Source of the DNA: Oscillospiraceae bacterium
Lineage (GTDB): Bacteria > Bacillota > Clostridia > Oscillospirales > CAG-272
Direction of reading: 5' to 3'
Assembly (NCBI GenBank): GCA_015064385.1
Contig: SVSI01000002.1
Span: 1 to 64,000, forward strand
DNA: 64,000 nt
Made by a program: the position numbers and the translations under genes. The notes under the pieces were generated by a model that saw only the letters and a program-made list of their open reading frames with translations, was not told the origin of the DNA and made no database searches. The first letter of the stretch is position 1. Each line of letters begins with the position of its first letter. Shown here one piece after another: positions 1-64,000 of the stretch.

Positions 1-3000
1 CGTCAATTCTTGCTGCACCATGTTTGAAACTATCTCTCGTAATCAGCACATCTACGCCTAAATCTCTGCAACGGAGATGGGTTTTAGTAGGTGTGTTTTT
101 TGGATGCTTTACGCTCGCTGCAATATCACGCATATCCTTACCAAACAGAATTGTATCCTTTTGATATTTGCTTATTTCGGCTTCGGGCAGTTTCGGAAGC
201 GTTTTAACTTCCATATCGTCTTTACTTGTGAGAGTTTCATAAGAGTATCGGTCAGAGTCATTGCTATGGGATACACGGGCAGAAAGCACAACATCTTCCC
301 CAAACTCCTTATCAAGGCGGTCATACACCTCTTGAGGGAACTTGTAGTTCTGCTTTTTGTCCACCTCTGCCTTGAGGAGTTCAGCCATAAAGCCATCGTC
401 AAGGCTGGGAGTAATCTCACCCTGCGGAAGGATGTTTCCTTCATGGTCGAACATCTTGAAGTCAACGAGGAGCTTGTGGTAGCCTTCACGATAGGTAAAG
501 TCATATGATCCGTACTCGTCCGTATACACACCGTCTGCCTTGTACTCCTTGTTTAAGAACTCGGAGTAACGAGGTATTTTTTTCTGTGCTTTGCATACCT
601 TGAGGAAGGCATCAACGAATTCTACCTTGTTGGTAGGATGGTACTTGTTGATTACCTCGGTGTAGATATTGACATTGTGCTTGGAAGCCTTATCCGTGTC
701 AATATCCTTTTCGTGCTGAGACTCCTTGTAGTTCACCCACTCCGCAAGACCGAGAGCCTTGCAGATATCCTTCGACTTATTGGTGTGGAATGGGATGATG
801 TAATCCACGAATTCATCAAGCATGGCAATCCCGATCTGCGTGGGATTGATGCCTATGAGGATATTACCTACGTTAGGATTGTCTCGCTCGTTGATAAAGT
901 TCTCATCGTTAATGTCGATACCCTCGGTGGTGTCATAATCAAGCACTTGCTTGCCATTCACCGTCTTCAAACCCGTCTGCCCCTTGGGAATGAGGGAGCG
1001 GTTGAGCTTGATACCCGTGTCACGGACAAGTCTTGCAAAGGAAGGAATCTTGGTGTATCCCTGAATCTTTACACCCTTTGCCGAGCAGTCGAGGATGACC
1101 TGCACCAAGTCGAGCAGATGCATTACCTCAAAGTCGGAGAAGGAGAAGATGCGGAGACCTCCGTTGTTATTGACAGACTTGACCTTTGCATCCGACCATC
1201 CAAGAATCTGTCTGTTGTACTCGGCTCTGCCTTCGATGAGTCTTCCTGCCTGCTGACCTCTTGAGTTGTTGTATCGGTTGAATCCCATCGCAATGGTGGG
1301 ATGATTCTTTTCAAGGAGCTTGAAGCCTTCGTAGGTGGTAAGGTCATACTGAGTCGGTATGTACTTGTCGGTGGCAAGTATAGCCGATCCCTGCTTGAGT
1401 CCGTACTGCTTGGCAAGTGCCTTGGTAACAGTAAGAGTGACCTTATTGCCCGATGCGTTGGTCTTCTGCAACGGCTTGCCCGTCTCTACGGCTTCCTTCC
1501 ACATACCGATGTAGGTGTCGGCAATCTCTCCGAGAAGCTGTCTTCTGTCCTCTACGAAACAAGCACCGCAAGCTACTGTGATGCCCTGATCCTTGAGGAT
1601 GCTTCGCATAGCAGCCACATCGCTTGCCGTGAAGAGTTTGTCGGGGTACTTCTTCTGAAGCATATCGAACATCGAAGTGAATTCCGTTCTCTTCGGGCAA
1701 AGGTTGGAAAGGTCAACTGTACCCTGCGGATAGTCGGAGTTCTTTTTTATTGCCTCGTATCTGTCATCCGCCTCAAAGTCGAGGAATTCGGGATTATTCA
1801 TAACGATATTGGCTATCGCAATTTCGGAGTTGACCCACTTTCTTGCATCCTCGATGCTTCTGCCTGTTCCTTTTGCTACGAGTTGAGCAATGGCTTCGGT
1901 GTTGAAGTTATTCTTGCCAACTGTGACAAGGTCGATAACATTTCCGAGAGCATCCTTTCGCCCGGTGGAGTAGCGCAGAGAATAAACGGATTGAGTCTCC
2001 TCGTCAAATCCTATGCCACTTTCAGCAAGGGTCTGTTGCTCTGTGAGGGATATGGTGCGGAAGTTCTCACTCGCTTCGACAATACCTTCGGCGAAGAGTG
2101 TCTCAAACTGCTCGATAACATCCTTCATCTCGGACACCATCCGTCCCTCCACAGTGTCAGGATTGATACCGCTGTATGCGTTGATGGTCTTTTTGAGAAG
2201 GTCTACAAGGTCAGAGAAGAATTCCTTTATCTTGTTCCAAAGTCCCTCGTCTCTGCGTTTGATTTCGGCAAGCGACTCCATAACATTTCCCGATGTGAGC
2301 ATCGTCTCCATAGAGTCGGCTACGAACTCCTCAAAGGCAAGGTCATAGGTGACGTTCTTTCTGCCGTTTGCCTCCATAATCTCCATCTGTTTTCTGACGA
2401 GTTCGTCTACCGGCTTACCCTTCTTGCCGTACTGCTCTACGAGGAAGTCGGCAAGCACCTTAAACTTGGCAGGAGACCAAGCCTTAATGAAGTGGGTAAG
2501 CTCGTGGGCAACGGTGAAGAGCATCGTTCCGTTTCCGAGGTCGCCTGCATTGAGGTCGATGTGGATTGCTCCCGTTTTTTTGTCATACCAACCATTGGGA
2601 GCTTTATGTTCCTTGCCGTCTGCGGTCTTGAATACTCTCTCGCCATTTTTATTTGTGTAAGAAGCATATACATAGAAGTCAATGCCGAACGCCTTGGATA
2701 ACATCTCCATCGTCTTGAGACCGACCTTCTGTTGCTCCTTGAGGTTCTCCTCGTTAATGCTTTCGGCATCCCCTTCAAAGTGGACATTACCCTTGCCCTT
2801 AGTGGTCATTGCATTTTTTGCATTACCCACCGAGCCTTTCTCGGTAATCGTCGCCTGCTTTGCCTTCACTTCAGCCTCAGCAGCATTTCTTCCGTGGTGG
2901 AAAGCGACCTGTCTCTGATCTATGGTAAGGTCAAGATTCTCAAGACCTCTCGCATAGTTTATTTTTCCGTACTGATACGCAAGAGGAATGTCGGCAAAAT

Positions 3001-3688
3001 AGGTCTGAGCCGATACGCCGTCAGTCGCCTTGAAATTCTTGATAAGAGCCGTTGCGGTCTGAGGAGTAATGTCACCCATACGAGTTACCATTTCGTACAG
3101 AAGAGACTCGTCGTAGTTGGAAAATGCTACGTCGGTTGCATCTACTACCTCTCCATTTTCAAGACGAAGCGTAACCTCTCCATTCTCAACAGACTCAACA
3201 CCGCTTATTGCAACGTCTTCGCCCGTTGAGATACGCTTCAGCTTGCCATCGTCAGCGACCTCATATTTGCCCTGTATTGCATTTTCTTCCGTGGTGGCAC
3301 TCTCACTTGCCTCAAGAGTTTTCGCTCCGTCCGCAACAGCATTTGTTGTGTCCGTAGCGACTGTAGTCGATTCACCCTTTTTACCCTTGCTCAAATCCGA
3401 TGCAAGCTCATTAAATCCCTTCGTTCTCTGATTGACAGTAGAGTTCGGATTGATTATAACGTCTCGGATCGTACGAGCTATGATGGGATTCGCCTCAAGT
3501 GCCATACGCTGTATCGGATTGAGTTCTGCACCTTCGACTACAGCCTCAAGTGCCGATGCGATGGAGTTGGCGTGTTCGGTGGCAATACCTTTTCTCTCAA
3601 GAGACTTTACAATTTCAGAAGTATTCTGTGTAGTAAGCGTTGCGTTTACTCCATAGCAACGACTCTGTTGACCACGTCTACAGTGAGC
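1..3688 (-). CDS. Giant phage polyvalent protein (zincin plus other domains), incomplete at both ends
   Basis: One frame stays open on the minus strand from 3688 to the window edge (about 1229 codons), by hand translation. There is no credible start: the first in-frame ATG is at 3505 and has no Shine-Dalgarno. A low-complexity linker is followed by a zincin-like metalloprotease domain: HELTH (2492-2506) and a downstream EEFVADSME that supplies a glutamate. Further on lies a domain with CGACF (near 1559-1570), RIFSFSDFE and GYTKIP (about 1040-1150); the order loosely recalls phage GP88-like proteins, but this is a guess. The end reads DVLITRDSFKHG, reminiscent of C-terminal domains of phage polyvalent proteins. 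Such proteins are large multi-domain products thought to be injected with the DNA and to act against the host. Here the 5' end is fused out of frame to a truncated capsid gene, so it may not be translated. Confidence 0.72.
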
Positions 3689-4212
3689 TTACAAGTAGCA
3701 TCGAGAGCCTCACGGGAGTCAACAGCAGTTCCGTCTGCCTTAGGGCAGTAGAATACGTTCGTACCGCTCTGCATGATGTTACGGGTGATGGTATCGAGGG
3801 TAAGACCTGCCTGTCTTCCAAGAATCTTGGTAGCCTCAACGATGGTGTTGTCGATAGAGGTGAGTTCAAGAACGTCGGACTGTACGATGTAGTCGCCGTA
3901 CTGAGCAACCTCAGCCTCGATAGCAGTTACGGAGAGCTTCTTGCCGTCAGGAGTTACGCCCTCAGTGATGGGAGTAAGAGCCTTAGGAAGCGAAGCGAAC
4001 TTACGGAACTCGATCTTCTTACCGCCATTCTTGGGAATGGGTCTCTTCTGAGCGAACTGATCGTGTACGAGGTTTGCCTGTGCCTCGTCGATAAGGGTCA
4101 TATCGTAGAAGGTCTTGTTTTCTACGGAGAGACCGCTATCGAGAGTTACGTTGGTGTTGAGTTCAGCAAAAAGCTGAAGGTTGATGTTGATAAGGTTTTT
4201 GATGGTGTTCAT
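3646..4212 (-). CDS. Major capsid protein, N4-gp56-like family, truncated after 188 residues
   Basis: The sequence has features I associate with N4-gp56-family capsid proteins of Clostridia phages: LVHDQFAQKRPIPKNGGK, IEFRKFASLPKALTPITEG, a QYGDYIVQSDVLELTSIDN stretch and AGLTLDTITRNIMQSGTNV. Family members are usually 300 residues or more. This one stops with VVAME at 3646-3648, where the family would continue, and the downstream sequence belongs to another protein in the -1 frame. The start at 4212 has a good AAAGGAG site. Residues 11-16 are NLQLFA, the same motif as in the scaffold and in the cleaved N-terminus of Firmicutes ribosomal protein L27, pointing to processing by the Prp protease encoded two genes upstream. 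The truncated protein is unlikely to build a capsid. Confidence 0.8.
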   Translation of the reverse strand: MNTIKNLININLQLFAELNTNVTLDSGLSVENKTFYDMTLIDEAQANLVHDQFAQKRPIPKNGGKKIEFRKFASLPKALTPITEGVTPDGKKLSVTAIEAEVAQYGDYIVQSDVLELTSIDNTIVEATKILGRQAGLTLDTITRNIMQSGTNVFYCPKADGTAVDSREALDATCKLTVDVVNRVVAME

Positions 4213-4263
4213 AATAATCTCCTTTTTGTAAATAATACTTTCGGGAGATCAAATCAGTTTGGT

Positions 4264-5223
4264 TTATGAGAACGTGATTTTTTCTCCCCTTGCGACCCTA
4301 CGCATTATTTCCGCACGGTCTGCTTTGGTGAGCTGTGACACATCGCTCTTGGTTACTGTTGCGCCCTGAGAGGAATTTCCGTTCTCGGCAGGTCTTGCTC
4401 CGCCTGCAATAATGTTATTGACATTCTTTTCCGTTACCGTCTTTGCCGTATACTGCATAGCGGCAGGAATAATCTCGTCCTTGTGGATTACTGCATAGGC
4501 TGTAGCAACATCTACGCCTGAGTTGAGGAGACGAAGGAACTGCGGATTTTTCGCCTCTGTATTGAGATCGAGCGAAGGATATGTGAGCTGTGCCTGTTTA
4601 GCCTGCTCCATCCAACGAGAATAGTCCTGAGCCGCCTTTTCTCTGCGACTCTGCTCGTTCATCTGTCTCTTGAGGTCTGCGTTCTCTCTCTCCATTTTGC
4701 GGATTTCCTTGAGCTGCTGAACCGTTATGCCTTTTTCGAGTGCTTCCTGCTCGTAGTAGGAGTCATCTTCTTCGATAGCTCTGACGAGAGCTTCCGAGTC
4801 GGATGCATCGACACCATACTTCTTCGCAAGCATCTCAAGCGTGGGAGTCAGTGCGTTGTACTTGTCAACGACTTCCTTTGAACCCTTGAGTCTCTTCTGA
4901 ACTGTGTCCTGTACACGAGCATCATAGAGGTCTTTATATTCCCCTTTGATGAGCTTTTCAAATTCGGCATTTCGGTCAGGTTGTGCTACCGACTCTGCGG
5001 TCTGCACGTTTGTCACCTCGGCGGCAGGTGTGTTATCCTCGGACTGAACGCCGTACTTTACGTCAGCGAGAGGATTTTTTGCGCCCTTTGTTGAGTTCGA
5101 CACGGCGACTGTCGATGTTACGCCCGTTGCTCCCCCTGCTCCTGTGCCACCGTCTCCGCCTCCTGCACCTTCTGCAAAAAGCTGAAGATTAAGAAGCATA
5201 GGGAAAAAGATTTTGTTTTCCAT
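4264..5223 (-). CDS. Phage capsid scaffolding protein with Prp cleavage motif
   Basis: A 319-residue acidic protein. After a Gly/Ala/Thr-rich N-terminal part it is strongly helical and charged in the middle (about 90-210, with the EIRKMERENADLKRQMNEQ segment predicting coiled coil), and has a Lys/Arg-rich C-terminal helix (RAEIMRRVARGEK). This is the usual build of siphophage scaffolds, and it sits directly before the capsid gene as expected. Residues 11-16 are NLQLFA followed by EGAGGG, matching the L27-type site where Prp cuts after the alanine. The start at 5223 has an AAAGGA site. Scaffolds organise capsid assembly and are removed later; the leader would be clipped by the neighbouring Prp. 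Confidence 0.78.
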   Translation of the reverse strand: MENKIFFPMLLNLQLFAEGAGGGDGGTGAGGATGVTSTVAVSNSTKGAKNPLADVKYGVQSEDNTPAAEVTNVQTAESVAQPDRNAEFEKLIKGEYKDLYDARVQDTVQKRLKGSKEVVDKYNALTPTLEMLAKKYGVDASDSEALVRAIEEDDSYYEQEALEKGITVQQLKEIRKMERENADLKRQMNEQSRREKAAQDYSRWMEQAKQAQLTYPSLDLNTEAKNPQFLRLLNSGVDVATAYAVIHKDEIIPAAMQYTAKTVTEKNVNNIIAGGARPAENGNSSQGATVTKSDVSQLTKADRAEIMRRVARGEKITFS

Positions 5224-5284
5224 ATAGGATTCCTTTCTGCTCTTAAGTGAGCGACTCTGTTGTATATTGATAAGGACTTATGCC

Positions 5285-5626
5285 CTAATCAAACATTTTG
5301 AGACCCACGAAATCGGGATAGTTGAAAGCGAGTAGTGAATATCCTACCTGCGCTACGAAATAGGTGTGCATCGCTTCGGCATAGATGTCATCGTCCTTTG
5401 CAACACACGATATGACCGCATCACCACTATCGAGTTTTACAGTCGGAGTCTCGGCGAAGTCTCCGTGGTTATCCATCGCCTTGACTATCTGTGCCACTGT
5501 GTAAGCGAGAATCGAAGCAGAGGCACATATAATGTCTTCGCCCGGTACTGCTTGCCCTGCGTGACCTTTGACTGACAGAGAGAGTTTTCTGCCCTCTCTG
5601 TCAGCTTCAAATACAACATTTATCAT
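5285..5626 (-). CDS. prp: Prp-type cysteine protease (ribosomal/phage protein processing)
   Basis: A 113-residue homologue of the YsxB/Prp family. It has VKGHAG with His22 and EDIICASASILAYT with Cys34, the same numbering as the catalytic pair of Staphylococcus aureus Prp. Prp removes the N-terminal extension of ribosomal protein L27, cutting after a NLQ-F-FA-like motif, and staphylococcal phages borrow it to process capsid and scaffold. In this prophage it is encoded by the element itself, between the portal remnant and the scaffold, and the next two gene products both start with NLQLFA. I therefore infer that it matures the phage head proteins. It starts at ATG 5626 behind GGGAGG. It appears intact. 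Confidence 0.85.
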   Translation of the reverse strand: MINVVFEADREGRKLSLSVKGHAGQAVPGEDIICASASILAYTVAQIVKAMDNHGDFAETPTVKLDSGDAVISCVAKDDDIYAEAMHTYFVAQVGYSLLAFNYPDFVGLKMFD

Positions 5627-5640
5627 CTGTCCGCACCTCC

Positions 5641-5901
5641 CTAAGTAGGATCGGTGGACTCAGCCACTCTCTGTCTTGCCTTTTTGGTATTGGATGCTTC
5701 TTTGGTCTCACTGCCTCCGAGAGCCTCGGTCTCTTCTACTTTCTGAGCAGGCGACTGTCCCGAAGAGCCGTCAATAGGAGCGACGGGTGCGCCACCACTG
5801 AACTGAGCCATTAACTGCTCGGCTATATTAGACCCTCTCGTCTGATCCACCATCTGAGCAAGCATTACCATCTGCTGTTGCATCTGCATGCTTCTCGGCA
5901 A
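5641..5901 (-). pseudogene. C-terminal remnant of phage portal protein (tentative)
   Basis: The open frame encodes a Gln/Met-rich helix (MQMQQQMVMLAQMVDQ), then a disordered acidic tail ending TKKARQRVAESTDPT. This is what the C-terminus of a portal protein often looks like, and it lies where a portal gene belongs, just upstream of Prp and scaffold. The only start is a TTG at 5901 without its own ribosome binding site, and the frame runs back into the small terminase fragment. I read it as the 3' end of a portal gene whose body was lost in a deletion. The portal assignment rests on position and composition only. Confidence 0.45.
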
Positions 5902-5959
5902 GCTTCCGATAACTGATGCCGCCTGCGATGTACTCTTGCTTTATTTTCTTCCAATCCAC
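5828..5959 (-). pseudogene. N-terminal remnant of small terminase subunit (TerS)
   Basis: A GTG at 5959 behind a strong AGGAGGGAGG site opens a 43-codon frame beginning VDWKKIKQEYIAGGISYRKL and continuing AEKH, the typical helix-turn-helix opening of small terminase subunits. After AEKH the sequence (ADATADGNACSDGG) no longer resembles a terminase and stops at 5828; it is the portal remnant read in another frame. TerS recognises the packaging site on phage DNA. TerS beyond residue 24, the whole large terminase and most of the portal are absent here, so the element cannot package its own DNA as assembled. Confidence 0.7.
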
Positions 5960-6049
5960 GAAAGCCTCCCTCCTGTGCTTCTTTATGACCCCATCATAAC
6001 ACCCGACCCCTCGAATATTAAATCCACCCCCCTCTGAAAAAATTTATAT

Positions 6050-6082
6050 AAAAAATATATAGAGGAGACTCACGTCCCCTCT
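6050..6082 (-). terminator. Intrinsic terminator of the early phage operon
   Basis: On the minus strand a stem AGAGGGGAC/GTCTCCTCT is followed by a run TATATATTTTTTATAT. It overlaps the stop of the last early gene and separates the early operon from the head genes. Confidence 0.8.
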
Positions 6083-6291
6083 ATCTGATTTATAAGGTCT
6101 GTTACTTTGTGGAGCGGTACAGTCAGCATAGTGTCTCCGTCGCTGAGTGAGAAGGTACGCTCGTATCGGTCTATGTAGAGATTGATTATGCCGTACCAAG
6201 TCTCCTTGTCAAAGCCTCCCCTTGCTCCTTTCAGTTCGACCTTGACGAATCTGCCTGCACCTGCGAGTCTCTCGTCACGCTTTATTTTCAA
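6070..6291 (-). CDS. Phage protein of unknown function, 73 aa
   Basis: A short protein starting at 6291, inside the 3' end of the RusA-like gene, and last in the early operon before a terminator. It has a basic N-terminus (MKIKRDERLAG), then a mixed strand/helix pattern with TWYGIINLYIDRYERTFSL and an acidic end. I recognise no domain. Position directly after a resolvase and before the head genes is where phages often keep small late-switch proteins, but nothing in the sequence shows this. Confidence 0.65.
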   Translation of the reverse strand: MKIKRDERLAGAGRFVKVELKGARGGFDKETWYGIINLYIDRYERTFSLSDGDTMLTVPLHKVTDLINQIEGT

Positions 6292-6673
6292 CGCTCTCTA
6301 CCTCCTTTACTACTACTCTGATAAAGTCCTCTCCGTGGAAGTAATGCTCTATGCCTTTGACGTGCTTCCGGGAGTCATCCTCTATGATAACGCCCTTCAG
6401 AGCATCCTCGATCATCTTAGCCATACAAGAATGGTTTGAAAGGTCGAGATTGTCATTCCAATAGAAGGTGATCACCACGGGAGAACTCAGCACAGTCCGC
6501 TTCGGAAGTTGCCGTCTCAGTTCGGATCGGACTATATAGTGCCAATACTCAGCATCCTTCTTTCGCTCAGACCAATGCTTACCGCTATAGTACGAATTGA
6601 ATCCGTACCGCTTGTTCCACTCGGTTCTGCCTGCTTTGGTTTTGGGATAAGGGATGGTAAAGGTAACTCTCAC
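6275..6673 (-). CDS. RusA-like Holliday junction resolvase
   Basis: A 132-residue protein of RusA family length. It begins with MRVTFTIPYPKTKAGRTEWN and has the typical PVVITFYWNDNLDLSNHSC strand, in which the Asp residues match the metal-binding aspartates of RusA, then KMIEDALKGVIIEDDSRKHV, the family's D-ALxGxxxDDxxV helix. RusA dimers cut four-way junctions and in phages resolve branched DNA before packaging. It starts with GTG at 6673 overlapping the previous stop (GTGA), so it is translationally coupled. Confidence 0.82.
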   Translation of the reverse strand: MRVTFTIPYPKTKAGRTEWNKRYGFNSYYSGKHWSERKKDAEYWHYIVRSELRRQLPKRTVLSSPVVITFYWNDNLDLSNHSCMAKMIEDALKGVIIEDDSRKHVKGIEHYFHGEDFIRVVVKEVESVENKA

Positions 6674-6897
6674 TTGCCATCCCCCTCCTCATCGTATTTG
6701 GAATAGAGCATATGGCATAGCAGACACTTTTCGTAATCCTCGCTGCATATCTCCTCCCGGTATTTCCTTTTTTCTTTGGAGTCTTCAAAAGCAAGATGAA
6801 TGGATGTCTTGTCTTTAACTCCCTCGCAACATATCTTGCCCTGTTCCTCCGAATGGTAGAACGGGCATTTTGCGTACTTGCTTTCGTATCGTTTCAT
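6670..6897 (-). CDS. Small cysteine-rich phage protein, 75 aa
   Basis: I place the start at ATG 6897, 10 bases after AAAGGAGGGG; longer upstream reading has no such site. The product begins MKRYESKYAKCPFYHSEE and has cysteine pairs CC and CLLC, suggesting a small metal-binding fold. Similar short proteins next to resolvases and dUTPase are common in Clostridia phages, without known role. Its stop overlaps the GTG of the RusA-like gene. Confidence 0.7.
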   Translation of the reverse strand: MKRYESKYAKCPFYHSEEQGKICCEGVKDKTSIHLAFEDSKEKRKYREEICSEDYEKCLLCHMLYSKYDEEGDGK

Positions 6898-6922
6898 ATG
6901 TACCCCTCCTTTAAGGCACTTG

Positions 6923-7357
6923 TTATCGACCTGTGCTACCAAATCCGCCGCCCCCACGCTCAGTGGAATCAAGCGAATCGGTCTCGGTCAGTTTGGAGCA
7001 GTCCGCTATCGGAATGATAACAAGCTGAGTGATCTTGTCGCCCTCTTCAAACCAAACGTCCTTGCTCGTATGGTTGAAGAGCTTGACTACGATGCTTCCC
7101 GTGAATCCGCTATCTATGACTCCTTCCGATGTGAGACCGAGCTTTACGTTCAGACCGCTTTTAGACTTGAGGAAACCGACATGGCCTTTCGGAATCTCTA
7201 TGTGTACTCCCGTATCGTGTGTACCCGATCCGACTTCGTTGCCCCTTGTTCCGAATACACAGAAGCCTCTTCGTGCGTATATGTCGAAGCCTGCATCGGC
7301 ATCGTGTGCTTTGGTAGGGAGCTTTGCTCCCTCATCAAGTTTTACTCTTATGTTCAT
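6923..7357 (-). CDS. dut: dUTP diphosphatase (dUTPase)
   Basis: A 144-residue trimeric-type dUTPase. Motif 1 is HDADAGFDIYA, motif 2 LKSKSGLNVK, motif 3 GVIDSGFTGSI with the catalytic Asp, motif 4 EEGDKITQLVI, and the C-terminal lid motif 5 is the glycine-rich RGGGGFGSTGR. It hydrolyses dUTP to dUMP and pyrophosphate in the cytoplasm, keeping uracil out of phage DNA. All five motifs are present, so it should be active. It overlaps the upstream gene by 4 bases. Confidence 0.92.
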   Translation of the reverse strand: MNIRVKLDEGAKLPTKAHDADAGFDIYARRGFCVFGTRGNEVGSGTHDTGVHIEIPKGHVGFLKSKSGLNVKLGLTSEGVIDSGFTGSIVVKLFNHTSKDVWFEEGDKITQLVIIPIADCSKLTETDSLDSTERGGGGFGSTGR

Positions 7358-7776
7358 GCGTTATTTCCTTTCTGAATCGCTTGCGAAATATAGTCATAGA
7401 TGGTTTTTTCGGGTATCGTCTTGGCTTCTATAATATCGAATATCTGAGTGCCAATTACCAATATTGTGGCTATGGATAATACGATAGCGACAATATATAC
7501 GATCGTTATTGCAACATCTTCTCCGCTCCACAAATCCGACCAATCCTTATCCCCTTGAAGCCTGCGGTGTATGACAGAAGCAATAAGCCACATCAAGCCG
7601 CACACAAACAGCATGATAACCATCCAACCTACTGAAGTCCAAATCTCATACTGAATAAGTCTGCCTGCAAGTTCTTGGAGATAGGGCAGTGCGTTCTCTG
7701 CTGTCCAATCTATTGCTATGCCAAATTTCATAGCAAGGTTGTCTAATACTTTTATAATTCCGTCGCTTATGTTCAT
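7354..7776 (-). CDS. Small membrane protein with two helices, phage
   Basis: 140 residues with two clear membrane segments (IWTSVGWMVIMLFVCGLMWL and a second around IAITIVYIVAIVLSIATILV, roughly 45-65 and 90-112) and soluble ends. The loop between them is charged (RRLQGDKDWSDLW). It could be a holin-like or superinfection-exclusion protein, but it sits in the early operon between the replisome organiser and dUTPase, not with lysis genes, so I leave function open. Confidence 0.68.
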   Translation of the reverse strand: MNISDGIIKVLDNLAMKFGIAIDWTAENALPYLQELAGRLIQYEIWTSVGWMVIMLFVCGLMWLIASVIHRRLQGDKDWSDLWSGEDVAITIVYIVAIVLSIATILVIGTQIFDIIEAKTIPEKTIYDYISQAIQKGNNA

Positions 7777-7779
7777 TTC

Positions 7780-8610
7780 TTAATTCCTTTCTATCCGTTC
7801 ACTAACCCGTTTTCTCGACGACTCAATAATTTGACGTTCGAGATCGGATGTGGACTGTTTGTTTTTAGTTTTGTCGGGTGCTTTCTTTCTGTCCGCCATA
7901 GCCATATCAAGTATCGCTTGGTAGTGTGTTTTTTTGGTATATTTCTTGCCTTTAAGGATACAGTCCGCTACTACACTCACATAGTGGTCAAATTCCTCGA
8001 TAGAGAGCTTGTCGAGAAGGTCGCTCATCTGTTCGTCGCTGAGGAACACCACACCTTTTCCGAGATCACCACCGAGATACCGCCTTTTAGAAGCATCCTT
8101 TTGCTCCTCGCACACGCTAAGAGAGAGTGAATGATATTCTTTTTCTTGGTCTTCCTCTTTATCTTCTTCTATATCGTTACATAGCGTTACTGTAGCGTTA
8201 CTTGTAGCGTTACCTTGAGAAAGCAACTTTTTTTCACGGCATTTTGCCACTCTTTTCCTTGTCTGCTCTCTGATCTCAGCGAGCTTGTCCGTACTCTGAT
8301 ACTTTTCCCACGATGAGAGGTGCAGAATATCGTCAACGATCTCTATCATTCCGAAATGCTGAAAGGTATTCAATGCGAGTCGGACCGTGTTAAGAGGTCG
8401 CCTCAGCTCGTTTGCAAGCATCTCGTCTGTGTACGGGATTTCTGGAGTAAGATATATCGCACCGCCGTCGTTTATGTTCCCTGCGAGGAGAAGCAGTTTG
8501 AGCCAAATAACGAGGATCGCATCGCCTTCGGGCATTACCTCTATCTGCTTAATTTTTCTGTTGTTACTGAACATCTCTGTGGATACCTTTATCCACTTTA
8601 CCTCCGCCAT
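7780..8610 (-). CDS. Phage replisome organiser (DnaD-like)
   Basis: 276 residues. The first 120 match the phage replisome organiser N-terminal domain: VKWIKVSTEMFSNNRKIKQI, then AILVIWLKLLLLAGNINDGG and a winged helix (LANELRRPLNTVRLALNTFQ, MIEIVDDILHLSSWEKYQ). A charged linker follows, then a C-terminal DnaD-like helical part (about 190-240). Such proteins bind the phage origin and recruit host DnaC/DnaB helicase. The start at 8610 follows the HTH gene by one base. An origin may lie inside this gene, as in related phages; I could not identify iterons with certainty. Confidence 0.82.
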   Translation of the reverse strand: MAEVKWIKVSTEMFSNNRKIKQIEVMPEGDAILVIWLKLLLLAGNINDGGAIYLTPEIPYTDEMLANELRRPLNTVRLALNTFQHFGMIEIVDDILHLSSWEKYQSTDKLAEIREQTRKRVAKCREKKLLSQGNATSNATVTLCNDIEEDKEEDQEKEYHSLSLSVCEEQKDASKRRYLGGDLGKGVVFLSDEQMSDLLDKLSIEEFDHYVSVVADCILKGKKYTKKTHYQAILDMAMADRKKAPDKTKNKQSTSDLERQIIESSRKRVSERIERN

Positions 8611-8611
8611 C

Positions 8612-8812
8612 CTACATTCTCCTTCCTACAAGTTCATCAAGGGATACGTTAAGAGCATCAGCGAGTGCGATAAGAGGCTTCATTCTCGGATACGAAACGT
8701 CACGCTCCCATTGAACTATGGTCATAAGGTGCAGACCTAACTTTCTCGCAAGTCTCTGTCTTGAATAGCCTCGCTCTTCCCGGACTTTGCGGATCGATTC
8801 GCCTATGGTCAT
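8612..8812 (-). CDS. XRE-type helix-turn-helix regulator, 66 aa
   Basis: A single HTH domain fills the protein: MTIGESIRKVREERGYSRQ, then RLARKLGLHLMTIVQWERD as the DNA-reading helix-turn-helix, and a final LADALNVSLDEL helix. It is a mid-operon regulator, not at the lysogeny switch. It overlaps the preceding gene (ATGA type) and is followed at once by the replisome organiser, so it may tune replication timing; that is inference. Confidence 0.8.
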   Translation of the reverse strand: MTIGESIRKVREERGYSRQRLARKLGLHLMTIVQWERDVSYPRMKPLIALADALNVSLDELVGRRM

Positions 8813-9180
8813 TTCGGATCGCTCCCTTCCGTCATTTCTTTTACGAGGTTGTCGATTTCAATAATAGCCACCGCTTCGGTATAATGCTCTCTGCCGTAGC
8901 CGAAAGATACATCACACTCAAATGCAGATTGCTTCAACCTCTCCGCAAACTCTTTGATTGCTTTTTCTTTTGTGACTCGGTATGCAAAATTAACTTCTGC
9001 CACCTTTGATGCTTTTAATGCCTTGATCTCTGCCCTCTGTCGGTTGATGAGGTCGAGTGCTTCCATTGCCATAAGCTGTGTGCAATCGTTGATTGGTTTG
9101 AAAAGAGGACACTCATCACCGATGCACTCATTTTCGTGCCAACAACACTCCAACGCCTTTATAATCTCGTTATCTGTCAT
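8809..9180 (-). CDS. Phage protein of unknown function with Cys motif and coiled coil
   Basis: 123 residues beginning MTDNEIIKALECCWHENECI with CxxDECPLF, then a helical LINRQRAEIKALKASK region. This layout (short cysteine cluster, then a 'LINRQxAEI' helix) recurs in small proteins of Clostridia phages of unknown role. It is coupled to both neighbours by 4-base overlaps. Confidence 0.7.
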   Translation of the reverse strand: MTDNEIIKALECCWHENECIGDECPLFKPINDCTQLMAMEALDLINRQRAEIKALKASKVAEVNFAYRVTKEKAIKEFAERLKQSAFECDVSFGYGREHYTEAVAIIEIDNLVKEMTEGSDPK

Positions 9181-9398
9181 TTCGCTCCGCCTCCTTCGTC
9201 AAACTGTAATGCTATTTGATTTATATCGTTTTTCATTCTTGGTTCGTACTTTTTCCCCGTTTCGACATCTCCGAGTTCCGACTCTACGAAATCCTCGCAA
9301 CTCGTAGGCTTATCAACACGCTTTAATACCTTGTTGTGGCAAGTGCAATAATACCAATCGCCAAGTATGCAATATGAACAATATCGGCAATATTTCAT
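9177..9398 (-). CDS. Small cysteine-rich phage protein, 73 aa
   Basis: I choose ATG 9398, which overlaps the upstream stop (ATGA); a longer frame to 9437 has no ribosome binding site. The N-terminus MKYCRYCSYCILGDWYYC holds six cysteines spaced like a zinc-binding knuckle, followed by CEDFVESEL and a charged tail. Function unknown. Confidence 0.65.
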   Translation of the reverse strand: MKYCRYCSYCILGDWYYCTCHNKVLKRVDKPTSCEDFVESELGDVETGKKYEPRMKNDINQIALQFDEGGGAK

Positions 9399-9736
9399 TC
9401 CGCACCGCCTTTCATTTTCGCTCCGCAAGTGGGGCAATAGTTGCTTGCCACTCCAAATTCCGCTCCATCAAGCAAAGCATCTGCTTTGCAGAGTGAGCAG
9501 TAGGGACTTACATGTTCGTGCTTGATGTATGGTATTTCGACAAACTCTTGTTTCTGGTTGTCCCATGCAGATACCAGCCACTTGCCCTCGATCTGCTTGC
9601 GGTAGCCGTTGTTGTGGAGAAAACGTGTAAGGCAAGACACACAAGATGATGACCCACAGCAATTTTCTACAAGATCGGGACAATGTTGTGCGAGGTCGTT
9701 TGCCATTTCCACTATCTGCTTTTCTCGTTCTGTCAT
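9395..9736 (-). CDS. Zinc-ribbon phage protein, 113 aa
   Basis: There is an N-terminal helix with cysteine pairs (CPDLVENCCGSSSCVSCL) and a C-terminal zinc ribbon made of CSLCK and YCPTCGAKM, separated by about 25 residues. KWLVSAWDNQKQEFVEIPYI is the small beta domain between them. Such zinc-ribbon proteins are widespread and unassigned in phage early regions. Coupled to the previous gene. Confidence 0.7.
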   Translation of the reverse strand: MTEREKQIVEMANDLAQHCPDLVENCCGSSSCVSCLTRFLHNNGYRKQIEGKWLVSAWDNQKQEFVEIPYIKHEHVSPYCSLCKADALLDGAEFGVASNYCPTCGAKMKGGAE

Positions 9737-9924
9737 TCCGCTTCACCGCCTTTCTTCTCGTAATCTATTCCCATAAACATCGGCACGAGGTAAAACCACA
9801 ATACGCCTACCTTGCCGAAGTGAATAGCCGCCACCGTTATGCAAATAAAAGCCACGGCACGAAGAATACTATTGAATAGATAAACTGTATTAAAACTCAT
9901 CATCTTTGAATCGAATGATTTCAT
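9733..9924 (-). CDS. Small membrane protein, phage, 63 aa
   Basis: Two hydrophobic segments (ILRAVAFICITVAAIHFG and VGVLWFYLVPMFMGI) span most of the protein, with short charged ends. The start at 9924 is preceded by GAAAGGATA. Role unknown; its place just after the radical SAM gene is the only context. Confidence 0.65.
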   Translation of the reverse strand: MKSFDSKMMSFNTVYLFNSILRAVAFICITVAAIHFGKVGVLWFYLVPMFMGIDYEKKGGEAE

Positions 9925-9929
9925 ATATT

Positions 9930-10826
9930 TTATCCTTTCGTCGGTCGGTAATCCTCAAATCTCGGACACGACCTCTGTATCTTGATGTTGTTGCACCATC
10001 TCTGAAGGTGTTTGATTTCCTTCGGTGCGTTTGGTTTATCATAGACCATCACATACGGATCGTATCCGAGGTCTCGCAGAGTGTATATCCTATGCAGATT
10101 TTCTTCCATCGTGCTTCCAAAATTCGTTAGGCAATAGACCGTCCCGTACCTTCCGTGAGGCTTGTGCTTTGCAAGTGCCTTGTATCGCTCAAAATACGGT
10201 CTCAAATCGTCTTTTGCATTATCCCAAGCAAAATGTATCTCCTTGACCTTAATTTGATTTATAAGGTCGATATTTCGCTCGTTGGTAAGCCTGATGTCGA
10301 GTCCCTGTGTGAAGTCCACATAAGCCTTGCTGTTTATGAGTTGCTGAAGCAGGTCGGGATGTTCACGGCAAGCAAGTATATTCGGATCGAGTAGCTTGAT
10401 GTTTTTCTGTCTGTGCCAAAATTCTTTAAGATCAGCCACTTTATATGACTTCCGCCCTTCCTTGCAAGCGACGATGCAGAATTCACATCCCCTCGGACAC
10501 CCTCTCGTAAGAAATCCGTATGCTGTGTTCTTTGTCAGTTCGGGATAGAGACTGTAATCGGGATATATATGCTCTACCTCGTCGGGAAGCTTATTGTCGA
10601 GTCCGTATCCGGTGCCGCCTTTTATAATCTTGTCGGCAAGAGGTATATAATCGATATCTGCCGAGTATGTCTCGTCAAACACCTTGCTTTGATATACGAT
10701 ATCGTAAGGCATTATCGGGAGACACCATTCAACGGTGTCTCCTTTTGCCTTGTGCCATGCGGATATCTTCATCAGAGCGAGATTCGGAAAGCCGTGTGAG
10801 TCAACGTCTATTAGTCCGATTCTCAT
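9930..10826 (-). CDS. Phage-encoded radical SAM protein
   Basis: 298 residues. The cluster motif is RGCPRGCEFC (about residues 108-117), the CxxxCxxC that binds a 4Fe-4S cluster. The first 100 residues (MRIGLIDVDSHGFPNLALMK) resemble the N-terminal part of B12-binding radical SAM proteins, but I see no cobalamin DxHxxG motif. The barrel continues through DFTQGLDIRL and IHFAWDNAKDDLRPYF. Such proteins do radical chemistry from S-adenosylmethionine; substrate unknown. It follows the cytosine methyltransferase by 37 bases, so both S-adenosylmethionine users are in one transcript. Modification of DNA bases or of an RNA is possible, but nothing here proves it. Confidence 0.85.
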   Translation of the reverse strand: MRIGLIDVDSHGFPNLALMKISAWHKAKGDTVEWCLPIMPYDIVYQSKVFDETYSADIDYIPLADKIIKGGTGYGLDNKLPDEVEHIYPDYSLYPELTKNTAYGFLTRGCPRGCEFCIVACKEGRKSYKVADLKEFWHRQKNIKLLDPNILACREHPDLLQQLINSKAYVDFTQGLDIRLTNERNIDLINQIKVKEIHFAWDNAKDDLRPYFERYKALAKHKPHGRYGTVYCLTNFGSTMEENLHRIYTLRDLGYDPYVMVYDKPNAPKEIKHLQRWCNNIKIQRSCPRFEDYRPTKG

Positions 10827-10863
10827 CAGCCTATCCTCGCTTTCGTAACTGCTATATCGTTTC

Positions 10864-11769
10864 TCATATACGCCATCCTTCCTCTCTCACCTGAAAAGCA
10901 TCTCCAAGCTGAATAGTGTTCGGGAAGTTGTGCTGAGTAGTCTTGATAGCATATGGATCAATCTCGGTGGCGTAGTATCTGACCACGTTGCATCCCATCT
11001 CCTCAAGAGCGATCTGACCGCAAGACATTCCGTCGTACATCGAGAGGACTTCTATCTCTTCGTTCAGAATATTTGGAATATATGAAAGCTGATGCTTTAT
11101 AACTTCCACCGTCCATCCGTTTCCGAGCAGCGATATTGCCACTTCTTTTGGTACGCAATTAGTGTAACCGGCCGGGACTGTTTGTAATTTTTCCGCACCG
11201 CTTGCATTAAGTGAGTATACTTTACCGTTGAATAAATACAGTCCGGTTTTCCCCCCACCGCCTCCTGCTTGGGATTTCAGCGTTACAGATTTACCTTTGA
11301 TATCATAGACTCTAACTGCTTGTCCGTTACTTTTCCCTGTACACCCGACTTGCCAACAACCATCAAAGTGTTCGGTTAGGTCTTCTTTCATCCGTATTAG
11401 TTCTCCACCGTTATACGGATAAAAGTCATCAGGAGTTAGAATATCATCAAGATAGATTTTTCTGTCTTGTGGCTGAGGACAGTCCCAATTATGAACGTAG
11501 AATCGCTCTCTGTTTTGAGCCGATACCAATGCGGAATTTATGTACTGAAGAGAATAGCCGAGAGACCTACAGATTTCCTCTTTAATAGGCTGAGCTGCGG
11601 ACTTGTTATTCTCGTAGAGGAAATAATCAGGCTTGTACTTATCAAGGGCAATCTTGTAGTTAAGGAACAATTCCCATCCGAGACCGCTGTTGGGCTGTGT
11701 CTCTCTGCCGTTCTTCTGTGCGATACTCCAATGTGTGCATGGAGAACCGCCTAATAGTATTTTTATCAT
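10864..11769 (-). CDS. Circularly permuted DNA cytosine-5 methyltransferase
   Basis: 301 residues from ATG 11769 (TGAGGTGTGGGG before it; a GTG at 11775 is the alternative). The motif order is permuted. Motif IV with the catalytic cysteine is at the N-terminus (LLGGSPCTHWS), then VI (YENNKS), VIII (SAQNRERFY) and IX/X (LLGNGWTVEVIKH). The S-adenosylmethionine-binding motifs come last: I (VLSMYDGMSCGQIALEEMG), II (ATEIDPYAI) and III (IQLGDAF). All motifs needed for methyl transfer to C5 of cytosine are present, so it is probably active; the target sequence is unknown. It likely protects phage DNA from host restriction. No restriction enzyme lies next to it. Confidence 0.88.
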   Translation of the reverse strand: MIKILLGGSPCTHWSIAQKNGRETQPNSGLGWELFLNYKIALDKYKPDYFLYENNKSAAQPIKEEICRSLGYSLQYINSALVSAQNRERFYVHNWDCPQPQDRKIYLDDILTPDDFYPYNGGELIRMKEDLTEHFDGCWQVGCTGKSNGQAVRVYDIKGKSVTLKSQAGGGGGKTGLYLFNGKVYSLNASGAEKLQTVPAGYTNCVPKEVAISLLGNGWTVEVIKHQLSYIPNILNEEIEVLSMYDGMSCGQIALEEMGCNVVRYYATEIDPYAIKTTQHNFPNTIQLGDAFQVREEGWRI

Positions 11770-11781
11770 CCCCACACCTCA

Positions 11782-12228
11782 TCAAAACGGCAAATCATCA
11801 TCCTGCTCGACAAGCTCAAACGAAGCCTGACCGCCCTGATTCGGCTTGTACGCATCGGGAATATATGTCGGTGCGGAGTTGGTAGGTACTGATGCGTTCG
11901 TGCCGACAGAAGCCGAATTTTCGCCTCTCGGCTCGCATATCTCGGCAGAGTCCGCAACGACCTCGTATGCGACTCGGTTGTTGCCGTTCTTGTCCTCATA
12001 TTTGCGAGTTGTCAGCTTGCCCGATACGGCTATCTTCGTACCCTTGCGAGCGTATCGTGAGAGATACTCCGCAGGCTGATTCCATACGACAACGGGGATG
12101 AAGTCGGTTACGTCCTTTGTGAACGGTCTGTTGACGGCGAGATTAAACTGCACCACCGACTTGCCCGAATTGGTCTGTTTGAGTTCTACATCGTTGCAGA
12201 TGTTTCCGATAAGATTGATTGAGTTCAT
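11782..12228 (-). CDS. ssb: Single-stranded DNA-binding protein
   Basis: 148 residues: an OB fold (MNSINLIGNICNDVELKQTN, FNLAVNRPF, IPVVVWNQPAEYLSRYARKG, VSGKLTTRKYEDKNG) over the first 105, a Ser/Thr/Pro-rich linker, and the acidic tip DDDLPF, which recruits replication and repair partners. It coats single-stranded DNA during phage replication. The neighbours (nuclease, metallophosphoesterase) fit a replication/recombination block. Confidence 0.93.
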   Translation of the reverse strand: MNSINLIGNICNDVELKQTNSGKSVVQFNLAVNRPFTKDVTDFIPVVVWNQPAEYLSRYARKGTKIAVSGKLTTRKYEDKNGNNRVAYEVVADSAEICEPRGENSASVGTNASVPTNSAPTYIPDAYKPNQGGQASFELVEQDDDLPF

Positions 12229-12246
12229 ATTATTTCTCCTTTATTT

Positions 12247-13023
12247 TTACAGTTTTGCTTTAAATTCTTTTTTAGTGCCGTTGAGATAGATAATGGGCGT
12301 TTCCATACTTGAAGGCTTGAACGCACCTGCTTCACCATATCCACCGTATTTCAAGTTAGCCGCCGTGTTGACAAACAGCTTGTCCACCTGAGCAACGGAG
12401 CTATTCGAAATATCTACTCGGTGAAATCCCTGTTTCATAATCATCGGAAGGTGGGTATGTCCGTGAAGGTATATATCGCAGTCAACGATAGATGCAAGGT
12501 CTGCAAGTCTGATCGCTTTAGCACCCTCTTTTCGACCTCCTCCGCTTCCGTGCAGGGCATATATGGTGTAGCAAATCTTTCGTCCGTGGATGTGACTGCT
12601 ACCCTTTCCGAGTCGGATAAACAGTACAGCCGATGTCGGAGTGTACTTATCGGACAGACCGAGTTGAGCAGCCAATAGGTAAGACAGGTTGATACCTTCT
12701 TTTTTGTAGGTTCTGTTCTCGTGGTTTCCGTGCGTGATGCAGAGGATTTTATCCTTGATAGGCTCGAATAGTTCCACCGCCTTCTGAAGCTGTTCCATCG
12801 GATTAAACTCCTGCGTGTAGGTGTCTCCTATGCTTGTCTTTGTGGCGTTATCCAAGATGTCGCCGTTAAGTATGCAGTAAGCGTTCGGAGTGTCTCTAAC
12901 GTATTCAATACGCTCGATAAGTCTTTTTATGTCGCAGTATTCGTCACCTAAATGCTCGTCTGCGAAAACGTGTAACTCAATCGACTTGAGTTCGGCTGAT
13001 AGGTCGATTTTTATAACTTTCAT
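12247..13023 (-). CDS. Calcineurin-like metallophosphoesterase, phage
   Basis: 258 residues with the metal-binding motifs of the family: FADEHLGD (D-x-H), LNGDILDN (GD), THGNHENR (GNHE), LHGSGGG and LHGHTHLP (GHxH). The family covers DNA exonucleases of the SbcD/Mre11 kind and many phosphatases; the phage replication context favours a nuclease or end-processing role, but that is inference. Overlaps the upstream gene by 4 bases. Confidence 0.85.
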   Translation of the reverse strand: MKVIKIDLSAELKSIELHVFADEHLGDEYCDIKRLIERIEYVRDTPNAYCILNGDILDNATKTSIGDTYTQEFNPMEQLQKAVELFEPIKDKILCITHGNHENRTYKKEGINLSYLLAAQLGLSDKYTPTSAVLFIRLGKGSSHIHGRKICYTIYALHGSGGGRKEGAKAIRLADLASIVDCDIYLHGHTHLPMIMKQGFHRVDISNSSVAQVDKLFVNTAANLKYGGYGEAGAFKPSSMETPIIYLNGTKKEFKAKL

Positions 13024-13241
13024 TTAGCCTCCTTGAGCCTGTACACCGTGTAATGTATCGGCTCTCCGTATCTGTTTTTGTCTTTCTTGGTTTCGCTCGA
13101 TATCGCATAACCTTTTCGCTTGAGATCGTTCACCCTCGATGCGAGTCGAAGGATGCCGTACTCTGTGATAGCTTCAAGTGACGTGATGCTTCCAAAGTCG
13201 GTGAGATGGCGAAGAATACGTTCGCACTGTGTTGTTTTCAT
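13020..13241 (-). CDS. Winged-helix phage protein, 73 aa
   Basis: The whole protein reads as one winged helix: QCERILRHLTDFGSITSLEA, then YGILRLASRVNDLKRKGY as recognition helix, and a beta wing with RYGEPIHYTVYRL. This short HTH protein is frequent in Firmicutes phage replication blocks; it probably binds DNA. Target unknown. Confidence 0.8.
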   Translation of the reverse strand: MKTTQCERILRHLTDFGSITSLEAITEYGILRLASRVNDLKRKGYAISSETKKDKNRYGEPIHYTVYRLKEAK

Positions 13242-13253
13242 ATCTGTTCCTCC

Positions 13254-14018
13254 TTAATCAAATTCAAGTTCATCAGCCGAGATGACTCTCGTCAGCTTCT
13301 TGGTCGCTCGGCAGTAGTCGCACTTACCGCAACGCTCCGCTTCGATCTCGCCACGTTTGATGGCGGCGATGACGGGTATCTCGTTTCGGATTTCCTGCAT
13401 CGCATTGTCGATCCAAATCTGCGGTACTTTGATTACCTCAAAGTCGGGATTTTCCTCTTTGGTTACGGCGGCTATGTAGAACGGCAATTTTTCGCCCTCT
13501 ACGGCTTGATATATCGCACCCTGATAGTCATACCCCCAATATGTTATAAACGACTCACGCACGCCTTTTTCTTCGTTGTAAATCGGTTTGAAATCTCTTA
13601 TCACCTTCAAGTCAACGATAGCCTTGCCTTTGTGGTACGAGTCTATCTTGATCTTGAACGGTACGCCCTCGATGAGTCCCGTCTTGATGACCTGCTTCCG
13701 TCCGCTCATATATTTCATGAACAGCTCGTCCCGACTGATCCGCTCGATGATCTTCTCGGCGTGGACGTATTCGGCTTTGAGCGTTCCGTCCTTTTTGAAT
13801 ATCTGCGGATGCTGTACCTTGAATTCGTCAAGAGTACCCTCAAACCAAGAGTCAACGTACGATCCGACAAGGAGAGCAACCGAGTCGCCCTCGTCCCACT
13901 CGCCGTTGAGGATCGCCATCGCTTTTGCCGGGCATTTCAAAAACTGCTTGAATTGACTCGATCCGCAGTATTTGCGGTTGTTGTTTTGAGAAAAATAGTT
14001 ATATCTGTTAACGCCCAT
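13254..14018 (-). CDS. PD-(D/E)XK exonuclease, RecE/Cas4-like
   Basis: 254 residues. The nuclease core is visible as GSSQFKQFLKCPAKA, then FKIKIDSYHKGKAIVDLKV, where D and DLK give the PD-(D/E)XK site, and YDYQGAIYQAVEGE as the QxxxY helix. A C-terminal CGKCDYC could bind, with an earlier cysteine, an iron-sulphur cluster as in Cas4. Such phage nucleases process DNA ends for recombination. I saw no annealing protein of the RecT/Erf type next to it. Confidence 0.82.
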   Translation of the reverse strand: MGVNRYNYFSQNNNRKYCGSSQFKQFLKCPAKAMAILNGEWDEGDSVALLVGSYVDSWFEGTLDEFKVQHPQIFKKDGTLKAEYVHAEKIIERISRDELFMKYMSGRKQVIKTGLIEGVPFKIKIDSYHKGKAIVDLKVIRDFKPIYNEEKGVRESFITYWGYDYQGAIYQAVEGEKLPFYIAAVTKEENPDFEVIKVPQIWIDNAMQEIRNEIPVIAAIKRGEIEAERCGKCDYCRATKKLTRVISADELEFD

Positions 14019-14479
14019 TAGTCGTCACCGCCTTTCAAACACGGAAGGTCGGGAAGAGGAAACCAATGAGTTACTCCCTCGCTCCAAGCCCAACCGCCCT
14101 CAACAGTTTTGTCAACATCAACATACAATTCCACCTCGCCGTTTATGTGCCTGTGTCCCAATACAGCAACAGGTGCTGACACGGGTACTACTACCGTTTT
14201 CTTTTGGCTTTTGAAATTCACTTCTTTCATAGTGGTATCCGGCATCCTATCCTTAACACTTATCCACTCACAAACGGGCAGTTTGCTTATCGGTACGATG
14301 TCTCCACTTTCCTTGACCAAATATCTTTCGACTTCGACTTTAGGCGGAACATCGACTGTGGGAGCTTTTTTTATTTCTTCGTAAACAGCTTTTGCATTTA
14401 TGCTGTAGCTTTTTTTATCTACATTATCGAAAGGAAAAATCTTTTTGATTAAAGCATCTGCATCAATATATCGTGCCAC
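14018..14479 (-). CDS. DUF551-domain phage protein
   Basis: 153 residues. The N-terminal part MARYIDADALIKKIF and a PTVDVP region are typical of small phage proteins; the C-terminal half has the DUF551 signature WISVKDRMPD ... VTHWFPLPDLP. Function of DUF551 is unknown. The stop of the gene before it and this start are adjacent, and its own stop overlaps the next start. Confidence 0.8.
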   Translation of the reverse strand: MARYIDADALIKKIFPFDNVDKKSYSINAKAVYEEIKKAPTVDVPPKVEVERYLVKESGDIVPISKLPVCEWISVKDRMPDTTMKEVNFKSQKKTVVVPVSAPVAVLGHRHINGEVELYVDVDKTVEGGWAWSEGVTHWFPLPDLPCLKGGDD

Positions 14480-14992
14480 TTACAGCACCCCCTCATCGCT
14501 TCCTGCGGATGCCTCTGCCGCCTTGCTTGCACAAGCCGAACAGAGCATTCTGCCGTACTTGGAAAGTGTATGTTTCGCTACCACCTCGGCACTGCTCTTT
14601 CCGAATCCTTCTATCTTTGCATCGCAGTCGGCACAGATAAGCTCTTTCTCAACCGGAAGGAACGATCTGATGCGGAGCGCATCGACTACCTCTCCGAACG
14701 CCTTGACCGACTCAACATAAATCTGAATCTTTCTGCCCACCCACTTTTCGATATAAGGTGTTTTGAACAGCTTCGTGATGGTCTTGGAGTTGGTCGCATT
14801 GAGTATCATCGGCTTGACATTCTCGGCAAATCTCATTACCGAGCAGACTTCCTTCTTGCCGTCCGTACCCGTTACTGTCTCGTTAGATACCGATTTGATA
14901 GTCAGTATCAGTTCCTGACCCGGTTCAAGTGCATAAGCTCCGAGGTAATCAGGGTTCGTAAGTTTCTTCCAATGTGTTAAGGTCTCGTTCAT
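14480..14992 (-). CDS. Phage protein with beta domain and zinc ribbon, unknown function
   Basis: 170 residues. The first 115 look like a beta-rich domain (ELILTIKSVSNETVTGTDGK, VKPMILNATNSKTITKLFKT, VGRKIQIYVESVKAFG), possibly OB-like; the rest carries CADCDAKIEGFG and MLCSACASKAA, a zinc ribbon. The block position before the nuclease suggests a DNA-binding partner in replication or recombination; this is inference. Confidence 0.72.
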   Translation of the reverse strand: MNETLTHWKKLTNPDYLGAYALEPGQELILTIKSVSNETVTGTDGKKEVCSVMRFAENVKPMILNATNSKTITKLFKTPYIEKWVGRKIQIYVESVKAFGEVVDALRIRSFLPVEKELICADCDAKIEGFGKSSAEVVAKHTLSKYGRMLCSACASKAAEASAGSDEGVL

Positions 14993-15405
14993 TTTCTTTT
15001 CTCCTTTATTACTGTTTTTCTGAGGTCATAGTAACCATCGTTAAGTTTTTCGAGTATCTTCTTGAGTGCGTAGGATGCTGCCTGTGCAACACCAACGGCA
15101 CCGTCGTGGAATATGTGTCCGTGTCCTCTGCAAATGAGGCTTGTCTTATCTCCCTTGTCCTCGTAGAATCGAGCCGATACGAGATTTTCAAGTATCTCAA
15201 ATTCAAAGTGATATGTAGTCTCAGGCTCTATTACTTCGGGGATCAGATTGTCTCCGTCGCACATAAAGCGTTCAGGTGAACTGAAGCCGTCAAGCTTTAT
15301 TCGGTACACATATTCCTGCTGAAGTTCGCTGAAGAATCGGTCGACAACCTCTCCCTTCATTCCGCTGTCCTTGACCTGAATGCGGTCGCCAATTTTAAAT
15401 TCCAT
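14989..15405 (-). CDS. Phage protein of unknown function, 138 aa
   Basis: The first 55 residues form a small SH3-like beta domain (FKIGDRIQVKDSGMKGEVVDR). The rest is mixed, with ICRGHGHIFHDGAVGVAQAA and a basic C-terminal helix. Coupled to the downstream gene by an ATGA overlap. No family recognised. Confidence 0.68.
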   Translation of the reverse strand: MEFKIGDRIQVKDSGMKGEVVDRFFSELQQEYVYRIKLDGFSSPERFMCDGDNLIPEVIEPETTYHFEFEILENLVSARFYEDKGDKTSLICRGHGHIFHDGAVGVAQAASYALKKILEKLNDGYYDLRKTVIKEKRK

Positions 15406-15420
15406 AGTGTTTTTCTCCTT

Positions 15421-15621
15421 TTAATAATCTATATAATCTTTAGCCTCTCCGATGAGACTGTCATCAAGCTCGTATTTGAATCGTTTACGAGCGCATTTCA
15501 TACAGTAGATGTCGCCGTAGTTGTCATATAAGAGTCGCCTCTCGTTTATCTTGTCTCCGCAGTCCTCGCAGATCGGATATCTTACACCCTTCTGAAGTTG
15601 GTATCTCTCGTGCTTGTACAT
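15421..15621 (-). CDS. Small zinc-ribbon phage protein, 66 aa
   Basis: I start at ATG 15621, just after the upstream stop; the longer frame to 15681 would run through the upstream gene. CEDCGD and CMKCARKRF form a four-cysteine zinc ribbon separated by about 18 residues. The next gene upstream has the same layout, so the two are probably diverged duplicates. Confidence 0.68.
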   Translation of the reverse strand: MYKHERYQLQKGVRYPICEDCGDKINERRLLYDNYGDIYCMKCARKRFKYELDDSLIGEAKDYIDY

Positions 15622-15626
15622 CTGAC

Positions 15627-15845
15627 TCACTCCTCGTCTATGTAATCGTTTGCAGACTTTCGGAAAAGCTCTTCCGCACACTCAACGTGGTAAAGTTCTC
15701 CGCCGATATCAAAGAGATGCTCGTCCTGTATCGGTTCGCCACATTTCTCACACTTCGGAAGCGTATCGAGCCAAGCCGTTTCCTCTCGGTCTTTTCGCTC
15801 AAAGTCCTTCAGAGGAATGTCAATCCCTATCATCATCGTCATCAT
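15627..15845 (-). CDS. Small zinc-binding phage protein, 72 aa
   Basis: Several ATGs in a row (MMTMMIGID) follow GGAGG; the fourth or fifth (about 15833-15836) has better spacing than the first. CEKCGEPIQDEHLF and YHVECAEELFRK give a Cys-Cys-His-Cys type zinc site. It resembles the next gene downstream. It overlaps the end of the membrane protein gene before it. Confidence 0.65.
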   Translation of the reverse strand: MMTMMIGIDIPLKDFERKDREETAWLDTLPKCEKCGEPIQDEHLFDIGGELYHVECAEELFRKSANDYIDEE

Positions 15846-16011
15846 CCTCCACTACTGTTATCTCGCTTACTGCAAAACATATAAACGCACTTGCCGTCGC
15901 CACCGCCGCTTTGATAACAGGCGCAAGCGATTCGGTCGGAGTCGCTGAAAACTGAAGAGTCAGTATCAACAGACATATAACTCCGAGTATTCTGAATATT
16001 ATCTTTTTCAT
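15820..16011 (-). CDS. Small membrane protein, phage, 63 aa
   Basis: Begins MKKIIFRILGVICLLILTLQ, one membrane helix or signal-like segment, then a second hydrophobic stretch (VIKAAVATASAFICFAV) and an unusual acidic end VVEDDDDDDRD. Start at 16011 has GGATGG some 8 bases before. No function apparent. Confidence 0.6.
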   Translation of the reverse strand: MKKIIFRILGVICLLILTLQFSATPTESLAPVIKAAVATASAFICFAVSEITVVEDDDDDDRD

Positions 16012-16047
16012 TGGTTTTCCATCCTTTCTTTTAATGTGAATTGATTT

Positions 16048-16203
16048 TTACTTTTTTGATGCAAGCATCTCGCCTGCAAGCCGTCCGATCTCGGCAATCC
16101 GTCTCGACCGCTCTTCCTCCGTCAAATCGGGGATATGCACCCTCGCTACGTTCTCGCCGAACCTGATAGTTTTGACCTCCTTGTAGGTGTCTTTAACTCT
16201 CAT
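16048..16203 (-). CDS. Very small conserved phage protein, 51 aa
   Basis: ATG at 16203 follows a GGAGGC site; stop at 16048. The product starts MRVKDTYKEVKTIRFGENVA, continues VHIPDLTEEERSRRIAEI and ends in a lysine pair. Short proteins of this pattern occur early in many Clostridia prophages. It is the first gene after the Cro-like regulator, with an operator copy at 16263-16278 upstream of it. Confidence 0.62.
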   Translation of the reverse strand: MRVKDTYKEVKTIRFGENVARVHIPDLTEEERSRRIAEIGRLAGEMLASKK

Positions 16204-16262
16204 AAATGCCTCCGATAAATTATTACCCTTTAGGATATGCAGGGTCGAATTGCTTTGTTACA

Positions 16263-16278
16263 GTTTAGTTTTCTGAAC
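16263..16278. promoter_or_regulatory. Operator copy (GTTTAG-N4-CTGAAC)
   Basis: GTTTAG TTTT CTGAAC, the same half-sites as at the lysogeny switch, placed between the Cro-like gene and the 51-residue gene. It could act as a second control point of the leftward operon. Confidence 0.6.
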
Positions 16279-16488
16279 CTATACTGCAAAAAAATATTCG
16301 TGTATTTCGCTTGTCGGTATGTTCAGCACTTTGCAAATAGCAATCATCTCAGCCGTATCAAAATTGAACTTATTGTTAAGTTTCGCACTTAATGTTGCCT
16401 TGCTGATACCAATTGCTTTCGCAAGTTGTTCCTGAGTCAAACCGCATTCTTTGATTCTGCCGAGCAGCTTTGAATAGTTGAACTTCAT
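16279..16488 (-). CDS. Cro-like XRE regulator, 69 aa
   Basis: One HTH domain: LLGRIKECGLTQEQLAKAIG then ISKATLSAKLNNKFNFDTAE, and a LNIPTSEIHEYFF end. It is the first gene of the leftward early operon, divergent from the repressor, which is the position of Cro. A GGAGGG site precedes ATG 16488. Operators of the shared GTTYAG-N4-CTRAAC kind flank it on both sides. Confidence 0.82.
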   Translation of the reverse strand: MKFNYSKLLGRIKECGLTQEQLAKAIGISKATLSAKLNNKFNFDTAEMIAICKVLNIPTSEIHEYFFAV

Positions 16489-16510
16489 AGCGTTCCCTCC
16501 TTTTATTATA

Positions 16511-16526
16511 GTTTAGAAAACTGAAC
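16511..16526. promoter_or_regulatory. Operator copy (GTTTAG-AAAA-CTGAAC)
   Basis: Near-palindrome in the 5' untranslated part of the Cro-like gene, between the leftward promoter and its ribosome binding site. Confidence 0.65.
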
Positions 16527-16578
16527 CCTTGGCGTAAAAAAAATATTCGTTCTTTATTTCGGCTATTTTCGACACCGT

Positions 16579-16596
16579 GGTTCAGGTTTCTGAACC
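16579..16596. promoter_or_regulatory. Main operator, perfect 18-base palindrome
   Basis: GGTTCAG-GTTT-CTGAACC covers the expected start point of the leftward promoter. It is the best copy of the family and the likely primary repressor site. Confidence 0.75.
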
Positions 16597-16597
16597 A

Positions 16598-16626
16598 AGT
16601 ATAGCACCTTTGTCGAAGTTTGTCAA
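16598..16626 (-). promoter_or_regulatory. Leftward early promoter (PL-like)
   Basis: On the minus strand TTGACA (16621-16626), a 17-base spacer and TATACT (16598-16603). Drives the Cro-like gene and the early operon; the operator at 16579-16596 sits on the transcription start. Confidence 0.82.
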
Positions 16627-16634
16627 TACCTTTT

Positions 16635-16650
16635 TTGAAATTTTCTAAAC
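16635..16650. promoter_or_regulatory. Degenerate operator copy
   Basis: TTGAAA-TTTT-CTAAAC; one good half-site. It lies between the two divergent promoters. Confidence 0.45.
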
Positions 16651-16676
16651 TTTTTTTCAAAAAATTCGCCGAAAGT

Positions 16677-16692
16677 GTTGACTTTTCTAAAC
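16677..16692. promoter_or_regulatory. Operator copy overlapping the repressor promoter
   Basis: GTTGAC-TTTT-CTAAAC overlaps the -35 box of the rightward promoter, so binding there would let the repressor control itself. Confidence 0.55.
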
Positions 16693-16706
16693 TTCCGATG
16701 TATTAT
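16678..16706 (+). promoter_or_regulatory. Rightward repressor promoter
   Basis: TTGACT (16678-16683), 17-base spacer, TATTAT (16701-16706), about 25 bases before ATG 16731. Confidence 0.75.
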
Positions 16707-16730
16707 TATAGCGTTAGGAGGTGAGAAAAT

Positions 16731-17099
16731 ATGGAATATGAAAGAATAGCGACCTGCGCCGATAGGATAAAAGAAGCGTTATATATTAAAGGAATGAAAC
16801 AATCAGACTTGTGTAGGCTGACTCAAATTCCTAAGAGCGCAATCAGCCAATATATAAGCGGTGCTTTTGAACCAAAGCAAGATAGGATATATCTGATAGC
16901 CAAATCCTTAAATGTAAGCGAAGCATGGCTAATGGGACTTGATGTCCCTATGGAGCGACAGGACAGAAAAAGTTCTTCCCCCTCCGAACCTGTACTTTCA
17001 GAAGGGGAAAAAGCAATACTTGAACTGTTCAGACAAGTTCCCGAAGATAAGCAACAGCTTGTACTTCAGATGATTCGTGCTGCTTTAGGAAACCGATAA
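16731..17099 (+). CDS. Phage repressor (CI-like), XRE family without peptidase domain
   Basis: 122 residues. HTH: IKEALYIKGMKQSDLCRLTQ, then IPKSAISQYISGAFEPKQDR and LIAKSLNVSEAWLMGLDVPM, the usual repressor ending. A linker and a short helical tail (EGEKAILELFRQVPEDKQQ) follow; there is no LexA-type Ser/Lys peptidase, so induction would need an antirepressor or ImmA-like protease, neither of which I see nearby. TAGGAGGTGAG precedes the ATG. It is divergent from the Cro-like gene and has operator copies around both promoters. Confidence 0.85.
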   Translation: MEYERIATCADRIKEALYIKGMKQSDLCRLTQIPKSAISQYISGAFEPKQDRIYLIAKSLNVSEAWLMGLDVPMERQDRKSSSPSEPVLSEGEKAILELFRQVPEDKQQLVLQMIRAALGNR

Positions 17100-17184
17100 T
17101 AATGACAGCCGCTGTCATTAAGGCTTGCTCCGGGTTATCGTTTTCACGGATGATATCAATTAGTTCCTTTTCGTTGTCTGTCAT
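17029..17184 (-). CDS. Small conserved protein antisense to the repressor 3' end, 51 aa
   Basis: ATG 17184 has AAAGGGG about ten bases upstream and a good minus-strand promoter at 17237-17265. The product starts MTDNEKELIDIIRENDNPEQ and continues ALMTAAVIIIGFLKQHESSE. Short proteins with this 'NPEQAL..A' pattern accompany HTH genes in Clostridia. Its last 70 bases overlap the repressor gene in convergent orientation, so transcription could lower repressor expression. Function unknown. Confidence 0.6.
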   Translation of the reverse strand: MTDNEKELIDIIRENDNPEQALMTAAVIIIGFLKQHESSEVQAVAYLRELV

Positions 17185-17206
17185 TATTTTATATCCCCTT
17201 TCGTGA

Positions 17207-17235
17207 TTGACATATGCGAACGTGTGTTCTAATTT
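17207..17235 (+). promoter_or_regulatory. Putative promoter of the second HTH gene
   Basis: TTGACA (17207-17212), 17-base spacer, TAATTT (17230-17235). The -10 is weak. It overlaps the opposite promoter region, so the two face each other. Confidence 0.45.
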
Positions 17236-17236
17236 A

Positions 17237-17265
17237 AGTTTAGATGTAAATTTCAGAATTGTCAA
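17237..17265 (-). promoter_or_regulatory. Promoter of the antisense small gene
   Basis: On the minus strand TTGACA (17260-17265), 17 bases, TAAACT (17237-17242). Confidence 0.6.
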
Positions 17266-17418
17266 CATATTTCGACTTTTATGTGTCCGAATTGTTTTGT
17301 CTTTCTGAAAAAATTATAACCCGATTGTAAACGAAAATCAACACCCAACTTTAACCATTCACCCACCAACTTTATCACCCCACCACTGACAAACTTAACT
17401 ACTTGAAAGGACAACAAT

Positions 17419-17829
17419 ATGTGGTTAGAAAATCTTAAAGAATTAAAGAAAAAGACAGGGATGTCCACAAAGCAGATAGCGGACAAGGCAAACTTGCCCG
17501 AAAGAACTGTCAGCCGTATCCTTGCAGGCGAGACCGACCACCCCTATGCCGACACGCTTGACATTATCGTCAAAGCTCTCGGTTATGATTTGGGTGACAT
17601 CTTTGCCGATACCAAAGTTATAGTCGCCACCGACGACCTTGTCGAAATAAAGGAAGCCGTTGACGTGGTCGAGGCGGAACGAGACCTTATAATTGTAGAG
17701 AATGAAATGCTCAAGAGCAAGGTCACCGCAATGACGACCGAGATCGAGCTTCTCAAAAAGGAACTTCAGCACAAGGACGAGATCATCGCTCTGCACAATT
17801 ACTATAATAAGTTAAAGCCGAACGATTGA
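17419..17829 (+). CDS. XRE-family regulator with C-terminal coiled coil
   Basis: 136 residues. HTH in the first 65: LKELKKKTGMSTKQIADKAN, LPERTVSRILAGETDHPYAD, TLDIIVKALGYDLGDIF. The rest is an uninterrupted heptad pattern (VEAERDLIIVENEMLKSKV, MTTEIELLKKELQHKDEII), a dimerising coiled coil. AAAGG precedes ATG 17419. It is a second regulator in the lysogeny module, possibly controlling the recombinase or the two genes behind it. Confidence 0.82.
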   Translation: MWLENLKELKKKTGMSTKQIADKANLPERTVSRILAGETDHPYADTLDIIVKALGYDLGDIFADTKVIVATDDLVEIKEAVDVVEAERDLIIVENEMLKSKVTAMTTEIELLKKELQHKDEIIALHNYYNKLKPND

Positions 17830-17920
17830 AGTTGCTATGATTATACCGAAACAAATGTTCTGAAACAGTAACAAAAGGTATTAAATAGTAGCAACTTTGA
17901 AAAATGAAAGGTACAAATGT

Positions 17921-18304
17921 ATGAAGTATTTAACTATTGACGAAATTAAACAGGCTTTTGCCGACCACTTAATGAAATATCGAGGCTATTCTCCTGAAGA
18001 AGCTGATATGGCGGTATCTGATTTCCCCGATCCTTATTCAAATTGTTATCTTAACGAGGAGTATATCGGTCATTGTGAGATTGACGGCGTTGCTTATGAG
18101 CAGAACGCCTCAAGCACGGTTCTGTGGAGAGTTGGTATACCTAATGTCCCCGATTTCTTCTTCTACACTTATTATAGAGAAGAGGATATAGAAAGCCGTA
18201 CTGTTGGCAGCTATATGAATGCTCGTAAACTTTTCCGAGTTGATGACTTGGATGCAGAAGACTTCCCGGAGGAATTTAAGAAAAAACGCAATAACAAGAG
18301 GTAA
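17921..18304 (+). CDS. Unknown protein in the lysogeny module, 127 aa
   Basis: ATG 17921 has GAAAGG about ten bases upstream; a TTG at 17897 lacks one. Begins MKYLTIDEIKQAFADHLMKY and is acidic, with many aromatic residues (VPDFFFYTYYREEDIE). No family recognised. It sits between regulators and integrase, where temperate phages often carry genes that benefit the lysogen, including defence genes, and is A+T-richer than its neighbours. Confidence 0.68.
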   Translation: MKYLTIDEIKQAFADHLMKYRGYSPEEADMAVSDFPDPYSNCYLNEEYIGHCEIDGVAYEQNASSTVLWRVGIPNVPDFFFYTYYREEDIESRTVGSYMNARKLFRVDDLDAEDFPEEFKKKRNNKR

Positions 18305-18307
18305 GCA

Positions 18308-18871
18308 ATGAAAAAGTTATTCAGTTTTTCAAGCAAATTTGAAAATGTAAAATGGTGCGTTTATTATGACTCGTTTCGTAAAGAGAGACCTGAGGTAAGA
18401 ATGCGTGACCACATACTTTACTTACAACGGGAATTATCTCTCGATGAAAAATATAGAATTACCAAAGACGAGTTTCCTATTATAGCTGACATATTAAAAT
18501 GTTTTCAGCAAGATTTAATTCAAAAATATTTCAACGGTTCGCTCCCAAGTTATAAGTATACCGACGAAATATGCTTCGTTATTAACCTGAATGCTTTTTT
18601 AGATAAGAATGAATGTGAAAAAGACTTTAACGGTAATGAAATGTATACAACAAAAAATTATAAAGAATATGGCACTTATGGTATGACTTCGTTTAGTGCG
18701 ACATATGAGCTTACAGATTATGCCGTAACTTACCACAAATTGTATTATATAACGCAACTATATTACTTGAAATTGTATAACATTGTCGACAAAGATAAAC
18801 TTGGAGTTCGATGTGCAGAGATAATTAAAGAAGCAATAGATAACAGAGAACTTGAAGTATCAAGAATATAA
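18308..18871 (+). CDS. Unknown protein in the lysogeny module, 187 aa
   Basis: Starts four bases after the previous stop (AAGAGG site), so the two form an operon. It is rich in Tyr, Lys and Asp, with DHILYLQRELSLDEKYRITK, EICFVINLNAFLDKNE and YHKLYYITQLYYLKLYN. I find no membrane segment or known motif. A+T content is clearly higher than in the phage core genes, which suggests separate acquisition. Function unknown; a partner of the upstream protein by position. Confidence 0.7.
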   Translation: MKKLFSFSSKFENVKWCVYYDSFRKERPEVRMRDHILYLQRELSLDEKYRITKDEFPIIADILKCFQQDLIQKYFNGSLPSYKYTDEICFVINLNAFLDKNECEKDFNGNEMYTTKNYKEYGTYGMTSFSATYELTDYAVTYHKLYYITQLYYLKLYNIVDKDKLGVRCAEIIKEAIDNRELEVSRI

Positions 18872-18883
18872 GGAGGAATTTAA

Positions 18884-20518
18884 TTGTACCATAACTATAT
18901 AGAAGAACTAAACCTACAACCCGATGAAGTTCTCGACTACCTGCGTAAGTCAAGAGCAGACGATCCTCTGCTGACAGTTGAGGAAGTCCTTGCTCGTCAC
19001 GAAAGTATCCTTGACGAATGGGCAGAGAAAAATCTCGGTGCAAAAGTTCCCGAAGAGAATAAGTTCAGAGAGGTCGTATCGGGGGAGACTATTGCCGACC
19101 GACCCGAAATACAAAAGGTACTGAGACTTATCGAGTCGCCAAGGATCAAAGCGGTACTCATCGTTGAAGTTCAGAGACTATCCCGTGGAGACCTTGAGGA
19201 CTGCGGAAGACTTATCAAGCTGCTCCGCTACACAAATACTCTTGTCATCACTCCTCAGAAGACGTATGACCTGAGAGACGAGTATGACAGAGATATGTTT
19301 GAGCGTGAGCTTAAAAGAGGTAACGAGTTCCTTGAGTATACCAAGAAGATTATGAGCCGAGGAAAGCTCCGTTCCATCAGCGAAGGAAACTATGTCGGCT
19401 CTACACCGCCGTATGGCTATAATAGGACGTGGGTAACCGAAGGCAAAAGAAAATGCCCCACCCTTGCTATAAACGAGGAACAGGCGAATGTTGTGCGTAT
19501 GATATTCGATATGTATGTCTATAAAGATATGGGTATGCCGAGTATAGCCAAACGCCTTGACGAGTTGGGTATAAAGCCTCCGAAGGGTGAACATTGGTCG
19601 AAAGAATCACTCAAGGATATGCTGACAAATGTTCACTATATCGGCAAGGTCAAATGGAATTGGAGAAAGACAATAACCGTTGTTGAGGATAGCGAACTTT
19701 ACAAGACCCGTCCGAAATCAAATGTAGAAGAGCATCTCACCTACGACGGAAAGCACGAAGCGATAATTTCCTTAGAACTGTTCGATAAGGCTCAGAAGAA
19801 GCAAGGCAGAAACCACAAGACCAAAGGAGCTACAAAGGTGAGAAATCCCCTCGCAAGCCTTATATGGTGTCACTGCGGTCGAGCAATGTCTCTCAGAGTC
19901 CACACGCACCGCAATGGTGAGTGGAGATTAGCCTGCACCGATCAGACTCATTGCCACACAGGTTCTTGCACCTATGAAGAGATGGAAGACATGGTGGTCG
20001 ATATATTAAAGCAGTGCATCTCGGACTTTGAAATTCGCATTAAGAATAATAACGGCGATGCTATGAAGATGCACGAAAAGCTCCTCAAGACACTTGAGAA
20101 GAAAATGCAAGACCTTGAGGCAAAGGAACTCGCACAGTGGGAAGCACAATCCGACCCCGATCCGTCACAGAGAATGCCTCCCGAAATATTCAAGAGACTC
20201 AACGAAAAGCTCCTGAAGGAAAAAGAAGAAGTCAAAGAGGCTATGTGTAACGCTCGTAAGTCTATGCCCGATCCTATTGACTATGAGGAGAAGCTCGGAA
20301 GATTTAAGGATGCCTTAGATGCCTTGCTCGACCCCGAAGTAGATGCTCAAAAAAAGAACAGACTTCTCAAAGCCTGCATAGATAGAATAGTTTATCATAG
20401 AGAAGCACCCGTTCGTAGTAAACGCAAACCGGGAGAAAAGAGAGGAACTACCTTTAAGACAGCAGGCGGTCATTGGGACACGTCGCCTATAGAGCTTGAT
20501 GTAAAACTAAGGGTGTAA
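18884..20518 (+). CDS. Large serine recombinase (phage integrase)
   Basis: 544 residues from TTG 18884, directly behind AAGGAGG. The N-terminal resolvase domain has the active serine in DYLRKSRADD (Ser23) and IVEVQRLSRGDLEDCGRLI with catalytic arginines. The recombinase domain follows (PPYGYNRTWV, ANVVRMIFDMYVYKDMGM, HYIGKVKWN), then a zinc ribbon (WCHCGRAMS, CTDQTHCHTGSC) and a coiled coil (about 380-455). It integrates and, with a directionality factor, excises the prophage. The gene ends within about 25 bases of the host junction, as usual for this class. The attachment target is a host GH18 gene. Confidence 0.93.
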   Translation: MYHNYIEELNLQPDEVLDYLRKSRADDPLLTVEEVLARHESILDEWAEKNLGAKVPEENKFREVVSGETIADRPEIQKVLRLIESPRIKAVLIVEVQRLSRGDLEDCGRLIKLLRYTNTLVITPQKTYDLRDEYDRDMFERELKRGNEFLEYTKKIMSRGKLRSISEGNYVGSTPPYGYNRTWVTEGKRKCPTLAINEEQANVVRMIFDMYVYKDMGMPSIAKRLDELGIKPPKGEHWSKESLKDMLTNVHYIGKVKWNWRKTITVVEDSELYKTRPKSNVEEHLTYDGKHEAIISLELFDKAQKKQGRNHKTKGATKVRNPLASLIWCHCGRAMSLRVHTHRNGEWRLACTDQTHCHTGSCTYEEMEDMVVDILKQCISDFEIRIKNNNGDAMKMHEKLLKTLEKKMQDLEAKELAQWEAQSDPDPSQRMPPEIFKRLNEKLLKEKEEVKEAMCNARKSMPDPIDYEEKLGRFKDALDALLDPEVDAQKKNRLLKACIDRIVYHREAPVRSKRKPGEKRGTTFKTAGGHWDTSPIELDVKLRV

Positions 20519-20545
20519 TTTTCGCACCCTATCATATACATCATT
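20519..20545. other. Probable right attachment junction (attR) in a GH18 gene
   Basis: Just after the recombinase stop the reading frame becomes recognisable as GH18 protein (HHWGADSRGPALPVAPLDKV). The crossover should lie around 20530-20545. The left junction is outside the window, so the core cannot be fixed. Confidence 0.6.
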
Positions 20546-20982
20546 GGGGAGCTGATTCACGCGGTCCCGCACTTCCCGTCGCTCCGCTTGACAAGGTGCG
20601 CGAGGTGGTCGAGTATGCTGTAAGCGAGATGGATCCCCAAAAGATCTTTCTCGGTATTCCCAACTACGGCTACGACTTTACCGTCCCCTTCAATCCGAAC
20701 GCACCCGCCGCACGCACGATCTCAAACGAGGAGGCGATCCGCCTTGCCATCGACGTCGGCGCCGAGATAAAATTTGACGAAAAATCGCAGACTCCCTACT
20801 TTAATTACACCAGAGATGCACAGCGTCACGAGGTCCATTTTGAAGACGCGCGCAGTATTATAGCAAAGCTTTCCCTTGCCAACGAGTTTGGACTTTTCGG
20901 AATCGGCGTTTGGAATATTATGAACTTTTTCCCGCAACTGTGGGTGGTTTTCAACCTTCTGTATAATCAGAAAAGAATATGA
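20542..20982 (+). pseudogene. 3' part of a GH18 (YaaH/SleL-like) gene cut by the prophage
   Basis: The frame reads HHWGADSRGPALPVAPLDKV, then KIFLGIPNYGYDFTVPF and HEVHFEDARSIIAKLSLANE, typical of the C-terminal half of glycoside hydrolase 18 proteins of the spore cortex-lytic YaaH/SleL kind. The catalytic DxxDxE region would lie upstream and is missing; a GTG at 20596 only gives an internal start. I infer that the prophage recombined into this gene and that the 5' part lies at its far end. Excision could restore the gene. Confidence 0.78.
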
Positions 20983-21008
20983 TCGGTCATAGCGAACAAT
21001 AAATATTA

Positions 21009-21037
21009 AAACGGTACGGATTTTATCCGTACCGTTT
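21009..21037. terminator. Bidirectional terminator between GH18 remnant and dinB
   Basis: A 13-base perfect stem (AAACGGTACGGAT/ATCCGTACCGTTT) with T-rich flanks on both sides. Confidence 0.85.
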
Positions 21038-22274
21038 ATTTTTCCTTATTTTCCATCTGCGCCTTATACTTTTTGCCAACCGTCTTGTCCGTTTTATACG
21101 ACGTGGCGCGTACGACCGTATCGCTTCCGAATTTATTTCGTATGCTATCGACCGTTTTATCTATCTTTCGCATTTTTTCCTTTTCCTCGTCAATAAAAAA
21201 GGTGATCTGCTCACCCTCTCCGCGAGTGAGTGACGTCAGCGAGAGACCTATAAGCCGTATCGGCGTATAGCCGTTCCAAAGCTCACGCAGCAGCTTTTCC
21301 GAGACCGAATATATCTCGGACGTGATGTCGGTCGCCTCGGTCAGCTTTTTCTGATGCGAGCTGTTTTTGAAATCGGACGTTCTTACAGTAACCCCTATGC
21401 AAAGTGACTTTGCACCGTCCGCTCTCATTCGGGCGCTGACGCTGTCGGCAAGCATCAAAAGTATCGGCTTCGCCTCGGAAAATTTATTTATATCCTGCTC
21501 GAGAGTGGTCGAAATACTGTATCCCTTCGCCGGCTCGGGCTCGGACTTTACGGGAGAGATATCTATCCCGTTGGCATAAGCGTGAACGAGCTCGCCAAGC
21601 TTCACACCGAGTATCGCCTGAACAGACTTAAGACTTCTTTTTGCCAGGTCGCCTATGGTATATATTCTCGAGCGCTCAAGTGCCGCGGCACTCGACGCAC
21701 CCACCGAAAAGAGATCCCTTACGGGGATCGGCCACATCTTTTGCTCTATCTCGTTTATAAAAAGCGTGTGGACCTTATTGGGCTTTTCGAAATCGCTCGC
21801 CATCTTTGCAAGCAGCTTGTTTGAGCCGACTCCTATATTGACCGTAAAGCCGAGCTCGGAGTATATCCTGTCCTTTATCTCGTTAGCGGTCTTTATCGGA
21901 TCGGGATATATTTTGTGCGTTCCAGTCATATCGAGAAAGCATTCGTCTATCGAGAACTTTTCAAGCACGGGAGTATATTCGCGGCAGATGTCCATAAACG
22001 CCTTCGAGTTTTTCTCGTACAGCGAAAAATCGGGCGCGGCAATAAAGAGATCGGGGCATTTGCGAAGAGATGCCGAAAGGGGCTCTCCCGTCTTTATTCC
22101 GAGCTTTTTCGCAGGAATGGATTTTGCAAGAACGACGCCCGTGCGCCGCTTGGGATCGCCTCCCACGACCGAGGGTATAAGTCGGATATCTTCGCCTCCG
22201 TCGCGAACGATACGGGAGGCCTCCCAAGAAAGAAACGCGCTGTTCACGTCAACGTGAAACACAAGTCTTTCCAT
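21036..22274 (-). CDS. dinB: Y-family DNA polymerase IV
   Basis: 412 residues. The palm has VFHVDVNSAFLSWEA with the first catalytic aspartate and KFSIDECFLDMTG with the Asp-Glu pair. Then come VNIGVGSNKLLAKMASD, helix-hairpin-helix DLFSVGASSAAALE and a little-finger domain with KGYSISTTLEQD and TPIRLIGLSLTSL. It copies past damaged bases with low fidelity. GGGAGG stands five bases before ATG 22274. It is last in the operon hflX-yigZ-LRR-dinB and ends at the bidirectional terminator. Confidence 0.92.
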   Translation of the reverse strand: MERLVFHVDVNSAFLSWEASRIVRDGGEDIRLIPSVVGGDPKRRTGVVLAKSIPAKKLGIKTGEPLSASLRKCPDLFIAAPDFSLYEKNSKAFMDICREYTPVLEKFSIDECFLDMTGTHKIYPDPIKTANEIKDRIYSELGFTVNIGVGSNKLLAKMASDFEKPNKVHTLFINEIEQKMWPIPVRDLFSVGASSAAALERSRIYTIGDLAKRSLKSVQAILGVKLGELVHAYANGIDISPVKSEPEPAKGYSISTTLEQDINKFSEAKPILLMLADSVSARMRADGAKSLCIGVTVRTSDFKNSSHQKKLTEATDITSEIYSVSEKLLRELWNGYTPIRLIGLSLTSLTRGEGEQITFFIDEEKEKMRKIDKTVDSIRNKFGSDTVVRATSYKTDKTVGKKYKAQMENKEK

Positions 22275-22296
22275 AAAAACCTCCCGTGATCATCGA

Positions 22297-23433
22297 TTAT
22301 TTTTGATAGTTAAACGAAAGCTTCGCCGCAATGAACTCATCGTTTCCACTCTCTACGTCGGGGCTTCCCCACTGCTCCTGATTTCCTGAAAATCTTATAT
22401 CGCGAAGTCGCGAGCATTTATTAAAAGCAAGCTGCTCTATTCTGACGGGAGCACTTTCGAAGGTGATCTCCGCAAGGTGATCGCATTCAAAAAATGCCAT
22501 CATTTCGATAACTTCGATCGTTCCGCGGATCTCAACGCGCTTAAGCGAGGTACACGTTGAAAAAGCGGACGATCCCACGTAGCTTACACTTTCCGGAATT
22601 ATTATCTCCTTAAGCGCTTTGCAGTTTCCAAACGCACCGGCATCTATTTTTTTCACGGTGCTCGGTATCTCTACCGAAATGAGCGCGGAAGAGTCCTTGA
22701 ACGCCTCGTATCCTATAGCGCTTACCGGCTTGCCAAGGTATTTCTCGGGGATCTTTACGTGTTTACCGCCAAAAAACATATCGTAAGAGACGACTGTCGC
22801 CTCACCGTTTTCTATCTTATATCTTATTCCGCGCGGAGCGATAAGAGTAAAATATGCGATAACGAATATAAAAAGTGCCGCAAGAAGGGATATAAGCGAT
22901 ATTCCGAATATTTTTTTGACCTTTTTTTCGCGCATCGCTTTTCTCGTTTTTACGTCGTATATCGGGGCGCTCTCGGCAAGCTCACGGTAACGCTCGGCAA
23001 GCTCGGAAGCGTCCTTATATCCGCTTATCGTTTCAAGCTTTTTAGCCGCCGCGAGATAGTTGTCTCTGGTTCCCTCAAAATCTTTCGCGCTCTGATAGAT
23101 GTTCTCTACCTCGGGATCGATCCTGCGCCATTTTTCGGCGTCCTCTTCCATTTTGCGCTTCTCGGAAACGCGTTTTCTTATCGTATTCTCGTTTCTTTTT
23201 TGCATAAGAAAGAGCTCGCTGAAGATAAGACGGAGCTTGTCCGCACCGACTGCACACACCGTGCAAGTATCGGCATCGACACTGTTTTTACAGCCGCATG
23301 TACATACCCAATATTTTTCCTCAAACACGGGATAAAATTCGCTTCTAGGCATATTTTGGCAAAGCTCTTTTATCTCTTCGTAATACTCGTCGTCACTACT
23401 TATTTTTTTAAGATCTTCTTTATTTTTATCCAT
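22297..23433 (-). CDS. Membrane protein with zinc ribbon and BspA-type leucine-rich repeats
   Basis: 378 residues. An N-terminal cytoplasmic part has a zinc ribbon (CTCGC, then CTVC, about 44-60) and a long charged helical stretch. One membrane helix follows (SLISLLAALFIFVIAYFTLI, about 184-203), then an outer part of BspA-like leucine-rich repeats (AFKDSSALISVEIPSTVKKI, AFGNCKALKEIIIPESVSYV, AFSTCTSLKRVEI, AFNKCSRLRDI). The repeats usually bind proteins; a sensor or surface scaffold role is possible. Thirteen bases separate it from yigZ. Paralogues of this architecture are common in gut Clostridia. Confidence 0.75.
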   Translation of the reverse strand: MDKNKEDLKKISSDDEYYEEIKELCQNMPRSEFYPVFEEKYWVCTCGCKNSVDADTCTVCAVGADKLRLIFSELFLMQKRNENTIRKRVSEKRKMEEDAEKWRRIDPEVENIYQSAKDFEGTRDNYLAAAKKLETISGYKDASELAERYRELAESAPIYDVKTRKAMREKKVKKIFGISLISLLAALFIFVIAYFTLIAPRGIRYKIENGEATVVSYDMFFGGKHVKIPEKYLGKPVSAIGYEAFKDSSALISVEIPSTVKKIDAGAFGNCKALKEIIIPESVSYVGSSAFSTCTSLKRVEIRGTIEVIEMMAFFECDHLAEITFESAPVRIEQLAFNKCSRLRDIRFSGNQEQWGSPDVESGNDEFIAAKLSFNYQK

Positions 23434-23445
23434 TTTTATTACCTT

Positions 23446-24087
23446 TTAATCGGATATTTCAGTTTTCTTTTGGTCAAGACGTCTGCCCTTTTTGGTGATG
23501 ACCGCTCTGCCTGCAGACATCTCGGATATTTCCTTGCACACCGCCTCGGACGAGTCCTCGAGTATCGCCACGCTGACCTCGACCGCATCTGTGAACTGCG
23601 TGTCGTCCACTATAACGTCGGGGTGCCTTAGATAGTTTTTGAGCTTCTGATAGGTCTGATAGTCCACCTTAACACAGAGCTCGTCAAACCATACAAACGA
23701 TGCAAGTCCCGCGTCGTCAACTGCCGCCTTTGCCGCCGCAGAATAGGCGCGGACGAGTCCTCCCGTACCGAGAAGAGTACCTCCGAAATATCTCGTAACA
23801 ACGATCACCGCATCGGTAAATCCACCCTTTCGGATAACGTCAAGCACGGGTATGCCCGACGTACCGCTCGGCTCTCCGTCGTCGGTATAGCGCATAAGAT
23901 TTCCGTTTTTTATGAGATACGCCCACACGTTATGGGTAGCATCGCTGTATTTTTTCTTATATTTTGCAATATATTCAAGCGCCTCGGCTTCGGTCTTGAC
24001 GCTCGCGGCGTGACCGATAAAAACGCTCTTTTTAACCTCCGTCTCGGAAACGCCTTCCTTTCCGAGAGTAATATAGATCTCCTCCGT
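23446..24087 (-). CDS. yigZ: YigZ/IMPACT family protein with no standard start codon
   Basis: The frame reads EEIYITLGKEGVSETEVKKS, VFIGHAASV, then the family core THNVWAYLIKNG, DDGEPSGTSGIPVLDV, VVTRYFGGTLLGTGGLVRAY and a C-terminal EF-G-like domain. That is about 213 residues, the usual length. There is no ATG, GTG or TTG in frame before the conserved core except one deep inside (23928). A GGGAGG site lies eight bases before ACG 24087, which I take as start codon or as a mutated ATG. Family members relate to the eukaryotic Gcn2 regulator IMPACT; bacterial function is unsettled. Sits 26 bases after hflX. Confidence 0.78.
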   Translation of the reverse strand, partial: TEEIYITLGKEGVSETEVKKSVFIGHAASVKTEAEALEYIAKYKKKYSDATHNVWAYLIKNGNLMRYTDDGEPSGTSGIPVLDVIRKGGFTDAVIVVTRYFGGTLLGTGGLVRAYSAAAKAAVDDAGLASFVWFDELCVKVDYQTYQKLKNYLRHPDVIVDDTQFTDAVEVSVAILEDSSEAVCKEISEMSAGRAVITKKGRRLDQKKTEISD

Positions 24088-24113
24088 ATGAGGCGCCTCC
24101 CTTCACTAAAAAA

Positions 24114-25400
24114 TCAGTTCGTCTTGACGATATATTTTTGCATTTTCCCCTTTACGCTGTCGTCAACGACCGCAAGCACGAGTGCAAAATCACCTTCGTA
24201 CTCGATATTTTCAACGGTTGCGTTTCTGTAAAGATAGGCAACGTCTCCGCCTGCGCTGTTCGGGATCTTGAAAAGGCAGATGCTCTTTCCCGCAAGTGCT
24301 ATTCGCTCAAGTTCAGCGACCAGATCGTCTATTCCTCTGCCGTCAAGCGCGGAAACAGCTACCGAGCGACTCATTGAAGCGCGGTACATAAGCTCGTTTG
24401 ATATACCCGCACTGACGTCACATTTATTGAATACGCAGACGGTCGGCTTGGACGATGCGCCGAGATCGTAAAGAAGCTTTTCGGTGACCTCAAGCTGTGC
24501 CTCCGCCTCGGGATCGCTCGCGTCTATTACTATAAGAAGCGCGTCTGCGTACCTTGCCTCGTCGAGCGTGCTTTTGAATGCTCTTATAAGATGGTGCGGA
24601 AGATTTCTGATAAAACCGACCGTGTCGGTAAGAAGTATCTCGCGACCGCTCGGAAGAGAATATTTTCTCGTTGTGGGATCAAGAGTTGCAAAAAGCTTAT
24701 CCTCAGCAAGTATTCCCGCGCCTGTGAGACGGTTCATAAGGGTGGATTTACCCGCATTGGTATATCCGACCACCGCGACCTTCTGTATTCCCGATTTTTC
24801 GCGTCTCGCTCTCTGGATACTGCGATTGTTTTCCATCTCGCGTATCTCGTTTTCGAGCGCCACTATTCTTCTTTGTATATGGCGTCTGTCGGTCTCGAGC
24901 TTACTTTCACCCGGACCGCGCGTACCTATTCCGCCGCCCAGACGGGAAAGCTCACTTCCCTTACCGATAAGGCGCGGAAGAGTATATCGCAGCTGTGCAA
25001 GCTCGACCTGTAATTTACCCTCGCCACTCGTTGCGTGAAGGGCAAAAATGTCGAGAATGAGCATACTGCGGTCTATAACGCGCACGTCTCCGATCGCGTC
25101 CTCCATATTTCTTATCTGAGACGGAGAGAGCTCGTCATCACAAACGACTAAAGTCACCCCGTTATTTTCGCATATTTCCTTTATTTCTTCAAGCTTGCCC
25201 GCACCGACGTAGCTTTTAATATCGGGGGACGGTCTTGACTGCACTATCTTGGCAAGCATCTTGCCGCCTGCCGTTTCGAGCAGTCGTTCAAGCTCGTCAA
25301 GCGAGACCTCGTTCTCGTGCTCGTTCTTGTCGGGCGTCAGCACCGATACGAGCAGCGCGATCGGCTCGCTTTCTTTATCGAATATATTATCCTTTTTCAT
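24114..25400 (-). CDS. hflX: Ribosome-associated GTPase HflX
   Basis: About 428 residues from ATG 25400. The N-terminal HflX domain has SYVGAGKLEEIKEICE, VVCDDELSPSQIRNMED and DRSMLILDIFALHATSGEGK, then the Gly-rich RLGGGIGTRGPGESKLETDR. G domain: GYTNAGKST (G1), LLTDTVGFIRNLP (G3), FNKCD (G4), SALDGRG (G5). HflX splits stalled ribosomes under stress. The start is uncertain: ATG 25436 would include the edge of the hairpin repeat at 25410-25509 as codons; neither start has a strong ribosome binding site. Confidence 0.92.
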   Translation of the reverse strand: MKKDNIFDKESEPIALLVSVLTPDKNEHENEVSLDELERLLETAGGKMLAKIVQSRPSPDIKSYVGAGKLEEIKEICENNGVTLVVCDDELSPSQIRNMEDAIGDVRVIDRSMLILDIFALHATSGEGKLQVELAQLRYTLPRLIGKGSELSRLGGGIGTRGPGESKLETDRRHIQRRIVALENEIREMENNRSIQRARREKSGIQKVAVVGYTNAGKSTLMNRLTGAGILAEDKLFATLDPTTRKYSLPSGREILLTDTVGFIRNLPHHLIRAFKSTLDEARYADALLIVIDASDPEAEAQLEVTEKLLYDLGASSKPTVCVFNKCDVSAGISNELMYRASMSRSVAVSALDGRGIDDLVAELERIALAGKSICLFKIPNSAGGDVAYLYRNATVENIEYEGDFALVLAVVDDSVKGKMQKYIVKTN

Positions 25401-25409
25401 CTTTAACTT

Positions 25410-25509
25410 GGAAAACTTTTGAAAAAAGTTTTCCATACCTTTCAAAACGTTTTACTGAAAACCCTTTTTGAAAAAAGGGCTTTCAGACTTTCCCAAAAAC
25501 TTTACTTAA
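25410..25509 (+). repeat. Double-hairpin dispersed repeat, copy A
   Basis: Hairpin 1 GGAAAACTTTT/AAAAGTTTTCC (25410-25434), linker with CCTTTCAAAAC, hairpin 2 (25455-25486, arms CTGAAAaCCCTTTTT/AAAAAGGGcTTTCAG), tail with CTTTCCCAAAAACTTTACTTAA. It lies at the 5' end of hflX. Other copies are at 53871 and 59699. Confidence 0.8.
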
Positions 25510-25580
25510 GGAAAATAATACACGGTAGAGTCTATCATGTGTTCGCACGAGCCAAACCGAAATTTATAAAAATTTTCAAA

Positions 25581-25631
25581 TAAAAAGCAAAATGGCGAAT
25601 ACACATAGCACTACCTATATGCATTCGCCAT
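25581..25631 (-). terminator. Terminator of rpmE
   Basis: Minus strand: ATGGCGAAT/ATTCGCCAT arms (25592-25600 and 25623-25631) followed by TTTGCTTTTTA. Confidence 0.75.
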
Positions 25632-25645
25632 AAACGTGACATATT

Positions 25646-25849
25646 TTAGACTTTGCCTTCCATACGCTTCTTGAACTTATCAACACGTCCGCCGGCGTCA
25701 ACAAACTTCTGCTTGCCGGTAAAGAACGGATGACACTTGGAGCATATTTCAACACGCATATCGCCTTTGGTGGAACGAGTCTTAACCTCTTCGCCGCATG
25801 CACATTTGATAGTCACTTCTTCATACTGCGGATGAATGCCTTCTTTCAT
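25646..25849 (-). CDS. rpmE: Ribosomal protein L31
   Basis: 67 residues, the normal length. [20 protein letters not shown] and [18 protein letters not shown] are diagnostic. Cysteines 16, 18, 37 and 40 make it the zinc-binding form. Part of the large subunit near its central protuberance. It is transcribed alone with its own terminator. Confidence 0.96.
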
Positions 25850-25986
25850 TTTAACACCCCTTGTCCTAACTTAATTCATTCAAAGTACGCTACATTATAG
25901 CATACGTTTTTGATTTTTGCAATACCTTTTTTGATTTTTTTCAAACTTTTTTGAAAATATCTCAAAAATTCTGATCCCTTTTCACG

Positions 25987-26015
25987 AAAAAACCGCAGTC
26001 TGATACGGACTGCGG
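25987..26015 (-). terminator. Terminator of rplS
   Basis: Minus strand stem CCGCAGTC/GACTGCGG followed by TTTTTT. Confidence 0.85.
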
Positions 26016-26043
26016 CTTACTTTCGTTGTCAATGGCGGGAAAA

Positions 26044-26385
26044 TTAAACCTTTTCCTTGACCTTGGCGCTCTTTCCTGCTCTGCCTCTGAGGTAGTAGAG
26101 CTTTGCACGGCGCACCTTACCGCTACGGATAATGTCAACCTTCTCAACGTTAGGAGAGTGTACGGGGAAGGTCTTCTCTACGCCGATACCGTAGGATACT
26201 CTTCTTACGGTGAAGGACTCGGAAATTCCGCTTCCCTTGATGGCGATGATAGTTCCTTCGAACATCTGAATACGCTCTTTGTTTCCTTCCTTGATTCTGT
26301 TGTGAATTCTTACGGTATCACCGATGTTGAGCTCGGGCACTTCCGATTTGAGCTGCTCGTTTGTTAAAGCCTTGATAAGATCCAT
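26044..26385 (-). CDS. rplS: Ribosomal protein L19
   Basis: 113 residues. [60 protein letters not shown] and [20 protein letters not shown] are all typical. L19 sits at the 30S-50S interface. GGAGGAG precedes ATG 26385. In most Firmicutes rplS is in the same direction as lepB; here it is divergent from the lepB fusion. Confidence 0.96.
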
Positions 26386-26458
26386 TTTGGCTCCTCCTTA
26401 AAATAGGGTTGTCGAAGCGTTCATGCAGAGCATCGCAGCGGACCGCTTCGTTTGTATC
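26386..26458 (-). ncRNA. Possible L19 leader (autoregulatory 5' region)
   Basis: Between promoter and rplS the minus strand can fold CGAAGCG (near 26449) with CGCTTCG (near 26419), with a GC-rich inner part. L19 leaders with a hairpin are known in Firmicutes; I recognise position and stem, not a full consensus. Confidence 0.35.
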
Positions 26459-26464
26459 CTCGGT

Positions 26465-26493
26465 ATTATAGCACACTATTTTTCGTTTTGCAA
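26465..26493 (-). promoter_or_regulatory. rplS promoter
   Basis: Minus strand TTGCAA (26488-26493), 17 bases, TATAAT (26465-26470). Confidence 0.75.
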
Positions 26494-26598
26494 TACCTTT
26501 TTTCAAATTTTTTTGCATTTTTTGAAAATATTTTTCGAGAAACGCCAAAATCAACACTTATGCGCCGTATTAGGTATATATTTTTGTTAAATATACTA

Positions 26599-26627
26599 TT
26601 TACAAAATGCGCGCTTTGTGTTATAAT
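26599..26627 (+). promoter_or_regulatory. Promoter of the kinase/signal peptidase fusion gene
   Basis: TTTACA (26599-26604), 17 bases, TATAAT (26622-26627), about 75 bases before the start codon. Confidence 0.78.
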
Positions 26628-26703
26628 GGTTTTATCGTGGGTATTTTCGGTCAAAGCACCGATCGTACCAAAACATTATTTTGTCAAAAAGAGGTTATAC
26701 GCC

Positions 26704-28536
26704 ATGAAATATCTCGTCGTTTTATGTGACGGAATGTCCGACGAGCGCCTTGAAGCTCTCGGAAACAAAACGCCTATGGAGGCGGCAAACAAGCCGGTTA
26801 TGGATGAGCTTGTAAAAACGTCTCTGGTCGGAACGGTGCTCAACGTACCGGCATCTATGAAGCCCGAAAGCGACACTGCGAACCTTGCGGTCCTTTCGTA
26901 CGATCCGCTCGTATATTCCAAGGGAAGAAGCTCACTTGAGGCACTGAGTATGGGACTCGATATGTCCGAGACTCAGACGGCAATACGCTGTAACGTGGTT
27001 ACTATCTCCGAGGAGGAAGAAAACTACGAGGATAAAATTATGCTCGACCACTCGGCAGACGAGATCTCGTCCGAGGAGGCAGCGGAGCTTATAAAGGCGA
27101 TCGACGCAGAGCTTGGCACCGAGTACAGAAAATTCCATCCCGGAGTCAGCTACCGTCATTGCCTTATGTGGGACAACTGCCCCGAGGTGCTCGACTTTAA
27201 CCGCCCGCACGATATAATCGGACGCCGCATAGGAGAATATCTCCCCGCAGGCGAGGTCGGAGCGGTCTATCTCGACCTTATGAAGAGAAGCTACGACATT
27301 TTAGTAAACCATCCCGTAAACGTTGCGCGCCGCGAAAGAGGACTGAAGCCCGCAAACTCGATATGGCTGTGGAGTCCCGCAGTAAAGCCGTCCCTTCCCT
27401 CCTTTGAGGAAAAGTGGAACAAGCAGGGCGCGGTCATCTCGGCCGTTGACCTTATAAAGGGTATTGCCATCTGCGCGGGAATGGAGTCAATAGACGTTGA
27501 AGGCGCAACGGGCAACTATAAGACCAACTACACCGGAAAGGCAAACGCCGCCATCGACGCTTTTGAGCGCGGAAAGGATTTCGTATATATCCACCTTGAG
27601 GCGACAGACGAGTGCGGTCACCGCGGCGAGATCGAAAACAAGGTGCTCGCTATCGAGAAGATCGACTCGCTCGTGCTCTCTCCCTGCCTTGAATATTTAA
27701 GATCAACGGGAGAACCCTTTAAGATCATGGTGCTCCCCGACCACCCAACTCCCCTTTCAACGCGCACTCATTCGCCCGACAGCGTTCCCTTCTTTATATA
27801 CGATCCCGCCTGTGTCGGCAACGGTGCGGAGTGCTTCACTGAAGAATTTGCCAAGGCGGCAGAGCTTTACGTTCCCGAAGGACACAAGCTGCTGAACATA
27901 ATGTTCGGCGAAAAAGACTCGCCGATAGATCCCGAGGGAGATAAGTATATCTGGGAAAAGGTAAGTCCCAAAAACGAAAAAAAAAATAAAAAACCGGGCT
28001 CGGGAGTGTTTGAATGGCTCGAGATAATCGGCTCGTCGCTGGTTATCGCCGTGCTCATTATGACTCTTCTCTTCAGAAATTCTCCCGTCGTCGGAACGTC
28101 TATGCTCCCTACTCTCGAGCAGGACGACGTTCTCATAATCTCGAGAACTCTGTATAAGCCCGAAAACGGTGACATTATTATCATACAGACCGAAAACGAT
28201 CCCTCCGAGCCGCTCGTAAAGAGAATAATCGCGGTAGGAGGTCAGAAAATAAAGCTTGACTACACAACGGGAAGCGTTTACGTTGACGGAGTTCTTCTTG
28301 AAGAACCGTATGCAATGGAGGTCCCGTCGTTCAGGGTGAATTTCGGAGACTACTGCGTCCCCAACGAGAGCGGAATATGGGAAGAAAAGGTTCCCGAGGA
28401 TCATTTCTTCGTGCTCGGAGACAACAGAGGCGTTTCAAAGGACAGCCGTGCCATCGGCTTCGTCAGCCGTAATCAGATAGTGGGAGAAGCAGTTTTCCGT
28501 ATCGCGCCCGTGAGCAAATTCGGGACTCTCAAATAA
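26704..28536 (+). CDS. Fusion: phosphoglycerate-mutase-like (putative homoserine kinase) and signal peptidase I
   Basis: 610 residues from ATG 26704. Residues 1-400 are a full alkaline-phosphatase-superfamily domain of the archaeal-type phosphoglycerate mutase / proposed homoserine kinase family: VVLCDGMSDERLEALGNKTP, ESDTANLAVLSYDP, FVYIHLEATDECGHRGE, MVLPDHPTPLSTRTHS. After a Lys-rich linker comes a membrane helix (about 439-457) and a complete signal peptidase I: SPVVGTSMLPTL with Ser466, LVKRIIAVGG with Lys506, and FVLGDNRGVSKDSRAIGFV. The topology works: kinase part inside, peptidase outside. thrC lies 2 kb downstream, supporting homoserine kinase; lepB is expected here, before rbgA. The frame crosses an A-rich tract at 27970-27991, so an indel error must be excluded. 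Confidence 0.85.
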   Translation: MKYLVVLCDGMSDERLEALGNKTPMEAANKPVMDELVKTSLVGTVLNVPASMKPESDTANLAVLSYDPLVYSKGRSSLEALSMGLDMSETQTAIRCNVVTISEEEENYEDKIMLDHSADEISSEEAAELIKAIDAELGTEYRKFHPGVSYRHCLMWDNCPEVLDFNRPHDIIGRRIGEYLPAGEVGAVYLDLMKRSYDILVNHPVNVARRERGLKPANSIWLWSPAVKPSLPSFEEKWNKQGAVISAVDLIKGIAICAGMESIDVEGATGNYKTNYTGKANAAIDAFERGKDFVYIHLEATDECGHRGEIENKVLAIEKIDSLVLSPCLEYLRSTGEPFKIMVLPDHPTPLSTRTHSPDSVPFFIYDPACVGNGAECFTEEFAKAAELYVPEGHKLLNIMFGEKDSPIDPEGDKYIWEKVSPKNEKKNKKPGSGVFEWLEIIGSSLVIAVLIMTLLFRNSPVVGTSMLPTLEQDDVLIISRTLYKPENGDIIIIQTENDPSEPLVKRIIAVGGQKIKLDYTTGSVYVDGVLLEEPYAMEVPSFRVNFGDYCVPNESGIWEEKVPEDHFFVLGDNRGVSKDSRAIGFVSRNQIVGEAVFRIAPVSKFGTLK

Positions 28537-28556
28537 AAGCGTAAAAGGACGGTATT

Positions 28557-29420
28557 ATGCCAAGTAACAACATACAGTGGTTTCCCGGACATATGGCGAA
28601 AACGCGCCGACTCATCACCGAGTGCCTGCCTCTCGTTGACGTGGTCATCGAGATACTCGACGCGCGCATTCCCTTATCGTCCCAAAATCCCGAGATAAAT
28701 AAAATATGCGGAAACAAGCCCCGCCTCGTTATACTCAGCAAGGCAACTCTTGCCGATCCTGCGGTAAACGATAAGTGGCGCGCTTATTTCAGCGCACGCG
28801 GCGGCTGTATCGTTGCAGATTTCATCACCGGCGCGGGAATGAAGAATATCGCCCCCGCACTGCGCGAGCTGCTTGCTGAAAAAATAGAAAAATACGAAAG
28901 CAAAGGAATGGCGGGAAAAGCCATTCGCGCTATGGTGGTAGGAATTCCGAACGTCGGAAAATCCTCGTTTATAAACCGTTTTTCGGGTACGAAAAAAGCA
29001 AAGGTCGAGGACAGACCGGGCGTTACCGTTGACAAGCAGTGGGTAAAATGCCCCGACGGCGTTGAGCTTCTCGATATGCCGGGCGTGCTCTGGCCGAAAT
29101 TTGAGGACGAGACCGTCGGTGAAAATCTTGCAATGACGGGCGCTATCAAGGATGCGGTGGTCAACACCGACTCTCTTGCCATAGCACTCTGCGAGCGTCT
29201 CCGCGACTGCGCGCCCGAGCTGTTCTGCGCGAGATACAAGATAAAAAGCGTGGACGATATAAAGGATCTTGACTCATACGAGCTTTTCGAGCTCGTCGGA
29301 AGAAAGCGCGGATTTCTTATATCGGGCGGAGAGATCGACTACGAGCGCACCGCAAACATTCTGCTTGACGAATTCAGAGGCGGAAAGATAGGCAGAATTT
29401 CTCTTGAAAAGCCAAACTGA
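28557..29420 (+). CDS. rbgA: Ribosome assembly GTPase RbgA (YlqF)
   Basis: 287 residues, circularly permuted GTPase. IQWFPGHMAKTRR and VVIEILDARIPLSSQNPEI open the protein. The G4 position reads ILSKATLAD, where NKxD is expected. G1 is GIPNVGKSSFINR, followed by RPGVTVDKQWVKC, G3 LLDMPGVLWPKFED and the C-terminal RNA-binding helix region. RbgA acts in late 50S assembly. Twenty bases downstream of the fusion gene, same transcript. The altered G4 motif could weaken guanine specificity. Confidence 0.9.
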   Translation: MPSNNIQWFPGHMAKTRRLITECLPLVDVVIEILDARIPLSSQNPEINKICGNKPRLVILSKATLADPAVNDKWRAYFSARGGCIVADFITGAGMKNIAPALRELLAEKIEKYESKGMAGKAIRAMVVGIPNVGKSSFINRFSGTKKAKVEDRPGVTVDKQWVKCPDGVELLDMPGVLWPKFEDETVGENLAMTGAIKDAVVNTDSLAIALCERLRDCAPELFCARYKIKSVDDIKDLDSYELFELVGRKRGFLISGGEIDYERTANILLDEFRGGKIGRISLEKPN

Positions 29421-29433
29421 GCGGAGGTAATAT

Positions 29434-30042
29434 ATGCCATCTTACGAATATGAAGAAAGGTTCGCTGCCGAGGGATTTACCGTGATCGCAGGCACGGACG
29501 AGGCGGGCAGAGGCCCGCTTGCCGGTCCCGTTTGCGCGGCGGCGGTCATACTCCCCGAAGGACTTGAGATCGAGGGACTTAACGATTCGAAAAAAATATC
29601 CGAAAAGAAAAGAGAAAAGCTTTTCGATATAATCTGCGAAAAGGCGATCTCTTACGGCATCGCTTACGCGAGCGTTGAGGAGATAGATACTCTTAATATA
29701 CTGAACGCTTCCCAGCTTGCTATGAGAAGAGCCGTCGAGATGCTCGATCCGACTCCCGATCTCGTGCTCGTTGACGGAAATATCGCAAGGGGCTTTAACT
29801 GCAAGGCAGTTACCGTCATCAAGGGAGATTCTATCTCTATGTCGATCGCGGCAGCGTCCATTCTTGCAAAGGTCAGCCGTGACAGAGTATGTATGGAGCT
29901 TGACCGCGAGTATCCGCAGTATATGCTCTCAAAGCACAAGGGATATTCAACTAAAGAACACATGGATCTCGTAAGAAAACACGGTCCTTCCCCCATACAC
30001 AGAAGAACCTTCCTTAAATTTTTAGACAAGACCGATGACTGA
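29434..30042 (+). CDS. rnhB: Ribonuclease HII
   Basis: 202 residues. IAGTDEAGRGPLAGPVCAAA gives the first catalytic Asp-Glu pair, LVLVDGN the next aspartate, and IAAASILAKVSRDR and KHKGYSTKEHMDLVRKHGPS the rest of the site. Removes RNA from RNA-DNA hybrids and single ribonucleotides. Follows rbgA by 13 bases and overlaps yraN by 8. Confidence 0.95.
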   Translation: MPSYEYEERFAAEGFTVIAGTDEAGRGPLAGPVCAAAVILPEGLEIEGLNDSKKISEKKREKLFDIICEKAISYGIAYASVEEIDTLNILNASQLAMRRAVEMLDPTPDLVLVDGNIARGFNCKAVTVIKGDSISMSIAAASILAKVSRDRVCMELDREYPQYMLSKHKGYSTKEHMDLVRKHGPSPIHRRTFLKFLDKTDD

Positions 30043-30439
30043 TAAGAAAAACACCGGATCGAGGCGCTCGCTCGGACGGGCGGGAGAGTCTATTGCTTGC
30101 GACTATCTTGAGAAAAAGGGCTTCACCGTCGTACGGCGCAACTACACCGTGCGCGGCGGAGAGATAGATATAATCGCAGAAAACGAGACTCATATCGTTT
30201 TCGTTGAGGTCAAAACGCGCTCTGCGGGCTACTCGATAAAAAAATACGGTCGCGGTGCGGCGGCGGTAAACGACTCCAAAAAGGAGCATCTGATATTTGC
30301 CGCAAAGAGCTATCTGCGTGCCTTCCCGAGTAAAAAGAAGCCGCGTCTGGACGTTATCGAAATAACGCTTGAGCACGGCGAGGGTGCCGTTGCGGCAAGC
30401 ATTTCTCACTTTCCGAACGCTTTTACAGACAGGCGTTAG
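30035..30439 (+). CDS. YraN/UPF0102 nuclease-like protein
   Basis: 134 residues. RSLGRAGESIACDYLEKKGF, RRNYTVRGGEIDIIAE and HIVFVEVKTRS form the E-x-D-ExK core of a restriction-endonuclease-like fold. Function is not settled; it is nearly always next to rnhB, as here. Confidence 0.9.
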   Translation: MTDKKNTGSRRSLGRAGESIACDYLEKKGFTVVRRNYTVRGGEIDIIAENETHIVFVEVKTRSAGYSIKKYGRGAAAVNDSKKEHLIFAAKSYLRAFPSKKKPRLDVIEITLEHGEGAVAASISHFPNAFTDRR

Positions 30440-30498
30440 AGCATCTGAACAATTTGAACATAAAAAAGTATTCCACCATCGAAAGGATATAAGATAAA

Positions 30499-31977
30499 AT
30501 GAATTACGTAAGCACACGAGGACAAAGCGAGAGCGTCAGCTCCGCTATGGCAATAAAGCAAGGAATCGCGCCCGACGGCGGTCTCTATATGCCCGAGAGC
30601 ATTCCCGCACTCACAGAGGATATGCTCCGCGAGCTTTGCGAGCTTTCTTACAGCGAAAGAGCGGCAAAGGTAATGTCTCTTTTCCTTAGCGACTATACCT
30701 ACGACGAGCTCCTTACCGACTGCAAGCTCGCATACGGAGATAATTTTGACGGCTACGCCGCACCCGTCGTAAACGCGGGTGACAAGATGAGAGTTCTCGA
30801 GCTTTGGCACGGTCCTACCTGCGCTTTTAAGGATATGGCGCTTCAGATAATGCCCCGTCTCCTTTCTCGCGCACTTGTAAAAACGGGCGAAGAGCGCACT
30901 GCACTTATCCTCGTTGCTACATCGGGTGACACCGGAAAAGCGGCTCTTGAGGGCTACCGCGACGTTGAAAGAACGAAGATCTCGGTATATTATCCCGTAA
31001 ACGGAGTCAGCCGCGCACAGAAGCTTCAGATGACCACCCAGGAGGGCTCAAACGTTAACGTATGCGCTATAAGCGGTAACTTTGACGACGCACAGAGCGG
31101 CGTTAAAAAGATCTTTGCCAACAGAGATTTCGCCGCAGAGCTTGACAAGAAGGGATATTTCCTTTCCAGCGCAAACTCGATCAACTGGGGACGTCTCGTT
31201 CCGCAGACCGTTTACTACGTGTCCGCTTGGTGCGATCTTGTAAAGAAGGGCGATATTGCCTTCGGCGACAAGATTGATATCTGCGTACCTACGGGAAATT
31301 TCGGCAATATTCTTGCGGCGTTCCTTGCAAAGAAGATGGGACTTCCCGTTGGAAGATTCGTTTGCGCGTCGAACTCGAATAACGTTCTTACCGACTTCTT
31401 CAGAACGGGAACGTACGATCGAAACAGAGATTTCCACGTAACCGTTTCCCCGTCTATGGACATACTTATATCGAGCAACCTTGAGCGTCTTCTTTATCTC
31501 ACCGCCGGTGCTCAGAAGACGCGTAGATATATGGAAGCACTTGCAAAGGACGGCAAATACACTCTTGACAAAGAGGACTTTGAGAAGATCATTTCCGAGT
31601 TTGACGGATATTACACGTCCGAGGATGCTTGCACGTCCGAGATAAAATCGATTTTTGACAGATACTCGTATCTCGTTGATACTCATACCGCAGTTGCACT
31701 TGACGCCGCGGAGCGTTACCTTGCGGAAAATAAAAACGCCGCAAAGAGAATAGTTATTGCATCTACTGCAAGCCCCTACAAGTTTGCTCCCGCAGTTGCG
31801 AGATCGCTGGGTATAGAAGTCCCCGAGGGCGATGCAGAGATATTCTCTGCACTCTCAGGTGCGAGCGGAACGAAGGTCCCCACGCAGCTCTCTGCAGTAC
31901 TCACCAAGGAGATACGCTTCAAGAAGGTAATCGATCCCGAAGAAATGCAGAGCTCGGTACTCGATTTCATTTCTTAA
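30499..31977 (+). CDS. thrC: Threonine synthase
   Basis: 492 residues. MNYVSTRGQSESVSSAMAIK and GIAPDGGLYMPESIP open the family; WHGPTCAFKDMALQ carries the pyridoxal-phosphate lysine; LVATSGDTGKAALEGY and PTGNFGNILAAFLAKKMGLP bind the cofactor phosphate. Converts O-phosphohomoserine to threonine. Its substrate would come from the fused kinase domain encoded at 26704. Confidence 0.95.
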   Translation: MNYVSTRGQSESVSSAMAIKQGIAPDGGLYMPESIPALTEDMLRELCELSYSERAAKVMSLFLSDYTYDELLTDCKLAYGDNFDGYAAPVVNAGDKMRVLELWHGPTCAFKDMALQIMPRLLSRALVKTGEERTALILVATSGDTGKAALEGYRDVERTKISVYYPVNGVSRAQKLQMTTQEGSNVNVCAISGNFDDAQSGVKKIFANRDFAAELDKKGYFLSSANSINWGRLVPQTVYYVSAWCDLVKKGDIAFGDKIDICVPTGNFGNILAAFLAKKMGLPVGRFVCASNSNNVLTDFFRTGTYDRNRDFHVTVSPSMDILISSNLERLLYLTAGAQKTRRYMEALAKDGKYTLDKEDFEKIISEFDGYYTSEDACTSEIKSIFDRYSYLVDTHTAVALDAAERYLAENKNAAKRIVIASTASPYKFAPAVARSLGIEVPEGDAEIFSALSGASGTKVPTQLSAVLTKEIRFKKVIDPEEMQSSVLDFIS

Positions 31978-31987
31978 ACTTAAAGAA

Positions 31988-32015
31988 AAGAAGCTTTCAA
32001 AAAAGAAAGCTTCTT
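31988..32015. terminator. Hairpin after thrC
   Basis: Perfect 11-base arms AAGAAGCTTTC/GAAAGCTTCTT with a six-A loop. No T-run follows, so termination is uncertain. Confidence 0.5.
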
Positions 32016-32035
32016 GACCTTATACCGTTTTATTT

Positions 32036-32260
32036 TCACATCAGAACTCGCGGCTCAAAGGTAGCACATACGGTATCGACCGACGATTTTGCGTAAAGAG
32101 GTCCTACCTTCACGCTCGGCGCACTGCATCTGCTTACGCCGTCGTGCCATCGGCAGTTCATAACTCCGCACACGATCTGACTCTCGCTCGGAGATGACGT
32201 CTGACTAAATGTGCTCTGTCTGAGTTCTTCCGTTTTGTTATCCGTAAAGATTTCGCCCAT
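32036..32260 (-). CDS. DUF1540 small cysteine protein
   Basis: 74 residues with CGVMNCRWHDGVSRC, a gap and TVCATF, the four-cysteine pattern of DUF1540, thought to bind metal. Common in anaerobic Clostridia, function unknown. Monocistronic, convergent with thrC. Confidence 0.75.
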   Translation of the reverse strand: MGEIFTDNKTEELRQSTFSQTSSPSESQIVCGVMNCRWHDGVSRCSAPSVKVGPLYAKSSVDTVCATFEPRVLM

Positions 32261-32360
32261 AAAATCTTCCTTTCCTTACCGCTCGGCGGCACAAAAGATC
32301 CGCCTACGGCTATTTTGCCCGCCTTTCGCAAGTTTATACTTATAAAAGGAGACTGAAAAA

Positions 32361-33068
32361 ATGTCGCTTTTTGTCATCGCAGACACACACCTGTCGCTTA
32401 AGGATCCAAAACCGATGGACGTTTTCGGCTCGAGATGGTCCTGCCACAGCGAAAAGCTTGCAGCATTTTGGAAAAGCACGGTCAAAGCAGACGACACCGT
32501 CGTTATAGCGGGTGACATTTCTTGGGCAATGACTCTTGAGGACGCAAAAGACGATCTTCTCTTTCTCGACTCACTTCCGGGTAAGAAGATAATTCTTAAA
32601 GGAAATCACGATTATTGGTGGTCGGGAATCGGCAAAATACACGCCTTTTTCGAGGAAAATTCGATAAAAAGCATTTCCCTTTTGCAAAACGGACATATTC
32701 CCTGCGAGGATTTTATAATCTGCGGCACGCGCGGTTGGTACAACGATCCCGAGAGCTGTAAGGAAGAGGACGCCGATTTCAAAAAGGTCTCGGCAAGAGA
32801 AGCGCTTCGCCTGCGTATGTCACTTGACAGCGTACCCGAAGCCGAAAAAAGAGAAAAGCTCGTATTCACGCATTTTCCTATCGTTTACGGGGATTTCGTA
32901 TCACGCGAGATGCTTGACATACTGCACGAGTACAACATAAAGCGCACCTTTTTCGGTCATATCCACGGAAGATACGCTCTTCCGAAAAGCGTGATTTTCG
33001 AGGGCGTGGAATTTTCTCTTATCTCGGCAGATTTCCTTGATTTCCGTGTACACAAGGTCATAAAGTAA
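32361..33068 (+). CDS. Metallophosphoesterase (YkuE-like cytosolic)
   Basis: 235 residues. FVIADTHLSL, VVIAGDISWA, LKGNHDYWW, FTHFPI and FGHIHGRYALP are the five metal-binding motifs of the calcineurin-like family. This short cytosolic type is widespread in Firmicutes; substrate unknown. AAAGGAG precedes ATG 32361. Confidence 0.85.
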   Translation: MSLFVIADTHLSLKDPKPMDVFGSRWSCHSEKLAAFWKSTVKADDTVVIAGDISWAMTLEDAKDDLLFLDSLPGKKIILKGNHDYWWSGIGKIHAFFEENSIKSISLLQNGHIPCEDFIICGTRGWYNDPESCKEEDADFKKVSAREALRLRMSLDSVPEAEKREKLVFTHFPIVYGDFVSREMLDILHEYNIKRTFFGHIHGRYALPKSVIFEGVEFSLISADFLDFRVHKVIK

Positions 33069-33106
33069 AAAACGATCGGTTTTCTTTAGTTTTTGTAAAA
33101 AAAGTA

Positions 33107-33135
33107 TTGACATTTTTATGCTTTTAGCGTAAAAT
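33107..33135 (+). promoter_or_regulatory. Promoter of tig
   Basis: TTGACA (33107-33112), 17 bases, TAAAAT (33130-33135). Confidence 0.8.
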
Positions 33136-33192
33136 AGTGAAGATGCTTAAAATTATATTATTATTTGTATAAATTATCGGAGGTAAAACGAA

Positions 33193-34479
33193 ATGAATCT
33201 CAAAAATACGACAAATCCCGAAAAGAACGTTGCAGTTCTTGAATTTGTTATCGACAAGGAGACCTTTGACTCTGAGGTTACAAAAGTCTTTGAAAAGAAG
33301 AAGGGCGATATCGCTATCCCCGGTTTCAGAAAAGGCAAGGCACCCCGTCACCTCATCGAGAAGATGTACGGTGCAGGCGTTTTCTATGACGACGCTCTTG
33401 CAAACCTCGTTCCCGCAGCTTACGGAGAGGCACTCAAGGAGTCGGGCGTTGACGCAGTAAGCGGACCCGAGTACGACATCAAGTCTATCGACGAAAACGG
33501 CGTTACCGTTACCGCAAAGGTATTCACTAAGCCCGAGATCACTCTCGAGGGCTATAAGGGCATCGAGCTCACCAGAAAAGCAACTCCCGTTACCGACGAG
33601 GAGGTAGAGAACGCACTTAAGGCAGAGCTTGAAAAGAACGCGAAGGTATCCGACGTTGAGGGCCGTGCAGTTAAAAACGGCGATACCGTTATCATCAACT
33701 ACAAGGGTATGCTCGACGGAGTTGCTTTCGAGGGCGGCACCGCTGAAAACGCATCTCTCAAGCTCGGCTCGGGACAGTTCATCCCCGGCTTTGAGGAGCA
33801 GGTAGAGGGACACGAGCTTGGCGAAAGCTTCGATATCAACGTAACCTTCCCCGAGGAGTACGGCGCCGAGGAGCTTGCAGGCAAGGCAGTAGTATTCCAC
33901 ATTGACCTTATCTCTGCCAAAGAGACCATCCTTCCCGAAGCAGACGACGAGTTCGCAAAGGACGTTTCCGATTTCGACACTCTCGACGAGTACAAGGCAG
34001 ACCTCAAGGCAAAGATCGAAAAGAATCATAATGACGCGGCTATGCGCGAAGTAAACGATAAGATGGCAAGTGCTCTCGGCGAGCTCGTTACCGACGAGAT
34101 CCCCGAGGTTATGTTCGACAACGAGGCAGAAAACCTCGTTCGCGACTACGACGCTCGTCTCCGTTCTATGGGTATGAAACTCGACGATTACCTCAAGTAC
34201 ACCGGCGGCTCGCTCGACTCGATCAGAGAAGAGATGCGTCCCCGCGCTATTTCCCAGGTAAAGACTCGTCTCGCTCTTGAAAAGGTAGCAGAGCTCGAGA
34301 AGATCGAGGTTACCGATGAAGAGGTTGACGCAGAATTCCAGAAGATCGCTGACAGCTATCAGATGGACGTAGCACAGGTCAAGATGTACATTGCAGCAGA
34401 GGATCTTAAAAAGGATCTTGAGGTTCAGAAGGCAGCAGATTTCGTAAGAGATAACGCAGTTATCACTGACGTTGAATAA
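33193..34479 (+). CDS. tig: Trigger factor
   Basis: 428 residues. The N-terminal ribosome-binding domain has IPGFRKGKAPRHLIEKMYG (the GFRxGKxP signature). The FKBP-like prolyl isomerase domain spans about 155-240 (NGDTVIINYKGMLDGVAFEG, LGSGQFIPGFEEQVEGHELG). The C-terminal helical chaperone domain fills the rest. Binds nascent chains at the ribosome exit. Heads tig-clpP-clpX. Confidence 0.96.
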   Translation: MNLKNTTNPEKNVAVLEFVIDKETFDSEVTKVFEKKKGDIAIPGFRKGKAPRHLIEKMYGAGVFYDDALANLVPAAYGEALKESGVDAVSGPEYDIKSIDENGVTVTAKVFTKPEITLEGYKGIELTRKATPVTDEEVENALKAELEKNAKVSDVEGRAVKNGDTVIINYKGMLDGVAFEGGTAENASLKLGSGQFIPGFEEQVEGHELGESFDINVTFPEEYGAEELAGKAVVFHIDLISAKETILPEADDEFAKDVSDFDTLDEYKADLKAKIEKNHNDAAMREVNDKMASALGELVTDEIPEVMFDNEAENLVRDYDARLRSMGMKLDDYLKYTGGSLDSIREEMRPRAISQVKTRLALEKVAELEKIEVTDEEVDAEFQKIADSYQMDVAQVKMYIAAEDLKKDLEVQKAADFVRDNAVITDVE

Positions 34480-34546
34480 TTTTGCTTCGTTTCGGAATAT
34501 AATAAAGCGTTGCAAACTACGTAGCTAAAACAAGGAGGGTAACAAA

Positions 34547-35131
34547 ATGCCACTCGTTCCAACAGTAATTGAGCAGACCGGAAGAGGCGAAAGAGCTTAC
34601 GACATATTTTCCCGCCTGCTTAACGACAGAATAGTTTTCATTGCCGACGAGATAAACGATGCAACTGCATCGCTGGTCGTAGCACAGCTTCTTTTCCTTG
34701 AAGCACAGGATCCCGATAAGGATATAAGTCTTTATATCAACAGCCCGGGCGGCTCGGTATCGGCAGGTCTTGCAATATACGACACTATGAACTTCATAAA
34801 GTGTGACGTATCCACCATCTGCGTGGGTATGGCGGCAAGTATGGGAGCATTCCTTCTGTCAAGCGGCGCAAAGGGCAAGAGATATGCCCTGCCCAACAGC
34901 GAGATCATGATACACCAGCCCCTGGGCGGTATGAAGGGCCAGGCAAGTGACATCAAGATCCACGCAGATCACATCATAAACACCCGCGAAAAGCTCAACC
35001 GCATCCTTGCGGAAAACTCGGGCAAGCCGATAAAGACTATTGAGCGCGACACCGAGCGCGACAACTTTATGTCGGCTGCCGAAGCGGCTGAATACGGTCT
35101 TATCGACCGCGTGATCGAAAAAAGAATATAA
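34547..35131 (+). CDS. clpP: ATP-dependent Clp protease proteolytic subunit
   Basis: 194 residues. Catalytic triad: [19 protein letters not shown] (Ser), [14 protein letters not shown] (His) and [15 protein letters not shown] (Asp). [19 protein letters not shown] is the oxyanion region. Forms the double-ring peptidase served by ClpX, encoded next. Confidence 0.97.
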
Positions 35132-35138
35132 AGCGTCT

Positions 35139-35176
35139 AAAAAGCCGTATTTCCGTTATCGCAAATACGGCTTTTG
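35139..35176 (+). terminator. Hairpin between clpP and clpX
   Basis: AAAAGCCGTATTT/AAATACGGCTTTT, 13-base arms. It may terminate or attenuate clpP transcripts before clpX. Confidence 0.7.
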
Positions 35177-35216
35177 ACACCCTTTTAATTCCCAAACGAA
35201 AGGATACCTTTATAAT

Positions 35217-36527
35217 ATGTCAAACAACATTCCTCCCAGAGACGGAGAAAACAGACACCGCTGTGCCTTCTGCGGCCGTCCCGAGAGCGACGATCTGATA
35301 TTCATATCCTCGCCTATCGCAAACGCATTTATCTGCTCGGACTGTGTAGATACCTGCGCCGACATTCTGGACGATCAGCGCGAAGAAGAAATTGCACTTG
35401 AGTCCGGAGAGCTCTCCTTTGACACTCTCCCGAAGCCGCAGGATATTAAGAATATGCTCGACAGCTACGTTATAGGTCAGGATGCGGCAAAAAAGGCGCT
35501 TTCGGTAGCGGTTTACAACCATTATAAAAGAATACTCACGTCCGAAAAGACGGCAGGAAAGAAGAATAAACGCTCCAAAACGGACACTCCCGACGAGGAA
35601 AGAGTTGAGATACAGAAGAGCAACGTGCTCCTTCTCGGTCCTACCGGAGTCGGAAAGACCTTTCTTGCACAAAATCTCGCGAGAGCACTCAACGTTCCCT
35701 TTGCAATAGCGGACGCGACCACGCTTACCGAGGCAGGATACGTCGGTGAGGACGTTGAAAACATACTGCTCAAGCTCATTCAAGCGGCCGACTACAACAT
35801 CGAGCTTGCCGAAAAAGGAATTATCTATATCGACGAGATCGACAAGATCTCCCGACGCAGCGAAAACCGCTCTATCACCCGAGACGTATCGGGCGAGGGC
35901 GTTCAGCAGGCACTTCTCAAGATACTAGAGGGTACCGTTTCGAACGTTCCCCCTCAAGGCGGAAGAAAACACCCGAACCAGGATTTCATACAGATCGACA
36001 CCTCAAATATCCTCTTTATTTGCGGAGGTGCATTTGACGGTCTCAGCGAGATCATCGAAAAACGCCGCGGAAATCAAGTGATCGGATTCAACAGCGAGGT
36101 AAAAACGAAAACCGAAAAGGGCGGCGCAAATCTTCTGCGCGAGGTAACTCCGCACGACGTTGTAAAATACGGTCTTATTCCCGAGCTTATCGGACGTCTG
36201 CCCGTTATCGTAAGTCTTGACTCGCTTGACGTTGATATGCTCTCGAGAATCCTTACCGAGCCGAAAAACTCGCTCACGAAGCAGTACAAGGCACTCCTTG
36301 ATATGGATCACGTTGAGCTTATATTTGAGGATGGTGCTATCCGTGCAATAGCCGCCCGCGCTATTGAGCGAAATACGGGAGCACGCGGTCTGCGTTCTAT
36401 ACTCGAGGAGATCATGCTCGATATTATGTACGAGGTCCCCTCAAAGGAAAACGTGGAGAGCGTTACGATAACCGAGGAAACCCTCACGAAAAACACTCCT
36501 CCGCAGGTCAAGTATAAAAGTGCCTGA
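35217..36527 (+). CDS. clpX: Clp protease ATPase subunit ClpX
   Basis: 436 residues. N-terminal zinc domain: [10 protein letters not shown] and [13 protein letters not shown]+ core: [17 protein letters not shown] (Walker A), [10 protein letters not shown] (Walker B), sensor 2 [30 protein letters not shown] holds the IGF loop that docks into ClpP. Unfolds tagged proteins and feeds them to ClpP. Confidence 0.97.
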
Positions 36528-36550
36528 GACGGCACGAAGGAAGGATAAAA

Positions 36551-37267
36551 ATGCTTCTGCTCGATCCCCATATTCACACAAGCGGCATCAGCCGTTGCAG
36601 TAAATGCCCTGCTGACGTGCTCGTCGATATTTGCGTACGCGACGGCATAGACGCCATCGTTCTCACAAATCATTACAAGAGAAACTACTACGTGGAGGAC
36701 GCAAAATTTCCCGAGTGGCGCCAAAAATATATTGACGAGTATCTTTACACCAAAGCTCTTGGCGAGAAGGCGGGACTAAAAGTCCTTTTCGGACTTGAGA
36801 TAACGCTCGACCATCTCCCAAGAATAGATTTCCTCGTTTACGGACTTTCCCACGAGAAGGCGGCAAAGGCACCTCAGCTTCACTCTCTGACGCAGAAAGA
36901 GCTTTTCGAGTACTGCGTATCCGAGAACGCCCTGCTCTATCAGGCGCACCCGTACAGACGCGGAACGCTTCCGCAGGATCCGAAATATCTTCACGGAGTA
37001 GAGATAAACTGCCATCCCGTTTACAACAAAAATGACAGAGACGAGGTCACAGCGTTTGCAAAAGAGCACGCTCTGAAGCTCTCGTGCGGATCGGACTATC
37101 ACGGAGATACTTACAAGGCGCACTGCGGAATATACGTCCCGGACTTTATAAACGATACGGTAGATCTTGCCGAGTTTTTAAGGCAGGGACAGTGCAAGCT
37201 CGAAATACACGACATAATCGAAAACTGGCGTGAAAAGCACAAGATCGGAGAGATTCTTTGCAAATAA
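36551..37267 (+). CDS. PHP-domain metal-dependent phosphoesterase
   Basis: 238 residues. LDPHIHTSGISRCS, IVLTNHYKRNYY, LFGLEITLDH, YQAHPYRRG, CGSDYHGDTY are the PHP metal-binding motifs in order. Substrate is unknown; related stand-alone PHP proteins hydrolyse small phosphodiesters or nucleotides. GAAGGA precedes ATG. Confidence 0.85.
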   Translation: MLLLDPHIHTSGISRCSKCPADVLVDICVRDGIDAIVLTNHYKRNYYVEDAKFPEWRQKYIDEYLYTKALGEKAGLKVLFGLEITLDHLPRIDFLVYGLSHEKAAKAPQLHSLTQKELFEYCVSENALLYQAHPYRRGTLPQDPKYLHGVEINCHPVYNKNDRDEVTAFAKEHALKLSCGSDYHGDTYKAHCGIYVPDFINDTVDLAEFLRQGQCKLEIHDIIENWREKHKIGEILCK

Positions 37268-37283
37268 ACATAAAGTTCCGAAG

Positions 37284-37329
37284 GAGCAGGAAATAACGCG
37301 GATGAATTCCCGTTATTTCTGCTCTTTTT
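37284..37329 (+). terminator. Terminator after the PHP gene
   Basis: GAGCAGGAAATAACG pairs with CGTTATTTCTGCTC (one bulge), then TTTTT. Confidence 0.8.
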
Positions 37330-37361
37330 AGTTTTTACCTGTAATTTCCTTTTACCGGCAC

Positions 37362-37390
37362 TTGAAATTTTTCCGTGAAAGTGATATAAT
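37362..37390 (+). promoter_or_regulatory. Promoter of the lipoprotein gene
   Basis: TTGAAA (37362-37367), 17 bases, TATAAT (37385-37390). Confidence 0.75.
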
Positions 37391-37456
37391 AAAAGCGGCA
37401 AAACACAAGATGGAATTATCCCATTCAACTTACCGAAAGACAAAAGGAGAAAAATC

Positions 37457-39031
37457 ATGAAAAAACTATTATCATTTCGCACTTTAACAGCTCTGTTTTT
37501 GATCGTCTCTATGCTTTTGACTCTTCTTTGCTCGTGTGACGAGGACAAAGAAGAAGAAAAACCGTCTGACGGAAATGCAGAATCATGCACCGAGCATATC
37601 GACAACGATTCCAACGGCAAATGCGACAACTGCGACGCTGACGTAGCAAACGAAAATGCTCCATCCGACAAAGAAAACGACGAGCAGAATAAGCTTCCCG
37701 AGGGAGGCGATCCCGGTAGTATTCTTACAAACTCGGTAATCGCTCAGCTCAATGCCGCAAATTCCGTAAAATTCGATATTCTGATGGATATTTTTGCTAT
37801 TGAAGAGTATTGGGATTTCGATTACGATTTCGCCACTGATAATTTTATTCCGTCAAAATACACCGATTACGTCGAAGGCACGATAACGCTCACCACTACC
37901 GTAGCGAAAACAAGCACCGGCATAAACGCCAAGATGGACTTTACCGCAACGGGACGTGACAGCGCAGACGCCGAGCTTGAGACCGATCAGTTCACGGCGA
38001 TGTATCTCGTTGACGGTATAGTATATACCTACGACGAGGAACTGGATGCATATATCAAGAGTCCCGTTGACGACAGCGTAAACACGGAAGAAATCGAAGC
38101 AATGCTTCAGGATGTTCTCGAAAAGATCAATTTAACCGAGAATGATAAAAACGTAATATTCAAGTCGCTCGGAGATCTTGCAATAAGTGCTTTCAATATA
38201 AAAGAAAACAAGGGCTCGATCTCGATCGATGTAAAGCCGATCGTTGATTCCGTTTCAGAATACGTCAACGGCATCGATACGTCCACCAAAACCATAAAAG
38301 ATATACTCAACGACATATTAGCACTTACCGGAGACGATTCCGTAAATACCGACCTTATCTTGAATGGACTTGAGCGTATTGCCGGACTTACCGTAAACGA
38401 AGCCATAGCCGAGATCGATGCAGGGCTTACAGCAAGCAGCGGTACAACGCTTCAGGGACTTTACGACAGCATAGTAAACAATCCGGAATTCGTAAGCGCT
38501 CTCAAAGAGACACTCAAAAGCGATTTGAGCACCGCAGATATAGATGCTATGATTGCTCGTATGCAAAGCGCCAAGATAGCTGAGATCATCACACAGTATG
38601 GCATCGGTGACGTAACCGTTTACGATCTTATTACCTCCCTCATACCCACCGACGAGGACGTGAACATCCCGACAGCCGACGTTTTCTTCGAGGGCTTCAG
38701 ACTCACTCTTGCAATGACTCTGGACGAGTTTGAGGAAGCCAGCGGACTTTCCGTATTCAGCACTCTCAAGCAGATCATTGCAGAACTCAAGGTGAACGAG
38801 CTTAATGCCAAGCTCGACCTTAATTTCAAGGGCATTTTCAATATCGAAAAAATAGAAGGTACGTTCAATTTTGACGTCGAGGCAAAGTTCCCGTCCGAAT
38901 ACGTAACGACTGAAACGGATGCTTTTGATTATGACATTACGGTTTCGTTTAAGCTTTACGATATTTCAAAAGAATCTGTCACCATAACCGCTCCCACAGA
39001 CAAAGAGATCTTAGATTCGAGCGAGTGGTAA
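37457..39031 (+). CDS. Large acidic lipoprotein of unknown function
   Basis: 524 residues. Signal peptide with lipobox LLTLLCSC, so the mature protein is anchored by a lipid on Cys. An acidic stretch follows with a short cysteine motif (CTEHIDNDSNGKCDNCD), seen in many surface proteins of gut Clostridia. The rest alternates beta and helical segments without a domain I recognise; YVEGTITLTTTVAKTSTGIN and FNFDVEAKFPSEY suggest a beta-rich, lipocalin- or LolA-like outer part. Monocistronic with own promoter and terminator. Confidence 0.8.
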   Translation: MKKLLSFRTLTALFLIVSMLLTLLCSCDEDKEEEKPSDGNAESCTEHIDNDSNGKCDNCDADVANENAPSDKENDEQNKLPEGGDPGSILTNSVIAQLNAANSVKFDILMDIFAIEEYWDFDYDFATDNFIPSKYTDYVEGTITLTTTVAKTSTGINAKMDFTATGRDSADAELETDQFTAMYLVDGIVYTYDEELDAYIKSPVDDSVNTEEIEAMLQDVLEKINLTENDKNVIFKSLGDLAISAFNIKENKGSISIDVKPIVDSVSEYVNGIDTSTKTIKDILNDILALTGDDSVNTDLILNGLERIAGLTVNEAIAEIDAGLTASSGTTLQGLYDSIVNNPEFVSALKETLKSDLSTADIDAMIARMQSAKIAEIITQYGIGDVTVYDLITSLIPTDEDVNIPTADVFFEGFRLTLAMTLDEFEEASGLSVFSTLKQIIAELKVNELNAKLDLNFKGIFNIEKIEGTFNFDVEAKFPSEYVTTETDAFDYDITVSFKLYDISKESVTITAPTDKEILDSSEW

Positions 39032-39060
39032 AAAACGGAATCTGAAGTTACTGCAAAACT

Positions 39061-39096
39061 AAAAATCCCGAGGACAAAATCCTCGGGATTTTTTTA
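39061..39096. terminator. Terminator between lipoprotein gene and hpt
   Basis: AAAAATCCCGAGGA/TCCTCGGGATTTTT, then more T; it can serve both converging genes. Confidence 0.88.
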
Positions 39097-39115
39097 TGTT
39101 TTAACGGCAGTGTTC

Positions 39116-39685
39116 TCAATCCTCGGCTTGATTATATTCCGCAATATAGGGGAGATTTCTGTAATATTCCGCACAGTCGAGTCCGTATCCTATAACGAAA
39201 TAATCGGGTATGGTGAACAGAGCTATGTCGGGCCTAAAGTCCACAAGACGTCTCGAGGGCTTATCGAGCAGAGTAACAACACGCAAAGAGCGCGGAGAGC
39301 GTGCCTTGAGTATCGTAGTTATATCGGTGAGCGTTCTTCCGGTATCAACGATATCCTCCACTATAACGACGTGATAGTTACTTATATCGCGATCGAGATC
39401 CATAGTAATGCGCACCACTCCCGAGGATACCGTACCCTCGTAATAGCTCTTTGCGCACATAAATCCGATCTCGCAGGGGACGCTTACAGCACGGCATATA
39501 TCCGCCATAAACACGAACGAGCCCTTAAGAATGCTGACGAGCAGTATCGGGGTCCCATCGTATATAGCATCGATCTCTTTTCCTGCCTTTTTGACGGCGT
39601 CTTTGATTTCCTGCTCGGTAATGATCACGTTTTTGATTTTGGCATTGTAGCTTTCGATAGAATTGATTTCTTTCATTTCGTACAC
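39116..39685 (-). CDS. hpt: Hypoxanthine phosphoribosyltransferase
   Basis: 189 residues (ATG 39676 may be the true start). PILLVSILKGSFVFMADI, FMCAKSYYEGTVSSG and the PRPP-binding VVIVEDIVDTGRTLTDI are diagnostic; DYFVIGYGLDCAEYYRNLPY is the C-terminal signature. Salvages hypoxanthine and guanine with PRPP. Confidence 0.94.
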   Translation of the reverse strand: MYEMKEINSIESYNAKIKNVIITEQEIKDAVKKAGKEIDAIYDGTPILLVSILKGSFVFMADICRAVSVPCEIGFMCAKSYYEGTVSSGVVRITMDLDRDISNYHVVIVEDIVDTGRTLTDITTILKARSPRSLRVVTLLDKPSRRLVDFRPDIALFTIPDYFVIGYGLDCAEYYRNLPYIAEYNQAED

Positions 39686-39816
39686 TCCACAAAATAGTAT
39701 GAAATGATTTTACCACACTTTTTTGTTTTTTTCAACAGTTTTTTACACTTTTTCACTGTCACAACTCATTTATCGGGCATAGTATGTAGCAAAGTAATGA
39801 AAAAGGAGCGCACAAA

Positions 39817-40911
39817 GTGCCTGAAAATACTATGAAAAACTCTTTTTTACCCGCCCTAACGAGCCAAGGAGGCCCGTTTGAGAACAAAAATTACTATTTT
39901 GCCGCTCTCAATACGTCAAAAGGATTCGTGAGCAAATTCGATCCCGTTTTTTCGGACGCGTCCCACACTCTGATACTTAAAGGAGGACCGGGTACGGGTA
40001 AATCGACGCTGATCTCCTCTATTGCCGCGGAAGGAGCGCGGCGCGGTCTCGACGTTGAGTATTTTTTATGCTCGTCCGATACCTCCTCGCTTGACGGAGC
40101 GCTTATAGGCGGCGAGCTTGCTGTCATAGACGGCACGTCTCCGCACTGCATTGATCCGAAATTTCCCGGAGCGGTGGACGAAATAGTTAATATCGGCGGT
40201 TTTTGGGATACCTCTATCCTAAAAAGCGCGCGCAGTGAGATAAAAGCTCTTTGCGCCCAAAAAAGCGAAAACTACGCGGACGTTTACAAATATATGAAAA
40301 TATCCGCAGATGCGGACGATCTTGCCGAAAAGCTCGTTTTGCGTCACTGTGATCTTGAGAAGATGTCGGGCGCGGTAGAGCGTCTTTCCCGCGTGCTTTG
40401 GAGTGACACTCCCGAGGTAAGATACCGCGGGATAAGCGCCTTCGGCACTCAAGGATATATAATGCTCGACAGCTATCTGCGCCGTGCCAAAACGGTATAT
40501 TCTTTCCGAGACAGATACGGCATATCGAACGTTTTTCTCGCCCTTCTCAAGGAAAAGCTCGACTCTGCGGGTATCGGATACGACTATTCCCTGTCACCCG
40601 TACGCGAAAAACTCGACGCACTTTTTCTGCGCGGCAACGACACGGCGTTTATTACGGCGGACTGTGAATCAGGCAAAATAATAAACACGGAGCGCTTTAT
40701 CAAAAAAAGCGTATCGCTTGAAAGAAGCGAGATAAAAAAACTCCGCGAGATCTCCTTTGGCGCAAGATCTATGGCAGAAAAAAAGCTCTCCGAGATCGGA
40801 GAGCTTCACAGTGAACTTGAAAAAATTTATATCGGCGCCATGGATTTTAAGGAAATGAACAAAATGACGAGGCGCCTGCTCATATCTATATTCAAAAATC
40901 AAGGTAACTGA
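39817..40911 (+). CDS. P-loop ATPase of the PRK06851-like family
   Basis: 364 residues from GTG 39817 (AAAGGAG before it). NYYFAALNTSKGFVSKFDP and LILKGGPGTGKSTLISSIA (Walker A), then SSDTSSLDGALI and AVIDGTSPHCIDPKFPGAVD. I associate this set with a family of conserved ATPases of spore formers; function not established, and I give the family from memory. The last 20 bases overlap the end of ispE, convergent. Confidence 0.7.
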   Translation: MPENTMKNSFLPALTSQGGPFENKNYYFAALNTSKGFVSKFDPVFSDASHTLILKGGPGTGKSTLISSIAAEGARRGLDVEYFLCSSDTSSLDGALIGGELAVIDGTSPHCIDPKFPGAVDEIVNIGGFWDTSILKSARSEIKALCAQKSENYADVYKYMKISADADDLAEKLVLRHCDLEKMSGAVERLSRVLWSDTPEVRYRGISAFGTQGYIMLDSYLRRAKTVYSFRDRYGISNVFLALLKEKLDSAGIGYDYSLSPVREKLDALFLRGNDTAFITADCESGKIINTERFIKKSVSLERSEIKKLREISFGARSMAEKKLSEIGELHSELEKIYIGAMDFKEMNKMTRRLLISIFKNQGN

Positions 40912-41764
40912 GCGGTCTTGCAAGTGCCGAGAAAACGTCTCTGTCCGCAAGGATCTTTCGCGCGGCGGAGGCGTTTTTTTCGCTGTCGAATACGCCGAAC
41001 ACAGCACTTCCGCTCCCGCTCATCATAGCGCCGAGAGCTCCGTTTGACAGCAGAGTGTTCTTTATATCTTCCACCTCGGGGAGATCTTTGACTATTACAT
41101 CTTCAAAGCGGTTGAACATATATTTGCAGTAGCTTTTATCTCCCTTTTCAAGCAGAGAGATCAGCGTATCTGCGCTCTTTATATCATATTTTCCGAGTGC
41201 ATCGGCGTCCGAATACGCTTTTGCTGTGCTTACCCCGTTTTCACCCTTGGCGATAACTATGAAAAGATCGTCGGGGAGTGCCTTGATCGGTGTTAGCGCC
41301 TCGCCTATACCCGTAGCACGGGCACACGATCCGTGAAGACAGAAAACGACGTCTGCGCCGAGAGAAAGCGCAATAGAATCGAGCGTTTTTTCATCGCCCA
41401 TATTGAACTCGTCCTCGAGAAAACGGAGCACGCCCGCCGCATCCGCACTACCGCCGCCAAGACCGGCGCACACGGGGATCCTTTTATCAAAGGACATCGA
41501 AATATCCCAATTATTTATTCCGAAAACAGAAAAATACTTTTGTGCCGCGCGGTAAGCGATATTTTTTTCTCCCACGGGAAAGGTCGGGGAGTTTTCCGCG
41601 CAGATCTTTATCTCGCCGCTACCCTTTTTAAGAGCTGCGCTAAGCGTGTCCGCAAGAGAAACGGTGTGCATCACCATATCGAGCGTGTGGTACGAGTCCT
41701 CCCTTTTTCCCGTTATTTCGAGAAAAAGATTTATTTTTGCGGGACAAATCACTTGCTTCATCAC
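40892..41764 (-). CDS. ispE: 4-diphosphocytidyl-2-C-methyl-D-erythritol kinase
   Basis: 290 residues, GHMP kinase. CPAKINLFLEITGKREDSYH (N-terminal lysine), IPVCAGLGGGSADAAGVLRF (ATP loop) and GAMMSGSGSAVFGVFDS (third motif). Phosphorylates CDP-methylerythritol in the non-mevalonate isoprenoid pathway. Confidence 0.95.
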   Translation of the reverse strand: MMKQVICPAKINLFLEITGKREDSYHTLDMVMHTVSLADTLSAALKKGSGEIKICAENSPTFPVGEKNIAYRAAQKYFSVFGINNWDISMSFDKRIPVCAGLGGGSADAAGVLRFLEDEFNMGDEKTLDSIALSLGADVVFCLHGSCARATGIGEALTPIKALPDDLFIVIAKGENGVSTAKAYSDADALGKYDIKSADTLISLLEKGDKSYCKYMFNRFEDVIVKDLPEVEDIKNTLLSNGALGAMMSGSGSAVFGVFDSEKNASAARKILADRDVFSALARPLSYLDF

Positions 41765-41779
41765 AAAAATTCCTTTCTT

Positions 41780-42952
41780 TTAAGTAAAAAGACCAACGAG
41801 CTTGAGTATCGGATTTTTCTTTACTCTTATTGCGTCCTTCGGACAAAGCTCCTGACAGCAGAAGCATTTTATGCAGTCCTTTTTATATATAAGAGCCACT
41901 TTTTTATCGGTAATAACGATAGTTTTCGCAGGACATGATCTTGCACATTCTCCGCAACCGACGCATTTTTCACCGTCAACGACAGGTCTCGGGCGAAGAG
42001 ACTCCATCAGCTTTCCGCCGAAGAGCTTTGACAGAATATTTATAGCGCTTCTGTTTGTGTCCGAGCTGTCGGGCAAAATGAAATCCTTGCACACGAAAGC
42101 TTCATTTCCGTCTCCGAGGACGTCGTAATCGGGCAAAAATCCGCGCGTCTTCGCCTGCGCGTTTATCGACGAGTGCTCTTTCATTCCTATTATCTCGGCG
42201 CACGCCTCATCAAGCGCGAACGGCGAACGCGAAGCACCCATAAATCCGAGCTTTCTCGGCTTTCCGTTAGTTGGTCCGTTACCCTCCATACCGATCACCG
42301 CGTCAATTACGTGCAATGTCCCGACGCTCTTGCAAACGGTCTCGCACAGATCACATATCATTGCGGAAAAATCCGAAAGATTGGGATACAGCGCGTGCAT
42401 TTCGAGCTTTTCGGTACCCGGTATGACTCCGAAAAGATTTTTTACGGCACCGCTCATTCCGGTAAGGTTGTGCGTTTTAAGTTTAGATACGTTTATAACG
42501 AGATCGGCTTCTACTATCGGGGTAATAATATTGAACGTACGCTCTTTGCTATGCCCGAGCGACGCCACCCTTTTTGCCGAAAGATCAAAATTCAGCTCAG
42601 CGCCCGCATTTTTTGCCGCTTCGTCCATTTTTCCGACCTTGTAAGATGCGCGCAGAGAGGCCTCGGTATAGGGGCCTGCAGGGCTCTCTGCCACCGTAAC
42701 GCTTTTCGCACCGTATTCGGTGCAAAGTGCTATAAGCGCTTCCACTACGAATGGGTTTGTAGTTCCTGCTGCCGAAATATCCATTTTCCGAACGAGATTC
42801 GGCTTTATTACCACCCTTTTTCCGCTTATCTCCTCTTTTTTGACCGAAATATCGTCAAAAAGAGCTTGAAGCGCATGACGAACGGTCTGCATTTCGTAAT
42901 TTTCGCACGCCCTTAGCGACACGGCCGCTTTTTCTTTTATAATTTCTTCCAT
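41780..42952 (-). CDS. DUF362 protein with C-terminal 2x[4Fe-4S] ferredoxin
   Basis: 390 residues. DUF362 part (about 40-300): VVIKPNLVRKMD, VTVAESPAGPYTEASLRASY, VINVSKLKTHNLTGMSGAVK, NLFGVIPGTEK and VIDAVIGMEGNGPTNGKP. The end holds two cluster motifs, CVGCGECARSCPAKTI and CIKCFCCQELCPKDAI. Electron-transfer or metal-related role in anaerobes; no known substrate. Only 15 bases upstream of ispE, so cotranscribed. Confidence 0.88.
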   Translation of the reverse strand: MEEIIKEKAAVSLRACENYEMQTVRHALQALFDDISVKKEEISGKRVVIKPNLVRKMDISAAGTTNPFVVEALIALCTEYGAKSVTVAESPAGPYTEASLRASYKVGKMDEAAKNAGAELNFDLSAKRVASLGHSKERTFNIITPIVEADLVINVSKLKTHNLTGMSGAVKNLFGVIPGTEKLEMHALYPNLSDFSAMICDLCETVCKSVGTLHVIDAVIGMEGNGPTNGKPRKLGFMGASRSPFALDEACAEIIGMKEHSSINAQAKTRGFLPDYDVLGDGNEAFVCKDFILPDSSDTNRSAINILSKLFGGKLMESLRPRPVVDGEKCVGCGECARSCPAKTIVITDKKVALIYKKDCIKCFCCQELCPKDAIRVKKNPILKLVGLFT

Positions 42953-43004
42953 TTTACTCCTCGCGTTGTAAAAAGTAAATAAATTGTGTATTTTGAAAAG
43001 TATC

Positions 43005-43033
43005 TTGATTTATTTTTTCAACTGCTGTATAAT
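43005..43033 (+). promoter_or_regulatory. Promoter of the AI-2E transporter gene
   Basis: TTGATT (43005-43010), 17 bases, TATAAT (43028-43033). Confidence 0.75.
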
Positions 43034-43077
43034 TGTTATATATACGTTTGTGACAAAGTGAAAGGACCGTGTCTTAA

Positions 43078-44364
43078 ATGAAAATATCTTTTAACAAAAA
43101 GTATTCCACTATCGCATTATACGCGGTAGCAATCATATTATTTGCGGTTATCTGCGTAAAAGCCATTATAGTAAGCCCCGTAGGACTGTCGTCCGTGTGG
43201 GGCGGGATAAGGCAGATAATCAAAACTTTGTTTTATGCGCTTATAGTTGCATACATTATGTCACCCGTTATGAATTTCTTTCACCACAAGGTGTTCAGAT
43301 TCATACAAAAAAAGCGTGAATTTTCGGTAATAAGAAAGCTCGTTGCTCTCTTCTTTACTTTTCTCGTGTTCTTCTCGGTAATTACTGCGTTCGTGTGGTT
43401 TGCAATACCGCAGGTTGTTGCAAATATCGAAAACCTCGGAACAGTCCTCACGGGATATTACGAATCTATCGACACGTATATTTCCACACTTAAAGAAAAT
43501 TCTCCGGTCTTTGAAAAGCTGTACTCTACCGTCATAAAAAATGACGGAAATCTCGGAGATCTCCTCAACGAAGCTCTAGCCGCACTACTGGCAGCCGTAA
43601 CGAGTGCTTCGGACTATATTATAACCTTTATTTCAAACTTTGTCAATGAGGTCAAAACCATTTTTATGGGCGTGTTCCTCTCCATATACTTCGTTTACTA
43701 CAAGGAAATGCTCGTTTCGCAGGTCTCTCGCTTCTTCAGAGCGTTTATGCGTCCCAAGACCTTCGCTTACGCCTCGCATATCGTTGACGATATAGATATA
43801 AAATTCGCAAAATTCCTTCGCGGAAAGGCGTTTGACTCAACGATAGTAGGTATCGTTTTATATATCGTTTACAAGATCGTCGGTATGCCCTATGCAGAGA
43901 TCCTTGCACTCGTCGGCGGCATTATGAATATGGTTCCCACCTTCGGACCGATCATTGCCTCCTTCGTATGCGGCTTTATTCTGCTTCTCACGGCACCCAA
44001 AATGCTGTTTGCGTACATCATTATCGTTTGCGTGGTCGGTCTTACCGATTCGCAGATAATAGAGCCCAAGATGCTCGGCGACTCGCTCGGATTAAAACCG
44101 GTCTGGATAACCCTTTCGGTCATCATAATGAGCGCTCTGTTCGGACTTTTCGGAATGTTCTTCGGAGTACCGATCTTCGCAGTCATCTACACTCTCGTCA
44201 AGGAAGCGGTTGACAATCGCACGGCACAGCGTGAGGCAAGAGAGCCCATCGCGGAGGTCGAAAGCACCGATACCGTACCCGAAGAGACGGCAACCGAAAG
44301 CGCGCCCGAGGAAAACGCAAACGACAGCGCCGCCGAAGATACTCCCACGGATGATCAGAAATAA
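43078..44364 (+). CDS. AI-2E family transporter
   Basis: 428 residues with about eight membrane helices. The family signature is in the C-terminal half: LALVGGIMNMVPTFGPIIAS, then GLTDSQIIEPKMLGDSLGL and LFGLFGMFFGVPIFAVIYTL. The tail (about 385-428) is acidic and disordered. Family members export small molecules or exchange ions; specificity is unclear. Confidence 0.9.
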   Translation: MKISFNKKYSTIALYAVAIILFAVICVKAIIVSPVGLSSVWGGIRQIIKTLFYALIVAYIMSPVMNFFHHKVFRFIQKKREFSVIRKLVALFFTFLVFFSVITAFVWFAIPQVVANIENLGTVLTGYYESIDTYISTLKENSPVFEKLYSTVIKNDGNLGDLLNEALAALLAAVTSASDYIITFISNFVNEVKTIFMGVFLSIYFVYYKEMLVSQVSRFFRAFMRPKTFAYASHIVDDIDIKFAKFLRGKAFDSTIVGIVLYIVYKIVGMPYAEILALVGGIMNMVPTFGPIIASFVCGFILLLTAPKMLFAYIIIVCVVGLTDSQIIEPKMLGDSLGLKPVWITLSVIIMSALFGLFGMFFGVPIFAVIYTLVKEAVDNRTAQREAREPIAEVESTDTVPEETATESAPEENANDSAAEDTPTDDQK

Positions 44365-44382
44365 ATCTGTCTGACTAATAAT

Positions 44383-44417
44383 AAAACCGCAAGGAAATCC
44401 TTGCGGTTTTATTTTTT
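44383..44417. terminator. Terminator between AI-2E gene and metG
   Basis: AAAACCGCAAGGA/TCCTTGCGGTTTT followed by T-rich sequence; shared by the converging genes. Confidence 0.88.
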
Positions 44418-46024
44418 TATTCTTCGTCTATTCTCTTATATAGCATCTCGATCTCGCCGAGAGTAAAGGTCTCGGGCATCTCGACCGCCTTCCACTCGGG
44501 AGTGATACCGATCATTCTTGCAAGGATCTCACATCCCTGCGGGATTATCGGACTGAAGAGATTTGCCATATTAGCCATAAGGTAGATACAGCTTGCGGTG
44601 ATATTTCCGAAGAGCTCGGGATCTTCCTTTGCTGCCACCCACGGCTTTGACTCATCGTAGTACTTATTAGCGTACTGAATTACGGTAACGATCTCCTCTG
44701 CCGCGCTGCGAAGCTCGCCTGCGTCTATCTTATTTCCGATAGACTCGTAAAGTCCTTCAACGTACGCTTTGACCTCGCTGTCAACCTTGCCTGCGGGAAC
44801 TACGCCGTCGTATTTCTTCTTAATGAAGGAAAGATTGCGGTTTACGAAGTTTCCGAATCCGCCTACGAGGAACTTGTTGTAGGTCTGGATCATTTCGGGG
44901 ATAGCAAAGTTAGCGTCTCTGCGCTCGGGGTTAAAGAGAATGGTATAGAATCTGATCGCATCTGCGGGATATTTTTCCGCAAGCGAATGTACCGATATGA
45001 TATTTCCCTTCGACTTGGACATCTTCTCGTCATTCATATTCATATACTCGCTCGATACGATATGAGTGGGCAGACAGATCTCGTCGCTGATAGCGGCAAG
45101 AAGCGCGGGGAAAATTACCGTATGGAAAGGAATGTTGTCTTTTCCGTGGATAAAGTACGCGTGGATATCGCCCTCTTTGGAGATGAACTTATCGTAGTCA
45201 AGTCCTCTCTCCTCGCAGACCGCCTTACAGGTCGTGCAGTAGCCGAGCACGGCTTCGAGCCAGACGTATATTCTCTTATCCTCGTAGCCGTCAAAGGGAA
45301 CCTCTACGCCCCAAGAAAGGTCGCGGGTAGCAACTCTGTCCGGAAATCCCTGAGTGATGTATTTTTTAGTCTCGTTGACTGCGTTCCATCTCCAGTTTTC
45401 CTCGTTTTCCTTGGCGAACTCGGAGATCTTGTCCTGGAACGCCGAAAGCTTGAACACGAGATGCTTGTTCTTGCGGATAACGGTCGGATTTCCGCAGGTA
45501 CGGCAGCGCTTATTTGTAAGCTCCTTTGCATCAAAGGTTGCCGTACAGTGCTCACACTGGTCGCCTCTTGTCATCTTGTGGCATGAGGGGCATTCGCCCT
45601 CGAGCTCTCTGTCGGCAAGGAACGAACCGCAGGTCTCGCAGTAGTCCTGATCCTCAAGCTGCTCGAAAAGATATCCGTTATCGTATATCTTCTTGAATAT
45701 ATTCTTTACCTCTTCCTTGTGGTAGTCGGTAAAGGTTGCAGTGTATTTATCGTAGGTAAAAAGCAGATCGTTAAAATCACGGGTAAACTCCTCGTGATAT
45801 TTCTCCGCTATCGACTCGGGAGTGCATTTTTCTCTCTTCGCTCTCTCGGTTATCGGGGTGCCGTGGCTGTCTGTACCCGAAACGTAGATAACGTCGTATC
45901 CCGCAAGACGTCCGTAACGCGCTATAACGTCTCCCGGAAGAAGTGCCGCGAGGTGTCCTACGTGGAGCGAGTTATTTGCATACGGCCAAGCGCCGCCTAT
46001 CCAATATCTTCTTTTATTTTCCAT
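44417..46024 (-). CDS. metG: Methionyl-tRNA synthetase
   Basis: 535 residues. WPYANNSLHVGHLAALLPGD carries the HIGH motif (HVGH), NDEKMSKSKGNI the KMSKS loop. The zinc insert has CETCGS, CPSC, CEHC and CRTCG. It lacks the extra C-terminal tRNA-binding domain found in longer forms. Charges tRNA-Met. It follows queT by 33 bases and is probably expressed from the preQ1-controlled promoter as well. Confidence 0.96.
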   Translation of the reverse strand: MENKRRYWIGGAWPYANNSLHVGHLAALLPGDVIARYGRLAGYDVIYVSGTDSHGTPITERAKREKCTPESIAEKYHEEFTRDFNDLLFTYDKYTATFTDYHKEEVKNIFKKIYDNGYLFEQLEDQDYCETCGSFLADRELEGECPSCHKMTRGDQCEHCTATFDAKELTNKRCRTCGNPTVIRKNKHLVFKLSAFQDKISEFAKENEENWRWNAVNETKKYITQGFPDRVATRDLSWGVEVPFDGYEDKRIYVWLEAVLGYCTTCKAVCEERGLDYDKFISKEGDIHAYFIHGKDNIPFHTVIFPALLAAISDEICLPTHIVSSEYMNMNDEKMSKSKGNIISVHSLAEKYPADAIRFYTILFNPERRDANFAIPEMIQTYNKFLVGGFGNFVNRNLSFIKKKYDGVVPAGKVDSEVKAYVEGLYESIGNKIDAGELRSAAEEIVTVIQYANKYYDESKPWVAAKEDPELFGNITASCIYLMANMANLFSPIIPQGCEILARMIGITPEWKAVEMPETFTLGEIEMLYKRIDEE

Positions 46025-46057
46025 TACAAAAGTCCAACCTTCCTTTGTTTTTCTTAT

Positions 46058-46558
46058 TTACCGTATCTGTTTTTTTTCGTTAAATATACCCGAGATCTCG
46101 ATCGCCTTCATAGCGGGGAGACCTATAATATAACACGCGCCTATCTGACCGATACCGACGGTTGCCGCCATAAACCAGAGCGCATCCGAAAATCCGTATC
46201 CGAATTTCAGAACGAGCGGAACGACGAGTGCATTCAGAACGACCGCGGGGAGCGGTACGAGCAACTTATGTTTTCTAAATCGTCGGGCAAGCATTGCAGA
46301 GATAAGCGTTGCAAGTGAGCCGAAAACGATATCCGCCCATATCATACCCGAAACGAAGCAGTTTGCAAGTATGCAGCCGACGAAAAGTCCGACGGGTGCG
46401 GCGGGAGTGAAGTAGGGCAGCACGCACAGTGCCTCCGCCACTCTCAGCTGCACGGGACCGAAGCTGATCGGAGCAAACGCGAGGGACAGCGCGGTGTAAA
46501 ACGCCGCGATAAGCGCCGCGTGCGAGATGAAGCGTGTTTTTCCTCTTACCGATGACAT
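46058..46558 (-). CDS. queT: QueT-type queuosine precursor transporter
   Basis: 166 residues, five to six membrane helices. The family features are ALIAAFYTALSLAFAPISFG, PVQLRVAEALCVLPYFTPAA and GLFVGCILANC. It is the substrate-binding component of an ECF-type importer for preQ1 or queuine. The gene starts 10 bases after a preQ1 riboswitch, which strongly supports the substrate. Confidence 0.92.
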   Translation of the reverse strand: MSSVRGKTRFISHAALIAAFYTALSLAFAPISFGPVQLRVAEALCVLPYFTPAAPVGLFVGCILANCFVSGMIWADIVFGSLATLISAMLARRFRKHKLLVPLPAVVLNALVVPLVLKFGYGFSDALWFMAATVGIGQIGACYIIGLPAMKAIEISGIFNEKKQIR

Positions 46559-46568
46559 ATTTGATTTT

Positions 46569-46611
46569 CTCCTTAGTTTTGTTTTAAGTGAGGATGGTTA
46601 CGAACTCACTG
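46569..46611 (-). ncRNA. preQ1 riboswitch (class I)
   Basis: Minus strand: GTGAG, a loop TTCGTAACCATC, CTCAC, an A-rich segment TTAAAACAAAA and CTAAGGAG. The 3' CTAA and the ribosome binding site overlap as in class I preQ1 switches, which hide the Shine-Dalgarno when preQ1 is bound. It precedes queT. Confidence 0.8.
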
Positions 46612-46616
46612 ATATA

Positions 46617-46650
46617 CCCAATATACCGTAATTATTTACGGTATCAAAGT
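46617..46650 (-). promoter_or_regulatory. queT promoter with palindromic spacer
   Basis: Minus strand TTGATA and TATATT boxes separated by 16 bases. The spacer and box edges form the inverted repeat ATACCGTAA-ATAA-TTACGGTAT (46623-46644), an operator-like palindrome. Confidence 0.6.
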
Positions 46651-46675
46651 ATTTTACCACTAAAATGTCAAAATT

Positions 46676-48241
46676 TCAAGTCTTTTTTTGCAGATACTTT
46701 CCTTTTCCGAAAAATTCTCTGATTTTGCGTAGAAAATCCCGATCAAAAACACTCAAAATGCCTCGGTATATCAAAACTACCGTTAAAATATGGAGCGCAA
46801 GCAGAGGGATATTGTGTGCGCTTCCGAGTCCGATAAGACCGAAGATCAGCTTCGTGAGAAAGAGGGACGCCGCCGTTGAAGCAAGGGGCAGAGCTATCCA
46901 TTTTACAAAGTCTATACGGAGCTTTGTCAGCGAGATAAGACGGGAGGCGCTCAGGGTAGTATTCAGTATCTCGCAAAAAATTATCTCTATTATATACCCG
47001 AGCATTCCTATTTTAGGTATAAGCAGAAAAACTATGCCTACGCTGAGCAGCGAGTCCATAAGGTTTACCTTCATAGTATAGAGCTGCTGGTCAAGTCCCT
47101 TAAGGATGCTGTCTATCGTGGTATCTATAAACATTACCGGCATAACGGGTGCAAGCAGACGGATATATCTGCCTGCAGAGGCGTCCGAATAAATTACCGT
47201 GCCTATCTCTGCACAGTAGCAGGAGACTATACCCGCAATACAGATACCGAAGGTAAAGACCAGCCGACACGCGCGCGAGCTGATACGCAGTATGCCGACG
47301 GTATCTCCCGCCGTACGCTTTTCGGCTATTTCGGGTACTATTAGAGAGCAAAAAGGAGTCAGAAAGCAGTACGGGAAAAGGATCGTCGGCAGAGCTTTTG
47401 CCTGCATAACTCCGTATGAGGCGACTGCCTCCGACTGCGAGAGTCCGTTTTTCTTCAGCCCGCTCGTGATGAGCAGATGCTCTATCGTTACCAGTGCAGA
47501 TCTGAAATAAGACGTAAAGGCGGTTGGAAGCGCTATACCGAGCATTTTCTTCTTGAGATCCTCGCTCTCTTTTTCTCGGTATTTGCCGTATTTTTTGTTG
47601 ATATCGACAACGTAGAACAAAAAGAGGAAAAGAAAGGAAACGACCTCAGAGGCAAGCAGAGCCGCCACCGAAAAAAGGCACGCCTTTTCCATCGAGGAGG
47701 GTGAGTAGAGAGACAGAAAGACAACGGTAAGCGCAACGCGCAAAAGCTGCTGAAATATCTGCGTAAAGGCGCTTTTTGCCACTCTGCGGACTGCGGTAAA
47801 ATATCCGCCGAGCGCGCTTGAGAGGGAGACGAAAGGAAGCGTCAGAGCAAGCGTACGCAGAGACGGAAGCGTACGCATATCACCGAGCACGTTTGCCGCC
47901 ACGGGACGAGCTATCATAAGAAGCACAGCCATCGAGCCGATTCCGAAGAAAAGACAGTACGCCACGCATTTTCGCATAGCGATAATGACGTCCGAGTAGT
48001 TCGCACCGCCCTCGGCATCTGCTACCATTCTCGTTGCCGTCAGATTTATCGCACTCGTTGCAAAGGTCGTGGCAAGCGTGTAAACGCTGAAGGTGAGCGT
48101 GAGTATCCCGAGTCCCTCGTCACCAAGCTTTTGTGAAAGATATACGTTAAAATAAACGCCCAGTACCCGCATAAGCAGAGCTGTAAGTGCAAGTATGAGC
48201 GTATTTTTTATAAAGACGTGCGATCTGCGCATTTTCACCAT
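46676..48241 (-). CDS. SpoVB/MurJ-like lipid flippase
   Basis: 521 residues, about 14 membrane helices of the MOP/polysaccharide transporter type. It starts KMRRSHVFIKNTLILALTAL and has LGDEGLGILTLTFSVYTLAT, ALGGYFTAVRRVAKSAFTQI and VYRGILSVFDRDFLRKIREF at the end. The nearest known relatives are SpoVB and other lipid II flippases. No sporulation promoter could be recognised. Confidence 0.85.
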   Translation of the reverse strand: MVKMRRSHVFIKNTLILALTALLMRVLGVYFNVYLSQKLGDEGLGILTLTFSVYTLATTFATSAINLTATRMVADAEGGANYSDVIIAMRKCVAYCLFFGIGSMAVLLMIARPVAANVLGDMRTLPSLRTLALTLPFVSLSSALGGYFTAVRRVAKSAFTQIFQQLLRVALTVVFLSLYSPSSMEKACLFSVAALLASEVVSFLFLFLFYVVDINKKYGKYREKESEDLKKKMLGIALPTAFTSYFRSALVTIEHLLITSGLKKNGLSQSEAVASYGVMQAKALPTILFPYCFLTPFCSLIVPEIAEKRTAGDTVGILRISSRACRLVFTFGICIAGIVSCYCAEIGTVIYSDASAGRYIRLLAPVMPVMFIDTTIDSILKGLDQQLYTMKVNLMDSLLSVGIVFLLIPKIGMLGYIIEIIFCEILNTTLSASRLISLTKLRIDFVKWIALPLASTAASLFLTKLIFGLIGLGSAHNIPLLALHILTVVLIYRGILSVFDRDFLRKIREFFGKGKYLQKKT

Positions 48242-48300
48242 AATTCCCCGCCCTATATTTTTTCAAAATATCTTATGAGCGCTTTTTTTGGAATATGATA

Positions 48301-48322
48301 AAAACGCGCCGAAGCGCGTTTT
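48301..48322. terminator. Terminator of the U32 peptidase gene
   Basis: AAAACGCGC/GCGCGTTTT arms around a CGAA (TTCG on the minus strand) tetraloop, with T-rich flanks. Confidence 0.82.
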
Positions 48323-48327
48323 TTGTA

Positions 48328-50355
48328 TTATGTTCGGGCGTAAAGTCCTCTCGTGCGTTTGGATATTTTTTCACCTTGAACGAAAGTGTAGAATATTTTT
48401 TCGATCTCTTCCCTGCTTTCGTTTGTGAAAAATAGCAGAGCGAAATCGGCGGGAATATTCGAGTCGCCTATATAATGGGGAACGCTGTTGTAGAGCGTAC
48501 CGTACTCTCTCTTATGACAACCGACCTTGAATTTTATACCGTATCTGTCGCTTATCTCACCCTTACCGCCGCACCTTTCACATCCGATCGCGGCTCGTAC
48601 GGGGCAGGCGCGCAGAAGCATAAGCGGAAGATATCCGTACGAGAAAAGACCGATACGCATATTTCCGTACAGCTCCGAAACTGCACCGAAGGGCATCTCC
48701 GGCGAGCATACCGCCTCGGACACGCCCATTTTTTCGTACTGCGCGAGAGCGTCGGAATTTGTGATATTAAGACCGAATCCGCCGATGATCTCAAATCCCT
48801 TCTCGCGTGCGTACGCAAGTGAGCCGATATTATCGCAAAGGAGAGTTTTTATTCCGATCTCTGACAGCTTTTCAAGCTTTTTAGCGTATTTGGAGAAATC
48901 GTAAACGAGAGACGGCATCTCGGCAACAAACTTTTCGGTACTGTCAAATCTGTCCGCGCATCTTATTATCTCGTCTATCGGAAGAATGATCTTTTTCGCC
49001 CTATCGGCTATTCCCGATATTTTATCAAAGCTGTCCGAACGAATATAAATATCGTTTGCGACTCGCTTTTTTATTTCGTATTTTTCCCGTGTTGGCGGGA
49101 AGAAAGTATAGTTTACGCTTTCTTTTCTCGCCTCGCCGAGCTTTTGTGCGCATTCTCTTCTCAAAGCGTTGAGAACGGATGCACCGAGCGATACGATTTG
49201 CTTATTTTCAAGCGAAAGCTCCGAGAGGATATAGGGAGTTCCGCCGAGACGCGATATGAAGTTTTCCGCACTTTCCTTTGTCAGCGCTCTTTCGGGATCT
49301 GATACAAACTCGCCGTCAAGCGAGGCGCTGACGCTTCTTTCTCCATCGTAAAAAGACAGCTTCACGTTTTTTTCCGAAAGCTCGAGCTTTGCAGATACCA
49401 AAACTCTCTGCTTCTCTCGTCTGTACAGCTCGCTTGCCTTTGAGAGCGCTCCGCCGGACGATATGACGTCCTCTTTGGTTCGTATTCCGAACATATCCCG
49501 ATCTCTTTTGCCGATAAGATATCCGTTTGTAAATCCGCTCCTTGAGAAGATGCTTTTGAGAAGATCGAGATCGGCATTCTCGCCGTTACGCGCCTTGACG
49601 CAGGCATCGACTGCGGCGGCAACATACTCGGGGCGCTTCATTCTGCCTTCTATCTTCACAGAACAGACTCCCGCCCCATAAAGCTCGTTTATCGCCGAAA
49701 TATGCGACATATCCTTAAGTGAAAGACAGTTTTTCATATTTTGGCAGGAGAAATCGAGGCGGCAGGGCTGTGCGCACTGACCTCTGTTTCCGCTTCTTCC
49801 GCCGAGCATCGCTGAAAGCTCGCACCGTCCCGACACACTCATACAGAGCGCGCCGTGGATAAACGCCTCAAGCTCAAGCTCGGGCGGTGTGTTTTCTCTT
49901 ATTTTTCTTATCTCCTCAAGAGAAAGCTCTCTTGCAAGCACCACTCTTGAAAAGCCGAGACGAAACGCTTCTCTTGCACCCTCCGCGTTATGTATAGCCA
50001 TCTGGGTGGATGCGTGCAGTGCAATATTCGGGCAGGCGCTCTTTACGTATTTTGCTACTGCAAGATCCTGAACGATAACTGCGTCGGCTCCCGCAGAACA
50101 TATCTGTCTTACGGCATCGAAGAGCTCCTCATATTCGCTTTCATACACGAGAGTGTTCAGCGTTACGTGAAGCTTCACACCGTACTCGTGACAGTATTTT
50201 ACCGCCTCGCAAAGCTCGTTTTCATCAAAGTTTGCGGCACTTGCACGCGCGCTGAATTTTTTCAGTCCGACGTAAACGGCGTCCGCGCCGCTTCGTACTG
50301 CCGCAACAAGCTGGGGCATTCCGCCCGCAGGGGCAAGGATTTCTATATTTTTCAT
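48328..50355 (-). CDS. U32 family peptidase
   Basis: 675 residues. It begins IEILAPAGGMPQLVAAVRSG ADAVYV. The U32 signature is ELEAFIHGALCMSVSGRC with a following GGRSGNRGQCAQPCR. The long C-terminal half matches extended family members that carry extra domains. The family includes collagenase-like proteins and RNA hydroxylation partners (RlhA, TrhP); assignment to one is not possible. Two CxxC motifs near the end (CERCGG) could bind metal. Confidence 0.9.
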   Translation of the reverse strand: MKNIEILAPAGGMPQLVAAVRSGADAVYVGLKKFSARASAANFDENELCEAVKYCHEYGVKLHVTLNTLVYESEYEELFDAVRQICSAGADAVIVQDLAVAKYVKSACPNIALHASTQMAIHNAEGAREAFRLGFSRVVLARELSLEEIRKIRENTPPELELEAFIHGALCMSVSGRCELSAMLGGRSGNRGQCAQPCRLDFSCQNMKNCLSLKDMSHISAINELYGAGVCSVKIEGRMKRPEYVAAAVDACVKARNGENADLDLLKSIFSRSGFTNGYLIGKRDRDMFGIRTKEDVISSGGALSKASELYRREKQRVLVSAKLELSEKNVKLSFYDGERSVSASLDGEFVSDPERALTKESAENFISRLGGTPYILSELSLENKQIVSLGASVLNALRRECAQKLGEARKESVNYTFFPPTREKYEIKKRVANDIYIRSDSFDKISGIADRAKKIILPIDEIIRCADRFDSTEKFVAEMPSLVYDFSKYAKKLEKLSEIGIKTLLCDNIGSLAYAREKGFEIIGGFGLNITNSDALAQYEKMGVSEAVCSPEMPFGAVSELYGNMRIGLFSYGYLPLMLLRACPVRAAIGCERCGGKGEISDRYGIKFKVGCHKREYGTLYNSVPHYIGDSNIPADFALLFFTNESREEIEKIFYTFVQGEKISKRTRGLYART

Positions 50356-50472
50356 AAATTCTTTGTCCTTTTTTGCTTTATGGCTCTATTATAGCAAATT
50401 TTCGCGGGATATTCAATCGTTATAAGAAAATTTATATTTTCACAAAAATCTACACTATTTTCAAATATATCC

Positions 50473-50501
50473 TTGACTTTACGGGGTACGCGTGATAAAA
50501 T
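50473..50501 (+). promoter_or_regulatory. Promoter of the PfkB-like gene
   Basis: TTGACT (50473-50478), 17 bases, TAAAAT (50496-50501). Confidence 0.78.
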
Positions 50502-50540
50502 AGTTATGTATAATTTTATTAAGTATAAGGAGGGGTGTCC

Positions 50541-51485
50541 GTGAAAGGCAGAATCCTGACGATAGGAAACGCTTACATAGAAATGCACATGCAGACCGCA
50601 CGTCTGCCCATAGCCAATCAGACGGTCGTTGAGGACGATTACGAGCTTCGCCCCGGCGGCAAAGGCGGAAACTCCGCCGTTGCAGTTGCGCGAATGGGAC
50701 TTGAGAGCGTATTCTGCACCTCGGTCGGTCAAGACAACGACGGAAACAGACTCCGTAATTTTTATAATTTCAACGCAATAAACACAACCACGATGTACGT
50801 CGATCCCGCGCATCCCACGGGACTTTCGGTGTACCTTTACGAAAAGCAGTACGATTCGCGCAGAAGAATAATATATCCCGGCGCAAACAAGAGCTTTTCG
50901 ATCAGCCAGATAGAAGCGGCGCTCGGCACTTATCCCGACGCGATATTTATGACGCTTGAGGTCCCCTTCCCGCTTGCAGTTGCGGTAACCTCGCTTGCAA
51001 AGAGCCACGGCATACCCGTATTTCTCGACGCTTCTCCCGCACAGCTCGGACTCCACCTCGAGCAGCTTGAAAACATCGAGATATTCTTCGCGGGAAAGCA
51101 GGAGGTATATATCCACACGGGAATAAATCCCACCTCCCTCGAAAGCTGTCTCAAGGCGTGCATCGCGCTCGGTCAGACGGTCAAGGCAAAATACTACGTG
51201 CTTCGCCTCGGCGAGAGCGGATTTTTCGTGTATGACGGAAAATTCCACAACGTTCACGGTCCTTACAGCTTGGACAACACCCCCTCGCCCACCTTCGTTG
51301 ACGTTGAAGCGGCGATCGTTTCCTCGGAGTACCTTATCACGCAGGACATAAGAAAAGCGTGTCTGGTCGGCTCTGCCGCAAGTAAATTTGCCAAAGAAAA
51401 TCACGACGTGAAGATTCCCACCCGTGAACAGATACGTGAATTTTGCGAAGAAAACGGATACGACGTAAAAATAGCGCGCGTATAA
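50541..51485 (+). CDS. PfkB/ribokinase-fold protein lacking the catalytic GAGD motif
   Basis: 314 residues from GTG 50541; GGAGGGG ends five bases before it. The fold is clear: ILTIGNAYIEMHMQTARLP, ELRPGGKGGNSAVAVARMG (first PfkB signature), GLSVYLYEKQYD. The second signature, normally DTTGAGDxF with the catalytic aspartate, reads LDNTPSPTFVDVEAAIV, so the base and anion hole are gone. Probably a pseudokinase, or a binding protein for a sugar or nucleoside. The alpha/beta hydrolase gene behind it, 20 bases on, is also catalytically degenerate. Confidence 0.85.
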   Translation: MKGRILTIGNAYIEMHMQTARLPIANQTVVEDDYELRPGGKGGNSAVAVARMGLESVFCTSVGQDNDGNRLRNFYNFNAINTTTMYVDPAHPTGLSVYLYEKQYDSRRRIIYPGANKSFSISQIEAALGTYPDAIFMTLEVPFPLAVAVTSLAKSHGIPVFLDASPAQLGLHLEQLENIEIFFAGKQEVYIHTGINPTSLESCLKACIALGQTVKAKYYVLRLGESGFFVYDGKFHNVHGPYSLDNTPSPTFVDVEAAIVSSEYLITQDIRKACLVGSAASKFAKENHDVKIPTREQIREFCEENGYDVKIARV

Positions 51486-51505
51486 GCGCCAAAGGGAAAG
51501 TACTT

Positions 51506-52378
51506 ATGAACGAAGCTTTTGTAAGAAGCGACGGATATTTCCGTTCGTCGAGCGATACTTGTGATATTTTCTATTCGGTATGGACGCCAAGTAGCGCTCC
51601 CTGTGCAGTAGTACAGATAGTTCACGGCGCACGCGAGAACATTAGCGACTACGAAAAGATCGCCGAGTTTTTGATATCAAAAGGATTTGTGGTCTGCATT
51701 CACGATCAGCTCGGTCACGGAAAAAGCGTTTCCGAAAATGGCGGAGAGATCGGTTTTTTCGCAAGTGACGACGGAGACGGATCTCTTATTAGGGATATCG
51801 AAAATCTCCGCACGATCATGAGAAAGAAATACAGACGTCTTCCCTATTTTCTGCTTGGACACCGCTTCGGCGCATTTATCGCACAGGCGTACGCCGCAGC
51901 GTATCCCGAAAACACGCTGGACGGTCTTATTATCTCGTCTCCGTACAAGGAAAATCTCGGAATACTGAAACTTGTGTCAAAGCTATCGCTTACGCTGAAG
52001 GGTGCGCATCACCGCGCACATCTGCTTCACAAGCTGGAAACGGGCGAAAAAGCTAACGAAAAGGCACTTTCGGTCAAAGCGTACCGCGATCTCCTTGAGC
52101 TTGCAGGTTATACCAAAGATCACCTTGCATCCCGCGCTCTTCCCGTTTTTATAGTGGCGGGAGTTTCCGACCGTCTCGGCAAAGGCGGCAAAACGGCAGT
52201 GAAGCTTTACGAAAAATATTTCGATGCAGGCGTATCGGACGTCAGTATGAAGCTTTACGAGCGTTCCCTTCTCGGCGCATCCGAAAAAGACGAGATATTT
52301 TCGGACACTGCAGAGTGGATAAAGAGAGTTCTTGATGCAAAGATAGAGCTGATAAGACAAAATACCTTTCACTTTTAA
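51506..52378 (+). CDS. Alpha/beta hydrolase (lysophospholipase-like) without catalytic serine and histidine
   Basis: 290 residues from ATG 51506 (AAAGGGAAAG upstream). VQIVHGARENISDYEKIAEF and CIHDQLGHGKSV match monoacylglycerol lipase-like enzymes. The nucleophile elbow, normally GHSMG, is GHRFG: the serine is arginine (codon CGC). The usual RHE near the C-terminus is replaced by SLLGASEKDEIF. The Asp region AGVSDRLGKGGKTAVKLYEK is kept. It is therefore probably not a hydrolase. Cotranscribed with the PfkB-like protein and followed by ruvX after 11 bases. Confidence 0.88.
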   Translation: MNEAFVRSDGYFRSSSDTCDIFYSVWTPSSAPCAVVQIVHGARENISDYEKIAEFLISKGFVVCIHDQLGHGKSVSENGGEIGFFASDDGDGSLIRDIENLRTIMRKKYRRLPYFLLGHRFGAFIAQAYAAAYPENTLDGLIISSPYKENLGILKLVSKLSLTLKGAHHRAHLLHKLETGEKANEKALSVKAYRDLLELAGYTKDHLASRALPVFIVAGVSDRLGKGGKTAVKLYEKYFDAGVSDVSMKLYERSLLGASEKDEIFSDTAEWIKRVLDAKIELIRQNTFHF

Positions 52379-52389
52379 CTAAGGAAAAT

Positions 52390-52806
52390 ATGAAAAAAAG
52401 AATTCTTGGAATAGACTACGGTAAGGTTCGTACCGGCTTTGCCGTAAGCGATCTTCTCGGGCTTACTGCGAGTCCGATAGGAACCTTCAAAATAACGGGC
52501 GACCGTTCTCTTGTGGAAAAGGTCTGCGAGCTGACCAAAGAGTACGAGGTCAGCGAAATAGTTATCGGAAATCCGATAAATATGGACGGAAGCCGAGGCG
52601 ACAGCTCAACTAAAGTACAGTATCTGGCAACTCTTATCGAAAAGGACACGGGTCTGCCCGTAATACTTTTTGACGAGAGATGCACCACTATGCTCGCGCA
52701 CAAGCTGCTTAACGCTACCGACACGCGAGGTGCGAAGCGCAAAAGCGTTGTCGATACCCTTTCCGCACAGATAATTCTGCAGAATTATCTCGACTCACGA
52801 AAATAA
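52390..52806 (+). CDS. ruvX: Putative pre-16S rRNA nuclease YqgF/RuvX
   Basis: 138 residues. LGIDYGKVRTGFAVSDLLGL carries the first aspartate, VIGNPINMDGSRGD the middle motif, LFDERCTTMLAHKLL and KRKSVVDTLSAQIILQNYLD the rest of the RNase H-like site. Matures 16S rRNA. Very close behind the hydrolase-like gene. Confidence 0.93.
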   Translation: MKKRILGIDYGKVRTGFAVSDLLGLTASPIGTFKITGDRSLVEKVCELTKEYEVSEIVIGNPINMDGSRGDSSTKVQYLATLIEKDTGLPVILFDERCTTMLAHKLLNATDTRGAKRKSVVDTLSAQIILQNYLDSRK

Positions 52807-52848
52807 ATATTTTATCGGAATATTTTTATTTTATAAGGAGAAAGACTT

Positions 52849-53850
52849 ATGAACCGCAACATTGACAAATTCATCGCCATGGCGGAAGCTTGCGTTAAAA
52901 ACCACGAGCTTGCGCCCGGAAAGTATCAGCGCTGGAGATGGCAGAACGAAAAGGGCACCCGCAACCTCGGATCGACCGAGTACGGATGTGCAGACGCTGC
53001 CAACATTCTCTATATGATCGGAAAATTCCCGAGAGATTACGAGATCAGAAAAGCGTGCGTTGACGAGCTTCAGAGCTTCCAGCAGGAGGACGGCTGCTTC
53101 AGAGAACCCACCCACTGCATGCTCCACACCACAGCTCACTGTATAGCGGCGCTCGAGCTTTTTGACGCAGGCGTAAAATATCCCCTTACCTATCACATGG
53201 AGCAGTTCGGAACTCCCGAAAAGGTTCGTGCGTTCCTTGAAAGTCTTAAGTGGGCAACCGATCCTTGGGGACAGTCACATCACGGCGCGGGCTTCTATGC
53301 CGCTATGATTCTGACCTGCAATATGCCTCTTGAGTGGCAGGACGCTTATTTCGGCTGGCTCTGCGAGAACAACGACCCCGTTACCGGTATCGGAAGAAAG
53401 GATCACGGCGACACCAAGATCCTTCAGCACCACCTCAACGGCTGGTTCCACTATATGTTCAACTTTGAGTTCACTCACCGTGCATTCCCGAACGCTGAAA
53501 AGCTCATTGACAACTGTATCGATATGTATAAGAAAAAGGAATTCCAGCACGTTTATCCTTGGGGACTCGGATGCGGCTTTGCCGAGATCGACTGGGTATT
53601 CGCTCTCAATCGCGCATCCAGACACACCGGCTACAGAAGACAGGAAGCTCTCGAACTTATGCGTGATTTCGCAGAAGGATATCTTACCTATCTTGAAAAC
53701 ATCGACGTCGATACCGACGATCGCTTCAATGACCTTCACGAGCTCTTCGGCGCTATGTGCTGCGTAGCAGAGCTTCAGATCGCCTTCCCCGACGAGATAA
53801 GATCCACCTTCCCGCTCAAGAACGTTCTTGACAGACGTCCTTTCATTTAA
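52849..53850 (+). CDS. Alpha/alpha-toroid-like protein, first of a tandem pair
   Basis: 333 residues. Helical with motifs typical of terpenoid-cyclase-like toroids: FQQEDGCFREPTHCMLHTTA then HCIAALELFDAG, and WQDAYFGWLCENNDPVTGIG. Other marked features are GKYQRWRWQNEKGTRNLGS and HLNGWFHYMFNFEFTHRAF. I do not recognise a named family. There is no signal peptide, so it is cytosolic. GGAG precedes ATG. The second gene of the pair is about 75 percent identical in the first 80 residues. Confidence 0.82.
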   Translation: MNRNIDKFIAMAEACVKNHELAPGKYQRWRWQNEKGTRNLGSTEYGCADAANILYMIGKFPRDYEIRKACVDELQSFQQEDGCFREPTHCMLHTTAHCIAALELFDAGVKYPLTYHMEQFGTPEKVRAFLESLKWATDPWGQSHHGAGFYAAMILTCNMPLEWQDAYFGWLCENNDPVTGIGRKDHGDTKILQHHLNGWFHYMFNFEFTHRAFPNAEKLIDNCIDMYKKKEFQHVYPWGLGCGFAEIDWVFALNRASRHTGYRRQEALELMRDFAEGYLTYLENIDVDTDDRFNDLHELFGAMCCVAELQIAFPDEIRSTFPLKNVLDRRPFI

Positions 53851-53870
53851 GGGATCTGCTCTTAACCCTG

Positions 53871-53978
53871 CCAAGAAACTTTTTGTAAAAAGTTTCTTGG
53901 AACTTCAAAAACTTAAAGATACTCGGAAAACCTTTTTGAAAAAAGGTTTTCCGAACCTTTCCAAAAACTTTACTTAAA
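53871..53978 (+). repeat. Double-hairpin dispersed repeat, copy B
   Basis: Hairpin 1 CCAAGAAACTTTTT/AAAAAGTTTCTTGG (53871-53900), linker, hairpin 2 CGGAAAACCTTTTT/AAAAAGGTTTTCCG (53924-53953), tail AACCTTTCCAAAAACTTTACTTAAA. It lies between the two paralogous genes. Confidence 0.8.
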
Positions 53979-53997
53979 ACATGGGAGAATACGTCTT

Positions 53998-54993
53998 ATG
54001 AACAGAAACATTGACAATATCATCGCTATGGTCGAAAAGTCGGTTGAAGACCACTGCCTCGGCCTCGGAAAATATCAGCGTTGGAGATGGCAGAACGACA
54101 AGGGCGACCGCAACCTCGGATCCTCCGAGTACGGTTGCGCGGATGCGGCAAACATTCTCTACACCATCGGCAAGTTTCCGAGAGATCTCGAGACTCGTGC
54201 CGCTTGCGTTGCAGAGCTCCGGAGCTTCCAGAGAGAGGACGGCTGCTTCTCCGAGCCCACTCACCATTTTCTTCATTCTACCGCGCACTGTATAGCTGCG
54301 CTTGAGCTTTTTGACGCCGCTCCGAAATATCCGCTTACCTATCATATGGAAAACTTCGGCACGCCCGAAAAGCTTTACGAGTATCTACCCACTCTCGGCT
54401 GGATAAGCGATCCTTGGCCGCAGTCTCACCGCGGCGCGGGACTTTTCGCAGCAATGATCCTCACCTGCAATATGCCTCTTGAGTGGCAGGATGCTTACTT
54501 TAAGTGGCTGTGGGATCATAACGATCCCGTAACCGGAATCGGACACAAGGAGCACGGCGACGTTAAGCCGCTTCAGCATCACCTGAACGGTTGGTTCCAC
54601 TATATGTTCAACCACGTTTACGCAAATCGTCCCTTCCCGAATTCTGATAAGCTTATTGATTCTTGTATCGATATGTACAAAAACGGCGGCGTAAGTGCCA
54701 ACTTCGGAAAGTCGTTCGGATTTGCCGAGATCGACTGGGTATTCGCTCTCAACCGTGCATCGCTCAACACCGGATACAGAAGACAGGAGGCACTTGAGTG
54801 CATCCGTGATTTTACAGGAGGTTATCTCGACTTCATCGAGTCTATCGATCCTGCAAAGCACCCTGGCTTCAACGACCTTCACATGCTCTTCGGAACGGTC
54901 TGCTGTCTCTCCGAGCTCCAGCTTGCACTCCCCGGCGAGATCAAGACCACGATTCCGCTTAAGAACGTTCTTGACAGACGTCCTTTCATTTAA
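53998..54993 (+). CDS. Alpha/alpha-toroid-like protein, second of a tandem pair
   Basis: 331 residues, same architecture as the gene before it: GKYQRWRWQNDKGDRNLGSS, EYGCADAANILY, FQREDGCFSEPTHHFLHSTA, HLNGWFHYMFNHVYANRPF and an identical end LKNVLDRRPFI. Differences cluster around 30-45, 200-245 and 285-300. The pair likely arose by tandem duplication; both frames are intact, so both are kept by selection. Ends at a strong terminator. Confidence 0.82.
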   Translation: MNRNIDNIIAMVEKSVEDHCLGLGKYQRWRWQNDKGDRNLGSSEYGCADAANILYTIGKFPRDLETRAACVAELRSFQREDGCFSEPTHHFLHSTAHCIAALELFDAAPKYPLTYHMENFGTPEKLYEYLPTLGWISDPWPQSHRGAGLFAAMILTCNMPLEWQDAYFKWLWDHNDPVTGIGHKEHGDVKPLQHHLNGWFHYMFNHVYANRPFPNSDKLIDSCIDMYKNGGVSANFGKSFGFAEIDWVFALNRASLNTGYRRQEALECIRDFTGGYLDFIESIDPAKHPGFNDLHMLFGTVCCLSELQLALPGEIKTTIPLKNVLDRRPFI

Positions 54994-55006
54994 GAAAACA
55001 AACGTA

Positions 55007-55038
55007 AAAAACCGTGCTGAGAAATCAGCACGGTTTTT
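55007..55038. terminator. Bidirectional terminator
   Basis: AAAAACCGTGCTGA-GAAA-TCAGCACGGTTTTT, 14-base perfect stem, between converging genes. Confidence 0.92.
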
Positions 55039-55040
55039 AT

Positions 55041-56138
55041 TTATATTTTAGAAAGGATATATTTGTCGGTTATTTCGGTGTTTTCTTTTATACCCTCGGC
55101 ACGCTGTGAGAACTTTTTGGAAAGCTTTTCATTATTAACGTACGAAACGAAATTCTTGAACTGTCCGCTGTCCGTGGGAGATGCGTAACCCTTTTCGGGA
55201 AGCTCAAGCTTTTTAACGACGTAGTAACAGTCGTCGTTTTCGCAGAGCTTTACCTCACCCACCTCCATCTCGAGTGCCGCAGAGGTCACTGCCGCCGAGT
55301 GCGAAAGATAGTCGTCTGCGCTGACGTAGAATCCGTTTGGAGTCGAGGCAAGATCAAATCCGAATTCCTTCATATATTTTTCCATAAGAGCGTTCATATC
55401 CGCTCCGCCAAGCGCCTCGGCATATACGCTCTGTGCCTTGGAAACTACTTCGTCCTTTTCGCTGTCGCTGAGCTCCTCGGTCAGATATCTGCCGGTGGAA
55501 TCGGTCTTTCTCGTTCCGTCATCGTTGTAAACGTATCTTACGTTTTTAAGGAACATAACGTATTTTACTCTTGCATAGTAGGTGTTATAATACGCTTCAA
55601 GCTCGTCTGCCGTTGCCGTTTCGACGCCGCTCGTGTCGTCATACAGATACTTGAGCACGGCATTATACTGCTCTTCCGCACGGAAGACCGCTTTCATTTC
55701 TTTAAGTGTAATGCCGTAATCCTCTTTCAGCATCTTGGTATATTCCGAGCGGCTCTCGTAATGAGCTATCTGCTCGTTTACCGTATCTTTTATGGATTTT
55801 TCCGCCTCGTCGCTCAGCTCAAGTCCAAGCTCGTCGAAAAGTACCATACCGACAAGGTAAAACCTTATTCTCGTCTCGATCTGGGACGATATATATTCCT
55901 CGTTGGTCACACCCGTATCGTTGAGCGACGCCCAATATTCGGGGGTGTCCTTTACGTCCGAATAATAGGTAAGGAAATAATCCTTCCAGTTGTTCATCCA
56001 GTACGAGTACATTCCTTCACTTATCTCGTGACCGTCAAGCTCGAGCACTACCTTAGATCTTCTGCTGCACGAAGCAAACTGAAAAGGGAGCGCAAGGAGA
56101 GCGAGAATAAAAGCAAGTATTCTGAGATATTTTTTCAT
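55041..56138 (-). CDS. PrsA-like foldase lipoprotein (SurA-type)
   Basis: 365 residues. Signal peptide with lipobox FASC, so a lipid-anchored exported protein. The N-terminal helical part (VNEQIAHYESRSEYTKMLKE, LKEMKAVFRAEEQYNAVLKY) resembles SurA/PrsA chaperone arms. The middle (about 190-330) has rotamase-like pieces (ARVKYVMFLKNVR, LEMEVGEVKLCENDDCYYVV) without a complete parvulin signature. Probably assists folding of exported proteins. Confidence 0.75.
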   Translation of the reverse strand: MKKYLRILAFILALLALPFQFASCSRRSKVVLELDGHEISEGMYSYWMNNWKDYFLTYYSDVKDTPEYWASLNDTGVTNEEYISSQIETRIRFYLVGMVLFDELGLELSDEAEKSIKDTVNEQIAHYESRSEYTKMLKEDYGITLKEMKAVFRAEEQYNAVLKYLYDDTSGVETATADELEAYYNTYYARVKYVMFLKNVRYVYNDDGTRKTDSTGRYLTEELSDSEKDEVVSKAQSVYAEALGGADMNALMEKYMKEFGFDLASTPNGFYVSADDYLSHSAAVTSAALEMEVGEVKLCENDDCYYVVKKLELPEKGYASPTDSGQFKNFVSYVNNEKLSKKFSQRAEGIKENTEITDKYILSKI

Positions 56139-56184
56139 ATCTTTACCTCTGTTTTAAGCTTTTTATAATTTTAACACCGATATA

Positions 56185-59100
56185 TCAGCTATTCCAGCCG
56201 TTTTCATTGATTATTTGTATATATTCTTTTAACATTTTTTCGGCAACATCGAGCGGGCTTTCATTTTTAGCCGGCTTTGCAAGCACACTCGGTACACTTC
56301 CCATACTAATAAGGATACGTCCGTTGTTTTTGGCGGCAAGAGTTGACCATGCGCTCGCATTCATTTTTGCGGGTACGAAGGTAACGCCTCGCGTTTGCGC
56401 CATCACCTTGGATATTCCTGCCTCGCTTCCGAGAGCGCGGATAAGAGATATACGAAGCAGATTATCGGTCACCTTCGGCATATCTCCGTATCTGTCGATA
56501 AACTCGTCTGCAACGTCGTAAAGATCGTCGGGAGTATTTATAAGTGAGATCTTTCGGTATGCGTCTATTCTCTGCATAGAGCCCGAAATGTATTTTTCGG
56601 GGATATACGCGTCAACTCCCATACTGACCGTACATTCGACCTTTTTCTTGGGAGCTTCGCCCTTTTCCTCGAGAACCGCCTCGTTGAGAAGACGCATATA
56701 AAGCTCGTATCCGACGCTTGACATATGCCCGTGCTGCTCTGCTCCGAGAATATTTCCCGCGCCTCTTATCTCGAGGTCGCGCATTGCAACCTTGAATCCC
56801 GCGCCAAACTCGGTAAAGTCGCGTATTGCCGCAAGACGCTTGCTTGCCACCTCGGTGAGGACCTTTCCCTTATGATAAGTGAAATAAGCGTACGCCCTTC
56901 TGCTTGAGCGCCCTACTCTTCCCCTTATCTGATGTAGCTGTGAAAGTCCCATCTTGTCCGCGTCCTCAATAATAAGGGTATTTGCGTTCGGAATATCGAC
57001 TCCCGTTTCGATTATCGTGGTACAGATAAGAATATCGGTCTCGCCGCTTATCATAGTCTGCCAGATATCCGAAAGATCCTCTTTGTCCATCTGACCGTGT
57101 GCTACGCGTACCACGGCATCGGGAAACTGCTTTGATATACGCGCCGAAAGAGGATACGAGCGCTCCACGTTGTTACAGAGATAGAACACCTGTCCTCCCC
57201 TATGGAGCTCTTTATTTATCGCCTCGTAAATTATAGATTCGTCGTACTCGGTAACGTAGGTCTGAACGGGCATTCGGTCGCCCGGTGCCTCCTCGAGTAT
57301 AGACATATCGCGGATACCGCTCATTGCCATATTGAGGGTTCTCGGTATCGGGGTCGCGGTAAGAGTCAGAAAATCGACGTTTCCGACCATTTTCTTAAGC
57401 TTTTCCTTCTGAACTACGCCGAAACGCTGCTCCTCGTCAACCACAACGAGTCCGAGATCGCGGAATTCTATATCGCCCGAAAGTATTCGGTGCGTTCCGA
57501 TAAGAACATCTACCTCTCCGCGCTTCACCGCACGAAGTATTGCCTCCTGCTGCTTGGGTGAAACTACACGCGAGAGCATTTCAACTCTTATGGGGAAGCC
57601 CCTCATACGCGAGGTGAACGTGCGGTAGTGCTGCATTGCAAGTATCGTCGTAGGAACGAGGACTGCGACCTGCTTTGAGTTGGCGACTGCCTTGAAAGCG
57701 GCACGAAGAGCGACCTCGGTCTTTCCGTAACCAACGTCTCCGCAGAGTAGGCGGTCCATAGGATAGGGCTGCTCCATATCCCTTCTGACCTCGTCTATTG
57801 CCTCAAGCTGACCGTCCGTTTCTTCATATTCAAAGCTGTCGGCAAACTCTCGGGTGAGCGCGTCGTCGGGAGCAAAGGCGTATCCCGGACGGCGCAGACG
57901 CGCCGCGTAAAGCTGTATAAGCTCCTTTGCCATCTCCTTTGCCGCCGCCTTGACCTTCGTTTTTGTCTTTGCCCACTCGGCGCCTCCCATTTTCGAGAGC
58001 TTGACCTCGCCGTCCGCGGCGTGCGCGCCTATATATTTTGAAATAGTCTCAAGCTGATTACAGGGCAGATAAAGCATATCGGTACCCGCGTATTTGATCT
58101 TGACAAAATCCTTGCGTACTCCCGCAACCACGAGACTTTCGAGTCCCAGATACTGACCTACGCCGTGATTTATATGGACTACGTAGTCACCAACGCTCAG
58201 CTCGCTGTATGAAAGTATCGCCTCGCCCGAGGATCTCTTTATCTTCGCACTGCGCGCCGTTCGCTTTGCCTGTCTCACTGCCTGAACGCCCGAGCGGCAG
58301 ACCGAGAGAAATGCACATTTCATATCGGTAAGCTCAAAGCCCGAAACCGTGGGCAGACATACGACTTGGAGCTGTGCTCCATCTGCGCTTGAAGCACGAA
58401 TTCCGCGCTCGGCAAGCATTTCGCATATATTTTTTACGCTCGTTTCGTTCTCGCACGCAAGCGTCATATTAAAGGAAAGTCGGTAATAGTTTTCAATATC
58501 CTCGCACAGAAGATCGAGATTTTCCGCGTACGAAACTATCTGCTTGGTTCTGAAATTAAATATTCCCAGAAGACGAACGTCCGCCCCGAGCGAGACCGAA
58601 AATGCGTCCGTAACTATATTTTTGTGCTCGTAAAGCGTTGCCGCAAAATCCTCTTTGAAAATGAAATACTCTGCAAATTCGGGGATCACGAGCTTACTTT
58701 CAAGCAGCATCTTGACATCCTCGCTCTGCTGCCACTCAAAAGCGTTCGCACGCTCGAGACAGGCGGGCATCTCGACCGTTACAAAGAGAGAATCCTCGTC
58801 AAAATAATCGAAAAGCGTCGCCTTTTCGGGATAAACGAAGGTTATATATTTATCTATGCACGAGAGATCGCGACCGCTGTCAAGCGCCTCGGCTTCAATA
58901 GAAAGCTCTGCGGCAGATCGGTCGTTTTTTACCTTTTTAGCATATTCTCTTATCATTTTCGCAAGCTCTTTTTTCTGCGCGTCGCTCGCTATGACCTCAC
59001 GCACGCTTGAGACCGAGATCATCTCGATATCGTCAAGACGTCTTTGGCTTATTACGTCGAAATAGCTCATTCTGTCTATTTCGGTATCGTAAAATTCTAT

Positions 59101-59688
59101 TCTTACCGGCGCGTCGTATTTGGGCGCGTATATATCGAGAATATCTCCGCGGCGGGCGTACTGACCGGGCGCATCAACTATCTCAACCTTAGTATATCCG
59201 CCCTTTTCAAGGCGCGAAACGATATCGGAAATATCGTAATTTCCCGCAAAGCAGAGGTTAAACGAGGTCTCAAGAAGCTTTTCCTTCGGCACCGTGTACT
59301 GCATTGCCGCATCGGGAGTGGCAATTATCGCGTCACACGAATTTTCCGCAGCCGCAAAAAACACTCCGAGGCGCTCGTGCTCATTCTCGTGAGACGCATA
59401 GACGTTACGAAGAACGAAGTCGCGCGAGAAAAACGGGCGGACATTTAGTCCTATCGCGCCGAGCGAATTCACCATTCGCATAACCTCTTTTTCGTTTCGC
59501 ATAAAAACGAGCGCAGGAGTGTTCTTCGGCACTCTGTCGCGGATAACGGACGCAACGAAAGCGACGGTTGCACCCTCGCAAAGACCGTTTACGAGCGTGG
59601 GAAACTGTCTCGTTCTCTTTTTATTAACTTCGCTGACGAGAGATCTGTATTCTCTCGACTCGGAAAACGCATTAAAAATTCGTTCCAT
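56185..59688 (-). CDS. mfd: Transcription-repair coupling factor Mfd
   Basis: 1167 residues. UvrB-like N-terminal domains, an RNA-polymerase-interacting domain (YVVHINHGVGQYLGLE), then the RecG-like translocase: LLCGDVGYGKTEVALRAAFK (Walker A), LVVVDEEQRFGV (DEEQ box), LTATPIPRTLNMAMSGIRD and QIRGRVGRSSRRAYAYFTYH, ending in the TRCF C-terminal domain. Removes stalled polymerase and recruits UvrA. The start at 59688 is ten bases from repeat copy C and has only a weak site. Confidence 0.96.
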   Translation of the reverse strand: MERIFNAFSESREYRSLVSEVNKKRTRQFPTLVNGLCEGATVAFVASVIRDRVPKNTPALVFMRNEKEVMRMVNSLGAIGLNVRPFFSRDFVLRNVYASHENEHERLGVFFAAAENSCDAIIATPDAAMQYTVPKEKLLETSFNLCFAGNYDISDIVSRLEKGGYTKVEIVDAPGQYARRGDILDIYAPKYDAPVRIEFYDTEIDRMSYFDVISQRRLDDIEMISVSSVREVIASDAQKKELAKMIREYAKKVKNDRSAAELSIEAEALDSGRDLSCIDKYITFVYPEKATLFDYFDEDSLFVTVEMPACLERANAFEWQQSEDVKMLLESKLVIPEFAEYFIFKEDFAATLYEHKNIVTDAFSVSLGADVRLLGIFNFRTKQIVSYAENLDLLCEDIENYYRLSFNMTLACENETSVKNICEMLAERGIRASSADGAQLQVVCLPTVSGFELTDMKCAFLSVCRSGVQAVRQAKRTARSAKIKRSSGEAILSYSELSVGDYVVHINHGVGQYLGLESLVVAGVRKDFVKIKYAGTDMLYLPCNQLETISKYIGAHAADGEVKLSKMGGAEWAKTKTKVKAAAKEMAKELIQLYAARLRRPGYAFAPDDALTREFADSFEYEETDGQLEAIDEVRRDMEQPYPMDRLLCGDVGYGKTEVALRAAFKAVANSKQVAVLVPTTILAMQHYRTFTSRMRGFPIRVEMLSRVVSPKQQEAILRAVKRGEVDVLIGTHRILSGDIEFRDLGLVVVDEEQRFGVVQKEKLKKMVGNVDFLTLTATPIPRTLNMAMSGIRDMSILEEAPGDRMPVQTYVTEYDESIIYEAINKELHRGGQVFYLCNNVERSYPLSARISKQFPDAVVRVAHGQMDKEDLSDIWQTMISGETDILICTTIIETGVDIPNANTLIIEDADKMGLSQLHQIRGRVGRSSRRAYAYFTYHKGKVLTEVASKRLAAIRDFTEFGAGFKVAMRDLEIRGAGNILGAEQHGHMSSVGYELYMRLLNEAVLEEKGEAPKKKVECTVSMGVDAYIPEKYISGSMQRIDAYRKISLINTPDDLYDVADEFIDRYGDMPKVTDNLLRISLIRALGSEAGISKVMAQTRGVTFVPAKMNASAWSTLAAKNNGRILISMGSVPSVLAKPAKNESPLDVAEKMLKEYIQIINENGWNS

Positions 59689-59698
59689 TTCTTTTCTC

Positions 59699-59797
59699 GG
59701 AAAACTTTTGAGAAAAGTTTTCCAAACCTTTCAAAACATCTGCGAGAAAACTTTTTGAAAAAAGTTTTCTCGCGCTCTTTCAAAAACTTTAATTAAA
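59699..59797 (+). repeat. Double-hairpin dispersed repeat, copy C
   Basis: Hairpin 1 GGAAAACTTTT/AAAAGTTTTCC (59699-59723), linker AAACCTTTCAAAACATCTG, hairpin 2 CGAGAAAACTTTTT/AAAAAGTTTTCTCG (59743-59772), tail CTCTTTCAAAAACTTTAATTAA. It lies directly upstream of mfd, in the same place as copy A relative to hflX. Confidence 0.82.
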
Positions 59798-59864
59798 AGC
59801 CGGTGGGTTCAAAACGCAGTTATCCGGCAGTGTTGACTGCCGGTGGGTGTTTTTTATTAAAAAA

Positions 59865-60491
59865 TCAGCTGTTGAATCTATTCATTGCGGTGTCGATATT
59901 GCCCGAAAGCATAACCTCAAGCGCATCTGCCGCTCTGCTGTACGCCTCGGACATCGCCCTACGGTCGTCCTCGGGAATGTTTCCGAGCACCCATTTAACG
60001 AGATCGTATTCGGGTGACGGTTTTTCTCCCACACCGAGCTTTATTCGGGGGAATTCACTCGTTGAAAGATGCGAAATGACGCTCTTTATTCCGTTATGTC
60101 CGCCTGCGCTTCCCTTTCGTCTGATACGGAGCGTGCCGACGCCTATTGAGATATCGTCAAATATTACTATTATATTATCTGCGGGTACGTTATAGAAATC
60201 CGCCGCTTCGCGGATCGCCTCGCCCGAGTTGTTCATAAAGGTCTGCGGCTTCATAAGAAGAACTCTTTTGCCCGCTATCGTGCATTCTCCGACGAGAGAT
60301 TTGAACTTTGCTTTATCAACTCTTGCACGGTATTTATCACAAATAACGTCCATACACATAAATCCCGCATTGTGACGGTTGTAGGTATATTCCTTGCCCG
60401 GATTACCGAGTCCCACAACGATATGAGTGATCGGTCCCGACGCCGCGGGAGCGCTGCTTTCTATTTGCTTGAACAGATCAAAAATTCCCAT
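59865..60491 (-). CDS. pth: Peptidyl-tRNA hydrolase
   Basis: 208 residues. VVGLGNPGKEYTYNRHNAGF carries the catalytic His and Asn; KPQTFMNNSGEAI, IIVIFDDISIGVGTLRIR and GSAGGHNGIKSVISHL are the other motifs. Residues 1-18 (MGIFDLFKQIESSAPAAS) are an extra N-terminal piece not in the usual family. Recycles peptidyl-tRNA released early from ribosomes. pth next to mfd is a common Firmicutes pairing. Confidence 0.95.
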   Translation of the reverse strand: MGIFDLFKQIESSAPAASGPITHIVVGLGNPGKEYTYNRHNAGFMCMDVICDKYRARVDKAKFKSLVGECTIAGKRVLLMKPQTFMNNSGEAIREAADFYNVPADNIIVIFDDISIGVGTLRIRRKGSAGGHNGIKSVISHLSTSEFPRIKLGVGEKPSPEYDLVKWVLGNIPEDDRRAMSEAYSRAADALEVMLSGNIDTAMNRFNS

Positions 60492-60728
60492 ATTTTTATC
60501 CTTTCAACGCGAGTAAATTCTCCCGCATTTTAATACCATAACATTATACAACATTTATTTTCTTTTCGCAAGAGCTTTTTTCCGTTTTTTTCGGGATAAA
60601 TGCACCAAAAATGTTAAAATATTGTAAACTTCACAGCAAGTCTATTTATTCTCTTTCTTCTTTATGATATAATACTTCGGCACACAAAAAGAAAACAATT
60701 TTACACTACACAACGGAGGTAAAAAATT

Positions 60729-63356
60729 ATGGCAAAGAAGTATTGCTATCTCTTCTCCGAGGGTAACGCAAATATGCGTGAGATCCTTGGCGGTAAGGGA
60801 GCAAACCTCGCAGAGATGACCAACATCGGTCTTCCTGTACCCCAGGGCTTCACTATTTCTACCGAGGCCTGCACACAGTACTACGAGGACGGCCGTCAGA
60901 TCAACGACGAGATCATGGCTGAAATCATGGAGTACATCGTAAAGATGGAAGGTGTTACCGGCAAGAAGTTCGGTGACCTCGAAAATCCCCTTCTCGTATC
61001 GGTTCGTTCGGGCGCACGCGCTTCGATGCCCGGTATGATGGATACCATCCTCAACCTCGGTCTTAACGAAGATGTCGTTGAGGTTATGGCTAAGAAGTCG
61101 GGTAACGCAAGATGGGCATACGACTGCTACAGAAGATTCATTCAGATGTATTCTGACGTCGTTATGGAAGTTGGTAAGAAGTACTTTGAAGAGCTTATCG
61201 ACAAGATGAAGGAAGAAAAGGGAGTTAAGCAGGACGTTGAGCTTACCGCTGACGACCTCAAGGAGCTCGCTAATCAGTTCAAAGCTGAATATAAGGCAAA
61301 GATCGGTCAGGACTTCCCCTCCGATCCCAAAGAGCAGCTTATCGGCGCTGTTAAGGCAGTATTCCGTAGCTGGGACAACCCCCGTGCAAACGTTTACCGC
61401 CGCGACAACGACATTCCTTACAGCTGGGGTACCGCTGTAAACGTACAGGCAATGGCATTCGGTAACATGGGCGACAACTGCGGAACAGGTGTTGCATTCA
61501 CCCGTGACCCCGCAACCGGCGAGAAGAAACTCATGGGTGAGTTCCTCACCAACGCACAGGGCGAAGACGTCGTTGCAGGTGTTCGTACTCCTATGCCTAT
61601 CGCACAGATGGCAGAGAAGTTCCCTGCTGCATTCAAGCAGTTCCAGGAAGTTTGCCAGATCCTCGAGAACCACTACCACGATATGCAGGACATGGAGTTC
61701 ACTATCGAAAACGAGAAGCTCTACATGCTCCAGACCAGAAACGGTAAGAGAACTGCTCCCGCAGCTCTCCAGATCGCAGTTGACCTCGTAGCAGAGGGAC
61801 ACAAGACCAAGGAAGAGGCCGTTCTTATGATCGACCCCAGAAACCTTGACACTCTTCTCCACCCGCAGTTCGACGCAAAGGCACTTAAGGCGGCTAACCC
61901 CGTTGGTAAGGGTCTCGGCGCATCTCCCGGAGCAGCTTGCGGACAGGTCGTATTCTCGGCCGAAGACGCAGAGGTATGGAAGAACGCAGGTAAGAAGGTA
62001 GTTCTCGTTCGCCTTGAGACCTCCCCCGAAGATATCACGGGTATGAAGGCAGCCCAGGGTATCCTCACCGTTCGCGGCGGTATGACCTCTCACGCAGCAG
62101 TTGTTGCTCGTGGTATGGGTAAGTGCTGCGTTTCCGGTTGCGGCGAGATCGCAATGGACGAGGAGAACAAGAAGTTCACTCTCGCAGGCAAGACCTACGT
62201 TGAGGGCGACTACATCTCCATCGACGGTTCCACCGGTAACATCTACGACGGTATCATTCCTACCGTTGACGCTGAGATCTCGGGCAACTTCGGCACCATC
62301 ATGGGCTGGGCTGACGAGTTCAGAAAGCTTAAAGTAAGAACCAACGCTGATACTCCTGCTGACGCTAAGAAGGCAAGAGAGCTTGGCGCTGAAGGTATCG
62401 GTCTCTGCCGTACCGAGCACATGTTCTTCGAGGCAGACAGAATCGCGGCATTCCGTGAGATGATCTGCTCCGACACCGCTGAGGAAAGAGAAATTGCACT
62501 TGCAAAGATCCTTCCCTACCAGCAGTCCGACTTCGAAAAGCTCTACGAGGCACTTGAGGGCAACCCCGTTTGCATCAGATTCCTTGACCCGCCGCTCCAC
62601 GAGTTCGTTCCTACCACCGAGGAGGACATTGCTCTTCTCGCAAAGGCACAGAACAAGAGCGTAGAGGACATCAAGAATATCATCACCTCTCTCCACGAGT
62701 TCAACCCCATGATGGGACATCGCGGATGCCGTCTCGCAGTAACCTACCCCGAGATCGCAAAGATGCAGACCGCAGCAGTTATCCGTGCGGCTATCAACGT
62801 TAAGAAGGCACATCCCGACTGGAACGTTAAGCCCGAGATCATGATTCCTCTTGTTGGCGACGTCAAGGAGCTCAAGTACGTTAAGAGCGTAGTTGTTGCT
62901 ACCGCAGACGCCGAGATCGCTGCAGCAGGCGCTGAGCTCGAGTACGAGGTTGGTACCATGATCGAGATCCCGAGAGCATGCCTCACCGCTGATGAGATCG
63001 CGGCTAACGCAGACTTCTTCTGCTTCGGTACTAACGACCTTACTCAGATGACCTACGGCTTCTCGCGTGACGATGCAGGTAAGTTCCTCAACGCTTACTA
63101 CGATGCAAAGATCTTCGAGAACGATCCTTTTGCAAAGCTCGACACCACCGGTGTTGGTAAGCTTATGAACATGGCTGTAACCCTCGGACGCCCCGTTAAT
63201 AACAACCTCCACGTTGGTATTTGCGGTGAGCACGGCGGTGACCCCACGTCTGTTGAGTTCTGCCACTCCATCGGTCTTGACTACGTATCGTGCTCGCCCT
63301 TCAGAGTACCGATCGCAAGACTCGCAGCAGCACAGGCAGCTATTAAGTCTAAGTAA
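60729..63356 (+). CDS. ppdK: Pyruvate, phosphate dikinase
   Basis: 875 residues, normal length. LGGKGANLAEMTNIGLPVPQ starts the ATP-grasp domain; the phosphohistidine is in GGMTSHAAVVARGMGKCCVS with the regulatory Thr before it. The C-terminal TIM barrel has ELGAEGIGLCRTEHMFFEAD and LHVGICGEHGGDP with the active-site Cys. Interconverts pyruvate, ATP and phosphate with PEP, AMP and diphosphate; in anaerobic Clostridia it often takes the place of pyruvate kinase. ACGGAGG precedes ATG. TATAAT stands at 60667-60672 without a clear -35 box. Confidence 0.97.
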   Translation: MAKKYCYLFSEGNANMREILGGKGANLAEMTNIGLPVPQGFTISTEACTQYYEDGRQINDEIMAEIMEYIVKMEGVTGKKFGDLENPLLVSVRSGARASMPGMMDTILNLGLNEDVVEVMAKKSGNARWAYDCYRRFIQMYSDVVMEVGKKYFEELIDKMKEEKGVKQDVELTADDLKELANQFKAEYKAKIGQDFPSDPKEQLIGAVKAVFRSWDNPRANVYRRDNDIPYSWGTAVNVQAMAFGNMGDNCGTGVAFTRDPATGEKKLMGEFLTNAQGEDVVAGVRTPMPIAQMAEKFPAAFKQFQEVCQILENHYHDMQDMEFTIENEKLYMLQTRNGKRTAPAALQIAVDLVAEGHKTKEEAVLMIDPRNLDTLLHPQFDAKALKAANPVGKGLGASPGAACGQVVFSAEDAEVWKNAGKKVVLVRLETSPEDITGMKAAQGILTVRGGMTSHAAVVARGMGKCCVSGCGEIAMDEENKKFTLAGKTYVEGDYISIDGSTGNIYDGIIPTVDAEISGNFGTIMGWADEFRKLKVRTNADTPADAKKARELGAEGIGLCRTEHMFFEADRIAAFREMICSDTAEEREIALAKILPYQQSDFEKLYEALEGNPVCIRFLDPPLHEFVPTTEEDIALLAKAQNKSVEDIKNIITSLHEFNPMMGHRGCRLAVTYPEIAKMQTAAVIRAAINVKKAHPDWNVKPEIMIPLVGDVKELKYVKSVVVATADAEIAAAGAELEYEVGTMIEIPRACLTADEIAANADFFCFGTNDLTQMTYGFSRDDAGKFLNAYYDAKIFENDPFAKLDTTGVGKLMNMAVTLGRPVNNNLHVGICGEHGGDPTSVEFCHSIGLDYVSCSPFRVPIARLAAAQAAIKSK

Positions 63357-63379
63357 TTAGGTTTATAAAATGAAACTAT

Positions 63380-63407
63380 CCGCCCGAGTTTCCTCGGGCG
63401 GATTTTT
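63380..63407 (+). terminator. Terminator of ppdK
   Basis: CCGCCCGAG-TTTC-CTCGGGCGG then ATTTTT. Confidence 0.92.
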
Positions 63408-63416
63408 CTATATCTA

Positions 63417-63445
63417 TTGCAAACTTTTTCTAAAAGTGGTATAAT
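63417..63445 (+). promoter_or_regulatory. Promoter of the last gene
   Basis: TTGCAA (63417-63422), 17 bases, TATAAT (63440-63445), with a leader of about 75 bases. Confidence 0.75.
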
Positions 63446-63526
63446 GAATTAGAATCAAAAAAACAAGTTAACCACATAGCCAACATTTTATCTCTCTAAG
63501 AACCAATATTAGAATTGAGGAACAAA

Positions 63527-64000
63527 ATGAGCAAGTTTGAATTACATAAATATTCAGGAATGAAATATGAGTCAAATCAAATTATTTCTTTTTCAGAGAG
63601 TTCTTCCATTGATGAAACAATGAAAAATCACACGGATGTGTCCGCTGTTGAAGTTAGAGAAATGACACAGCTAGAATTTGATTATTTTATTACTAACTAT
63701 GGTGATAATTTTGAATCTATTTACTTTTTTCATAACACAAAGGTTAAAGACTTATCAGCATTGTCTAAATTAAAAAAAGTAAAGTATTTGTTGTTTTATA
63801 ATTTTCGAAGCGAATCTTTGTGGGATATGAGCGAAAACGGAAGTTTGCGAGGAATTATGATTTCCGATAGCAAAAAAATGATTTATAATCTTGAACAAAT
63901 GCAGTATGCTCCAAATCTCGAAGAATTGCTTTTGTTTAGCTCAATGTTCAATAAGTATAGTGTGAAATCAATTGCCCCATTGAAAAAATGCAAAAAACTA
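63527..64000 (+). CDS. Leucine-rich-repeat-like protein, 3' end outside the window
   Basis: Open from ATG 63527 (GAGG eight bases before) to the edge, 158 codons. LSALSKLKKVKYLLFYNFRS, IYNLEQMQYAPNLEELLLFS and SIAPLKKCKKL look like irregular leucine-rich repeats of the internalin/SUKH-neighbour kind. The DNA is far richer in A+T than the host genes around it, so it was probably gained recently. No signal peptide. It may be an immunity or contact-system protein, but this cannot be told from the visible part. Confidence 0.7.
   Translation, partial: MSKFELHKYSGMKYESNQIISFSESSSIDETMKNHTDVSAVEVREMTQLEFDYFITNYGDNFESIYFFHNTKVKDLSALSKLKKVKYLLFYNFRSESLWDMSENGSLRGIMISDSKKMIYNLEQMQYAPNLEELLLFSSMFNKYSVKSIAPLKKCKKL

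Follow-up and report, generated by a model that had tools for sequence, protein, structure and literature searches.

Prp (YsxB, MEROPS C108, PF04327) is the protease that processes ribosomal protein L27 in Firmicutes. Virus-coded proteases that trim head proteins include HK97 gp4, T4 gp21, P2 gpO and the herpesvirus assemblin, and in two of them, P2 gpO and assemblin, the protease is fused to the scaffold. These classical enzymes are serine proteases with other folds, whereas the enzyme considered here is a cysteine protease of ribosome maturation. It is already known that host Prp cuts phage proteins and that phage copies of Prp are found in databases as peptidase or DUF464. In 80alpha and SaPI1 the scaffold and the capsid carry motif-bearing leaders as in our locus, but 80alpha borrows the enzyme of its host, whereas here it is encoded by the phage (PMC5744158). 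The siphophages phiFL3A, TP712, PLgT-1 and phiS13 share with our locus a phage Prp and, on the scaffold as well as the major head protein, the motif NLQxF[AS]; they differ in their unrelated siphophage capsids and in a minor head gene lying in between. This combination was seen in siphophages of Enterococcus (phiFL3A, sites NLQFFA and NLQIFA), Lactococcus (TP712, NLQRFA and NLQRFS) and Oenococcus (phiS13, NLQRFA on both proteins), where Prp is annotated merely as peptidase, ribosomal protein, DUF464 or unknown. Three "phage" records with an L27-adjacent gene (MT837018, MT836103, MT838584) are bacterial DNA and were excluded. Besides, operon I of the gene transfer agent FpGTA (PMC12946183) belongs to the same terL-portal-Prp-scaffold-capsid module family and has LQxFA leaders, but in most genomes its Prp is fused to the scaffold, and the locus is compact (~10 kb) and domesticated.

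The locus analyzed here lies in a window of 64 kb, the whole stretch of DNA under study, whose minus strand carries prp, then the scaffold gene and then the capsid gene (5626 down to 3646), in the order given by the initial annotation (Table 1). Compared with cellular Prp, the phage protein has the same family, catalytic residues and predicted fold, and the LQxF'A site is carried by the proteins encoded next to it. It differs in the position of its gene, which lies between portal and scaffold and not between rplU and rpmA, and in its proposed substrates, which are phage proteins. Judging from sequence comparison, Prp (MEROPS C108) was very probably recruited as a head-maturation protease that trims the leaders of phage scaffold and capsid. 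The phage Prp would remove the N-terminal leaders (see Table 1 for their lengths) by cutting the F'A bond within LQxF'A, presumably during head assembly, and an enzyme of its own would presumably free the phage from the host Prp and its specificity. In the literature covered, which included few subscription journals, we found no account in which a Prp encoded by a phage acts in maturation and has cognate substrates.

Table 1. Features of the head module and its surroundings, with positions in the window.
Feature	Position	Strand	Remarks
Large open frame	2..3640	-	at least 1213 aa; comes after truncated capsid
N4-gp56 family major capsid protein, N-terminal 188 aa, truncated	3646..4212	-	TIGR04387, aligned positions 5-159 of 324
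Prp site NLQLF'A of capsid	4165..4182	-	residues 11-16; predicted leader 15 aa
Scaffold protein	4264..5223	-	319 aa, intact; phrog_13908, E 3e-88; directly before capsid, as in relatives
Prp site NLQLF'A of scaffold	5173..5190	-	residues 12-17; predicted leader 16 aa
Prp cysteine protease, phage	5285..5626	-	113 aa, intact; G21, H22, G29, D31 and C34 present
Portal gene, C-terminal remnant	5641..5766	-	67% identity to last 46 residues of L024 portal
TerS-like N-terminal remnant VDWKKIKQEYIAGGISYRKLAEKH	5890..5959	-	joined to portal remnant; frame reading

The identity of the phage protein as Prp rests on its profile, on invariant catalytic residues and on a confident predicted fold that matches S. 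aureus Prp. It scores 46.8 bits against Pfam PF04327, whose curated cut-off is 27, and residues His22 and Cys34, which had been pointed out before, are indeed kept and lie inside the PF04327 domain. Together with G21, G29 and D31 they are invariant across 68 phage Prps. The AF2 model (pLDDT 95.6) has its best fold match in S. aureus Prp (7JVS/7KLD, E 2.8e-7); the leading PDB matches are 7KLD/7JVS, in which S. aureus Prp is substrate-bound, as well as 2IDL and 2G0J. The host possesses a Prp of its own at C2, beside L27, while the phage gene is located at C20, and the two proteins are only 22% identical. In a tree, 15 cellular Prps fell on one side of a branch that excludes the window Prp, the branch having a support of only 80.

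Around the predicted cut site the scaffold reads MENKIFFPMLLNLQLF'AEG and the capsid MNTIKNLININLQLF'AEL. The initial annotation had placed NLQLFA within the first 16 residues of both proteins, which is correct for the capsid, whereas the site of the scaffold ends one residue beyond; moreover, it had expected cleavage after Ala, but Prp cuts between F and A and hence before Ala (PMC5744158). A degenerate search for NLQLFA in the whole genome of 1.83 Mb gave exactly two matches, the scaffold and the capsid site, and the reversed pattern used as a control gave none in the same genome. The proposed comparison with the host showed that its L27 does have a leader, ISLQFF'A, and a Prp gene next to it, but the L27 site is unlike the NLQLF'A of the prophage at P2 and P5.

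The prp, scaffold and capsid genes are present as described in the initial annotation, which overlooked that the prophage itself is damaged. Its capsid is cut at 188 aa. L024, a close relative, has a capsid of 328 aa, to which the window protein is 87% identical over residues 7-184 only; after residue 188 the sequence passes, in another reading frame, into the unrelated large protein. Stop-codon recoding was dropped as a cause of the short capsid, as the frame that follows encodes another, unrelated protein. TerL and most of the portal are absent within the 64-kb window. Because of the truncated capsid and these missing parts, the window prophage is, on its sequence and barring assembly errors at both junctions, defective. 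As the prophage is defective, its module in the window host is a remnant and will probably produce no heads. An IMG/VR contig (L006/L021) was rejected as independent backing for the truncated capsid and the junctions, since it starts at about base 1 of the window and thus comes from the same assembly. Searches of Pfam and PHROG with the large frame were without match, and its sole relative in IMG/VR is a contig of the same assembly. A protein resembling the TerS-like remnant stands immediately upstream of TerL in L017. The prophage also encodes a dUTPase, a Phage_rep_org_N protein, an SSB and a serine recombinase, and a radical SAM protein of phage lies in its replication region (9930-10826, minus strand; phrog_9298, E 1e-107).

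Capsid loci of related phages were gathered by alignment searches with the capsid and with the fusion described below. This yielded 272 loci, 207 after dereplication, and prp could be assessed in 181 of them. In 160 of these 181 loci prp was found just upstream of scaffold and capsid, so that the position of the gene beside the two head proteins, which the initial annotation had asked to be checked in related phages, is kept among relatives; the cassette is widespread and occurs in many gut phages. The remaining 21 loci were scored as prp-less; they include L121, L122 and L154, which were rejected as prp-less phages because prp occurs elsewhere on their contigs. With a strict motif defined as [LIM]Q[^P][FLM][AGST], scaffold and capsid both carried the motif in 118 of the 160 prp-bearing loci, the capsid alone in 17, the scaffold alone in 4 and neither protein in 15, while no scaffold was found in 6. 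At least 139 of the capsids (87%) bear the strict motif, against a background of 21 matches in 1338 sixty-residue windows elsewhere in those same proteins. L106, a phage with prp, also encodes a probable tail protein (8692-9216) with an N-terminal GLQLFA, which suggests a third substrate.

The relation between the two leaders was analyzed in 119 scaffold-capsid pairs with prp and the motif on both proteins. Here 4.19 of 6 scored positions agreed, compared with 3.40 (sd 0.06) in shuffled pairs, a matching which owes part to shared ancestry. Moreover, the leader of the capsid was closer to the scaffold of its own phage than to that of the nearest relative in 49 versus 27 cases (p=0.015). Prp-bearing relatives that lack the motif had been named beforehand as a finding that would count against the proposal. 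Such loci do exist, namely the 15 mentioned above in which neither protein has the canonical motif, but in at least 8 of them scaffold and capsid have an alternative leader in common, which stands beside a divergent Prp. Examples are SLYLL[DE]GE in L223, LHLH[ML]FDG in L266 (Gallibacter intestinalis DSM 108706), HT[QH]MFD in L017, LDL[RS]IFD in L279 and MNL[SR]MF[AE] in L163. Next to these divergent Prps the scaffold and capsid leaders have shifted in concert, and the two motifs covary within a phage. In L375 the Prp is very divergent and has a long loop, GHAVSDEVLNGCGCDETDISRADSDSVCAA; it adjoins a capsid with the start MKKFSLKLFGAGD.

In 15 contigs prp and the scaffold gene form a single frame, and the joint carries [MVI][DNE]LQ[LM]F[AG]. 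PF04327 had matches in 30 of 31 Faecalibacterium genomes, mostly in frames of at least 310 aa. In all 12 Faecalibacterium loci that were read, the match is followed by a capsid whose leader has LQxFA, and in 2 of these loci prp and scaffold are separate genes. Eight Faecalibacterium genomes have the locus in common, with flanking genes shared in most. Cellular Prp is absent from the sampled Faecalibacterium genomes and the L27 leader is absent where checked; the phage-derived copy is the sole Prp in F. prausnitzii APC923/51-1 and in Faecalibacterium sp. I4-1-79, whose genome is complete. Strain, gene content and gene order lead us to infer that this locus corresponds to operon FpGTA I, published by Borodovich et al. 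2026. These authors included strain APC923/51-1 in their study and reported that FpGTA particles contain the capsid and portal proteins of operon I; a protease is nowhere mentioned in the main text (PMC12946183). The window prophage is not of the FpGTA type, as it lacks TerL and most of the portal and has replication genes as well as a serine recombinase. As the site lies at the joint of Prp and scaffold, the fused enzyme of Faecalibacterium would cut itself free there. In the AF2 model of the fusion the Prp part folds and the cut site falls between the two domains, where the confidence of the model is low; the fused frame also has an internal ATG before the site, a possible alternative source of free scaffold. 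We consider it reasonably probable, with less assurance than for the recruitment of Prp as such, that phages made the ribosome-maturation protease their own head-maturation protease with coevolving leaders and that in Faecalibacterium a self-cleaving Prp-scaffold fusion processes the FpGTA capsid. Values of dN/dS in Faecalibacterium were 0.04-0.09 for the capsid and 0.20-0.27 for Prp-scaffold. The compact phage-head locus with the fused Prp-scaffold was seen in nearly all Faecalibacterium genomes searched (L420-L447) and is under purifying selection.

The initial annotation had regarded enzyme and substrates as one phage cassette, which agrees with the order conserved in many phages, the covarying motifs and the Prp-scaffold fusions. 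Its further proposal that the phage enzyme acts on the phage proteins is, by comparison, the most likely reading, considering the covarying motifs and the prp-bearing prophages in hosts devoid of Prp. Twelve sampled prophages of this kind reside in hosts whose L27 starts with MA[HS]KKG, without a leader and without Prp beside L27, the absence of Prp being judged mostly on draft genomes; in 9 of the 12, one protein or both retain the canonical motif. The counts for hosts without Prp and phages with prp (12:0 versus 22:7) did not differ significantly (Fisher p=0.085). These prophages speak against a scenario in which the host Prp cuts the phage proteins, as in 80alpha, and the phage copy is redundant or otherwise employed. 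The Prp beside L27 in the window host fits such a scenario, and so do the prp-less prophages L192, L238 and L250, which keep the motif in Prp-bearing hosts: the NIQLFA of L238 and L250 equals the NIQLF'A of their host L27, and the LQFFA of L192 equals the LQFF'A of its host. However, while all three prp-less prophages checked track the L27 motif of the host, prophages that carry prp frequently have another motif, and in Faecalibacterium the only Prp is phage-derived, so that we regard a purely host-borne cleavage as improbable. A general preference of prp-less prophages for an aromatic, host-L27-like P2 (Fisher p=1e-4) was not supported by phylogenetically independent pairs and was dropped; only the three individual host-phage matches were retained. 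The reverse idea, that the phage Prp targets host L27 by ribosome alteration or enzyme competition and that the motifs on the phage proteins are secondary, is highly improbable, even though L27 is the best-known substrate of Prp and carries the above leader in the window host. The gene sits in the head module with the portal on one side and the scaffold on the other, the L27 site of the window host and the phage sites have different residues at P2 and P5, the Faecalibacterium Prp is joined to the scaffold, and the 12 hosts offer no L27 leader. The earlier suggestion that the phage Prp could cut or compete for host L27 was thus not supported, and host shutoff via L27 was rejected as the main function because of these 12 sampled prophages.

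More weight, while still unlikely, has the notion that the leader serves above all as a tag for folding or binding, a handle for a chaperone, and that binding of Prp coordinates assembly with the cut being incidental. For 80alpha, whose capsid and scaffold are cut by the host Prp, it was described that uncleavable forms are still viable, so that cleavage may matter little, and that the phage needs the N-terminus of the scaffold but not its cleavage (PMC5744158). A chaperone role has also been proposed for Prp (PMC9405229). Nevertheless, H22 and C34 are invariant in the 68 phage Prps, more than selection acting only on binding would demand. In addition, L201 and L208 have neither prp nor the leaders of scaffold and capsid; their capsid begins with M-ANHVN right after the ribosome-binding site, which is the cut position and the mature end predicted for relatives with LQLF'ANHVN. 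Both points favour trimming by Prp over a mere tag.

If phage Prp does act as a maturation protease, a cysteine protease of ribosome biogenesis joins the known head-maturation enzymes of phages, and phage genes labelled peptidase, DUF464 or ribosomal protein obtain a likely function. For FpGTA, a DNA-packaging particle described recently from an abundant commensal of the human gut, it would further predict a processing step that has so far been overlooked. Prp-less prophages that copy the L27 motif of the host, compared with those that carry prp, would represent a natural system for the coevolution of a protease and its substrates. As Prp is an antibiotic target, phage-borne variants with other specificities are relevant as well.

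Apart from the phages, the L27 leader and the prp linked to rplU-rpmA were lost together in several lineages of Clostridia. This joint loss was seen in L384, L386, L387 and L380 as well as in the hosts of L206, L216, L218, L221, L224, L231, L257 and L258. A prp-bearing prophage contig was further found in a Treponema MAG (L226) that has a cellular Prp and lacks the L27 leader, a case in which contamination is possible.
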